DNA of 56,495 bases from Dichomitus squalens LYAD-421 SS1 (lineage: Eukaryota; Basidiomycota; Agaricomycetes; Polyporales; Polyporaceae), in NCBI RefSeq assembly GCF_000275845.1, contig NW_006766961.1, positions 38,604-95,098 of the forward strand, in the 5' to 3' direction. The notes below the pieces were generated by a model. The model did no database searches. It had not been told where the DNA came from and saw nothing but the letters and a program-made list of their open reading frames with translations. Shown here piece after piece: positions 1 to 56,495 of this stretch. The first letter of the stretch is position 1, and each line of letters starts with the position of its first letter. Both the position numbers and the translations under genes were made by a program.

Positions 1-285
1 CGCGCGCTCCTCGCCGAACTCACCTTCGCGCCAACCGAGGCCACGAAACTCAACGCCGACAACAAGTCCGCCATCGAATTGTCCAAAGACAATGTTCTGC
101 ACGCACGCACCAAGCACATCGATATCCGCCATCACTTCATTCGCGAATGCATCGCCGCCGAGACCATACGACTCGAATACTGCCCCACTGACGTCAATTC
201 GGCCGACTTGTTCACCAAGGCCCTCGCACGCGATCGTTTTCAATTTCTTCGGACGCAACTCGGTATCCTCCCAGTACAGAGTTGA
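1..285 (+). CDS. Ty1/copia polyprotein, C-terminal end of RNase H (partial)
   Basis: Frame 1 is open from the window edge to a TAG at 283-285. It encodes the end of a copia-type RNase H: a DNKSAIEL segment, then HARTKHIDIRHHFIRE, then an AD-x-FTKAL motif, which is the usual order at the C terminus of Ty1/copia Pol polyproteins. In the family this domain removes the RNA strand during reverse transcription. Integrase, RT and the 5' LTR lie outside the window. The stop is followed at once by a purine tract and an LTR, as expected for an element in + orientation. No lesion is visible in the part present. Confidence 0.93.
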   Translation, partial: RALLAELTFAPTEATKLNADNKSAIELSKDNVLHARTKHIDIRHHFIRECIAAETIRLEYCPTDVNSADLFTKALARDRFQFLRTQLGILPVQS

Positions 286-292
286 GGGGGAG
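285..292 (+). other. Polypurine tract of the copia element
   Basis: AGGGGGAG lies directly before the LTR start TGTTGGAAT. This is the plus-strand priming site. The 16 bases from the G-run into the LTR match the same junction in the miniature element at 39829-39844. Confidence 0.85.
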
Positions 293-489
293 TGTTGGAA
301 TATTGCGGGCACGCTGTCTTTGTACCCTTTGTCACGCGCTTGACAGGCTGTCAAGCGCCTTCTCTATTATGCGGATCCTCTACTCTACGCTTTGCTAGTC
401 TACATCATGTATATAAGCTACGGCTTCTTTTCCCTCGATCATCATCCTTCCCTGCTTCTCAGCTTCTCTCTCTCGTGTGAACTCTAACA
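293..489 (+). repeat. 3' LTR of the copia element
   Basis: Starts TGTTGGAAT immediately after the purine tract and ends ...CTCTAACA, giving the TG...CA ends of an LTR (about 197 bp). Sequence after 489 (GAGATATTCAC...) resumes the host repeat also found near 8985, 21565 and 35115, so the right end is fixed by comparison with uninterrupted paralogues. A TATA-like TATATAAGC at about 409 fits an LTR promoter. The 5' LTR and left TSD are outside the window. Confidence 0.85.
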
Positions 490-504
490 GAGATATTCAC
501 TCCT

Positions 505-835
505 ACTGCAGCGACTCGAGTCACACCATCCCGAGTTTGACTAACCTCCTCGGGCAGCGATGACGTTCTTCAAAGAGTGAGCGAGCGAGTGCCGTACGCA
601 GCTTAGTGGCAAGCTCGCAGAGGTCGAGGATGGCGGCACGTGAACGGTGAACCATCGACCGGCGACATGAAGTGATTGGAGAAGAGACCGGGTGCTCATG
701 CGGGTGTATTCGACTCGTCGGCCATGTTGGTGTCTTCGTGCTCTACCCATGCCAGGAATAAGGTTCATGTTCGTGTCCAGCGCGCCGCTTGCGCCTTAGC
801 ATGCTTCCCCAGGAGCGAAGGTCATCGTGACGTTA
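505..835 (-). pseudogene. HD0: C-terminal relic of the homeodomain-like gene family
   Basis: On the - strand this stretch matches the 3' end of the HD copies at 8985 and 21571: the block from the CTACTGCAGCGACTCG sequence through the conserved GAGCACGAAGACACCAACATGG-like region. Stops interrupt the reading frame. Only the tail of the gene is present, and a copia element sits at its left. A piece at 749-831 encodes (on -) a short conserved string beginning MTFAPG that recurs at 31171-31254. Function cannot be judged from this fragment. Confidence 0.5.
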
Positions 836-2300
836 TCCCGACGCTCAAGGGTGTCGACTCCGCTCACGACTGCCGGGTGCCTGCGTCCTCACAGGCCGGA
901 CAGTAATACTAGATCCTTCTCCCATGATGCATACTTGGATTCTCCCTGCCTTGTTGCCGATCCCTGTTGTAGTGGCGAATCGATCTCTGATCCCTAGTGG
1001 ACTAACGCATACATATACTAGCTACGAAACGTTCTGAAGGAGGTGTATGCTGTACTCTAGCTGGTTGGTGGGAAGAGGGCAAGCCTAATGGACAACGTGA
1101 GGTCCAGGGCCGCTGGGGTATTAGGGTTCACGAGCACGTTTCGAAGCCTGAGGCCAATGAGTACGTGCGGAAGCTTCCTGGGCGGGTATGAGAGGGAATC
1201 TCTGACGCTGTTTTCAAGTTCGGCCTGACATCGATTGATCTATGCGCCATTTTACATCAGGGGGAGAAGCGCGGACTACAGGACAGCTTCGAGTCGGTGC
1301 AGGGGAGAAAAGGGTGAGAGAGGACTGGCAGAAGTGACTGTATGTTTCCCTGCAATACTGAAATAGGGAGGCCGCTAAGCTCATTGTGTAATGGTGTCAG
1401 CAGCGTTAGGCACGGGAAGAAAAGGAGAGGCAACAGAGGGTACTGACCTGAGTTTCAGCTATTTCCGCTCCGGTCGCGGGTCTGTCTAAAACGGTGATCG
1501 CAGTCGTGGCTGGAGGGTGGGGTGGAAGGCGTCCTCGTCTCCGTCCACTGGAAACTTGGGTCAGCCTCGCGCCACTGGAGACAGTGCCTTACATCTAAGC
1601 TGATGGCTTTCGCGCTCAGCGGGATATCTCGCTGTCATTAGCGAGTCTGTTCACACTGGCGACGAAGGGGGGGGGGGGTTCTACCAGGTACTCATCATGA
1701 TTACTCTCACTCACTTCGTACTCGGACAACAACGGGGGCTTCTTCCCAGACGAAAACCGCCGTGCAAAGCGAGGAAAGGGAGGCTCAATATGTATATGTA
1801 TACTCGCTCCTCAGATATCCCAGTACTTACGCAACTTTCCTAGTGAGAGAGAACGAATCGTTGGGCAGTGGGTAGCTCCCCAACTGCTGTCGAGGATGCG
1901 CCAGGGAGAGGGTTTGCTGCAGCAAATGAGATTTGCACTCCGAGATGTCGCTAGAGTAGGTGCAGCAGAAATAAGGGAAAGTGCTTGGTAGGTGACGTGT
2001 GTAGGTTCTTGACCTTTTGAGGATGGCCGCCTGAGGCGGGGAAGAGATGATGCCACCAGGGCGTCGAGTAGCCTAGTATGCTAGCATGTCTCGGAGACGT
2101 TTGCTATATTGATAGTATGCTTAGAGAGAGCCTGTTTTTCCAAGAAGAGTAAGCAACAGGAAAGATAGCAAGGCGAAAGACATGGCTGCAGTATGCAGGA
2201 CATGGAGGTGCACTGTTGCGACGCAGCTAATCCGAACTGCACGGCATTTGTCTGAGATTACGTCAGCCGGTACAGAGACTACACTGCAAAACATCACGCG
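836..2300. other. Region with no recognisable gene
   Basis: About 1.45 kb with only short unconvincing frames and no match to the repeated blocks elsewhere in the window. It contains a G12 homopolymer at 1667-1678. From about 2300 the sequence becomes homologous, in inverted orientation, to the upstream region of CorA4 (around 55720-55890). Confidence 0.6.
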
Positions 2301-2608
2301 CAGAACTGCATCGACTCCGAATATCGTCTCTCGCCTCGTCCGTCGATGCTCTTGCAGCATCGACTCGTGCAGAACTCGATGTATTTCCTCGAAAAGAACA
2401 AGCGATCCAGAGCAGGGTGAGATTGCAGCTACCGGAGGCTAAGAATAGTAAATTACGCGCTCATCAAGCAGCGAATTCAAGCCTGCCCCACTCCACCCTG
2501 CTTTACTCACCCCCCATTCTCCCCCCCCCTCCGCCCCCCCTCGCTCACCGACCTCGACGAAGGCACCTCCGCGACCATCCTAACTAGTAACAGACAAAAT
2601 CTACCGCC

Positions 2609-4945
2609 ATGTCTCGCGAGAACAGCTTCAGCGATTCCGACGACCGCTCCCTCACCCCCGACCTCGAAGAAGGCCTTGCGACCTCCCCAACATACGTCGG
2701 ACCCCCTGGTATGCGCCCCAGTACTGGAAACGCCCATGCAACTGCAATGACGAAGTACGGGAGCCGTGGGTGCGGGTGCGGTGGATCAACGTCGGGCAGA
2801 GATGTGCTTGACCCCAGGACCCCGAAAGTCGGCAGCGGTGACTTCTTCTAATGGCTCAGGCTTTCTCTCTATTTCAGCTTCCAGAGTTCTGGCTTTATTG
2901 AATTCTACAATGCCTGAAGTTATGACATGCAATCGGTAGGAAAATCATAGACTCTCTCACGCTTGACCCCCGGTGTCATCAGTCCCTCGCCCCTCTTTGA
3001 CGTCGGGGGCATCAGCTGGGACGTCATCAGAGCGCTTGCGCTCAAGTACGGTGCGCCGCCTTCGTTCGTCCGCGATGAATTTGTAAGCTCAGTTCTGAGG
3101 GGAACGCGGCGCTCGAACGTGTCTGCGGCGTACAGACCTGCACCCGCTCGCGGTCGAGGACGTCCTCCACCAGCGCGGCCACACGCGCTCCAAGGCCGAC
3201 TACTACCCGCAGCACCTCTTCGTCCGCATCCTCGTCCACACCCTCGCCTCCTCCGCCTCCTCCTTCTTCTCAGACGACCGTACCCCCGAGGACACCTCTT
3301 CTGCGGACATCTTCGCCGGTATGCCGCGCTCAGAATCCCCGGCGCAGATGGACGACGAGGAAGAGGCCGACCTTAAGCGCCGCATGAGCGCCAGCGGTCG
3401 CGTCAACGACGAATCCGACGAAGCAGACGAGCGCACTGTGTTCGGGAGCGCGCGCGCGTCGGTGTTCTCCACCCTACGCCACACCCCGAAGGCGGAGCGG
3501 AGGAAGGAGGAGAAGCCAAGCATTGGCCTCCCCTGGGGCCGTCCGAGAGCGCACGACGTCGAGGGCTCCCCGCGCGCACCCGGGCAGTGGCCTTTCGCGG
3601 CGATGGGAGGCGCAGGGATACGGATAGGAGACAGTAGCAAGAAGTCACGGTACCAGAAGCTGGTGGGGGAGCTGAAGAAGGGCGACCGGGTGGACGTACA
3701 GATCCACCCGGTGTGCGTCTTCTTGCTGTGCGACGGGACGGTCGTGTCGATGCACAACGGTGCGTCTGCGTCTTCCCGGGCGAGGGTGGCGCTGACTTGA
3801 CTCGACTCGATGCGCGGGTAGGGACAGACACGACGCTGGCGCTGACTGCCCCAATTGCGGAGCGGCTGAGGCAGCGGGACACGGTGCTGCGGACGAGCGC
3901 GGACCCGGCGTTGCTCGTCCAGTCGTTACTCGACCTCGGTCAGGCTGCTTCTCGTGGGGCTGAATGCGGCGCACGCGCATCACGCTGACATTTCCGTCCC
4001 CGTTTCTGTCTCCGTTTCCGATTCCCTCACAAGTCGTCGACCAGGCACTAGAGGCCATCGACTAGTACCAAGGCCGGATCCTCGAGATCGAGGAGCAGGT
4101 CCTGCCCAAGCCGAGCATGAAGACCGTCCGCAGACGTCAGTCGTCTCGCGGCTCACTTCATCGCTCTGCGGCTCACGGGGACGCTGACGGTTCGGCTGTG
4201 CGGTAGTGCATATACTCCAGGGCGACCTCGTGCTGCACAAACACACGCTGGAGCCGGTCAAGACGCTCATATACGGGCTCAGGCAGTACGACGCGGACCG
4301 CGCGCTTGCGCTGCGGGACCTGGACGACGTGAATGACAAGACGCAGTTGGGGTTGGGGGGTATGGGAGCCATATGGTGAAGAGCTATTTGGTGCGTTTGC
4401 TCTCGTTCGTGGGAGGGAGCTGATGTGTGGTAGGGCAATGAGGATGATCGGAGTGGTTCAGGCTGATGTGTACGACCATATGGTGGAGTATATTCTAGGG
4501 GGCTTGGGTACGGTCGCGGGGATAAAAGGAGAATTTGATGAACTATACGTTCAACGTGAGTCGTCCACTTTCTTGCTTCTTGATTTCACGCTGTGGCCGG
4601 ACAGCCTGACCGAAGAAAGTGGGCTCATAGATGGCGTCATACGAGATGAACCAAGTGATGTGCGTGTACATCCTGGTTAGCCAGGACGCTACTGATGTGC
4701 AATCTGCACCAGGCGTCGTCTGACGACTGTCACAATCATCTGCCTCCCGCCCACGCTCCTCACCGGGTACTTCGTGCGTATTGTCCTCTACCTTCCCCCC
4801 AATCTATTATTCAGTCTCTCGCGGGCTGACGTCTCATCACACGCTTGTGCAGGGCAATTTTATGGGCACGTTCCATGGCCCGTATGAATGGCATAGATAT
4901 CCTCACCTGGAACATCGCGATTTGCCTGCCGTGGGAGGGGTAATT
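2609..4945 (+). pseudogene. CorA1: broken CorA-type Mg2+ transporter gene
   Basis: The start MSRENSFSDSD matches the start of the intact CorA4. Homology continues through the exon with DLHPLAVEDVLH-type sequence (in a shifted frame near 3140), the YQKLVGELKKGDRVDVQ segment at about 3650, the VVDQALE exon and the YDHMVEYIL exon at about 4475. Lesions are visible: an internal deletion of several hundred bases in exon 1 (no poly-Gln region), a 203-bp transposon at 2797-2999, frame breaks around 4350, and a last membrane exon so altered that GMNFTPMW has become GNFMGTF. It runs on the opposite strand to the other three CorA copies, with its 3' end facing block P. It is almost certainly non-functional. 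Confidence 0.85.
2797..2999. mobile_element. 203-bp hAT-like MITE inserted in CorA1
   Basis: The element is flanked by the 8-bp direct repeat ACGTCGGG (2789-2796 and 3000-3007). Removing element plus one repeat restores the sequence seen in CorA4 exon 1 (GTCGGGGGCATCAGCTGG). Its ends are CAGAGATGTGC and, on the other strand, CAAAGAGGGGC, an imperfect inverted pair. An 8-bp target duplication with CA-starting ends fits the hAT superfamily. It encodes no protein. Confidence 0.8.
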
Positions 4946-4959
4946 GAGCGCAAGCCTGC

Positions 4960-6010
4960 GTGGGGAACTAGTAGGTTGCGTGACCATCTTCTATTGGCAC
5001 ACGGGAGGAGAAAACGCGTGATGTCACGCGCTGCTACGCGTTTACGCGCGCTGTTTGCTGCGCTATATCCTCTGCGGCAAATAGACTTTCGACCTCGGTC
5101 ACCCCGCCGCAGATGCAGTTGCACAGTAACGCCGCTAAATCATCGATATATATACTCACGGTTATGAGTCTTTCTACAGACTTGACCAGAGATTTGCTGA
5201 TTCGCCATCACCGTCCTCCCTGGCCGTTAATCTGACATTGATGCCTCGACTGACTCATCTGAGGTCCATCCACATTTCTTGTCTCACGAACGCAGCCCTG
5301 TCTCTCAGTAGCCGCAAGTACGGATGGAAGTTAATGAGGCTAAGCACTACCAGAGACGTCCCATACTGAGCCCGATTACCATGACCGTTCGACCTCGGCA
5401 TCCGAGCCGCTCACCTACCTCAGGCTCTCAACCGCGCCACCCCAACCAGGGACGTTTCCCGCTCATTATCGGGGCTCTTGTATGTAAATCCATCTTTCCT
5501 TCTCTGCAAGTGATGACTTACGTTTCAGGACGAAGACCCTGAAGCCCGGCCCAAACAAGCCCCGTCGACACAGTTTGGCAAATCAGATTCTGACTCCCTG
5601 CATCTCGGCTACGTCATCTCCGTATCTCTCGGTTCTACGACCAGACGGAACTCACATCTGCTTCCTTGACAGGATACAGATGAGAATTGCGCCCCTATCA
5701 TTCGGCCCCGGCGACCGGAAGCTGCATCTGAAAGTGGGGTCTTCGGACGAGGATTCGCCTTGGCACCCATCATGCGCCGGTCAAGTTAGTGTCTCTCAGC
5801 GCTCTCATCGTCACGTGTCAAGCCAACGGGTACCGGCCAGACTGCATGCCAGTGATTGAGGACGGCGACTGCCTCTATCAGGCTCGGAATCCCAGGGTTC
5901 AGCTGTTTCGCAGTGTTCGCCATCGCCCACAGGTTCTTTCATATCTAACTAAGTAGCGTGTAACTGACAGCATCAAGCGCTCATACTGCCTGTGCTACAT
6001 CAGTTGTTGA
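4960..6010 (+). repeat. Block P, copy A (conserved segment upstream of 7TM-A)
   Basis: First of four copies of a block that always precedes the 7TM gene (others near 18400, 31760 and 45060). It begins at the GCGTGACCATCTTCTATTGGC sequence. Possible exons on +: one about 5529-5613 (DEDPEARPKQAPSTQFGKSD...) ending before GTATCT, and one from about 5674 (DTDENCAPIIRPRRPEAAS...) after TTGACAG. The second exon keeps its frame in copies A, B and D. I do not recognise the product; it looks hydrophilic. It may be a separate small gene, or untranslated sequence of 7TM that kept an open frame. Confidence 0.4.
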
Positions 6011-6310
6011 GCAGATATGTAATCTACTTTCGGCAGCATCGATGCCCGGGCCATTCTTTCGGTGGCACTCACTGACAGCATGTGACTTGGTCAGAACGGA
6101 ATCAATATCAGAGAAGCAGCCTAGGGCTGTAGCTGTGACAGCATGCTTTGAGACCGATGATTTTGCTCCGAACCACCAAAGGAAAGACTGTTACCGTTCA
6201 CTTCACTTGCGCTGTAGTCTGGTACATATATAGGGCTCTGCCATCCTGCTAGAAAGCGATGCCCCCATCTGACAATTTCCTACTCCTAGTGGCTGCACGA
6301 GATTGTTCTC

Positions 6311-7882
6311 ATGTCAAGCTCGACACTCACCCTTACTACGTTCGATGGGTGGGACCTTGTCTCCGCGGCAATTACAAAACCGATAGGGCGGATCGTCCTG
6401 TCTGCTCTACTATATGGTTGTTAGAAGCTGAATAGATCCCGTTATTCATCAATCTGACTGAGTTTGATTTTAGGATGCTTCACGACTCTAGTCCTCGTAG
6501 CGTTTATGGCTCTTCTAAAGTGAGCCCCCCCCCCGTCTGATACATCCATAATCTTTACTTGTGGTCTCAAAACCTCGCATTCATCTAAAGACAAAGACAT
6601 ACTCATCGTTTCACCACGGTTGTCCTCGTTTCAACTCTCGCTCTTCTCTATGCATCCACCACACTGGCCGTCATCATCACTATTCTAGAGATACAGGCCG
6701 TCATCTTTAATGCTTTGATGTTATCGGTGTCGGCTATATGGTTTCCAGAATTTTCTCCAGAATTCCCACCATCGATCAGGGACTCCCAGTCATTGATCTT
6801 TGGTCCCGAAAACTATGGATCTTGTGCGAATACGGCGGCACTCACCGTCAACGTACGTCCTCGTCTTCTTATCACACCGTATTCTGTTATAACACCTTTG
6901 CATTTCCCTAGATACTCTTGGGCGATTGTATTGTGTGCTGGCGAGCTTCGTTGCTTTGGCCAGGGAACCGTGTTGTAAGAGGTGTCTCCATTATACTGTT
7001 GCTTGCAACCTTCGGTGAGCTTTCAATGGCATAGAAACTGTTGTAGGTTCTCATAATCGTTGGCTCTGGGGTCATTAGCTCTGGGAGCAGTGGACATCAG
7101 GTTCACATGCCTCTTCCATGACCAATCTGTGGAATCACTTTTTGAGAATCTCAGCGTGGTGGGAGGCATGTATGGAGGAACGTCATACGGCGTAGCCGCT
7201 TCAGCACTCTCTCTTGGTGTGAACCTCTTTGCAACTATCATAGTGGCATTCAAGGCATGGTGGGTCACTTTTCCCATCTAGATCTCCCTTAAACCAGCGT
7301 CTCATGAACGGTGCAGGAGTTCGAGAAAGTTCCTGCGGAAATTCATGGTATCGGGCAACAGGACTACCCAGGTGGAGAGACTATTCTCTATACTAATCGA
7401 GTCCGGAATGGCATATTGTGCTATTTGGGTGAGCCATATGCTCTGCATCAATATCTCAGGAGCGAGACACAATTTCCTCCTTGCAGATTCTTGTGGTTGT
7501 CTGGCAGTTCTCCTCATACATGCTGACATACTCGAACTCCACCTTTTACGAGCAATTCGGTCAGTTCATCAGCGGAGGACTTGTGCCTTTTATTGTACGT
7601 CGGAGCTCCTTCTTGATGGAATGCACCTCTCATAACCCTTCTAAGGCCATCTACCCGGCCGTCGTGATCATACTCATCGCACAAAACCGATCGCATATGG
7701 TGAAGGCCCTCGGCGGGCCGGCGATCAATACTCCCGAGTCATCACGTTTGGATAGCACTCGGCTCTCAGACGCGACTGTGCTGCGTGTAGCACGGCAAGA
7801 CAATTATGTGAGAGACGGGCCTGAGGAGTCCAACATACCCACCGCTGACGAGCGGAAGATGGATTCTAGCGGAATTGAGTAG
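6311..7882 (+). CDS. 7TM-A: seven-helix membrane protein of unknown function
   Basis: Eight exons can be placed: 6311-6416, 6474-6519, 6591-6852, 6912-7014, 7079-7259, 7317-7428, 7487-7594, 7646-7882. All have GT..AG borders and they sum to 1155 nt, exactly 384 codons plus stop. Landmarks in order: an MSSSTLTLTTFD start, a helix CFTTLVLVAFMALL, a TTVVLVSTLALLYASTTLAV helix, GSCANTAALTVN, ILLGDCIVCWRASLLW, GVSIILLLATF, GVAASALSLGVNLFATIIVAFKAW as a long helix, a charged cytosolic segment, VERLFSILIESGMAYCAIW, and AIYPAVVIILIAQNRSH before a polar tail. This layout matches a large uncharacterised membrane protein family I associate with Agaricomycetes; ligand and role are unknown. No lesion seen. 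Exon 3 could start 6 nt later without changing frame. Confidence 0.85.
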
Positions 7883-7962
7883 CCTGTGATAAAATAACTA
7901 CTATAGACATATGGCAAGGAAGTAATGAGAGTTGTAGTAGTACGCAGTCCTCAATGCGTGTA

Positions 7963-8244
7963 CTCGTGGTTGCGGAAAGTATTCGAATGCCCGTGTTTAG
8001 GCGCCCATTGACCGCTCCTCCTCCTGGTCCTGTAAGTAGTATAAGTAGACATATCTCTACCGTAATTGAGGTATATATTGCTGTTATTGTCAGGAACGTG
8101 TGCGCACCATGTGATAGGAATATGATCTCTATCTTAAGCCAAACTAGGCTCAACAAATCTCAGCATGCTCAGTGAGCATGAGCAGAACATTTGCTGTTCT
8201 TGGGTACTGAGAATTGATCAGAGTACCTCCAAATTCTTGCGCAT
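7963..8244 (+). repeat. Left terminal inverted repeat of the 937-bp element
   Basis: Near-perfect reverse complement of 8618-8899, with a few substitutions and small indels, mostly towards the inner end. Confidence 0.85.
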
Positions 8245-8617
8245 GAGTCTGCTCATAAGGGAGATTCTACAACATTAGAAAGTATGGTGTATCTATGCCT
8301 CTGCTTGGAAGGATTAGTACTAACATAAGTCGAAAGTAAGCGTGGTTCAAGGATACTGTATTCTGCTGGGCATTTCTCCAATGCCATAGCTAAAGCTAGA
8401 GACTTGAGTTCTGATTATATTAATATACCTTTCTATGCATGTACCTATAACATCAGGGTGCACAGTATTCATAAGGGGAACCAAAGAATGGCAAGAAAGT
8501 GTCTTACTAGCTTTATAGAAAGAGCTGGTCTAGTATTGTAGGACCATTTTCTCAAGAAAGAGATGGTCAAAAGCTAGCAACCACTAATGATATAAACCCT
8601 CCTCTATGGCTAGATAT

Positions 8618-8899
8618 ATGTGCAAGAATATGGAGGTATGCTGATCAATTCCCAGCACCTAAGAATAGCAAATGTTCTGCTCATGCTCACTGAGCACGCT
8701 GAGATTTGTTGAGCCTAGTTTGGCTCAAGATAGAGATCATATTCCTATCACATGGTGCGCACACGTTCCTGACAATAACAGCAATATATACCTCAATTAC
8801 GGTAGAGATATGTCTACTTATACTACTTACAGGACCAGGAGGAGGAGCGGTCAATGGGCGCCTAAACACGGGCGTTCGAATACTTTCCGCAACCACGAG
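8618..8899 (-). repeat. Right terminal inverted repeat of the 937-bp element
   Basis: Reverse complement of the left arm; together they could fold into one long hairpin. Confidence 0.85.
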
Positions 8900-8984
8900 T
8901 ACATCTACAATGTCGTCTGATGGAATCTGGGCGTGTGACGCCTGTTGTGCCGCAGCGATTGCTAGGTACTGAAGAAGTTCAATC

Positions 8985-10800
8985 CTACTGCAGCGACTCG
9001 AACCACGGCCCGAGCTCAACGAACGTCCTCGGACAGCGATGACGTTTCTCGACGAACGCAAGAGGGAATGCCGCTCGCCGATCAGCGGCCATCTGGCGGG
9101 TGTCGAGGACGGCGTCGCCCGAAGCATCGACGTGCGATATGGAGTTGTTCAGGAGAGCACCGGGTGCTCGTGAGGTCGACTCGTCCAACATAATGATGTC
9201 TTCGTGCTCTCACGAGATGTCCATATTTGTCATGAACGAGGATGAGCAGAGTCGCTATGGCACAGCAGGCACTCGACATACCTTCGCGATTTTGAGCCAT
9301 CGTTCGGCAGTTCCGTGCACTAAGCGGCGGACGTCTGGGGACTACAGGATGACATCAATGGCGCAGGAAGGTGTAGCGGGGTTTGACGTGCAAGCAGAGA
9401 CGTCGCGATTGTGAGCGATCTCGACGGCCCTCGCGAAATCAAAACGAACGGCTTGGACGAAAGCGAGGGCGCGCGCCTTGCCTATTCCAGCAAATGTCGT
9501 GCCCCACAATCGCATCTCACTCAATCAATGACGCCTTAGAACGCATGCTCACCTCGGATCGCACACCGGCAGCCTGCGCCACCCGTATCCTCTCCCTCTC
9601 CCTCTGCCACGGATTCTTCGCCTCGTGAAACCCAACAGGAACGTCACAGACATTCTAGGCTTAAACCGCTGGGCACAGCTCTGCGCCCCTCTGGTGAGGG
9701 GGTCGGGTCCTCGCGCGTAAGTTCGGCAAGTTGCTTCAACAAGGCGGTTCTAGATTCTGGTGGCAAGATGACTTCCGAGTCCCCACATCACGCCCGCCCC
9801 AACGTTGTGAGCACAACGCACACAAGATCCGTCTATATTGGTAGTACGCACGGATGGGTTTGGAATCGACAGCGCTTTCTTTCTTCGCCTGCTTCCGGCT
9901 CTCCTTCCCCAACGCCTGAGGCGGCAACTCACGCGCGGGAACAAGCGGCTCCGCCCTCTCTTTCCGTTTCTGCTTCTTGCACGCGGTTGCGAACCAGTCG
10001 CACACGTCCTGGGCGGTGTGGTGCGCCAGACCGGGCATAAACTTCACGCGTTTTGCAAGCATCGCACGCGCGGGGACATCGGGGACATCGGGGGTCTGCG
10101 AGAAGTTGTCGAAGTAGGCCGTCCCGTCGTGCGTGTGCGAGCGGTCAATTTAACTATTGGAGACTGCACAGGGTGACAGCAACGCGACGGAGGGTAGGCG
10201 ACGTACCTGTGAGGGTTACCCATGCGCCCTATGGCAGCGGACCCTTGCGCGATGTCAGTCTGTGAGCGACGCTTTAGGAGTGCAGTGTCGGAGCCTGCGT
10301 CGATGTTTAAGTGGGTCCCGCTGGTTGGGTCGGCGGCGAAGGGCCAGGCGGAGGTCGAGGTCGAGCTTGGAACTGAGATACCGGTCGGTAGAGATACACT
10401 CGCTGGAGGGTGCGTGGGTCCCAGTTGACGATGGAAGGGGAGCCGTTGAAGTTTGCGGCTAAGGCAGGCCTGTAGTCGGCATTCGCGACAAGGACGGCAT
10501 GCGTGAGTAATGGCATGTAGCACACGGGGTCGACTGTAGATGTTGACGGCGAGTGACTAGCTATTCAGGAGATACAGACATGGATATGAGCAGTAGTTGT
10601 AAATGTCACTAGGGAGAGCCTCCGCCGCGGCGACGGTACTAAACCGGGCGATGAGGTCGATGAACATTGCGAGGCCTGACAGGGCGAGCATGCCGCCAAA
10701 CGGTTGGGAGCTGAACCGCAGATGTAAAGGAAAGACTCGGAGGGTATAGCGACATAATCCGTTCCGACTGGCACCGTAGGAGGGCAGTCGCACAACGAGG
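8985..10800 (-). pseudogene. HD1: homeodomain-like protein gene, frameshifted
   Basis: Read on the - strand, the exons in order are: an N-terminal part near 10560-10720 (GLAMFIDLIARF); a segment with NGSPSIVNWDPRTLQ near 10440; IDAGSDTALLKRR near 10280; and, at about 9960-10125, YFDNFSQTPDVP then ARAMLAKRVKFMPG then DVCDWFATACKKQKRK. The last stretch resembles homeodomain helices 1-3, but the nearly invariant Asn after WF is Thr. A later exon near 9690 has lost a base relative to HD3 (frameshift after DPTPSPE). The last exon ends GPWFESLQ at 8985. The family would be nuclear DNA-binding if the homeodomain reading is right. This copy is probably dead. Exon borders are approximate. Confidence 0.45.
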
Positions 10801-10842
10801 AGACGTGCTATGTCCGATGCTTGTGAATGAAGATAAGGGCAG

Positions 10843-11389
10843 CAGTGTTGTTACGGGTCAAGTCAAGGGTCATGACTTTTTGTCAATGGGTGACCGGTCA
10901 CCGAGTGACCCGGTCATGACCGCTTGTCAAGGGTTAGCACGTGATATCTCCGGGGTGTCCGAGTGTGCTGATGGCAGCATGGCGGGCGGCAGTCTTGTGG
11001 TTGTGCTTGGGCCCAGGCGGTGCTCATTGTCGTACCTCGCAGAAATGTTCCCTGATGGCACGCCTGGCTCCAATGTGTGGCATGGGGCATGGGACGATGA
11101 AGGATTGAGTCGCAGTTGATGATAGCTGTAGGGGATACGGTACTCAGTCTCATGGGTCGCCTCATTTTCTCTATCATACCGTTTCCTACCACTTGCGCTG
11201 GCGGAAAACATTCAACTTACGAATGAGATTTGGAAGTGTGGGACATACACCCATGCTCGCAGGTTGTGGTTCCCCCCACATCTGCCCATCAAACACAATG
11301 TTAGCTTCGATCGAGACAGTTGGTCTGATATCCTGCAAGTCCTACTAACGAAGGTACCTGGGACTTCTACCAGCACCTTCGGTGCCTTC
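10843..11389. other. Left arm of the hAT-like element
   Basis: Subterminal repeats occupy about 10850-10945. The rest, up to the LINE target duplication at 11390-11401, holds only short frames and no transposase motif. Confidence 0.6.
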
Positions 11390-11547
11390 GATGCCTGGCC
11401 CGGACGCTCCTTTAACTCGTACCACCACCGGCGACAAATTTCCCACGGTCATCAGCCAATAGGAGCGGGCTACGCCGTGCGGTCAGTTTTCTCTCTGGGC
11501 GACATACTAGTTTATATACCGAACGCTACGCATATACTAATAACGGA

Positions 11548-13224
11548 ATGCCTCCGGAACCTGTCAGACGAGGCGGGATGGCATCGCCACAAGTTACTTC
11601 ACGGTCGAAGAAGACGTCGGCAGCAGTACCAATGGGCGTACCGCCCGCAAGGCAGATGAGGACCTCATCCGAAGACACGTTTACGGCAGCATCTGAGAAG
11701 ATCAAAACGATAGAGGACGCTTTAAGTGTGCTGCGCAAGCATGAGATGGTGCCTGCTGCAGGTGATCCCACCGCCGAAGGGCTGATCACCGGGCTCCTTC
11801 ACGTAGGAGTTGCCCTAGTAGGCAAGAACGAATGGGCGGCGGAATGCTGCATCGGGCTAGCGGTTTATGCGAAGACAGTTATAGAGAGCGCGGTGAGTAA
11901 ATCCTTAACGGACGCTATACTCACCCGTTTCGAAGCACAGGCCACCACTTTAATCAGTGGTCTGGAAGAACGAGTGACCGCTGCAGGAGACCGCATCACG
12001 GAGCTCACAGACAAGCTAGCCGGGACGGGAGAGACTTTGAAGGAAAAGGTAGTCGCAGTGGTGGACGACATCCGCGACGGAGAACACATCAACAGAACGC
12101 CCGGTGAGCCGTTTCCACACTCTCCCCCTTTCTTGTATGCGGACGCTGTGCGCGCTACCCTCCCTGGCACCGTAAGGGCCGTGCAACTGAGTGTTGCGGA
12201 TCGCGAGAGCATCCGCGCGCGACAGATCCTAGTGGATAGATTCCCGCTATGTGGGGATGATGTCCCTTCGGAAGTCGCCATCCTTGCAAAGGCGAACGAG
12301 GCGTTAGAATTCCTTCCGCAAGGCGTACTAGACATCCCGGAGGGCCTTCGCTTCACCGCGGCGAAGACCCTTCGGAATGGAGGGGTGGTCCTAGAGATGG
12401 CCTCCCCGGAGCCGGTCAGATGGCTAGTAGCCCATGCTCAGCAATTTGAGGCAGTACTGAGTGAGCAAGCGAAGATCCGCCCACGGCAGTACAAGTTAGT
12501 GGCGGAGTTTATGCCAGTCGGATTTGACCCCTCCCAGGAAAGGGTGTGGCGACGGACAGAGGCAGACTTGGGCCTAGATGAGGGCGCAATACTGGAAGCG
12601 CGCTGGATCAAGCCAGTTCACAGGAGGTACCGCGAGCAGCGGTTTGCCCACCTATTGGTCACGGTCTCCTCTCCAGAGGCCGCCAATAGGATTATAAGGG
12701 CTGGACTGATCCTAGCTGGCCGCCATGTCAGTGTACGAAAAAATCTTGCAGAACCGATGCGGTGTGCGAAATGCCACCGCTACGACGCAGGACATCTGGC
12801 AAGGGACTGCCCTCAGGACCATGATACTTGCGGCACATGTGGACGAGCTCACAGAACGGCAGACTGCGCAGTACAGGATCTGCAACAACACCACTGTGTT
12901 AACTGCAACGTGAGGGGGCACGCTGTTTGGGACCGTGACTGTCCGGTCTTCCTAGACCTCCTGAGCAAGGCAGACGCTCGCCACCCTGAGAACAGCCTAC
13001 AATTCTTCCCAACAGCAGACCCCAATTCATGGATCCCCAAGGTGAACAGCAGGACGCCACCAATCATGCGAGGCCAGCTGAGTGAGATTGTCGCGGATGC
13101 GATCGAAAGGAGTCCGGGCGCGCCATCGCAACGAGCCAGGGCGCAGAAACATCACGCCCGCATGACGCAGACCCAGCTCCCTTTCGCTTCACAGAGATCT
13201 AACGGAACAGATGCAAGTGCATGA
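11548..13224 (+). CDS. LINE ORF1, gag-like zinc-knuckle protein
   Basis: 558 residues without interruption. The first half is hydrophilic with predicted helical/coiled-coil stretches (for example residues 95-190). Near the C terminus lie three cysteine-histidine knuckles: CAKCHRYDAGHLARDC at about residues 409-424, then CGTCGRAHRTADC, then CVNCNVRGHAVWDRDC. In Tad1/I-type LINEs this protein binds the element RNA and accompanies it to the target. The ATG at 11548 is the first in frame. The stop at 13222-13224 lies 14 bases past the ORF2 ATG, so the two frames overlap, which suits reinitiation after termination. Confidence 0.93.
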   Translation: MPPEPVRRGGMASPQVTSRSKKTSAAVPMGVPPARQMRTSSEDTFTAASEKIKTIEDALSVLRKHEMVPAAGDPTAEGLITGLLHVGVALVGKNEWAAECCIGLAVYAKTVIESAVSKSLTDAILTRFEAQATTLISGLEERVTAAGDRITELTDKLAGTGETLKEKVVAVVDDIRDGEHINRTPGEPFPHSPPFLYADAVRATLPGTVRAVQLSVADRESIRARQILVDRFPLCGDDVPSEVAILAKANEALEFLPQGVLDIPEGLRFTAAKTLRNGGVVLEMASPEPVRWLVAHAQQFEAVLSEQAKIRPRQYKLVAEFMPVGFDPSQERVWRRTEADLGLDEGAILEARWIKPVHRRYREQRFAHLLVTVSSPEAANRIIRAGLILAGRHVSVRKNLAEPMRCAKCHRYDAGHLARDCPQDHDTCGTCGRAHRTADCAVQDLQQHHCVNCNVRGHAVWDRDCPVFLDLLSKADARHPENSLQFFPTADPNSWIPKVNSRTPPIMRGQLSEIVADAIERSPGAPSQRARAQKHHARMTQTQLPFASQRSNGTDASA

Positions 13225-16200
13225 ACCGACCCATACTACGTCACAGACGAATACTCTTACTACTAACGCACTCCTCAGAATTTGGCAGCAGAACGTCAAC
13301 AAGTCGCTTTTGGCGCAACTGGATCTCCTGCACTCAGCGTCGCCGGACGACTTCGACATCCTAGCAATCCAAGAACCATACATCGACCACCTCAAGCTCA
13401 CGCGCGCGAACCCACGATGGACAGTAGTGTATCCAACCGGACACCATGATCAAGCGGACAGAACGCTCTCTGTCCTCCTTATCAACACTCGCATCTCGTC
13501 CAATGCATGGCGCCCAGTCGCGGTCCCATCACCGGACGTCTCCGCGGTCACGGTCATCTCATGCGGCCGCACAGTACACATATTCAACCTATACGTGGAT
13601 GGAGAACACGACCGGGCACTGCATGCGACAGCGAGAGCCACAAGACGGCTGCTACCCAACGACACCGAAGACGAACATCCGACCTCTAACTCCCTCCTCT
13701 GGCTAGGCGACTTCAACCGCCACAACCCACTCTGGGATGAAGCGCGCAACCACCATCTCTTCACCCCCGAAGGCCTCGATCGCTCACAATGCCTCCTCAA
13801 TCATGTCGCTTCATTCGGGCTGGAAATGGCACTACCAGCTGGCATCCCGACGCTTGAAGCCTCCCGCACCAAAAACCTCACACGCCCAGACAACGTCTTC
13901 TGCACTACTGACCTCATCGAGTCCCTCAGATCCTGCAAAACAGTGCCCCACCTGCGCCCTACTAGGACCGACCATTTTCCCATCCATACGATTTTCGATC
14001 TACCGCTTCCAAGCTCGGCTCCGACACCGCATCGCAACTTCCGAGATGTGGACTGGGCAGCATTCGATACTGCCCTCCGTGCTGCACTGCAGGGCAGCGA
14101 ACTCCCGAAGGAGATCCGAACAAAGGATGACTTCGACCGCACGCTCTCCTTACTGATGCAGGCCATCAACAGGGCGGTCGAGGAGGAGGTTCCCTGCTCC
14201 CGACCATCACCTTTCTCCAAGCGATGGTGGTCAAAGGAGCTCGCAGCCATGCGCAAGACAAAGCAGCGGCTGGGCCGAATAGCTCACAAGCACTGAGGTG
14301 ACCCTCAACACCCCACACACAGGGAGTACCGCCAATACCGCAATCGCTACGCGGACCACATCGACGCTGCGAAAAAGGACTGTTGGACCTCCTGGTTGGA
14401 CTCCGTGAATGCCCACACCATCTGGGCGGCGCATCGTTTCACCAAGAAGGGAGCATCAGACGGAGGCGGCACCCGAATTCCCCCCCTCAAAGCCATAGAC
14501 AGCGATCGCGTGCTGACAGACAATGCTGCCAAAAGCCAAGAGTTTCAGAAGACGTTTTTCTTACCGCCTGGTCCTGCCCCTGCACTGGATGCTGATCACC
14601 GCTACCCTGAACCCAAGTATCGATTTACAGGAGTTTCGGATGAACAGGTCGGACGGGCCATCCGCTCCCTGCGAGCGTTCAAGGTGCCTGGCCCGGATGG
14701 CATACCGAATGAGGTATATACTCACTGTGATGTAACGCTGACCCCAATTCTTGGCAGGCTTTTCAGAGCGACTTTCGATCTCAAGTACTACCCGGATGCC
14801 TGGAAAATATCTGACACAGTAGTCCTGCGCAAACCGGGAAAAACAGACTATACCACCGCTAAGTCCTATCGCCCCATTGCTCTCCTAGACTGCATGTCAA
14901 AGATCCTCTCACGATGCGTTGCTGACATCCTTACATATGAGGCCGAAACCAACTCCATGCTCGCCAACAATCAATTCGGAGGTCGCGCAGGCCAAACCAC
15001 AACAGACTCCATCCACCTGGTCACGAAGACGGTCAAGGACGCCTGGCGTAGAGGCAAAGTTGTCTCCATCCTCTTTCTGGACATCAAGTCAGCCTTCCCA
15101 GCCGCCACACCGGAACAACTCTTTCACGACATGCGGGAACGAGGAGTGCCGGAAGAGATAGTCGACTGGCTGCGCGAGAAGCTACGAGGTCGATGCACTT
15201 GCCTCAAGTTTGACGACTACACCTCGGACCCCATCGACATCCTCAGCAGCATTGACCAGGGCTGTCCACTCTCTGTCATCCTCTATAGATTCTACAACTC
15301 TGGACTTATTGATAGCGCTAACAAGAAGGGAGGAGAGGTCGCGGTGGGATCCATGGACGACGTCGCACTTATGGCGATAGGTTACACCTTTGACGAGACA
15401 CACCAAAAGCTGACAGACTTTTTCGAACGCCCACAGGGAGCAAACGAATGGTCACGGACGCACAACTCTACCTTCTCTCTCGACAAATTTGGACTCCTCA
15501 ATGCATCACGCACCCTCAAGAATTCGCTTGGCCCTGCACTCCAACTAGGCAGCACCCTCATAAAGCCCTCAGACCACCATCGATTCCTAGGATTCCTAAT
15601 GGACTATCGGCTCCGATACCACCAACACGTCGCATATGCGCTAGGCAAAGGGATGGCCTGGGTTGCCACCCTACGACGTCTAGCCCGATCACAGTATGGC
15701 CTTACACCGGGGCTTGTTCGTCGCCTCTATCTTGCAGTCGCAGTCCCTAGCATGCTCTACGCCGTCGACACCTTCATCACTCCAGTGCAGACACATCCAG
15801 GGCAGACACGTCGCAGTGGCTCAGTCGGCGCAGTCCGGAAACTCGCCCGGGTCCAACGGGAGGCCCTGCTCCTCATCACAGGAGCCATGAGAACTACCGC
15901 AACCGATGTGATGGCTGCCCACGCTGACTTACTCCCCTTCAACAGCTTGATAGACAAGCTCTGCCAGAGGGCTACCATCCGAATGTGCACCCTCCCGAGC
16001 ACACACCCCCTGTCGCCACACGTCAAGCGCGCTGCTACTCGCTATGTCCGGAAACATCGCTTGCAACTACATGAGCTCCTCCATCTCTACACAACCCCCG
16101 ACACCCCACAGCGCATGGAAAAAGTCCTAGCTGTTCGACATCACCCTGCATGGACTCCGGCACACTGGGTCGACATCGCGAGCTCAAAGGACGAGGCACT

Positions 16201-17221
16201 GGACAAGGACGAGGAGTGGGCACAACGACACAAGATACTGGTCTACTCGGATGGCTCGCAGAGGCGGAGTAAGGTCGGCGCATCAGCGGTACTCCTGAGG
16301 GCCGGGTCGTCCCGACCCAAGACCCTCTATTACCACCTCGGCACGGACAGGCAACATGGGATCTATGAAGCAGAGATTGTCGGCTCCATCCTGGGCACGC
16401 AGCTGCTACGAAAGGAACGCCAGGCCGTGCGAGGCCCCTCAGTGGCGCTCGACAATATGTCGTCAATTGAGGCATCAACCCAGATACGTCCACGCCCTAG
16501 TCACTACCTCACTGATTACTTTCATCGCAGGGTCCAAGAGCTTTTGGACAAGGACAAAGTAGCCCCGCGCACCGTCTTCACCCTCCGATGGGTACCGGGG
16601 CATACTGGGGTCGAGGGAAACGAGATGGCGGACATGGCGGCAAAACGCGTGGCCAAGGGGAAGTCAAGCACGACCAAATCCCTCCCACCACTCCTTCGCA
16701 AGCCGCTCCCACTAAGTGCAACCAAAGCAAAGCAGGTGCACTTAGAGGCCCTCATCAAAGACAATGCAGAGCAATGGAAAGCCAGCGCACGCGGACGCAG
16801 ACTACACCTCATCAACCAGACACTCCCCTCCCCCTCCTATATGAAGAGGATTCGATCTCTTACACGGAGGCAAGCAGCAGTACTCTTCCAGCTTCGCACC
16901 GGTCATGCCCCCCTCAATGACCACCTGCATCGTATCGCGCGAGTCGACTCGAAGCTATGCCCGGCATGCGGCTTAGCTCCGGAAACAGTGATGCACTTCC
17001 TTCTACAGTGCCCCGCCCATGCCTCAGCGCGCTCAGAACACCTATCTCGCCTCGGACGACGAGGCCGGGCCTTACCCACCCTCCTCAACTCACCCTCAGC
17101 ATTACAACCGCTACTCAAGTTTGTTAGTGCGACACGACGTCTCCAGAACACCTTTGGCAATGTGACACCCAAAGAGACGAGACAACATCAGGATCAAGAC
17201 CGGAGGGGTCGCAACGCATAG
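13211..17221 (+). pseudogene. LINE ORF2 (endonuclease-RT-RNase H) with one in-frame TGA
   Basis: The frame from 13211 runs to a TGA at 14294-14296 and stays open in the same frame to 17221, so a single nonsense codon separates the two halves. Domains: APE-type endonuclease (about 13270-14010; IQEPY, GDFNRHNPLWDE, RTDHFP); reverse transcriptase (about 14650-15520; LFLDIKSAFPAA, DQGCPLS, and MDDVAL as the catalytic DD box); RNase H (about 16230-16670; YSDGSQRR, YEAEIVG, LRWVPGHTGVEGNEMADMAA); and a C-terminal CPACG...HFLLQC knuckle. Apart from the TGA all key motifs are present. The element may have died recently, or the TGA may be a sequencing difference. Confidence 0.92.
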
Positions 17222-17428
17222 AACTCGCTGGCGCACTCGGACGCGCCTTTTCCTCCCCCTCTACCTCTCTTACTCGCTCGCTGTACAGTACGCTGACTAC
17301 CTCGTCCGTTTATTACAGGAAAGCGACCACACACATCCCACTACATAGAGTCCGGTAGTCTAGTGCTAACCTCGTTGCATGTATCCAACGCTCTCGTAGA
17401 TCCCAACGGAAACGTGCGTCGCGGGCGT

Positions 17429-17447
17429 CCGCCCGCTCTAGGGGCGG
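17429..17447 (+). other. LINE 3'UTR hairpin 1
   Basis: CCGCCC pairs with GGGCGG around the 7-nt loop GCTCTAG. The same hairpin is unchanged at 24552-24570 in the truncated copy. LINE 3'UTR stem-loops can be recognised by the RT for target priming. Confidence 0.6.
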
Positions 17448-17462
17448 GGGAGTTCTGACAGA

Positions 17463-17479
17463 CGGCGGGGACACCGCCG
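17463..17479 (+). other. LINE 3'UTR hairpin 2
   Basis: CGGCGG pairs with CCGCCG around loop GGACA. In the sibling copy (24586-24602) the outer C-G pair is T-A and the loop is GGATA, so pairing is kept. Confidence 0.6.
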
Positions 17480-17879
17480 AACGTACACCTGACTGGCGCA
17501 AGAGGCGAGACCCAGGGGCGCAACCGCACCCAAAGGCCGCAGGTTTATAGCCCGTTCCCTTGCCTTCAATGGCCAGGACTGGACGGACGCCCGCAACGCA
17601 TTCTTCCTGAGCCCTGCCCCCTTTTACACACTACTTGCGTACTCGAACGTCTCACTCTCGCCCCTGTCTGTACCCCGGCACGTCCCCTTGCACCATCCCT
17701 CATCGATATCTCCTCCATTACACACCCTTAGACTGCATGAGCATCCTGCTCAATTATGTACCGCCGACCCCTTTTACCACACATGTAGACAGGATTGTAT
17801 TTACGGCCTACCATGAGGCTCGGCCTCGCAGGGCAATAAACGGGATCTAGAAGAAGAAGAAGAAGAAGATGCCTGGCCC

Positions 17880-18364
17880 ACAAAGCCCCGGTGGAGAACT
17901 AGTAACTATACATACTGATAGGTGTATTCTGGTGAGTTATTTTCTGCCAACATGCCTGCTTACGAAGCAAAACTTTGAAGTATCATTCATTCACAAACCT
18001 ATCAGATGTGTTAATAGAGCGAGTCGGATGAGGAGCTCGAGAGGCAGCTCATCCGGGGTTATAAATCGTAGTTTGAAGTTGCGCCTACTACTGATGCCAT
18101 GTTGGGTTTTGTATTCTATAGATCCCATTTCAGGCTATTCTCTCATAATACCTATACGGATCTCGCTTCACGCTCCCAGAGCCCTGAACATACTCACCTA
18201 CGTCTATGTAGATTTACAGTTTGGATGTTCAGCGGCCCTTGGTCCGATCGACTAAGCGCCTGACCGCCCAGATCACGCGTTAACTTTTGACAAACCGTCA
18301 TGACCGGTCAACCGGGTCATGACCGGTCATGACTTCGGTCATAACCGGGGTCATAACAACACTG
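17880..18364. other. Right arm of the hAT-like element
   Basis: No coding sequence recognised. GGTCATGACC-type repeats fill about 18295-18355 before the terminal TAACAACACTG. Confidence 0.6.
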
Positions 18365-18372
18365 AAGGGCAG

Positions 18373-19850
18373 AGCTTGTAGACCTGCTATGGAAGCGTGA
18401 GAAATTGTGTCGCGTGACCGTCTCCTATTGGCGGAAGTGAATACACGAGTTCAAAACGCTAAGTCGCCATCATAGTCCTCTCCGTTGACTTGTCTGCACG
18501 CTAACTTGCAATCCAAGTTGAAGCGATCTCACTCATTAGATCGGATAGCATCCACATGTGTCTCACGAACACCACCCTGTCTCCTAATAGCCGCAAGTAT
18601 GGAAGTAAGGTGATGAGGCTAAGCACTACTAGAGACGTCCCGTACTCAGCCCAAATGCCATGACCGTTCCACCCTCGGCATCCGAGTTGCTCACCTAGTA
18701 CCTTAGGCTCCCAACCTTGGCATTGACATTGAAGGTGCTCTCACAAAGACACAGGGAAATTTCCGCCTACCACTGCGGCTCTTGCATGACACCATGTCTT
18801 TGTTGCTGAAAGAGATTGATCACGATCTAGGACGAATACCTTGAAGCTCAGCCTGAACGAGCCTCACCGACGCAATTTGGAAAATCAGTTTCTGACTGCC
18901 TGCATCTCGACTACGCCATTGCATCCTCTGTATCTCTCCGCTCTACGACCAGAAGGAGCTCACATCTGCTTCCTTGACAGGATACAGATGAGAACTGTGC
19001 CGCAATCCTTCAGCACCGGCGACCAGAAGCTGCATCTGGAAGTGGGGTCTTCGGACGAGGAATCGCCTTGGCACACATCGCTGAGTCTACCACGATCCAT
19101 CGTGTCGCAGTCAAGCTCTAGGCTCATTAGCGTATGCACGAGGGATCCAATGCTATTCAAGGTACAACGGTCATGATGTCATAGTCGCGGACGCATCAAA
19201 TCTGTATTCCCAGCGCTGTTATCGTCACCTGTCAGGCCAACGGGCACCGGCCAGGCTGTACCGAGGTTAGCGACTGCCTTTACCAGGCTCGGAATCCCAG
19301 GGTTCATCTGTCCCGCAGTGTTCTCCGTCGCCTGCAGGTCATCATCTGTCTGACTTGACTGACAGCCATCGCGCGCCCTTGCTGGAATCCAGGCCGAGGT
19401 TCGAGGTTCGATGGCAAGTGAGTACGCAGTCTGGCAAGCCTGGACTCGAACGACGCAAAGTCTAGTGGTTTTGATTTTTGTCGCTATATGGTCTATATGA
19501 GAAAGCTCTATGGCATGTGACGAGCGTTCACTTGTGTGGTAGACGTTATAGAAGGACGTTCCAGTGATACATCAGTTGCTACTTCTCGCATCATCGATGC
19601 CGGGTCATTTTGGTAGTAGGACTCACTCAAGGGTGAGTTAGAAGGCCACTGATCGGAGAAGCAGCGTAGGGCGTGAGACCGTGCTTTGATACTAGTGATT
19701 TTGCGCCAAAGCATCAGGGAAAGACTGTTAACTTTCACTTCAGTCACTGCCCTGTGATCTGGTACATATATTGTGGCTTTTCCTTCCTACTCGAAAGCAT
19801 CACCCCCGTCTTACACTTTCCTACCACTAGCGACCACACGAGATTGATCT
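18373..19850 (+). repeat. Block P, copy B (upstream of 7TM-B)
   Basis: Starts with GCGTGACCGTCTCCTATTGGC (about 18412) and keeps the DTDENCAAILQHRRPEAAS frame after TTGACAG at about 18978. The first exon region is more diverged than in copy A, with an in-frame stop near 18690. The segment from about 19480 to 19850 matches the immediate 7TM upstream region of copies A and C. Product unknown. Confidence 0.4.
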
Positions 19851-19851
19851 C

Positions 19852-21448
19852 ATGTCAAGCTCGACACTCACCGGTACCACCTTCGATACATCTGCGTGGG
19901 GCTATGTTGCAAGTCAAACTACAGGAGCGATAAGACAGATTGTCCTGTCTACTGTACTATATGGTTGTTAGAAGCTGACTAAATCCCGCTATTCATTCAT
20001 CAATCTGACTGCGTTGGTTTCTAGGGTGCTTCACAACTCTAGTCCTCGCAGCGTTGATGGCTCTTCGAAAGTGAGCCCGCACTTTGCTACACCTATAACC
20101 ACTACTTTTGTGCTCAAATGTTAGCATTTATCTGAAGACAATGGCATACTCATCGTTTCACCACTGTCGTCCTCGGTTCGACACTCATTCTCCTCTATGC
20201 ATCCACCACAACGGCCGTCGTCATTAATATTCTAGAACTACAGGCCTCCATTCTTTCCAATATATTATATTCGGTGGGGAATATCTGGGACGGGGCACCT
20301 CTAGAGGTCGAGCTGCCACCGTCAATCCAAGACCTATTGTTCTCTGGTCCCAGCATCTATGGATCCTGTGCGAATACGGCGGCACTCACAGTCAATGTAC
20401 GTCCTGGTCTTCTTACCACACCGTATTTTTTAATAACAAGTTCACGTCTCCCCTAGATACTCTTGGGCGATTCGATTGTTTGCTGGAGAGCTTCGTTGCT
20501 TTGGCCCGGAAACCGTGTTGTAAGAGGCGTCTCAATCATACTGTTGCTGACAACCTTTGGTGAGCATGCAATCATATAGCAATCTCCACATGTTCTCATA
20601 CTCTTTGTCTCCCCGGTCATTAGCTCTGGGAGCGATGGATCTCAGGTTCACATGCCTCTCCGATGAATTTAGCGATGACGAGTCACTTTCTAAGACTGGC
20701 AATGACGGCCTGGCGGGAGGCATGTATGGGGGAACGCCATACGGCGTGGCTGCCTCTGTGCTGTCTCTTAGTGTGAATCTCTTTGCAACCGTCATAGTGG
20801 CTTATAAGGCATGGTGCGTCATCTTGCGGTTTGATAAATTCTTTAAACTAGCCTCTCATGAATGTGGCAGGAAATCGAGAAGGTTCCTTCGGAAGTTCAT
20901 GGTATCGGGCGACAGGACTGTACAGATGGAGAGGCTATTCTCGATGCTGGTCGAATCCGGGATGGCTTATTGCACTCTCTGGGTAGGTCGATTGATTTGC
21001 ATCCACAAGCCCGGAGCAAGACTCAATGTTGTGTTTGCAGATATTCGTGGTTGCTTGGCAGATAGTCGTGTACCAGTCATCGATTTCTGATGATGATCAT
21101 GCCCCTGCGTTTCAAGCGCGATTTGGTGACTTCATCAGCGGAGGACTTGTGCCTCTTATTGTACGTTGGAGCTCCTTCTTCAAGGAATGCATCTCTCATA
21201 ACCCTCCGAAGGCCATCTACCCGGCCATCGTGATCATACTCGTCGCACAAAACAGGTCGCATATAGAGAAAGCCTTTGGCGGGGGCGCGGTCAATACCCC
21301 CGAACCATCGCATTGGGACGGCATCCGGACCCCAAGCGCGACTGTGCTCCATATAGCACGGCAAGGGGGTGAAGTCGGAGAGGAATCAGAAGAGTCCAGC
21401 ACGCACACTGCTGACGAGCGGAAGCTGGAATCTGGCGGAATTGCGTAG
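19852..21448 (+). CDS. 7TM-B: seven-helix membrane protein of unknown function
   Basis: Eight exons: 19852-19963, 20025-20070, 20138-20396, 20457-20559, 20624-20813, 20871-20982, 21041-21160, 21212-21448. The sum is 1179 nt, exactly 392 codons plus stop, with the same intron positions as 7TM-A and an identical 237-nt last exon. Landmarks: TTVVLGSTLILLYASTTTAV, GSCANTAALTVN, ILLGDSIVCWRASLLW, GVAASVLSLSVNLFATVIVA, MERLFSMLVESGMAYCTLW, AIYPAIVIILVAQNRSH. The long extracellular-type loop between helices (around 20640-20730) and the loop after GRLIC-type sequence differ most from 7TM-A, which is the pattern of ligand-facing divergence. Intact; same unknown family. Confidence 0.85.
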
Positions 21449-21570
21449 TTCGTGGTACATGTTGCGGCGCAAGGACCCGGTGACGAAGTAGATGCATGTG
21501 GAGTAACGCCTGTTCTGCCATAGTGACAGCTAGGAAGCGGAGAAACAACAATTACTAGATATGTTCATTC

Positions 21571-24042
21571 CTACTGTAGCGACTCGGGCCACGCCCCAAA
21601 CTCGACGAACGTCCTCGGACGGTCATGACGCTCTTCGACGAGCGACCGAGCGAATGCCATGCGCAGAACAGCGGCCAACTGGCCGATGTCAAGGATGGCG
21701 GCACGTGAACCATCGACGGGCGATATGGAGTGGTTGAAGAAGGCACTGGGTGCTCGTGCGGGTGCAGTCGACTCATCTGCCATGTTAGTGTCTTCGTGCT
21801 CTGATGAGATGTCCATATCTGTCGAACACTGAAGGTGCGTGACGTTGCCATGGATAGTATGCTTGATACTCGGCGTGCCCCTTGACCATCTTCAGCTTCG
21901 TTCGACAAATTCGTGGGCTTAACGACAGACTTTTCAGAATCAGATGAGAAAGTCGCAGGACCAGAACCATTCGAAGGAGGGATATGCGACGTAGTGTGGC
22001 GTGCAAGAATAGTGGCCGCCGCAGGCCATCTTGACGGCCCTTGCGAAGTCAAAAGGGACGGCTTGGACGAAGGCAAGGGCGCGCGCCCTGGCTATCCGAT
22101 AAAGAATCAATGTCGTTCCCTAGAACCGCTCAGAACGCATGCTCACCTCGGATCGCACACTGCCAACCTGCGTCGCCCGTATATTATGCTGCGGATTCAT
22201 CGTTCTCTACCGTCTCGTAAACTCCAGCACATACGTCGTCGACATTCTAGGCTTGAGCCGCTCGTCCCGGCTCTGCGCGACGTCTGTTTCGGGGCTCGGG
22301 TCCTCGCGCATGAGTACGATGAGCTGCGTTAACAAGGCAGTCCTGGTGTCCGATGGCACAATGACTTCCGGATGCCCAGCAGACGCCCACCTCAATGCAC
22401 ACAAGGTATGTGGAGGACGGGAGTACGTACAGTTCAGGTTGGAATAGACAGCGACGCTGTTCTTACCCCCTCTCGGCTCTCCTTCCGCGACGCCTTAGGC
22501 GGATTCTCACGCGCGCGAACGAGCCAGTCCTCCCGCCCGCTTTTCTCTCCTTCTTTTCTTCTTGCGCGCGGTCGCGAACCAGCTGCGCACGTCCTGCACA
22601 GTTTAGTGCGCCAGACCGGGGATAGACTTCACGCGTTTGTAGCATGGCGCGCCCGGGACGAACGGGGTCTGGGAAACATTGTCAAAGTAGACTGTCCGTC
22701 GTATGTAAGCGAGTGGTTGATCTAGCTACTGAAGACTGCACACCGTGACAGCAGCGCGATGGATGATGGACGACGTACATTTGAGGGTATCCCATGCGCC
22801 CTGTGGGAGCGGACCCTTGTGCGGTGTCACCTTGTGAGCGACGCGTTCGGGTTACAGCGTCGGAGCCTGCGTTAATGGTAGTGTGGGTTTCGCAAACTGC
22901 GTCGTCGAAGGGCGATGCGGAGGTAGATGTCGAACTTTAGACTTAGATTTAGAGGGACCTACAGCGAGGGTTATGTATCCATGGGCAAATAGCCCATGGA
23001 GAGCTCAGCTCTCCCTTCGCCCGCGAGAGAGGGGCGGTGATGGAGATCAGATGACGAGGCGAGGGCGCTGATGGGATGGCAAAGCCGGATGGAAAAGCCG
23101 GGCTTGTCCGTTGGGAAGTGCCACCCCCAGTCCCGCACTGCACTTTCCGTGTCCCCCGACGTTGTAGCTTCGCCGCTGAGCGCAGAAAGAGTGCGTGGAT
23201 GTTGGCATATGACGGGGACTGAGGAGGCAGAACGAGGGAGAGAACGCGGGAGAGAACGCACCTGGAGAGGGCGCATCAGCGCATCAGTGGGCATGACGAC
23301 TGATCGTCAGGAATGCATCGCGTACGACGCGAGGGTCTGCCTGACTCGCGTCCGACACCTACAACAAGAACAAAATTGCGCCTGGACGCACTCCCTGTGG
23401 CAAGAGCCTACGACAAGAGGCGCAGGCTGCGAGCGAGACAGTAAGGTAGGAGGGTAGGAGATACAGAGTACATGCGAGGGAGAGGAGCGGACTGGCCGAT
23501 ACCCGAAGAGGATCTGGGCGGGGAAGTCCCGGATAGGCAAGGGCGGACAGGTTGGCGGGCGGGCGTCGATCGGGGAAGGCACGAGAGAGCGGGACGGAAG
23601 CATCATGTGTAAGGGGAAAGGGAGAGCTGAGCTCTCCATGGGCTATTTGCCCATGGATACACAACCCTCGTTGTAGTCTCTACAGATTTAGGCCGGTAAT
23701 GATGCACCTGCCGTCCAAGCTGGAGGGTACGGAGGTCCCAGTCGATGAGGAGCGGGGAGCCGTTTGCGATGAGTCACGAAGGCAGGCCTGAAGTCAGCGT
23801 TCGCGACAAGGACGGGGCTTCCAGCGCACGGCGTCGAATGTTGATGTTGATGGCGAGCCGCTGTTCATGGAGGAGATACGAATATGGGATAGTGTGAGTA
23901 GTAGATGTAGGGAGAGATGAGTCTCGGCGCACCAACCGACGCGCCTCCGCATATGGATTGAGTGGACCTCGACGGTCTCGACGGTCATCCACCGCCCACT
24001 ACTATCATGTGGCTTTGGGTCGCCTTCAGACAAGCAGAACAT
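21571..24042 (-). pseudogene. HD2: homeodomain-like protein gene, interrupted
   Basis: Same order of exons as HD1, ending GAWPESLQ at 21571. The helix-3-like string SWFATARKKKRRK is near 22560, but the preceding helix carries a TAA and a small deletion. A 731-bp transposon sits between the N-terminal segments (22953-23683). The 5' part near 24042 starts MFCLSEGDPKPH, matching HD4 near 47380. The C-terminal region keeps an open frame of 81 codons from 21816. Non-functional as a whole. Confidence 0.45.
22953..23683. mobile_element. 731-bp hAT-like MITE in HD2
   Basis: Flanked by the 8-bp repeat AGATTTAG (22945-22952 and 23684-23691). Inner terminal inverted repeats of about 45 bp begin CGAGGGTTATGTATCC and CGAGGGTTGTGTATCC, and contain a palindrome around CCATGGGCAAATAGCCCATG plus AGAGCTCAGCTCT. 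The outermost 12 bases match only loosely (AGGGACCTAC against GTAGAGACTAC). No protein is encoded. A TA-flanked mariner reading of the inner repeats is possible but explains the 8-bp repeat less well. Confidence 0.75.
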
Positions 24043-24177
24043 ATGGTACTCTAGAATATCTTGCAGTTATCTCTCATTGATACGCTGACAAATCAAGTTC
24101 CCCCGTCAGGTCTCCGAGTTAACTCGAACGGCGATCCTGCCCCAGGTCATGGGAAGGTTGATAGTGAAATGAGACTT
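24043..24177. other. HD upstream sequence / start of block X
   Basis: Matches 47385-47515 (TGATACGCTGACAAATC..., CCCCGTCAGGTCTCCGAGT). Provides the left flank of the truncated LINE. Confidence 0.5.
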
Positions 24178-24986
24178 ACACCTGTCACGCCTCGGACGTC
24201 GTGGCCATGCACTATCCTTCCTCCTCAATGCACCATCAGCAATCCACCCGCTGCTCAAGTTTGTCAGTGCAACACGACGCCTGCAACACACCTTCGGCAA
24301 TGTAGCACCCAAAACGACGGCAAGACGCCAAGCATAACAACATGGAAGACGCAACCCTAAGACACCTCTCCCGCCTTCTACTCGCACGGTATACAACACG
24401 CTGACCCCTTTGCAATATTGTTGCAGGACGACACCATCATGCATACCTATACCCTACTCTACTATACATAGTCTGCTAAATTAGAGCTGTCCCCAAGGCA
24501 TGTAACCTACGCGCTCTCGTAGATCCCACTGGAAATGTGCGCTGCGGGCGCCCGCCCGCTCTAGGGGCGGGGGAGTTCTGACGGATGGCGGGGATACCGC
24601 CAGACGTACACCTGACCGGCGCAAGAGGCGAGACCCAGGGACGCAATCGTACCCAAAGGCCGCAGGTTTATAGCCCGTTCCCTTGCCTTAAATGGCCGGG
24701 ACTGGGTGGACGTCCGCAACGCACCTTTCCTGAGCCCTGCCCCCTTCCACACCACTTGCGTACTCGAACGTCTCACTCTCGCCCCTGTCCGTACTCTGAC
24801 ACGTCCCCTTGCACCATCCCTCATCGACACCTCCCCCATCACACACCCCTAGTTTGCATGAGCATCGTGCTCAATCATGTCCCGCTGACCACCATTATCA
24901 CCTAAGTAGACAGTACTGTATTTACGACCTACCATGAGGCTCGGCCTCGCAGGGCAATAAACGGGATCTAGAAGAAGAAGAAGAAG
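24178..24986 (+). mobile_element. 5'-truncated Tad1-like LINE (3' end only)
   Basis: About 809 bp homologous to 17040-17867: the last ~60 codons of ORF2, the 3'UTR with both hairpins, and a (GAA)n tail. It is flanked by the 11-bp repeat AAATGAGACTT (24167-24177 and 24987-24997). The paralogous empty site is at about 47504-47520. ORF2 is frameshifted. Such 5' truncation is the usual outcome of incomplete target-primed reverse transcription. Confidence 0.9.
24552..24602 (+). other. 3'UTR hairpin pair in the truncated LINE
   Basis: Hairpin 1 at 24552-24570 is identical to the full-length copy. Hairpin 2 at 24586-24602 (TGGCGG / CCGCCA, loop GGATA) has a compensated outer pair. Confidence 0.6.
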
Positions 24987-25282
24987 AAATGAGACTTTGC
25001 GAAGGTAGAGCTCCTTAGGAGTTCTTAAGGCAAAGTAGTGGCGAACTCGACGCAACGAGGACTAGTTGCCGTACACTTTATATATCTCCAGCTGGTCACC
25101 ATTGGCCTTCCCGCTGGCAGAGGGGTTAATCTCAGATATCACAAGCAGTCGCTCAACATTCTCGCGGCAACATATCCACTTATATACTTGATACTACATA
25201 GGTAAACAAAGATGGAATCACACAATCATCTCATCAGTTAGGAGTACCAACGACGATTCGCAGGACGACCTGCAAAGCGGCC

Positions 25283-25491
25283 TTAGACAACCTCAGGGGT
25301 GCAAACCTGAGACAATCATCAGCAAAGCTGTCCAGATGAAAAGGACTGTCCCCGCATCGGAAGACTTACTCCAACAGTCTGTCCCGGGATTGGAACACAG
25401 GTGACGGTGAGACCCTGGATAGGGATGTCCCCAGTGGTGCAGCAGTCCCTTGTAGTGGTGCAAGCGACCACACAACTGGGGGGAGGCGAAA
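25283..25491 (-). pseudogene. SSP relic 1 (six-cysteine secreted protein family)
   Basis: On the - strand, 25370-25491 encodes SCVVACTTTRDCCTTGD...TVTCVPIPGQTVG followed by GTAAGT. After a roughly 63-nt intron, 25283-25306 encodes VCTPEVV and a stop. The last exon is 24 nt, and the last two cysteines are separated by ten residues, exactly as in SSP1-3. No signal-peptide exon is visible upstream (a stop lies just before the frame), and the first cysteine spacing is altered. I read it as a 5'-truncated family member; a spliced signal exon cannot be fully excluded. Confidence 0.6.
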
Positions 25492-25499
25492 CTGTAATG

Positions 25500-26280
25500 A
25501 TGTATATACAGTCAAAACCAGCTACTTCCGGGAGGAAACAACGGATTCTTTATCTAGCGTGCTATCAGGATGGATCCCGCAGCTACTCGTCCGACGAAAA
25601 TTATATATATTGTAGTGAAGCTCACACTTGGCCCAGTTTAGATGTGTACATATCGACTAGCTGAGCGTATTGTAGGAGGAGCAACCAAGCAAAACACCCA
25701 CGACACTCCGCAACTCAGCGAGGCCCTCGCTATGCATTCAAACAAGGGCTCATTGCTGTGAGCCTTGAGCGCGTGAGCCGTCGGAGCACGTGGCGCCGTA
25801 CTCAAGAGCTGTGCTTAGACAAGAGACTTTGATACGGCGCGAGTGTACAACGGAGAATGCACATCCCTGTTGATCACGAATGAGGTAGGGCACTAATCGC
25901 TAACATGCTGGTTTTAGTTATCCGTTCTCCATGACAATCATTGGCAAGAGACACAGCGAGCGCGCCTGGGGGATACAACTTTAGGCTCGTTCATAGAAGG
26001 GAAGCCCGCGCGCGGGACTGCGGATCGACTCTGCATCCCAGAAACCATGTCTACCATCTTGAGAAGTCCATCACCCAGGAATAAGGGCAAAGTTCAACTG
26101 GTTGTACAACACGAGACATACATCTGGATTTTCCTTTTCTCCCTAGAAACGAAACCTATACCTTCGCATCGTACAAAGCATCACCGTGAATCCCAGCCGA
26201 ACTCAACAGCTTCACCGCAATGGGGAGATAGAAGGCTGGCCATCCGTCTCCCAGACCAGTCTAATCCTTAATCCCCTGTG
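25500..26280. other. No gene recognised between SSP relic 1 and SSP1
   Basis: Includes a + strand frame at 26047-26271 whose counterpart near 49415 is the same SSP 3' flank. The conservation is at DNA level (GACATACATCTGGATTTTCC type) and I take it as 3' flank, not a gene. Confidence 0.5.
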
Positions 26281-26289
26281 TCATCCCCA

Positions 26290-26596
26290 TTAGAGCGGTA
26301 TCGGTGAGCACAGCTTAAACGAACTTTATGTCAATATGTATCAATATGAAGTGATTGGAGAGCGAATGTACCCCTGTATTGAGCACCGGCACAACAATGC
26401 ACTGGAAGGTGAAACCAAGGACGGACGGGCACGCCGCGCAGTCGGCGTTAGTGGTGCAAGCTAGGATAGGATCGCCGCATTGCGGCAGAGTCTGGCGAGC
26501 CACGAGCTGCCCAGGAGCAGCGGCAGCCATGGCGGCCCCGATGTTCACAGCGCCGACGGCGATGGCGAGATTGATAATGGCAGCGGTGAAGCGCAT
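26290..26596 (-). CDS. SSP1: small secreted six-cysteine protein
   Basis: Two coding exons, 26372-26596 and 26290-26313, joined over a 58-nt intron, give 82 residues. Residues 1 to about 26 (MRFTAAIINLAIAVGAV...AAA) are a signal peptide. The mature part is about 50 residues with cysteines at 40, 47, 53, 56, 66 and 77 (C-x6-C-x5-C-x2-C-x9-C-x10-C) and a tail LCSPIPL. Splicing to the 24-nt exon is chosen because it adds the sixth cysteine and gives the same G-aliphatic-C-x-P tail in every copy. A 64-nt intron (26607-26670) lies in the 5'UTR just before the ATG, and a TATA-like TATAAGAA sits near 26740. Likely secreted; function unknown. No family name recognised. Confidence 0.8.
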
Positions 26597-26679
26597 ATTG
26601 AAGGACCTGCGAGAAGAGAGTATCCGTTAGCATTTAGCCCATGGGGAGAGAGATTTGAGGGAATGCTGACTGGATTGTG

Positions 26680-29600
26680 GTGGACTTGTGGTGTTGCTAG
26701 TGCTCAGCGAGGACTTGCTGGAGACTTCCTCGCCTACAGCCCTTTCTTATACGCAGTGGAGATGTTGTATGTTCCATACATGGTCGATTAACTGAGAAAT
26801 CATGTCTACCGTAAGTAAGAATAGAGAAACACCTATGCCTGCGATCCTGTGCACTAGTTTCGGGGTATGTGGCGGCGGTCAAAGGAATGATGGTATTCCA
26901 GGCATGCGAGGGTTCTATTGGACGCCGCTTCCGATGCTCTCACAGACAGTGTCTAGATGCTAAGGTCTGTCATGCAGTTCGTCACATTCCACACGCGCTC
27001 TAGATAGCGATAAGACAGTCGGTAAAGACCCGACACCACAATCCAGATATCGGACAGTCTCCTGTGATGCAGCAACTCACTCGATACAGGTAGGTATTTC
27101 CTCAATGGGCTCTTCCGGGTTCACATGAACATAAATTCTAACACGCATTACGGAAGACTCAGAACGTATCGTAGAAAGAGTTAGCCGCTGTTACGACAAT
27201 CTTTCCGTCCCAATGTTGCACCAACTTGGGGATTAATTCAAACGCGAGGTGAACATGTGCAGCCATCTTAATCTGGCTACCATGGTGCGCACCTAACAAT
27301 GAGGAGGCGAGTACGCCGTCTTGCCGAACATGTAATTAGAATACATCAGTCAAGCGTCTTGTAGCTGTATATATGAAGTCTGCAATCTCGCTAGTACTGA
27401 TTCTTGAAATTGCTGAAATACGTATCACAATTGGACGATAAGCATACCAAAGGATGCAGGGCTACTTCCGGTACGGATGAGAAGCTGTTGAGATGCTCGT
27501 CGCATCGTTGGCTTCTAGCTCTAGCTGAGCGACTCCTTGAGCTCGGATCCTCATCCAAGAGAAGTGCGGAAACACAGCGTGGTGGGACACGGAGCCAATC
27601 AACGGCGGCCAACTGAGTGTCATCTAGTACGTACCAGTTCATACTCGATGAGAAGGGTCATGAGTGCTTAGTCGACACAAATAATACTAGAGATACAACC
27701 CGCATCATCAGAAAGCTATCGTCTGAAACGGAGGTAGGGGCTCACATTGGGGTGGCATGAAGATGCAAGGCGGAAATGCCACAGTAGTTCCTATGCAGAC
27801 CACGTATTGGTGGTATTTTGCCTCCATCGTGCTACATTGAAGGTCAGTTGCCTGTCGAGAAGTGAAGTGGGCCAACCATGAAGAATGATGATTCCTCAAA
27901 ATTCATTAGGTACTTCAGATATACTGGATAAGATTCTCGCTCGCACGCTGTATACGTAACCTCCTTCCCTCCACAGGCACAACCAAGTCCACCTGAGACC
28001 ACCTGAGGGGAAGCCGCTGTCAAGTGATACTCACTGAGCTGCGCAAAGGCATTACGGCTCGAAAGAGCAGTCTTAGGCTGGGAGATCATTTTACTATCGT
28101 CCAATGGTACCCACCCAGCTGGGCAGAGGCGCACCAGCTGGAATACCATTCCATCACGGATGCCACCTAGTCGCGTTCTTCAGTGGATGGGGCGAAGAGA
28201 AACTCAGCGCCATAAAGCTGCACGTGCACCCGAGAAGACGCCACAAGAACAGGTGGGACCGAACAGAGGTTGTTTCTCTAAACCACTGATTGGCACATTG
28301 GACGTATATGTCATCTACGCTCATCGGGTGGATCCGGATCTATCAATTAACCCACAGTGGCGGCGATTGAGTGCCCAACACTGGAACAGAACGTGTCACG
28401 ATGGGGAGAATAGGGGCCTGGAAGCCGGGTCGAACAATGTCAGCCGGGGGCACGGTGCGGAACTAGTGGGGAGCAGTGTCAATCAGAGGTCGCGGTTCAA
28501 ATAATGGCCGGCGCCATTCACCCAGGAGAGACCAGACGACTCCAATGATCCATGTGACTCGGAATTCGCTCAGAATGGCGCTCTGCAGCGCCCGAATTAG
28601 TGGGGTTATGCCTGTCCAGAAACATAGCTGCAACGTGCTCTCTGACAGGACCTTGATTTGTAGACACTGACCTTCAATCTGTGTTTCCACTCGCTCTCAC
28701 TTGTCTGCATTGGAGCGAGTGACGACCCGTTGACATGTGTGGCACGTCCACCTGGTTTGGCACCCGCTCCGTGTGCTAAGCGCACGCGGAATTGTTTCCC
28801 TCCGGTCTCCACCAGCATCGTCCGCACGCACGATCCTTTAGGCTCAGTGTTGAGTAGGAGTCTATATATTCTCAACAGACACGTAATCAACACTCTCAAA
28901 CCTGCGACGCGAACGCACCGATCGAAACGGCCATATAATCTTTCAGGAGCCCAATGGCGCGGGCCTGTGCTGCTCACACGACCAGTCAATCATGCGTAGC
29001 GCTCGATGTCAAACAACGGTAGTCTTGACTGCTGTCGGCACGAGTCTATCCGGTTACCTGACAGAGTAAAGCGAACTTCGTCCCGCAACAATACCGACGA
29101 AGTTCACCGGATGAGGATGGTTTTTCAAGTCACGGCTTGGATCAGATGACAAGGGAGCTGAGGGCAAACGTCAACAATGCTGGCTCAGGTTGCGACGGCG
29201 CCCTCGGAATGGAGTAGGTACAATGCCCGGAGAAAACGAGGGAAACAAGCGAACGGCGCACAGGATGGGAATGACATGTACTCGTAAATAGAACGAGCGG
29301 CATAGAATGCATGCTCACCAGCTGTAGCCGACAGCCTTGGACGCCTCGCTGCACATTTAGTGCATACGCTCGTATGCACGTGGGGAGGAGACTCGGCGCG
29401 TACCATGCGCGGCAGGTTGCAACCATGACGTGTATGTGAAAGATAGCGGGATTGCCATTAGGTGCTCGATATGCGGTCGCCACGGCTGCAGATTTGGTCC
29501 ATTGGAAACTCCACGTCTGTAAATGAACGCTGTTGTGCGAATCGGCGGTTCATCCGTATCGATGAAAAGTTGCGGGTCGAGGCGCTGGCACGTGGACGAA

Positions 29601-29920
29601 CCGATAACGTTCAAGAAGCTGCAGCCCATGTCGGAGAAGAGGTCGAGTGAGAGGTTAGACAGTCAGTACAATTACGAGCAGGTTTCTGATAGGTAAGGGG
29701 GCAGACAGCAAGGGCCAGACAGAAAACGTAAAGTCGAGAGGAGTTCACAGAAGGAGCTGAGTGAACAGGCTTCATGATCGTCCATATTTATCGGTGATGA
29801 TTTTCGCATGGTAGCCCGCAGGTCTTGGATCGTAGCAGTGGATACCGAACCTCCTCCGTCGAGTGGGAATTGAGACAGAAAAGAGGGAGTGCCCAATCGC
29901 ACCGAACACTTACCCCTTCG
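26680..29920. other. Relic blocks Z and Y, unit 2
   Basis: Segments here recur: about 27000-27650 matches 50340-50960; about 28100-28500 matches 48100-48490 and 51220-51650; about 28460-29640 matches 41000-42110 and 51650-52760. On the - strand the most gene-like pieces are one with GITPLIRALQSAILSEFRV (28690-28463) and one with LFSDMGCSFLNV (about 29640-29357), but reading frames do not line up between copies. I see a degraded multi-exon gene or genes and cannot name them. Confidence 0.45.
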
Positions 29921-29922
29921 CC

Positions 29923-31156
29923 CTACGCACACTTGAACGCCTGCCACCCACCCATCCTAAGTCAGCACAACGCCCCATCAGCAGGTGGAAGTAAGAGACA
30001 AACCTTGTTTATCCTCCTCCGCCTCCAGCTCTTATCCAAGTAATGCCTCATCCGTCGTATATCTCCCCACATGAAGAGCGGGACGACAATGAGTATGACT
30101 GGGATCGCGATCTCCCAGAACAGCAGGTCGCTGTTGTGGTTCACGGACCACATCGGGGTGAAGTTCACGCCCTGCGCAGCGTACGATGAGATATCAGCCC
30201 GCGAGAGACTGAATACGATCGAGTGGAGAGGAAATGGCGACACGCACGAAGTACCCCGTGAGAAGCGCGAAAGGGAGGCAGATGATTGTGACAGTCGTCA
30301 GACGGCGCCTGGTTCAGATTGCACATCAGTAGCGTCCCGGGTAACCAGGGTGTACACGCACATCACTTCGTTCATCTAGTATGACGCCATCTATAAACGT
30401 CAGGCCTTCAGTCAGACCGTCCCAACACAAGGCAGGATCGACAAGCAAGCAAGCAAGCGAACGACTCACGTTGAACGTATAATTCATTACGTTCTCCGTA
30501 ATGCCCGCAACCATACCCAAGCTCGCCAGAATGTACTCCATATGGTCGTACACATCAGCCTCGACAAGGTCGATGCCCATCAGCCACATTGCCCCACACA
30601 CCCAGCTCCCTCCCGCGAACGAGCGAACGCACCAAGTAGATCTTCGCCTTATGACTCATATACCCCCCCCCCCCAACTGCATCTTGTCATCCACGTCGTC
30701 CGGGTCCCGCAGAGCGAGCGAGCGGTACGCGTCGTACCGCCTGAGCCCGTATTTCAGCGTCTTGACCGGCACTCGCGTGCGTTTGTGTAGCACAAGGTCG
30801 CCCTGGAGTATATGCACTACGGCACAGCCGAAACGTCGGCGTCCCCGTGAGCCTGAAGCGAATCTGACCGCGAGACTGACGTCTGCGGACGGTCTTCATG
30901 CTCGGCTTGAGCGGGACCTGCTCTTCAATCTCGAGGATCCGGCCTCGGTACTCCTCGACGACCTCCAGCACTTGGTCGACAACTGGTGGGAGACACAGCC
31001 GTGAGTGTGATGCGCGTGCGCCGCGTACAACCCGACAGGAAGCGAACTGACCGAGGTCGAGCAGCGACTGGACGAGCAACGCCGGGTCCGCGCTCGTCCG
31101 CAGCACCGTGTCCCGCAGCCGCTCCGCGATCGGCGCCGTCAGCGCCAGCGTCGAGT
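29923..31156 (-). pseudogene. CorA2: 5'-truncated CorA-type Mg2+ transporter
   Basis: Contains only exons 3-10 of the CorA4 structure: the LALTAPIAERL exon beginning at 31156, VVDQVLEVVEEYRGRILE, the VHILQGDLVLHK exon, YDHMEYILASLGMVAG, MN-exon, and the membrane exon ending RRRRINK plus a last exon AFKCA. The pore motif is GVN, not GMN. A C12 run at 30663-30674, against C7 in CorA3 and CorA4, shifts the frame in exon 5. The cytosolic N-terminal half is missing; the sequence beyond 31157 is unrelated to CorA and includes a fragment shared with 749-831. Confidence 0.85.
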
Positions 31157-31170
31157 CTGCCTCCGCCGGC

Positions 31171-31740
31171 AGACAACGATGACCTTCGCTCCTGGCAATG
31201 CATGCCGAGGCGCAAGCGGCGCGCTGGACGTGAACACGGACCTTATTCCTGGGACGGGTGGCCCTGGCGTCGGTTGCCCAGGACGGACTTATCTTGAGTA
31301 GACGTTGGATATAGTGCAGATAGTGACTCTGGATTGAAAGACGGAGCGTTAAGACCGCCAGCGGTTGTGTGCAGAGAGGCGGCAGGGGTGGATAGTGGGC
31401 ATGCTAATGCAAGTCTCCCCGTCAAGGAGGGGCGGTCGCCGGGCACTGCAACTCATGTCGCAAATAAGATCAAGAGGTAAGGAAAGAGCAGGAAACAAAG
31501 GCCATTGAGACAACCAAGAGCAATCGGTATGAGAGAGGATAGAGAATTTGCCTAGACATATGCAGGGGCGGGTCAGGCCAGGTTCAAGTCGGGAGTTGAG
31601 CCGCAGATGTAAAGGACAGAGGAGGAAATGGCGACATGATACGTTCCTGGCAGCATGGAAGAGCAGTCGTACAGCGAGGAGACATGCCATGTCCGATGCC
31701 TGTGAATGAAGATAGTAAGAGCAGAGAGTGTACCAGGAAG
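31171..31740. other. Junction region between CorA2 and block P copy C
   Basis: 31171-31254 is an inverted match to 749-831. About 31580-31735 matches the HD1 upstream end (10690-10840), including the uninterrupted paralogue of the hAT-like target site near 31715. The middle has no gene. Confidence 0.5.
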
Positions 31741-31759
31741 CTCAGCAGAGCTGACCTAT

Positions 31760-33415
31760 GGGAGCGTGGGAAAGTAGGTCGCGTGACCGTCTCCTATTGG
31801 CGGAAGTGAACACACCGGAGTTCAAAACGCGTGATGTCACGCGCTGCGACGCGTCGACCCGCGCTGTCCGCGCTGTATCCTATCGCTTTCGAACTCAATA
31901 ATCCCGCACTGGATAGTACAGTTGCACGGAAACCACACCCGGATATATGATATACATACTCATTAGTCCTTTCTACAGGCTTGATTGCCAGAGACTTGCT
32001 AGGTCGCCATCACACCGTCCTCTCTGCCCGCTAACTTGAAACTGAAGCGATCTCAGGTACCATCCACATTTGTTTCTCACGAACGCCGCCCTATCTCTCA
32101 GTATCTGCAACTACGGATGGAAGTAAATAAGGCTAACTACTATCAGAAACGTCCCATATACAGCCCAATTGCCATGACTGTTCCACCCTCGGCATCCGAG
32201 TCGCTCACCAACCTCAGGCTCCCAACCGTGCCACCCCAAACAGGGACGTTTCCCGCTCATTACCGGGGCTCTCGTATGACAATCCATCTTTCCTTCGCTG
32301 CAAGTGATTAATAGCTACTCCGGACGAAGACCTTGAAGCTCAGTCCGAGCGAGCCCCGTCCACACACTTTGGTAAATCAGATTCTGACTCCTTGCATCTC
32401 GACTACACCATCGCATCCTCTGTATCTCTTAGTTCTACGACTGGAAAGAACTAACATCTACTTTTTTGATAGGATACAGGTGAGATGTGTGCGACTATCC
32501 TTCAGCGCCGGCGACAGAAGCTGCATCTCGATGTTGGGTTTTCGGACGGGGAATCGTCTTGGTACCCATCGCTGAGTTCAACGCAATCCACTGTTCCTCA
32601 ACCAAGCTCCAGGCTCATTCATGTATACATGAGGGATCTACGACTAGAGATATATTGGTCACGATGTCATAGTAGCAGACGCATCAAATACGTCTTCCCA
32701 GCGCTCTCAAGCCAACGGGCACGGTTCAGGCTCCATGTCAGTGATTGAGGACGGAGACTGCCTCTATCAGGCTCAGAAGTCCAGGGCTCAGCTGTGCCGC
32801 GGGGTTTATCATGGCATACAGATTCTAATCTATCCAACTGTCTAACATCTAACTGACAGCAATGCTGTCAGTTACAGCATCCTGCGCTCATGCTGGGTAC
32901 CAGGCCGGGGTTCAAGGTTTTTTGGTGAGTGGTTGAGGCCATAGCCATAGTCCCTACAACCAGTTGACGCGGAGCGAAGTCACATTGGTGGCTGCACAAT
33001 CTGGCAAGCCTGGAACTGCGCAAAGGTTGTTAGTTTGAATCTGTCGATACGTGGTCTATGCGAGCAAGCTCTATGGCATGTGACGAGCGTATATCCTTAT
33101 GACCGGTGTTGTAGAAAGACGTGCCGGTGCAGTTGCTGAGGAGGTATGCAATCTACTTCTGGCATCATCGATGCCCGGGCCATTCTGTCGCCAGCGCTCA
33201 CTGACAGGATGTGACTCGGTCAGAAGGACAGGATTATCAGAGAAATTGCCTAGGGCTGTAACTAACACATCGTGCTTTATAGTAATGACTTTGTGGCGAA
33301 GCGCTAGGGAAAGACTGTTACCATTCACTTTGGTCGCCCTGGACTCCGGTGCGTACATTAGGTCTCACTCTCGTCTTACACTTTCCTACAACTAGTGACC
33401 ACACGAGATTGTTCT
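31760..33415 (+). repeat. Block P, copy C (upstream of 7TM-C)
   Basis: Begins at GCGTGACCGTCTCCTATTGGC (about 31784). The DT-x-E-x-C exon is here frameshifted (reads DTGEMCATILQRRRQ then diverges). The immediate 7TM upstream part (33060-33415) is well conserved with copies A and B. Confidence 0.4.
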
Positions 33416-33416
33416 C

Positions 33417-34938
33417 ATGTCAAGCACGACGCTCGCCCCTGGATCCGTCTGGGTTGGACTTTCTGCCAGCTCAAATTGCAGGACCGATAACGCAGACTGC
33501 CCTGTCTTCTGGATTATATGGTGGGTAGAAGCTGACTAGATCCCGCTATTCATCAACCTGACTGAGTTGGTTATCAGGATGCTTCACAACTTTAGCCCTC
33601 GCAGCGTTTACGGCTCTTCTAAAGTGAGCCCGCCGTTTCATACATCAATCATCCCTAATTGTTTGCTCAAAGGCTCACGTTAATCTGAAGACAATGGCCT
33701 ACTCATCGCTTCACCACCGCTGTCCTCGGTTCGACACTTGTTCTCCTTTATGCATCCACCACTATGGCCGTCATTATCACTATTCTAGAAGCACGGGGCA
33801 GTATTCTTACTGCTATCATTCACTCGCGGGTTCTCTGTGATCATGCGGTTATTCTGTACTACGGTCCCAGCCACTATGGATCCTGTGCGAATACGGCGGC
33901 ACTCACAGTCAATGTACGTCCTGGTCGTCTCATCACACCTCATTCTGTAATCATACCCCCTAGACACTCTTGGGCGATTCAATCGTTTGCTGGCCGGTTT
34001 TGTTGCTTTGGCCAGGGAACCTTTTTATAAGAGGTGTCTCGATTATACTGTTGCTGGCAACCTTGGGTGAGCTTGCAATGATATCGTAGTCGCTATATAT
34101 TCCCATAATTGTTGTCCCCGGGGAGATCAGCTCTGGGAGCAGTGGACCTCAGGTTCACATGCCCTCTCGAAGACCTAATTTGGGGCTGGTCACTTGATGG
34201 CAATACCGGCCTTCCGGGAGGCATGTATGGAGGAACACTATACGGCATCGCCGCCTCCGTGCTGTCTCTGAGTGTGAATCTCTTTGCAACCATCATAGTG
34301 GGCTATAAGGCATGGTGTGTCATATTGCGGATTGATATCTGCCCTAAGCCAGCCTCTCATGACTGCTGCAGGAAATTGAAAATGTTTCTGCGGCAATTCA
34401 AGGTATCAGGCGACAGGACTATCCAGATGGAGAGACTGTTCTCTGTACTGGTCGAATCGGGGATGGTTTATTGCATTATCTGGATAGGTCGATTGCTGTG
34501 CATCCACAAGCTAGGAGCGAGACTCTATGTTCTACTTGCAGATATTCGTGGTTGCTTGGCAAGTCCACGCCGGCTCTGCCGTCCAAGGCGAACCCACATT
34601 TGACGGGAAATTCGGTTACTCCATCAACGGAGGACTTGTACCTGTCATTGTACGTTGGAGTTCCTTCTTCGAGAAATGCACCTCTGACAACACCACCGAA
34701 GGCCATCTACCCAGCCGACGTGATCATACTAGTCGCACAAAACAGGTCGCTTATGGACAAAGCCTTCGGCGGGGGCGCGGTCAATGCCCCCGAGCCATCG
34801 TGTTTGGGCGGCATCCGGGTCTCAAGCGCGACTGTGCTGCATATAGCACGGCAAGGAGTTCAAGTCCGAGACGGGTCTGAGGAGTCTAGCATGCACACTG
34901 CTGACGAGCGGAATATGGAGTCAAGCGGAATTGCGTAA
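33417..34938 (+). pseudogene. 7TM-C: seven-helix membrane protein gene with 5' frameshift
   Basis: Exons 2-8 are homologous to 7TM-A/B and open (TTAVLGSTLVLLYASTTMAV, GSCANTAALTVN, TLLGDSIVCW, GIAASVLSLSVNLFATIIVG, MERLFSVLVESGMVYCIIW, AIYPADVIILVAQNRS). Exon 1, from the ATG at 33417, is two bases short of a whole number of codons relative to 7TM-A, so the frame is lost before the first intron. A downstream start or an altered splice site could still rescue a shorter protein. A lysine-rich cytosolic segment and an altered FGYSINGG (FGxFISGG in A/B) show relaxed divergence. Confidence 0.75.
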
Positions 34939-35109
34939 CCTGCGAGGAGATGACTATTACAGACATATGGCGGGGAAAGAACAAGAGTTGTAGTATGCAG
35001 TCCTCGATGCATGTACATCTACAATGTCGTCTGATGGAATCTGGGCTTGTGACGCCTGGTGCGCCGCAGCGACTGCTACGCACTGGAGATACAAGAGATA
35101 CTAGGGAAG

Positions 35110-36770
35110 TTCATTCCCACTACAGCGACTCGAGCCACGGCCCGAGCTCGAGGAGCGTCCTCGGACAGCGATGACGTTTGTCGACGAGTTACTGAGTGAA
35201 TGCCGCTCATCAGCGTTCAGCTGGCGAACGTCGAGGATGGCAGCATCTGAAGGATATCCGGGAGTTATGGAGTTTTTCAGGAGAGCATCGGTGCTCGTGA
35301 GGTCGACTCGTCCACCATAATGGTCTTCGTGCTCTCACGAGATATCCATATCCGTCAGACGATGAGGATGAGTAGGGTTGCCCTGGCATAGCAGGCACTC
35401 GACGTACCTTCGCCATTTTCAGCATCGTTCGGCAGGTTCGTGCACTAAGCGGCGGACGTCTTAGGACTAGAGGATGGCACCGAAGGAGCAGGAAGTGTAG
35501 CGGAGTTTGACGTGCAAGCAGAGACGTCGCGGTTGCGAGCGATCTCGACGGCCCTCGCGAAGTCCACACGGACGGCTTGGCTGAAGGCAAGGGCGTGCGC
35601 CTTGCCTATTCCAGGACATGTCGTGCCCCACAGACGCATCTCACTCAATCAATAACGGCTTAGTAACACTCACCTCGGATCGCACACTGGCAGCCTGCGC
35701 AACCTGCGTCATCTCCCTCTCTCGCTGATGCGGACCCCTTGCTCTCCACCGCATCATGGAATTCCGCACGAGCGTCAGATACTTTGGTTTGAGCTGCTCG
35801 GCCCAGCTCTGCGCGACCTCTGGTGAGGGGTTCGGGTCCTCGCGCATGAGTTCGGTGAGGTGCGTGAACAAGGCAGTCCTGATTTCTCGTGGCGCGATGA
35901 CTTCCGAGTCCCCACAGCACTCCCACCCCCAACGCTGTTAGCACAACGCACACAAGGTATCTGGAGACGGGAGTACGTACAATTCAGGCTAGGATCGACA
36001 GCGACGTCTCTCTTCTTCTTTACCTGTTCCCGACTCTGCTTCCCCGACGCCTAAGGCGGCAGCTGACGCGCGCGAACGAGCGAGTCCGCCTGCTCCTTGC
36101 GCGCGGTCGCGAATCAGCGGCACACGTCCTACGCGGTGTAGTGCGCTATACCGGGGATGACCTTCACGCGTCTTGCGAGCATCTCACGCGCGGAGAGGTC
36201 TGGGGTCTGGGAAACTTTGTCGAAGTAGACTGTTCCGTCATGCGTGAGCGAGCGGTCAATCTAGCTACGAGAGACTGCACACCGTGATAGCAACACGATG
36301 GATGATAGGCGACGTACGTTTGAGGGTATCCGATGCGCCCTGTGGGAGCGGACCCTTGTGCGGCGTCGATTTGTTAGCGACACGTTCGGGTTGCAGTACC
36401 GGAGCCAGCGTCGATGCTAGTGTGTGTTTCGGCGCTAGTGTGGGTTCGACGCTGATGTGGGTTTCGCTGGCTGCGTCGACGAAGGGGGAGGTAGAGCTCA
36501 GGACTGAGATATAGGCTGATAAGGGTATACATGTGGTCCATCCTGGAGGGTACGGGGGTCCCAGTTGACGATGAGCGGGGACCCATTTGCGGCCAAGGTA
36601 GGCCTGACGTCGGTGTTGGCAGCAGGGACGGTTACCGGCGTGAGTGTGGGCTTCCAGCGCGCGGCGTCGAGTGTCAATGTGGACAGGGCGTCGATGTGGA
36701 CAGGGCGTCGCTGTTGAACATGAAGGGATACGAACACAAGATATGATCATTAGTATTAGATGTAGGGAGG
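35110..36770 (-). pseudogene. HD3: homeodomain-like gene with stops
   Basis: Homologous to HD1 throughout. The C-terminal exon with GKAHALAFSQAVRVDFARAV (35445-35648) and the exon with THLTELMREDPNPSPEVAQS (35640-35871) are open. The homeodomain-like exon (about 36080-36240) has TAG before DVC and TGA in place of the Trp of the WF motif. The N-terminal part near 36600 keeps NGSPLIVNWDPRTLQ. Dead in the DNA-binding exon. Confidence 0.45.
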
Positions 36771-36829
36771 GATGAGTCTCGGTGGCGACGGTAACTGGGC
36801 GATGAGGTCGATGAACATAAGCCTCTCCA

Positions 36830-37230
36830 GAAATACGACTTCAACGGCCCGTGCTCTGACAGGACATTGACTTGTAAACGCTGACCTTCCTTTACCTGGC
36901 TTGGGGCGAATGACGACCTGTTGACCTCGCGTGTGGCACGTCCACGAGACCCCTTTCCGGGCATCACCTGTGTACCAAGCGCACGCGGGATTATTTCCTC
37001 CCTGTTTCTATGTACACGCACCAATTGGAACGACCGCATAATGAAACAATATCCCAACCGTAGCCCGGGCCTGTCCTGATCGTACGACCAATCAATCGCG
37101 CGTAGCGCTCGATGTCAAACAATAATACTCTTGACTGCCGTTGGGACGGGTCTATTCGGTAGCCTGAAACAGTAAATCGGCTTTCGCGCTTCAAGTACAG
37201 TGTTCTCCGAGAAGAGGATGACTTCAGGTC
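36830..37230 (-). repeat. Block Y fragment, unit 3
   Basis: Matches 48600-49000 and 28620-29080 (for example the IIPRALGTQ / VIPRALGPR frame and the GCGCGTAGCGCTCGATGTC stretch). It abuts HD3 directly, so block X and its SSP relic have been deleted in this unit. Confidence 0.5.
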
Positions 37231-37560
37231 ACGGCTCGTATCTGAGTGCCGGTGGATGTTGTCTGGATGGAATGAGTGTCCTTGTCCCTTGAATGGAGCC
37301 AGAGAAGATGTTGATTGAGGTGTGTCGTGGCGGGTTCTGGCTTGTTGAGAGCCTCCGCCTCCTCGATTCATCGCATGCCGCGGTGTTCTGTGCTGCCAGG
37401 TTTCGGCGCCGGCGATACCATAAGTAGCCGGCCACCAGTGTCGCTGCGAGCACAAGGAGGACCGCAATGACTGTGAAAGAGGGGGCGGCGAATGAGAACG
37501 TCGAGCGCGTTTGGCTTGAGAAGAGAGGCGACGACGGAGGGATCTCGTTGCAAACGCGTA
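37229..37560 (-). CDS. Possible single-pass membrane protein, C-terminal exon
   Basis: On the - strand a continuous frame gives CNEIPPSSPLFSS, a hydrophobic segment FTVIAVLLVLAATLVAGYLW, then YRRRRN and a polar Ser/Arg-rich tail ending PPALRYEP. One helix followed by a basic stop-transfer cluster is typical of type I membrane proteins. No paralogue occurs elsewhere in the window. The upstream exons are unclear, and the family is not recognised. Confidence 0.45.
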
Positions 37561-37799
37561 CCGTACAGTAAAGTCGGAGTACAGCGTCTATATACGAAAA
37601 ACTTTATCGATAACCGAGCGTAATCGCTCACCTAAGCGCCCGAAAGCCAACATGAATGTACCGGAAACAGAACCACCACTGACACCTTCTTTCTTGGAGG
37701 AGTCTGATGAACCCGCGCGATGCAAGATGCGTAGGGACATTGTCGCGGAGACTAGATGGCCACAGAATGGCCACATGGTGAGAGGGATGGGATGTAAAA

Positions 37800-38217
37800 C
37801 GCAGACGTGGAGCACTCACCGACCGATCAGAACACATTGCTGCCAGAACGCACAATTACAACTAGGCTGCGCATCATCGTCGTTGTATGTATTAGGGAGC
37901 ATAGCAAGAGGCGGTCCGACAGCGTCCACCTTGCGCCGCTTCCGCGATGAGCGATCGTTGACCCTCGGCGCGCTTGGATCTTGAGTATCGTCCAAGAACG
38001 ATGTCCAGAGCATCGCCTATACCACACCGAGGACCGCACCTTGCAAGTAAGAGCAGAGTCTGGAGGGACCCTCGACGCCATTGAGCAGCTTGGCAGCTGC
38101 GGGCACTTCAGCAGTGAGGTCTTCGAAGAAGAGAGGAGCGTTTCGCTCCGGTGCCGTGTCCCACGACCCGTTTCGCTGTTGCGCTCTCTCGAGCGAGATC
38201 GCCTGCGTGCGTTGCAC
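37800..38217 (-). CDS. Possible spliced gene of unknown function
   Basis: From 38217 on the - strand: PLFFEDLTAEVPAAAKLLNG...CSYLQ, then a GT..AG intron (GTGCGG to ACTCAAG), then DPSAPRVNDRSSRKRRKVD with a nuclear-localisation-like basic run and CNCAFWQQC. Phase is kept across the intron. It might be the 5' part of the gene at 37229-37560. Unrecognised and unique in the window. Confidence 0.3.
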
Positions 38218-38582
38218 TCCCTGTCCCAGTCTCGGTCTTTCTGTGGTGACCTACTCCGGCACCGTCGCTCCAGATACTGAGGGATGACTATGCTAACATC
38301 GTGGACAGCTACAGTTCAAAAGGACGGAATACAATCTCTGCAAGTGACCTCGCACAAGCCTCTTGTGCCACAAAGGACATATGTCAATTTCTCATACGCG
38401 ATGGATCGTACATCTGAGTTTTCTGGTTAACTAAAAAGACCTATACCCCCATATCGTACAGATATCGAAGCAAGCAACCGTGATCGAACTGGATAGCATC
38501 ATTCTGATAGAATCGCTGCCCCCCGGTCTTTCTTCCCTCAGACCATCCTACACCGGAAGCTCGCGGACGAGCTCACATTTTC

Positions 38583-38893
38583 CTATAGAATGGTAGGGAA
38601 GCATATCTGCAGATTGTTTCCTAGTCAGCTTATAGAGATTTGCAGCCTGTGAGAAGGAGATATACCCCTTGACTGCTGCCGGGGACAGTCCTGCATGTCC
38701 AACTGGGTATGACGGGAGGAAACGTCGCACAGCTCGCACATGTGGTGTTAGTGGTGCAAGCCACGAGAGGAGTGATGCATCGCGTAGATTGGCGGGCTTC
38801 AAGCTGCCCGGGATCAGCGGTAGCGAAGGCGCGGCCAACGCTCATAGCCCCGATGGCGATGGCGACGCTAATCATGGCAGGGGTGAAACGCAT
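38583..38893 (-). CDS. SSP2: small secreted six-cysteine protein
   Basis: Exons 38666-38893 and 38583-38606 with a 59-nt intron encode 83 residues. The signal peptide is MRFTPAMISVAIAIGAMSV...; the mature cysteines follow C-x6-C-x5-C-x2-C-x11-C-x10-C and the tail is ICFPTIL. The 5'UTR intron is 38904-38967, again 64 nt. It is more diverged than SSP1 or SSP3 (CxTxxVACTTNTTCASC, and two extra residues before the fifth cysteine) yet keeps all cysteines and splice positions, which argues for a working gene. The ATG at 38893 is the one conserved in all copies. Confidence 0.78.
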
Positions 38894-39129
38894 ATTGTAG
38901 GACCTTTCATGTGAGACGTAATGTGTCAGTATTGAGAAGTGAGGGAAAGGTGGGAAGGGATGCTCACTGGATTGTAGACGAGTTGTGCGGTGTGAATGCT
39001 CGGCGAGGACTTGCTGAAGCTTCCCCTAGAGTCCCATCTTTTATACTCCGTCTGTTGGTTATATCCTCCAGAAATGGTCGGTATCTCTGGGATATAATGC
39101 CCGTTGTGATGGAGAGTATACTAATATTC

Positions 39130-39483
39130 TGACCGAACCTTTGGTGTGAATTGGGAGGCGAGAATTAGCATATAGACAATCCAATCCGTGGTGATGCGTA
39201 GGCGCGTCAATCTCGACCGACAATGCTTGCAAGATATGTCATTCTATGGATTGTACCATATTCTGAAGACACGCTCCATGAATAGCTTTCTAGGAGTGAT
39301 GATTTATCGAGTACCTGGTTCTTTTCTGCCAGCTAACTAGATGGTGACTTCGACTCGCATGTAGTTGCGATGTGATCACTTGAACAGACATCCGACGGTT
39401 CACAGAACTATAGGAACACTCCTATCCCATACCACATCCTCGACTGAGCAGTAGAGTCACAATATGGACTATATCTCGAGTAG
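39130..39483. other. No gene recognised upstream of the interrupted ORF
   Basis: No recognisable coding content between the SSP2 promoter side and the frame that opens at 39484. Confidence 0.5.
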
Positions 39484-39578
39484 TGTCACGAAACAGAATA
39501 TGAAAATCGCATATTCAACAGGCCACTCAAATCCCGAACCATCGGAATGATGTGCTTTGCATTAGTACATAATCAGGG

Positions 39579-39700
39579 TGTTGGAATCTGTAGAATTCAC
39601 ACTCTAGTATCGGTTGGATGGTGTAGTGGTAACACCTCCCAGCGCATATGGGATGACCCGGGTTCAATCCCCGGTCTGACCAACTTTTCATTGTTCAACA
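39579..39700 (+). repeat. Left LTR of the TRIM
   Basis: 122 bp, TG...CA ends, identical to the right LTR. Confidence 0.92.
39612..39682 (+). tRNA. tRNA-like gene in the left LTR (positional anticodon GCA)
   Basis: A full cloverleaf can be drawn over 71 nt: acceptor GGTTGGA/TCTGACC (two wobble-type pairs), D stem GTGT/ACAC, anticodon stem TCCCA/TGGGA with loop GCGCATA, T stem CCGGG/CCCGG with loop TTCAATC, discriminator A. Pol III boxes are intact: A box TGGTGTAGTGG, B box GGTTCAATCC. Position 33 is C instead of the near-universal T, so decoding as tRNA-Cys is doubtful; the D- and T-arm sequences look closer to Glu/Gln-type tRNAs. Its likely role is a Pol III promoter for the element. Confidence 0.7.
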
Positions 39701-39712
39701 GGTTATGAGCCC
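39701..39712 (+). other. Primer-binding site of the TRIM
   Basis: GGTTATGAGCCC follows the left LTR directly and is complementary to the anticodon arm of initiator tRNA-Met (GGGCTCATAACC). Priming from an internal half of tRNAiMet is known for copia-type elements. Confidence 0.8.
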
Positions 39713-39826
39713 TGTGTGACGCTTCGAAGGGAGCAGGGTCAGAGAACCCCCGCCTCGGGAAATGTGCCTGAGGGTAACTTCATTTGGAAAAGTTGGTTCC
39801 TTGATTGATCACCAGAGTGTGACTTC

Positions 39827-39834
39827 AGGGGGAG
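39827..39834 (+). other. Polypurine tract of the TRIM
   Basis: AGGGGGAG immediately before the right LTR, identical to the copia tract at 285-292. Confidence 0.85.
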
Positions 39835-39956
39835 TGTTGGAATCTGTAGAATTCACACTCTAGTATCGGTTGGATGGTGTAGTGGTAACACCTCCCAGCG
39901 CATATGGGATGACCCGGGTTCAATCCCCGGTCTGACCAACTTTTCATTGTTCAACA
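39835..39956 (+). repeat. Right LTR of the TRIM
   Basis: 122 bp, identical to the left LTR. Confidence 0.92.
39868..39938 (+). tRNA. tRNA-like gene in the right LTR
   Basis: Exact second copy of the sequence at 39612-39682, offset by 256 bp. Confidence 0.7.
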
Positions 39957-40199
39957 CAGGGTGAGCGCGTTCAGCCACCTGTCGCATTAGCTATGGTGGC
40001 GGCCTACCTAGCTGATAGCCGAGCAGCTGATTTCCCCAAGGATATTGTGGGGCGACCATATGAGCCAAGATATGGGCCCATTGCATTTGCAGATATTCAG
40101 GCTTTGCAAGAAAATTTGCGCGGTCGGTGTACAGCAAGCTGTGGGAGCGCATAATCATACCTGCCACATTAGCTCACTGGCATGATCTCCGACCTGGGT

Positions 40200-42370
40200 A
40201 GGCATAACTCCATTGAGATGGAAAGTTGATCTGGTGACTAGTATCGTAGCCAGATCATTGAGAGAGCAGTGTGAGACTCAGACAGAATATGGAGGGCTAC
40301 AGAAACGCCGAGCTTGTGTCCAGTACCATATTGTGATACTTTTCGTAGCACATAGTAATAGCCTCCGATAAGGCAAGAGTTCAGAGATTCAAGGCTGCAG
40401 TATACAGACCACACAATAGGCCAAGCTTGACTAGAAGAGAAGTTACGCCCTTTCACCTCCGGCAATGCGATAGCGACGCGTATACGTCGTTGGACAGATG
40501 GAAAGCAATGAATCCGACATGAAGTTTCAGCAATTATTGAAGACTTCAATTGATCATTTTACAAGCAATACAGAGCACATATATGAGCGAGGAGGTAATT
40601 ATCGGATTGCGTTGATGAAGTTGAAGGAATCTCGAAGATGCGCCACAGGACAAGCACTGTGCTCTCCTCGAGTTTGTCAGTTCTGGAAATACGTCCGCAG
40701 AGGTCTACCGCAGTCAAGTAGTAGAATTTTACATTTCATTTTTGAGGCCACGCAACAAGGCGGAGACAAGAAGTCGTTTCCGTAAACCACTGGTTCGCAC
40801 GTTGGACGTATATGTCATCTACGCTCACCGGGTGGAGCCGAATCTATCGTCTAACCTATAGCGGCGGCGATTGAGTGCCCAGCGCTGGGGGGAAATGTGT
40901 CACAATGGAATATGTGGACACCTAGAAGCTAGCTCGAACCGCGTCAGCTGCAGGCACGGTGCGGAACTAGTGGGGAGCAATGTCAATCAGAGGCCACGGT
41001 TCGAACATATTACCAGTGCCGTTCACCCAAGACAGGCCAGACGATTCCAATGACCCGTTTAATCCGGAAGTCGTTCATGATGCATTGCGCTCGGCAGCGC
41101 CCGAATAAGTGGGGTTATGGCTCTCAAGAAATACACCTACGACGTGCGCTCTGACAGGGACTTGGTATGTGGACATTGACCTTCAGTCTTCGTTTCTACT
41201 TGCTCTCAGTTGCCTGCTTTGGGCTGAGTGACGACCTGTCGACTTCATGTGGCGCACGTCCACGAGACTCCTGGCCGGATACCCGCATACAAAGCATACG
41301 CGGAACTACCAGCATGGTCAACGCACTCGATCCTTTAGGCTCAATGCTGCGTGGTCCATGTCGTCAGAAGACACATAACCGCACGCATCGATCGAAGCCT
41401 TATAATCTCTCAGTAGCCTGATGGCGCGGGCATGTGCTGCTCACACGGACCGATCGATCACGCGTAGCGCTCCATGTCATACAACGGTGGTCCCGACTTC
41501 TGTCGGCACGAGTCTATTCGGTTGCCTAACAGAGTAATGCGAACTTCGGCCTGCAACAATAGCGACGAAGTTCCCCGGATGGGGGCGATTGGTCAGGTCA
41601 TGGTTCTGAATCAGACGAAGTGGACCTCAGGGCGAGCGTCTACATGAGAGGCTCAGGTTGCGCCCTCTAGATGGAGTAGCTACAAAGCACTCAGAAAACG
41701 AGAGAAATATACTAAAAGCGCACAGAATGGGAACAACACATACTTGTATATAGAACGAGCGGCATGGAATGCATACTCCCCAAGCACTTGAGTCGACAGC
41801 TTTGGGCGCCTCGCCGCACATGTCTTGCGGGCGCTCGTACACACATTGGAGAACTCGGCGCATACTCTGCGTGGCGAGCATGACGAGTACGTGAAAGATA
41901 GCGAGACTGCAATCAGGTGTCCAATATGCGGTTACTACGGCTGCAGATTTGTTCCATTCGAAACTCCGCCATGTCTGCGTATGAACGCTCTTGTGCGGAT
42001 CGGAGGGTCATCCGTATCCATCAAAAGTCGCGTGTGGAGACACAGGCGCGTGGACGACATGGTACCGTTCCGGAAACTGCAGCCCATTTCGAAGAAGAGA
42101 TCGAGTTAGAGTTTAGAGAGACAGAACAGCTTCTAGGAGATAAGTAAAGGCAGCCAGCAAGGGCCAGGAACGAGATGTAGAGTCAAGAGAAGTTCGCCGA
42201 GGGAGCTGAGTGAACAGGATTCGTGATTGTCCAGGTTTATCGGTCATGAGATTTCTAAATAGTAGCCCGCAGGTCCAGCATCGTAGCAGTGGATAATAGA
42301 GCCCCTCCGTTGAGTGGGAATTGAGACAGAAAGAAGAAGAGAGTGCCAACTCGCACCGAACTCTTACCCC
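40200..42370 (-). repeat. Relic block Y, unit 3
   Basis: The DNA matches blocks at 28290-29700 and 51460-52900, including the GGCGGCGATTGAGTGCCCA and GACAGAGTAATGCGAACTTCG type stretches. The first 600 bp have no counterpart I can see. Reading frames on either strand are broken. Product unknown. Confidence 0.45.
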
Positions 42371-42376
42371 TTCGCC

Positions 42377-44650
42377 CTACGCACGCTTGAACGCCTGCCA
42401 CCCACCCATCCCAAGTCAGCACAACGCCCCATCGCCAAAGGAAAACGAAGTACGTACCTCGTTGATCCTCCTCCCCCTCCAGCTCTTATCCAAGTAATGC
42501 CTCATCCGTCGTATATCTCCCCACATGAAGAGCGGGACGACGATGAGTATGACCGGGATTGCGATCTCCCAGAACAGGACGTCGCTGTTGTGATTCACGG
42601 ACCACATAGGGGTGAAGTTCACGCCCTGCGCAAGCATACGACACAACGTCAGCACGCGGGAGACTGAACATGATCGAGTGGAAAGGAGATGGCGGCACGC
42701 ACGAAGTACCCGGTGAGGAGCGTGAGCGGGAGGCAAATGATCGTCACCGTGGTCAGACGGCGCCTGGTCCAGGAGACATGTCAACAGAGTCCTGGCTATG
42801 CTGTGGGGATGTACACGCACATTACTTCGTTCATCTCGTATGACGCCATCTACAAACGTCAGGCCTTCACTCAGACTGTCCAAACACAACGCAGGATCGA
42901 CGAGCAAGCAATGGGGGACTCACGTTGAACGTGTAATTCATCAGGTTCTCCGTAATGCCCGCGACCATATCCAAGCTCGTCAGGATATACTCCATATGGT
43001 CGCACACATCAGCCTGAACAAGGACGATGTCAATCAGCCTCATAACCCTACCACACACCTGGCTCCAGACTACGAACGAACAAACGCACCAAGTAGATCT
43101 TCGCCTTATGGCTCATGTACCCCCCCAACTGCGTCTTGTCATCCTCGTTATCCGGGTCCCTCAGAGCGAGCGCGCGGTCCGCGTCGTACCGCCTGAGCCC
43201 GTATATGAGCGTCTTGACCGGCTCGAGCGTTCGTTTATGCAGCACGAGGTCGCCCTGGAGTATATGCACTACGGCACAGCCGAACCGTCAGCGTCCCCGT
43301 GAGCCGCAGAGCGAATAGATCGAGCCGCGAGACGACTGACGTCTGCGGACGGTCTTCATGCTCGGCTTGAGCAGGACCTGCTCTTCCATCTCGAGGATCC
43401 GGCCTTGGTACTCCTCGACGACCTCCAGCGCCTGGTCGACGACTGGTGGGAGGAACGCAGACGTCAGCGTGATGCGCGTGCGCCGCATACAGCCCGACGA
43501 GAAGCGGACTGACCGAGGTCGAGCAACGACTGGACGAGCAACGCCGGGTCCGCGCTCGTCCGCACGACCGTGTCCCTCTGCCTCAACCGCTCCGCGATCG
43601 GCGACGTCAGCGCCAGCGTCGTGTCTATCCCCCACCCGTGCGTCGAGTCAGCAACGCCCTCGCCCGGCAAGACGGAGACGCACCGTTGTGTATCGACACG
43701 ACCGTCCCGTCCCGCAGCAAGAAGATGCACATGGGGTGGATCTGCACGTCGACCCTGTCGCCCTTCTTCAGCTCGCCCACCAGCTTCTGGTACCGCGCCT
43801 TCTTGCTGCTGTCTCCTATCCGTATCCCTGCGGCTCCCATCGCCGCGAAGGGCCACTGCCCGGATGCGTTTGTCGGCGCGCGCGGGGAGCCCTCGACGTC
43901 GCGCGCTCCTGGCGGACGGGACCAAGGGAGGTCGATACTGGCCTTCTCTTTCATCCCTTCCGCCTTCGGGGCGCGGCGCAGGGAGGAGAAACCGGTCGCG
44001 CCCACGCTCCCGAACACCGTTCGCTCCTCTGCTTCGTCGGAGTCGTCGTTGGCCCGAGCGCTGGCAATCATGCGGCGCTTGAGGTCGGCCTCTTCCTCAT
44101 CGTCCATTTGCGCCGGGGATTCTGAGCGGGGCATACTGGCGAACATGTCCGCGGGAGAGGTGTCCTCGGGGGTACGGTCATCTGAGAAGAAGGACGAGGA
44201 TGCGGAGGAGGCGAGGGTGTGGACGAGGATGCGGACGAAGAGGTGTTGCGGGTAGTAGTCGGCCTTGGAACGCGGGTGGCCGCGCTGGTGGAGGACGTCC
44301 TCCAGCGCCAGCGGGTGCAGGTCTGCAAGTCACAGACACGTTCGGACGTCGCGTTAGCACTGAGCACCCAAGATCACCGCTGATGAACGCGGCGCACCGT
44401 ACCTGAGCGCGAGCGCGCTGACGACGTCCCAGATCGATCCACCGCACACGCACTCACGGCTCCCGTACCCCGCTCGACCCGAGCTCGCTCCCCTCCCAGA
44501 AGAACTTGAGGAACTCGCCATTGTCCATTCGCGCGGACCTCGCACGCGTCGTCGAGCGGACGTTCTCCACCCCTGGCGGATGTGGCCCTACTTGAGGAAC
44601 GCTGCGGAAGAGCCAAGGTGGACCTGCCGTAAAGCCCGCCATCGTCGCAG
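42377..44650 (-). pseudogene. CorA3: CorA-type Mg2+ transporter without its N-terminal exon
   Basis: Exons 2-10 of the CorA4 model are recognisable and nearly all open: MFASMPRSESPAQMDDEE, YQKLVGELKKGDRVDVQIHP, LALTSPIAERLRQRD, VVDQALEVVEEYQGRILEM, VHILQGDLVLHKRTLEP, YDHMEYILTSLDMVAG, and the membrane exon ending RGRRINE plus AFKRA. The pore motif is GVN. The first exon is cut: in the AFLKYGH-equivalent segment TAC has become TAG, nine or so codons are deleted before RMDN, and nothing upstream of about 44650 matches the MPRENSFSDSD start. A protein starting inside exon 2 is conceivable but would lack part of the funnel domain. Confidence 0.85.
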
Positions 44651-44689
44651 ATTGTGGGTATTTCGCGGCCGTGCACGTCGACGTCGAGG

Positions 44690-45055
44690 CGAAACTAAGA
44701 GTAGTGCTCCAGGTAGTGACTACGGGATTTTCCCAAGCTCTTCTCGTTCGACGGATTGAGGCACGGGAGTACAGACTATGACCGGTCAGCGTACTGGCCG
44801 CCGTCTCTGTGGAGAGCAAGAATGTGAAGAGGAAGGAGAAGGCACAAGATCGTGGGAAGGTCGAGGGGTGGGGCTGCAAGTGCGTGTCTTTACACTTGAG
44901 TTGTGCTGACTCATCGAAATCCCCAGGCGCTGCATGTGAACGCTGGTGACATGTATCCTCTGCTATTTCGCTTTCGACCTCAACCCCGCCGTGGATATAC
45001 GGTCGCAAAAAAACCATATATATATAGTCATTCTGCTTGACTGGCTTGACCAGAG
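44690..45055. other. No gene recognised between CorA3 and block P copy D
   Basis: Unique sequence with broken short frames; the last part (from about 44940) begins to match block P. Confidence 0.5.
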
Positions 45056-45059
45056 ACTT

Positions 45060-45970
45060 GCTAAGTCCTCATCACCGTCCTGTCCGCTGGGTCTGCCCGC
45101 TACTATCGAAGCGACTCGGATCTCACTCATCTGAGGTACCATCCGCATGTTTTCTTCACGAACGCCGCTCTGTCTGTTAGTAGCTGCAAGTACAGATGGA
45201 AGTTGATAAGGCTAAGCACAACAAGAGCTGTCTCATACTCTGCTCCACCCTCGGCACCCGAGTCGCTCACTTCATTCAGGCTCCCAGCCGTGCCACCCCT
45301 CGACACTGAGAATGCTCTCACCGAAACACAGGGACGTTTCCCGCTAATTACCCAGGCACGTGTAAAGAAACTCATCTGTCTTTTACTGCAAGTGATTAAT
45401 TACGATTCAAAACGAAGGCCCTGAAGCTCAGCCTGAATGACTCTCGTCGACACAATTTGGCAAATCGGATTTTAACTCCCTGCATCTAGACTACACCATC
45501 GCATCCTCGGTATCTCCCAGTTCTACTATCAGAGGGACCCTACATCTACTTCCTTCCAAGGATACGGATGAGAATTGCACGGCTATCCTTCAGCGTCGGC
45601 CAAAAGAGGCTGCATCTCGAAGTGGGGTTTTCGGACGAGGAATCGCCTTGGCGCCTATCTCTGAGTTTACCACAATCCATCGTTTCGCATTCGAGTTCGA
45701 GGCTCATCAGTGTACAAACGAGGGATCCAAGACTATCGGTACATCGGCCACAATGCCATAGTAGCGGACGCATCAAACTTGTCTTCCCAAGCGCTCTCAG
45801 AATTGTCACCTGTCAAGCCAACGGGCACCGACCAGGCTACATGCCAGTGATTGAGACGGCGACTTCCTTTACCGGACTGAGAAGTCCATGGTTCAGCTGT
45901 GCCGCAGTGTTTGCCATTGCATGCAGGTTCTCTCCTATCTAAATGGCTGCAGTGCCATCTAATTGGCAGC
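45060..45970 (+). repeat. Block P, copy D, with the 7TM gene deleted
   Basis: Block P is complete, with the exon DTDENC-like region near 45560 (DENCTAILQRRPKEAASRSG in one frame). At about 45972 the sequence jumps to the middle of an HD gene. The whole 7TM gene and the C-terminal exons of HD4 are therefore missing in one deletion. Confidence 0.45.
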
Positions 45971-45989
45971 ATAAAGATGTCCTCGTGCT

Positions 45990-47400
45990 CTGGCAGAGGA
46001 TGAGCAATGTTGCGGTGGATGGCATACCTGGCAATTCCAGCAAGCATCAATGTCGTGCCCCATTGGCGCAACTGAGAATCGCTTAGAACGCATGCTCACC
46101 TCGAATCACACACTGGCAGCCTGCACCACCGGTATCATCTCTCTCTCCAGCTGATGCGGATCCCGTGCTCTCCACCACCTCGTGAAACCCAGCGCGAGCG
46201 TCACAGACACTCTAGGTTTGAGCCGCTCGACCGAGCTCTGCGCGACCTCTGGTGAGGGGTTCGGGACCCGGCGCATGAATTCGGTAAGCCGCGTCGGCTC
46301 AACGCACACAAGTTATGTGGAGGATAAGATTACGTGTGCAGTTCAGGTTAGATTCGACAGCGACGTCTTTCTTTTTCTATACCTGCTCCCGGCGCTCCTT
46401 CCGCCAGGCCTGAGGTGGCAACTCACGCGCGGGAACGAGCCTGCTTCTCTCTCTCTCCGTCCCTGCTTCTTGCGCGCGGTTGCGAACCAGCTGCACACGT
46501 ATTGCGCAGTGTAGTGCACCAGACCGGGCATGGACTTCACGCGTTTTGCGAGCATGGTGCGGGCGGGAACGTCTGGGGTCTGGGAGACTTTGTCGAAGTA
46601 AACTGTAATGTCGTGCGTAAGCGAGCGGTCAAACTAGCTACTGTAGACTGCACACAGCAACGCGAAAGATCATAGACGATGTACATTTGAGGGTACCCAA
46701 TGCCCCCTGTGTGAGGGGACGCTTGTGCGGTGTCACTTTGTGAGTCACGCGTTCCGATTGCTTCGTCGGAGTCACGGTCTGCGTCGATGCTAGCGTGGTT
46801 TCAGCAGGCTGCGTCCACAAAGGAGGAGGCATAGGAAGTGGTTGAGCTTGGTAAAAACATAAAGGTTAATGAGATGCCCCTGCCATTTATGTAGGAGGGT
46901 GTGGGGGTCCCAACTGAGGATGAACGGGGAGCCGTTTGCGGCTAAGGCAGGCCTGAGGTTGGTGTTCGTGACAAGGACGGTAGAGGTGAGTGGAGACGTT
47001 CAGCGCACGGCGCCGAGTATCGACGTTGACGGAGAGTCGTTATTCATGAAGGAGTTACAAACGTATGATATGAGTAGTAGATGTAGGGAGAGATCATTCT
47101 CACCAGCGACGGGGGGTGAGGTCGATGAACGTTGCGAGGCCGAACAGGGCGGGCATACCCATAAACGGACTGGCCGACGCGCATCCGCATATGGGACAGA
47201 TGACGTCACACCCCAGGTGCTCACAACCGTGACTCGCGCTCGCCGTCTCCGGTCTCGACGGTATCGACGTTCTCGACGGTCTCTACGGTCATCCGCCCAT
47301 CTCATGAATTTGTACCCGCTATGTGACTTGGGGTCGCCTTCGGGCAATAGAACATGTAGTATTCTCGCTTGCTTTGCAGCCATCTGTCATCGACACGCTG
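45990..47400 (-). pseudogene. HD4: homeodomain-like gene lacking its 3' exons
   Basis: The best preserved homeodomain-like exon lies at about 46460-46610: YFDKVSQTPDVPARTMLAKR, MPGLVHYTAQYVCSWFATAR, KKQGRR. The fold-defining residues (Phe in helix 1, Leu/Ala in helix 2, WF in helix 3) are present, but Thr replaces the base-contacting Asn. The next exon TRLTEFMRRVPNPSPEVAQS is open. Upstream there is an acidic TVETVENVDTVETGDGE repeat and a CDVICPICGCAS zinc-binding-like string near 47210, seen only here. Everything downstream of about 45990, including the GPWFESLQ end, is deleted. Confidence 0.45.
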
Positions 47401-47765
47401 ACAACTCTTCCCCCGTCAGGTCTCCGAGTCGAGCCTGACGTTCGAGAGGTCTCGCCCCCGCGTACTCTATCCTCCTACCCCAGGCCATGAGGAAATTTAC
47501 AAAGAAATGATACTGTACGAAGGCAGAGTCTTGAGGAGCTCTTGGGGGAAAGCTGTGGCGAACTCAACGGAACGAGTACTAGTTGCCGTACACTCCATCT
47601 CCAGCCGGTCACCATTTCCGTTCCCTCTGGCAGAGGGACTAAGCTCAGACGTCACACGCGGCTGCAAAACACTGTCGCAGGAAATTCGTCACCTTGATAC
47701 TTGACAATACATCGAGTACTACTGGCGACTATGCGCAGAACGATCTGCAAAGCGGCCTGTCTCCA
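47400..47765. other. Block X, unit 4 (no gene recognised)
   Basis: Matches 24060-25260, minus the LINE. At about 47504-47520 it preserves the empty target of the truncated LINE insertion at 24178. Confidence 0.5.
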
Positions 47766-47769
47766 CGGC

Positions 47770-47895
47770 CTTGAACTACCCCAGGGGTGAGAACCTGAGA
47801 AAATCATCAGCAAAAACGTCCAGATGAACTTACTCCAACAATTTGACCGGGGACGAGAACACAGGTGACAGCGAGATTCGGGACAGGGGCCGCCT
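47770..47895 (-). pseudogene. SSP relic 2
   Basis: On the - strand, LAVTCVLVPGQIVG is followed by GTAAGT at 47833, then after TTTCTCAG by VLTPGVV. It aligns with SSP relic 1 (TVTCVPIPGQTVG...VCTPEVV), but the last cysteine codon is lost and the cysteine-rich front part is deleted. Confidence 0.55.
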
Positions 47896-48099
47896 ATTAG
47901 GAATGCGGTGTTTTCCATGTTCCTCCACGAACTTCGCACGCATGTCCAGATGCTCAGCAATAATGCGAAAAGGGAAACCGATCGTACCTTCGACACCACC
48001 AACACGACTGAACCCTGGATGAATTTACACTGGTATACGGCATACGTAACCTCGTGACTGTCACCGGGACACATGAGACCACTTAGGGGATGATCCGTC

Positions 48100-49130
48100 G
48101 TCCGACAGTACATCCTCAGTTGCGCAAGGACATCAGTGCTGAAGAAGATACTTTTACATTGGGATACAGTCCCAAAATTGAGGCGAAGAGAAACTCATCA
48201 TCGCCTACCTGCACACACACTAGAGTAGTAGACGTCTGAGACGGGCGGGACCGAAAAGAGGTTGTTGCCCTGAACCACTGATTCGCACGTTGGACGTACA
48301 TGTCATCTACGCTCACCGTGTGATTCCACATCTATCACTTAACCTACAGTGGCGGCGATTGAGCGCCCAACACTGAAGAAGAGCGTGTCGCGAAGGCGAA
48401 AAAAGGTACCTAGAAGCCAGGTCGAACAATGTCAGCTGGGCGCACGGTGAAGAACTAGCAGTGGGGAGCGGGTTCGATCAGAGGTCATGCATCATGGTTC
48501 AGAGAATGACCTAGCAGAGACCAGACGACTCCAATTGATCCGTGTAACCCGGAATTCGCTCAGGACGGCGCTCGCCAGCCCCCAAATCATTCGGATGACG
48601 TCTTTCCAGAGATACGACTTGACTTCAACATGTGCTCTGATATGCAGACGGTGTCCTTCAAGCTCTGTGTCCACTCGCTTTCACTTGCCTGCCTTGGAGC
48701 GAGTGACGACAAGCGTATGGCATGTCCCATGAGAACCCTTTCCGGGCAATCACTTCGTGGACCAAGCGCACGCGGGATTACCTCCCTGTCTTCATGTGCA
48801 CGCACCAATGGAAAAAGACGGCATAAGCCAACAGTATCCCAACGGGGCGGGCCTGTTCTGGTCATCCGACCAGTCTATCCGGAGTAGCGCTCGTTTTCTT
48901 TGACTGCAGTTGCTACGAGTCTATTCGGTTGCCGGCAATAGTGGACCTGCTATTGCGCGTCAACAGTACAAGTTCATTTCGCAGGTATGAGGATTATTGG
49001 AGGTCATGGCTTGCAAGAGACAAATATGGAGGTCAGGGCAAAAATTGACATGACATGACCGGCTTACTGTGCGACAGTGTCTTCTAGAGTCAGTAGTTGC
49101 GAACTTGCGAGTGAGAAGGGTTCATTGTAG
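48100..49130 (-). repeat. Relic block Y, unit 4 first copy
   Basis: Matches 28100-29080 and 51220-52120. Broken frames only. The CACGCGGGATTACCTCCCTGTC region aligns with 36980 and 28790. Confidence 0.45.
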
Positions 49131-49652
49131 TGAGCCTTAAGCCGTCCGAGTCGGACCACCTGGTTCCATACATAGGAGGTCTTTTTGGACGAGACTTCGA
49201 TACAGCGCGACTCTTCCAAGCCGAAACATATTCCCGTCCTAGCGTGGTGGGCACTAATCGATATAATTATAGGTCTCGTCCTCCGTTATCCACAAATATT
49301 CTCCATATTAGACACCGCGAGCGTGCTTAGGAGATTCGAGTTGACTCGCCTCAGACTTACTCATGGACGAGAAACCCACGGGACCACGTATCGACTCTGC
49401 ATATCAGAAATATGACATCGTCTGCCATCATCATCAAAGTTCTGTCACCCAAGCAGAAGAGGAGGATTCAACTCGTTGTACACCACGAGACATATATTTG
49501 GGTTTTCCTTCTCCTAGGGGAGATACTCATACTTTCGCATACTACAAAGGAATACTATCGATCGCAACCGAACCAAACAGCTTCACCACGATAGGGAGAT
49601 TGAAGGCTGGTCTTCGAGCTCCCATATCGGTCTTGACCTGAAGCTCGTGTAA

Positions 49653-49959
49653 TCAGAGTGGGATGGGCAAGCACAACTGAAACAAACGTGATGTCAGAAT
49701 GTATCAATCTCAAGCGATTGAGGACCATAGCTACCCCGGTGGTGGCCGGCGGCTCAATGTCACACTGGAAGGTGAAACCAAGGACGGAGGGGCACGCCTC
49801 GCAGTCTACGTCATCGGTGCAAAGAAGAATCGGATTGCCGCATTGCGGCAAAGTTTGGCGAGCCTGGAGCTGCCCAGGAGCAGCGGCAGCCATGGCGGCT
49901 CTGATGTTCATCGCGCCGATGGCCATGACGAGATTGACAACGGCAATAGTGAAGCGCAT
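49653..49959 (-). CDS. SSP3: small secreted six-cysteine protein
   Basis: Exons 49735-49959 and 49653-49676 with a 58-nt intron encode 82 residues. The signal peptide MRFTIAVVNLVMAIGAMNI... is followed by C-x6-C-x5-C-x2-C-x9-C-x10-C and the tail LCLPIPL. The frame is open upstream of 49959, but a 64-nt 5'UTR intron (49970-50033, GTAAGT...CAG) removes that part, so the ATG shared by all copies is the start. TATATAAAAG near 50112 is a good TATA box. It is the closest relative of SSP1 in the window (same LPQCG-x-PIL and CPSVLGFTFQC cores). Confidence 0.82.
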
Positions 49960-49969
49960 GTTGGTGGAC

Positions 49970-50125
49970 CTGTTCAGAGAGAGAGAGTTGTTAGAGCGAC
50001 GACTACAGGGAGGCAATATGGAGAAACACTTACGGCAATGTGGTCGACGTGTGATGTTGCCAGTGCTCAGCGAGGACTTGCTGGGGAGTCCTTGGCTTAC
50101 TGTCCTCTTTTATATGCAGTAGAGA
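49970..50125 (-). promoter_or_regulatory. SSP3 5'UTR intron and TATA region
   Basis: TATAAAAG-type box near 50105-50115, a conserved CCAGCAAGTCCTCGCTGAGCA leader near 50085 (also in SSP1 and SSP2), then the 64-nt intron ending at 49970. The leader and intron length are conserved in all three intact genes. Confidence 0.6.
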
Positions 50126-50159
50126 TGTCGTGTGTTCCATAAATGGTAGGTTCTCCTAG

Positions 50160-53040
50160 TGATAATTTCTGTAGTCATAATTAGTGGAATACGACGCATG
50201 CTTCCAGCCTTCAACGAATCGCATGAAAAGGACTAGCATCTAGACACATCGTCTGTGACACCATCCGAAACGGTGTCAAATAGAACTCGCGCGCTACCAG
50301 AAGACCTTCGGCCCTTCGACCGCCACCACAAACTCCAGAGGTGGTGTAGACCCCCTACGTACTCCAGATAGCGATAACACAGTCGATGAAGACACAAGAT
50401 CCCAAAACCGGATATCTGACAGTCGCCAGTGATGCGGCCGCTCTCAATGTACATAAGCCTTCTGGTCCGTCCGTCTTCGATTGTGGTCTGAAGGATATGT
50501 TTACTTTTATACAGAGCAAAATGGAGGGTTGTGCATCATACCGAGTGAGCCGTTTATATGGGAAAAAATGCGTTCCAGTGTCGTACCGACTTTCCAGTCA
50601 TCTGCATACAGATAGTAGGCGAGCATGTGCACCGATCTACCCAATTTGACCACCATGGTGCTTACCTAACGGTGAACAGGCGAGTGAGCGGTCTTGCTGA
50701 GCATGTATTTAGAATACATCCGAGTCGATAAAGCGTTACGCAACCGCACATCCGAAGGAAGTCTCCCATTTTGCGGGTGAAGGATTTTTTTCCAATACTC
50801 ATCACACCATTGGCTACTAACTGACCGACTCCTTGCCCTAGAATGATAGTCAAAGAAAAGTGCATAAACAGCGTAAGGTAACACGAAGCCAGCCAACGGC
50901 GGCCAAACGATTGCCAGATACTCCATAGCACTCCGTACTCTATGAGAAGGGTGATGAGTGTATGGTCGACACAATGGATAACGTCTCTACTTGCATGGTC
51001 ACATAGCTATCGCCCCTGATACTCTACCTCGATTAATTTTGAAGCGGTACAATAGGAGGTGATGGCTCAGATCCTGGTCTCAAGGCGGTAAGGCCATAGT
51101 GGGTATACGTAACCTTTTCACTTCCACAGGCCCAACGAAGCTCACCTGAGACCACCTGGGAGTAGCTGTTGTCAGGTAATGCTTACCGAGCTGCGCAAAG
51201 GACACGAACGTATTACGGCTAAGGGTGGGAGATCATGATACTATCGTCCAATGGTACTCAGCCAGCTGCGCAAGGGTGCCAGGATAAAAAATACTTCTAG
51301 GCTGGAGTACCACCCGGTGGCGAATGTCACATAGTTGCGTTCTTTGGCAGTGTATGGGGCGAAGAGAAACTCAGCGCCGTAGACTTGTAATTGCACGTGT
51401 ACCCAAGAATACGCCACAAGAACAGGTGGGGCCGAAAGAGGGTGTTTCCCGAAACCACAGGTTGGCACAATGGATGTATATGTCACTTACGCTCGTCGGG
51501 TGGATCCGGATCTATCACATAACCTACTGTGGCGGCGATTGGGTGCCCAACACTGAAGAAGAGCGTGTCACGATAAGGAGAATAGGAACCTAGCAGGTGG
51601 GTTGAACAAGGTCAGCTGGGCGCATGGTGCGGAACTAGTGGGGAGCATTGTCCATCAGGGTCACGGTTCAGACAAACGACCGATTGGATTCACCTAGAAG
51701 AGAGACCAGACGACTCCAATGATTCATGGAATTCGGAATTCGCTCAGGATGGCGCTCGGCTGTCTTGGAGCAAGTGGCGACCTTTGAACTCGTGTGTGGG
51801 ACGTCAAGGAGACTCCTGGCCGGACACCCGCTCCGTGTACCCAGCGCACGCGGAATCTTTTCCTCCCTGTCTCCACCAACATGGTCCGCGCGTACGATCT
51901 GTTAGGCTTATTGCTGAGTAGTCTACGAGTCCTCGACAGACATCTAATCAACCCTTTCAAATCTGCGACGCGCACGCACCAATCGAATCGGCCATATACT
52001 CTTGCGCCCAGTGGCGCGGAACTGTGCTGCTCACACAACAATCAATCACGCGTAGCGCTCGATGTCAAACAACGGTGGTCTTGAATGCTATCGGCAACAG
52101 TCTATTCGGTTGCCTGACTCAGTAGTGCGAACCTCGTCCTGCAACCATACCGGCGAAGATCATCGGATAAGGACAAATTTGCGTCACGGCTTGAACCAGA
52201 CGAAGGAGCTCAGGTCAGACGTCAACGTGACCGGGTCAGGTTGCGACGGCGCCCTCTACCAGGAGCACGTCCAAAGCACTCAGAAAACGAGACACAGCCA
52301 TACGGCGCACAGAATGGAAGCGCGACGTACTTTTCTCTAGAACGAGGGGCACGGAAAGCATGCTCCCCAGCTCTAGCCGACTGTCGTGCATACGCTCGTA
52401 CACGCATAGGGAAGACACTCGGCGCGTATACTGCGCGGCAAGCATCGCGTGTATGGGAAAGATAGAGAGACTGCCACCAGGTGCCCAATGTGCGGTCGCT
52501 ACGACTGCAGACGTGGTCTTTTGGGAACGCAATGCTGGTGTATTGATGCTGTTGTGCAAGTCAGCGTTTCATCCGTATCGACGAGACCAATCGTGTGTAG
52601 AGACTCTAGCATGTAGATAGCATGTGGACGAAATGACTTGCGGCGGCGAGCTGAAGACTGGTGCATCAAAACCAATGCAGATGAGCTGAATTCAAGTCGA
52701 ACGCTGAGAAGATCCAGGAAGCCGCAGCCCATGTCAGAATAGAGGTCGAGAGAGCTTAGACGGACAGTATGTCTACGAGGATACCTCTCATAGGTAAGGG
52801 GAGCGGACAGCGAGGGCCAGGTATGAGACGAGAAGCCGAGTGGAGTTCGCCGAAGGAGCGGAGTGAAAGAGATAAATGACCACTGGGCTTGTTCGGTCAT
52901 AAGGGTTCGCATAGGAGCCCGGAAGTCCGTGTTCGTAGCAATAAAAGTGTGAGCTCCCTCCCTCGAGTGAGATTTGGAACAGAGACAAGAAGAGCGCCCC
53001 CAATCGCACGGCGCTCTTATTACCGGTCTATGCACGATTA
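50160..53040. repeat. Relic blocks Z and Y, unit 4 second copy
   Basis: 50340-50960 matches 27000-27650, and 51220-52900 matches 28100-29850. On the - strand, PPLAGFVLPYAVYALFFDYH (about 50880) and FATGWYSSLEVFFILAP (about 51280) look like membrane segments, so the ancestral gene may have encoded a membrane protein. The frames cannot be joined into a model. A 20-bp tandem duplication, TTATTACCGGTCTATGCACG, lies at about 53018-53058 and reaches the CorA4 stop. Confidence 0.4.
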
Positions 53041-53048
53041 TTACCGGT

Positions 53049-55654
53049 CTATGCACGTTTGAACGCCTGCCATCCACCCATCCCAAGTCAGCACAACGCC
53101 CCATCAGCAGGTGGAAGCAAGAGACAAACCTTGTTTATCCTCCTCCGCCTCCAGCTCTTATCCAAGTAATGCCTCATCCGTCGTATATCTCCCCACATGA
53201 AGAGCGGGACGACGATGAGTATGACCGGGATTGCGATCTCCCAGAACAGGAGGTCGCTGTTGTGGTTCACGGACCACATAGGGGTGAAGTTCATGCCCTG
53301 CGCAAGCATACGACATAACGTCAGCACGCGGGAGACTGAATATGATCGAGTGGAAAGGAAATGGCGGCACGCACGAAGTACCCGGTGAGGAGCGTGAGCG
53401 GGAGGCAAATGATCGTCACCGTGGTCAGACGGCGCCTGGTCCAGGAGACATGTCAACAGAGTCCTGGCTATGCTGTGATGTACACGCACATTACTTCGTT
53501 CATCTCGTATGACGCCATCTATAAACGTCAAGCCTTCACTCAGACTGTCCGAACACAACGCAGGATCGACAAGCAAGCAATGGGGGACTCACGTTGAACG
53601 TGTAATTCATCAGGTTCTCCGTAATGCCCGCGACCATATCCAAGCTCGCCAGAATGTACTCCATATGGTCGTACACATCAGCCTCAACAAGGTCGATGCC
53701 AATCAGCCACATTGCCCTCACACCCAGCTCCCTCCCGCGAACGAACGAACGCACCAAGTAGATCTTCGCCTTATGGCTCATGTACCCCCCCAACTGCGTC
53801 TTGTCATCCCCGTCGTCCGGGTCCCGCAGCGCGAGCGCGCGGTCCGCGTCGTACCGCCTGAGCCCGTATATGAGCGTCTTGACCGGCTCGAGCGTTCGTT
53901 TATGCAGCACGAGGTCGCCCTGGAGTATATGCACTACGGAACAGCCGAACCGTCAGCGTCCCCGTGAGTCGCAGAGCGAATTGGACCGCGATACGACTGA
54001 CGTCTGCGGACGGTCTTCATGCTCGGCTTGAGCAGGACCTGCTCCTCGATCTCGAGGATCCGGCCTTGGTACTCCTCGACGACCTCCAGCGCCTGGTCGA
54101 CGACTGGTGTGAGAAACATGCACGTTAGCGCGATCAGCGTGTGCCGCGCACAGCTGATAGACTCACCGAGGTCGAGCAGCGACTGGACGAGCAACGCTGG
54201 GTCCGCGCTCGTCCGCAACACCGTGTCCCGCTGCCTCAGCCGCTCTGCAATCGGCGCAGTCAGCGCCAGCGTCGTGTCTGTCCCCACCCGCGAGTCAAGT
54301 CAGCACCACCCTCCGAGTCGCCGGGGAGGACGTAGACGCACCGTTGTGAATCGACACGACCGTCCCGTCCCGGAGCAAGAACACGCACATCGGGTGGATC
54401 TGCACGTCCACCCGGTCGCCCTTCTTCAGCTCTCCCACCAGCTTCTGGTACCGCGCCTTCTTGCTGCTCTCCCCTATCCGTATCGCGGCGGGTGCCATCG
54501 CCGCGAAAGGCCACTGCCCGGGTGCGCGCGGGGAGCCCTCGGCGTCATGCGCCCTCGGACGACTCCAGGGGAGGCCAATGCCGGACATCTTCTCCTTCCT
54601 CCGCCTCGCCTTCGGGGAGCGGCGCAGGGTGGAAAACACGGACGCGCGGGCGCTCTCGAACACTGTCCGCTCGTCTGCTTCGTCGGAATCGTCGTTGACG
54701 GGGGCGCTGGCGCTCATGCGGCGCTTGAGGTCGGCCTCTTCCTCGTCGTCCATCTGTGCCGGGGATTCTGAGCGCGGCATACTGGCGAACATGTCCGCGG
54801 GAGAGGTGTCCTCGGGGGTACGGTCGTCTGAGAAGAAGGACGAGGATGCGGAGGAGGCAAGGGTGTGGACGAGGATGCGGACGAAGAGGTGTTGCGGGTA
54901 GTAGTCGGCCTTGGAACGCGGGTGGCCGCGCTGGTGGAGGACGTCCTCGACCGCGAGCGGGTGCAGGTCTGTACGCCGCAAACACGTTCGGGCGCCGCGT
55001 TCCCCTCAGCACTGAGCACGCAAAGTCATCGCGAACGAACGAAGGCGGCGCACCGTACTTGAGCGCAAGCGCGCTGATGACGTCCCAGCTGATGCCCCCG
55101 ACGTCGATCCACCGCACCCGCACCCACGGCTCCCGTGCCCCGCTCGCCCCGCGCTCGCCCTCCTCCCCGAGGAACTTGAGGAACTCGCTATTGTCCATCC
55201 GCGCGGAGCCCACCCGCGTCGTCGAGTAGTCGTTCACCTCGATAGTGCACCGCTGGCGGATGTGGCCGTACTTGAGGAACGCGGCGGCCGAGCGCGGGTC
55301 TGCGCCTGGCTCCGCGCCGACGCCGCGTCGCGCGAGGAGGGAGGACATGGAGCGCATGGCAATGACCTTGCGGACGGCGGAGCGGAAACGGACAGTGGGG
55401 GTGAGGAAGATGGGCTGCTGCTGTTGCTGTTGCTGTTGTTGTGGGGTGGTGAGTGGGGCGGGGGTAGGGGATGTGTAGCTGTGTTTGAGCGGGTGGTGCT
55501 GTGGATACCTGTTCTCTGCAGATGCATTGGTATTGTCGTTACTGCGACGGGTAGCAGGGGGGCCGGCGTATGTTGGAGAGGTCGCGAGGCCTTCTTCGAG
55601 GTCGGGGGTGAGGGAGCGGCCGTCGGAGTCGCTGAAGCTGTTCTCGCGCGGCAT
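53049..55654 (-). CDS. CorA4: CorA/Alr-type magnesium transporter (intact)
   Basis: Ten exons (- strand): 55654-55054, 54968-54342, 54277-54167, 54103-54002, 53933-53755, 53682-53593, 53518-53490, 53435-53375, 53297-53130, 53066-53049. All have GT..AG borders and sum to 1986 nt, exactly 661 codons plus stop. The start MPRENSFSDSD is conserved with CorA1; an ATG 168 nt upstream is in frame but not conserved. Residues ~72-81 are a Gln run. The cytosolic funnel includes DLHPLAVEDVLH and YQKLVGELKKGDRVDVQ. Two C-terminal helices flank the pore signature G601-M-N, followed by FTPMW and a basic tail RRRRINK. CorA/Alr proteins are pentameric Mg2+ channels, in fungi at the plasma membrane or vacuole. 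The only CorA copy here with both an intact frame and GMN. Confidence 0.92.
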
Positions 55655-55990
55655 GGCGGTAGAGGCTGTCTGTTGAAATAGTCGCAAGTCGCCTGTGTCG
55701 AGGTCAGTACGCAAGGAAGAGCAGAGAGGGGGAAAGAATGGAGGATGAGCAAGACAGGGTGGAGCGGGACAGACTCCTTGATGAGCGCGTAACTTACTAT
55801 TCTTAGCCTCCGGTAGCTGCAATCTCTGCCTGCTCTGGATCGCTCGTTCTTTCCGAGGAAATACATTGAAGTCTGCACGAGTCGATGCTGCAAGTGGGGA
55901 TAGGCAGCGCCCGGGTTAACCGAGGAGGCGCGCGTCAGAGCGCCCGGCCTTCGCTTATGCCTCGGGGCTCGAATTGCATGATAATCTACT
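55655..55990 (-). promoter_or_regulatory. CorA4 upstream region
   Basis: About 55720-55890 is conserved with the CorA1 upstream region at 2360-2520 (CTACCGGAGGCTAAGAATAG). It is the likely 5'UTR/promoter. No clear TATA box. Confidence 0.4.
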
Positions 55991-55995
55991 ATCGC

Positions 55996-56495
55996 GACCC
56001 CAGTGTTCGGACAGTCCCCAGTGTTCGGACAAACTGCCGTGGCTCCCTCACCTGCTGTCCGATAAAGCTATAAATTTGCACAATGATGCAACGTAGAGAC
56101 TCAAGTCAGATAAAAAAATAATGGCGTGGATTGAGCGAGGTGTTGTTGCGATCTGTTAGCAGGAAGAGGTTCAGTAGATGAGCCATGTGCAATGTTGGTA
56201 CTCGGTCCAGCTTCCTTGTCGAGCGCTCATCCCCGAAAAACTTTGGCACCGTTTCCTAGGAATCCTGTATATGATGCATATTTTTCCGAAGGTATTTGAG
56301 GTACAGAAGATGTGCAGTAGAATACCGGCCATCGAGCGTGACCTTGCGCCACAAGACGGTCCTTCATTGTCAATCTCCGCTCGAGCGCCTGTGCGCGCGA
56401 ATCTGCACACTCGGGTCGGAGTCTTAACCGGCAGTTCTCGGCATATGTGACTTTTCGTGACCACTCCGCGGAGAAATGTCCGAACACTGGGGTCA
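55996..56495. mobile_element. TIR element cut by the right window edge
   Basis: GACCCCAGTGTTCGGACA at 55996-56013 is the inverse of TGTCCGAACACTGGGGTC at 56477-56494. The left end has a second tandem copy of CCCCAGTGTTCGGACA at 56016-56031. About 500 bp with no convincing protein; a 90-codon frame at 56178-56450 has no recognisable domain. The right TSD lies beyond the window, so the superfamily is open; a Tc1/mariner-type MITE is likely. Confidence 0.65.

Follow-up and report, generated by a model that had tools for sequence, protein, structure and literature searches.

The window (the whole stretch of DNA analysed, 56,495 nucleotides of Dichomitus squalens) contains at positions 39579-39956 a 378-bp element that has long terminal repeats (LTRs) and a tRNA-like sequence in each of them, and that encodes no protein. 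How such an element is transcribed, and whose machinery moves it, is the question raised by this locus. As judged from its sequence, it is probably a Helenus-type miniature LTR retrotransposon (TRIM) that depends, as a satellite, on a single resident Ty1/Copia family. This reading is based on the LTRs, the target-site duplication (TSD), the primer-binding site (PBS), the polypurine tract (PPT), the tRNA-like sequence, several insertions in the genome, and two-way hybrids joined at the PBS.

The two LTRs (39579-39700 and 39835-39956, plus strand) are letter-identical, 122 bp each, and run from TGTTG to CAACA. A 5-bp TSD, CAGGG, flanks the element at 39574-39578 and 39957-39961. The 134-bp internal region (39701-39834, plus strand) is non-coding; it opens with the PBS GGTTATGAGCCCTG (39701-39714) and closes with the PPT AGGGGGAG (39827-39834), which can be compared with ATTGAGTGGGAG before two LTRs of the Copia family described below. 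The longest stop-to-stop stretch in the 378 bp is 60 codons. All four of these features had been listed in the initial annotation (the 122-bp LTR pair, the TSD, the PPT and the lack of a protein), and all are confirmed in the sequence.

With regard to the PBS, the initial annotation had named initiator tRNA-Met as the complementary tRNA. An initiator tRNA-Met gene is present on host contig C56, and its anticodon arm is the exact complement of the PBS over exactly 14 nt. The identity of the tRNA therefore stands, while the usual pairing with the tRNA 3' end gives way to complementarity with the anticodon arm. Since the PBS pairs with this arm, the primer would be the 5' half of the tRNA. Initiator tRNA-Met is also the primer tRNA of Drosophila Copia and yeast Ty5.

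The initial annotation had raised the concern that no other copies might exist. In the host genome (40.3 Mb in 116 contigs, designated by labels such as C58), nine LTRs were found at eight loci, and the internal region occurs at four places, two of which are short of full length. The loci have unrelated flanks and thus represent separate insertions. Over 122 positions, the number of differences from the window LTR is 0 on C58, 1 on C71, 2 on C18 and on C17, 3 on C84 and on C45, and 11 on C23, counts that include Copia-like junction bases (one on C84 and two on C23). The C58 copy is identical to the window over 252 of 252 positions; this copy and the window element, with its identical LTRs, look the youngest. 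A solo tRNA-LTR with the TSD CCATG is present on C18. Distinct 5-bp TSDs, which were proposed as a check, can be read directly at the LTR ends at two of the eight loci (CAGGG and CCATG).

Several further observations concern individual copies. On C18 (L027:4320-5021), the solo tRNA-LTR lies 33 bp from a solo LTR of the Copia family (TSD CCAAG) in the same orientation. On C71 (L024:5919-6423), the TRIM ends after 79 nt of its body and is followed by sequence that, by eye, resembles a leader and LTR in inverted orientation from a different Copia-like family. The possibility that the C58 copy is inserted in a gene was considered: the downstream frame is open for more than 100 codons, but its first 100 residues have no Pfam match. 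One pattern running from box B to the PBS, searched for other Helenus families with the same PBS, was found at five places, all belonging to the family of this element, and one 25-letter pattern had 0 matches in IMG/VR.

Elsewhere in the window, a non-LTR retrotransposon occupies 11548-17221, with an Exo_endo_phos_2 endonuclease and RVT_1 plus RNase H stretches in two open frames; nothing in Pfam matches the open frame that comes first (11548-13224). A protein encoded in the window has 10 database hits, of which the four with a named source are from Dichomitus squalens. The translations of 43358-44125 and 54019-54771, about 10.7 kb apart, are similar by eye and are perhaps duplicated copies of one minus-strand gene. 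No Pfam family was found for two minus-strand frames at 54019-54771.

Transcription of the element

The 71-nt tRNA-like sequences of the two LTRs (39612-39682 and 39868-39938, plus strand) are called tRNA-Cys (GCA) by ARAGORN. In a targeted scan with the Rfam model RF00005, 48.5 bits were obtained in both LTRs (E 1.7e-9; gathering score 29). No family was listed when the complete window was scanned with Rfam at the gathering threshold, and the call is that of the targeted scan and ARAGORN. The initial annotation had described a complete cloverleaf with intact A and B boxes. Folding of the 71 nt by minimum free energy (MFE) does not yield a cloverleaf (z -1.54).

An A-box-like motif TGGTGTAGTGG (39619-39629) and a B-box-like motif GGTTCAATCCC (39661-39671) can be read on the plus strand in the tRNA-like sequence of the 5' LTR. 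The latter is unchanged in all nine LTR copies and the former in eight; the most diverged LTR, which differs at 11 of 122 positions, is among those that keep them. Since most copies are nearly identical, this retention lends mild support to a Pol III promoter. GGTTC (box B) and YGG are present, and box A reads TGGTG against the consensus TRGCY of Kojima 2024 (PMC10886601); this unlikeness to the box A of most Helenus elements counts against the preferred explanation. Pol III transcription of Helenus itself is called unvalidated in that paper, as far as its text was available. For the present element, Pol III transcription, as proposed in the initial annotation, is possible.

The sequence TTTT is the minimal Pol III terminator. 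On the sense strand of the element, it occurs only at 39685 and 39941. The first run (39685-39688, in the 5' LTR) is kept in eight of nine LTR copies and could terminate Pol III prematurely, which also counts against the preferred explanation; the second (39941-39944, in the 3' LTR) may be where the RNA of the element ends. A Pol III transcript would have to read through the former and end at the latter. The single host tRNA gene that was read has a terminal run of nine Ts, so that, as far as one gene can indicate, a run of only four may terminate weakly.

The main rival explanation keeps the same TRIM and the same helper but assigns transcription to Pol II; the tRNA-like sequence would then be a SINE relic in an ancestral LTR, or would be kept for some other reason. 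It is a distinctly possible alternative, though not the favored one. It needs no read-through, and four Ts may be weak in any case beside the nine of the host tRNA gene. The unchanged B-box-like (9/9) and A-box-like (8/9) motifs weigh against it, weakly, as the copies differ so little.

Hybrids with a resident Copia family

Half of the TRIM-LTR loci (four of eight) are hybrids with a Copia family, three of them forward and one reciprocal. The forward hybrids on C84, C45 and C23 consist of the tRNA-LTR, the PBS and the Copia leader. The reciprocal one, on C17, consists of 368 bp of Copia LTR (up to the contig edge), the PBS, the TRIM body, the PPT and the tRNA-LTR. The PBS is the crossover region of these hybrids. 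Among the four loci with a TRIM body, the upstream sequence is the Copia LTR on C17, the tRNA-LTR on C79 and C71, and a gap on C58.

A genome search with the Copia leader gave nine matches at eight loci, preceded by the Copia LTR at five (C73, C5, C82, C44 and C15) and by the tRNA-LTR at the other three (C84, C45 and C23). The Copia LTR ends in ...GAGTTTATCA and is followed by the same PBS, which is one base off on C44; at a ninth place, on C29, the Copia LTR and the PBS are followed by 10 nt of leader, where the stretch ends. This LTR is 547 bp long and is present at no fewer than 42 places in the genome, a lower bound, as 40 of 100 candidates were scored. Twenty of its loci were fetched: both ends could be placed in 18 and a 5-bp TSD was found at 8, while four continue into the PBS and two are preceded by the purine-rich ATTGAGTGGGAG.

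Behind the leader on C73, Retrotran_gag_2/Copia gag (E 6.7e-16) and Pol_BBD (3.4e-12) were detected, as was gag_pre-integrs (1.5e-9) in a frame other than that of gag, which suggests a possibly dead copy. The gag stretch of C73 was found at four places in the genome and is whole only on C73 itself, so that most of the helper coding sequence is missing from the assembly. Of two protein hits of the helper gag, the one with a named source is from Ganoderma sinense. Before the 3' LTR on C7 lies a C-terminus of pol whose identity with those of the genome's other Copia elements is 35-48%. Neither the reverse transcriptase nor the integrase core of the helper was identified, which counts against the preferred explanation; in an RVT_2 search, 10 of 11 matches were assigned to other Copia families by a C-terminus 35-48% identical to that of the helper; the eleventh (C27:10608-10808), in a locus with 1,490 N, has no C-terminal match. 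An RVT_2 locus that lies 3.1 kb away from a fragment of the helper LTR on C16 was considered as the helper and rejected, since a C-terminus only 35% identical places it in another Copia family.

The TRIM and the Copia family have in common the PBS stretch (14-16 nt) and the TGTTG at the LTR terminus, and their purine tracts are alike. Homology between the TRIM body and the C73 leader is detectable in the first 16 nt only (14 nt where copies read CG), and no significant similarity was found between the TRIM LTR and the 547-bp Copia LTR (best E 0.12).

A separate observation was made on C44 (C44:110672-113873; L046), where roughly the first 300 bp of the helper 5' LTR are replaced by other sequence. 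The latter contains a box-B-like GGTTCGATCC and may be a SINE that entered the LTR, although neither ARAGORN nor Rfam makes a call in the replaced part. In Kojima 2024 (PMC10886601), in the text available, a SINE in an LTR is the proposed birth route of such TRIMs.

From these arrangements, a mechanism can be proposed. The TRIM RNA would be packaged beside Copia RNA in Copia particles, its reverse transcription would be primed by the 5' half of initiator tRNA-Met, and Copia integrase would insert the resulting DNA and generate the 5-bp TSD. Because the PBS is common to both RNAs, growing DNA strands could be transferred there and would sometimes switch between the TRIM and Copia templates; we infer that the hybrids are the expected traces of such transfer between RNAs packaged together. 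The C17 hybrid, with a foreign 5' LTR and its own body and 3' LTR, may derive from transfer of plus-strand strong-stop DNA. On C84 and C23, the crossover lies just upstream of the PBS and may require a switch during minus-strand synthesis. Either route would require TRIM and Copia copies to be together. The earlier suggestion of mobilization in trans is in this way supported, and the hybrids with the Copia family strengthen it.

Alternatively, the hybrids might be assembly misjoins or products of DNA-level recombination between neighboring repeats, an account that leaves mobilization unaddressed and that is considered unlikely. Assembly gaps occur at many of these repeats, and an assembler could be misled by the common PBS. 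On C84 and C45, the hybrids have their right ends in N runs of more than 10 kb, and the C23 hybrid is truncated and lacks a 3' LTR; no intact right end was seen in the three forward hybrids, and three exact-pattern tests did not detect the far-side TSDs predicted for C84, C45 and C17. Against misjoins stand four separate junctions, each with private differences. The last LTR bases at the junction are TRIM-like on C45 and Copia-like at one site on C84 and two on C23, which fits separate crossovers at slightly different points. In addition, the two halves of the C23 hybrid have aged alike: its LTR differs at 11 of 122 positions and its leader at 10 of 104 relative to C5 (the other six leaders differ at 1 to 7), and this divergence on both sides of the junction argues against a misjoin. 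As for recombination, about 16 bp of common sequence is short for a homologous process.

The truncated C23 hybrid (C23:24430-25297, L028:4431-5298) has features of its own. ATCGT precedes the tRNA-LTR, and the leader homology ends in ...TTTCTA followed by ATCGT, so that the pair forms a TSD-like repeat at the truncated right end. The leader is split by an insert of about 530 bp (L028:4688-5221) which, by eye, is nested-SINE-like, with a tRNA-like stretch containing GGTTCAATCC and near-repeats TGCCTGCC at both ends. Neither ARAGORN nor Rfam calls this insert. The same Rfam scan had no hit anywhere in the C23 region, even at E up to 1, and so also missed the tRNA-like sequence of the C23 LTR, though ARAGORN calls the latter; this too counts against the preferred explanation.

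What became of the hybrids is a further point. If they carry unlike ends, they are dead events; tRNA-LTRs at both ends would define a new subfamily. No further tRNA-LTR was found on C84 or C45 in the LTR search, which leans toward unlike ends or toward loss in the gaps. It is conceivable, but rather improbable, that Copia captured the tRNA-LTR and that the hybrids form a Copia subfamily with a tRNA-type promoter instead of all being dead single events. Such a subfamily would run counter to the expected restriction of Pol III LTRs to miniature elements. In a milder form of this idea, the TRIM would be an interfering satellite, each cross-transfer spoiling a helper copy.

The tRNA-like sequence as a gene or a simple repeat

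A working tRNA-Cys gene, captured and multiplied for the host, is a very improbable alternative to the satellite TRIM. It would agree with ARAGORN, which calls tRNA-Cys (GCA) in eight of nine LTR copies, seven as 71-nt genes. Position 33 of tRNA anticodon loops is, as a rule, U. In the position numbering that we take to apply here, the anticodon loop GCGCATA has C at 33 and U at 37, and the C in place of U33 makes a decoding tRNA less likely than a promoter. The non-cloverleaf MFE fold and the anticodon ACA called by ARAGORN in the C23 copy also speak against a working gene. It was reported by Kojima 2024 (PMC10886601), in the text available, that isotype assignments disagree for many Helenus tRNAs and that few were judged able to encode a tRNA. 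The tRNA-like sequence is more likely a promoter, as read from these features, and the claim of the initial annotation that each transposition spreads tRNA genes is therefore doubtful: tRNA-like promoters, not usable tRNAs, would be spread.

The identical repeats, 134 bp apart, could suggest a simple tandem duplication of a tRNA-containing segment, a negligible prospect that is refuted by dispersed copies at eight loci with unrelated flanks, the flanking CAGGG, a PBS and PPT in place, and the solo LTR on C18, which has a TSD of its own.

Comparison with known systems

Helenus (TRIMp3) is the name given by Kojima 2024 (PMC10886601) to tRNA-bearing TRIMs. By its anatomy, the element fits the published description of Helenus, with which, rather than with Helenus sequences, it was compared, and the attribution in the initial annotation to tRNA-bearing TRIMs is upheld. 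The points of likeness in the available text are a tRNA-like sequence in each LTR, a PBS and PPT without a protein, a 5-bp TSD as in fungal Helenus, a half-tRNA-iMet PBS (the dominant type in fungi) and a length of 378 bp, within the published span of 311-1263 bp. The same 14-nt initiator PBS in the element and in a resident Copia family also agrees with the Helenus definition. Helenus is already known in basidiomycetes, among them the Agaricomycetes Agaricus, Coprinopsis and Amylostereum (Kojima 2024, PMC10886601).

Priming from the anticodon loop in Drosophila Copia and yeast Ty5 is cited in the same paper. Like them, the element has a 5-bp TSD and a PBS that pairs with the anticodon arm of an initiator tRNA-Met; the difference is that the element is a gene-less TRIM, with Copia gag and Pol_BBD domains found in its helper.

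Cassandra, the 5S-bearing TRIM of plants, likewise has a Pol III promoter gene within both LTRs. As cited by Kojima 2024 (PMC10886601), its RNA starts in the 5' LTR and extends as far as the 5S sequence of the 3' LTR, so that 18 bp are duplicated at the termini. A transcript that passes the 5' stop and ends in the 3' LTR is also what is proposed for the present element, with the differences that the latter carries a tRNA-like sequence instead of 5S and that Pol III is here a proposal. A 5S rRNA was not detected in the element by Rfam at E up to 1, which listed only tRNA and a weak plastid family. The text available of that paper gives no indication of a helper for Cassandra.

Pairs of a miniature element and a larger coding relative have been described for plant TRIMs (Gao 2016, PMC4717578) and for SMART/FRetro64 (cited by Kojima 2024). 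In the accounts available, the two members of such a pair have LTR or internal sequence in common; in the present case, the PBS, the terminal TGTTG and a purine tract are what was found to be shared. For fungal Helenus, Kojima 2024 (PMC10886601) deduced the helper from the similarity of the PBS, the length of the TSD and a single internal match, which links elements of two rust species, and how the dependence of TRIMs on an autonomous element is maintained is described there as not known. The terms "chimer" and "template switch" are absent from its main text, and no report of Helenus-Copia hybrids was found among the papers listed in the literature searches, which were covered mostly by titles and the first parts of abstracts.

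Relative to these sources, the element itself is of a known kind, and what is new is the hybrids, through which the helper is pointed to by reciprocal joins within one genome. The reciprocal hybrids at the PBS look like a record of TRIM and Copia copies meeting while being reverse-transcribed. They single out one family as the likely helper, make the question of dependence testable in one fungus, and suggest a pair marked by a shared primer site, not by shared LTRs.
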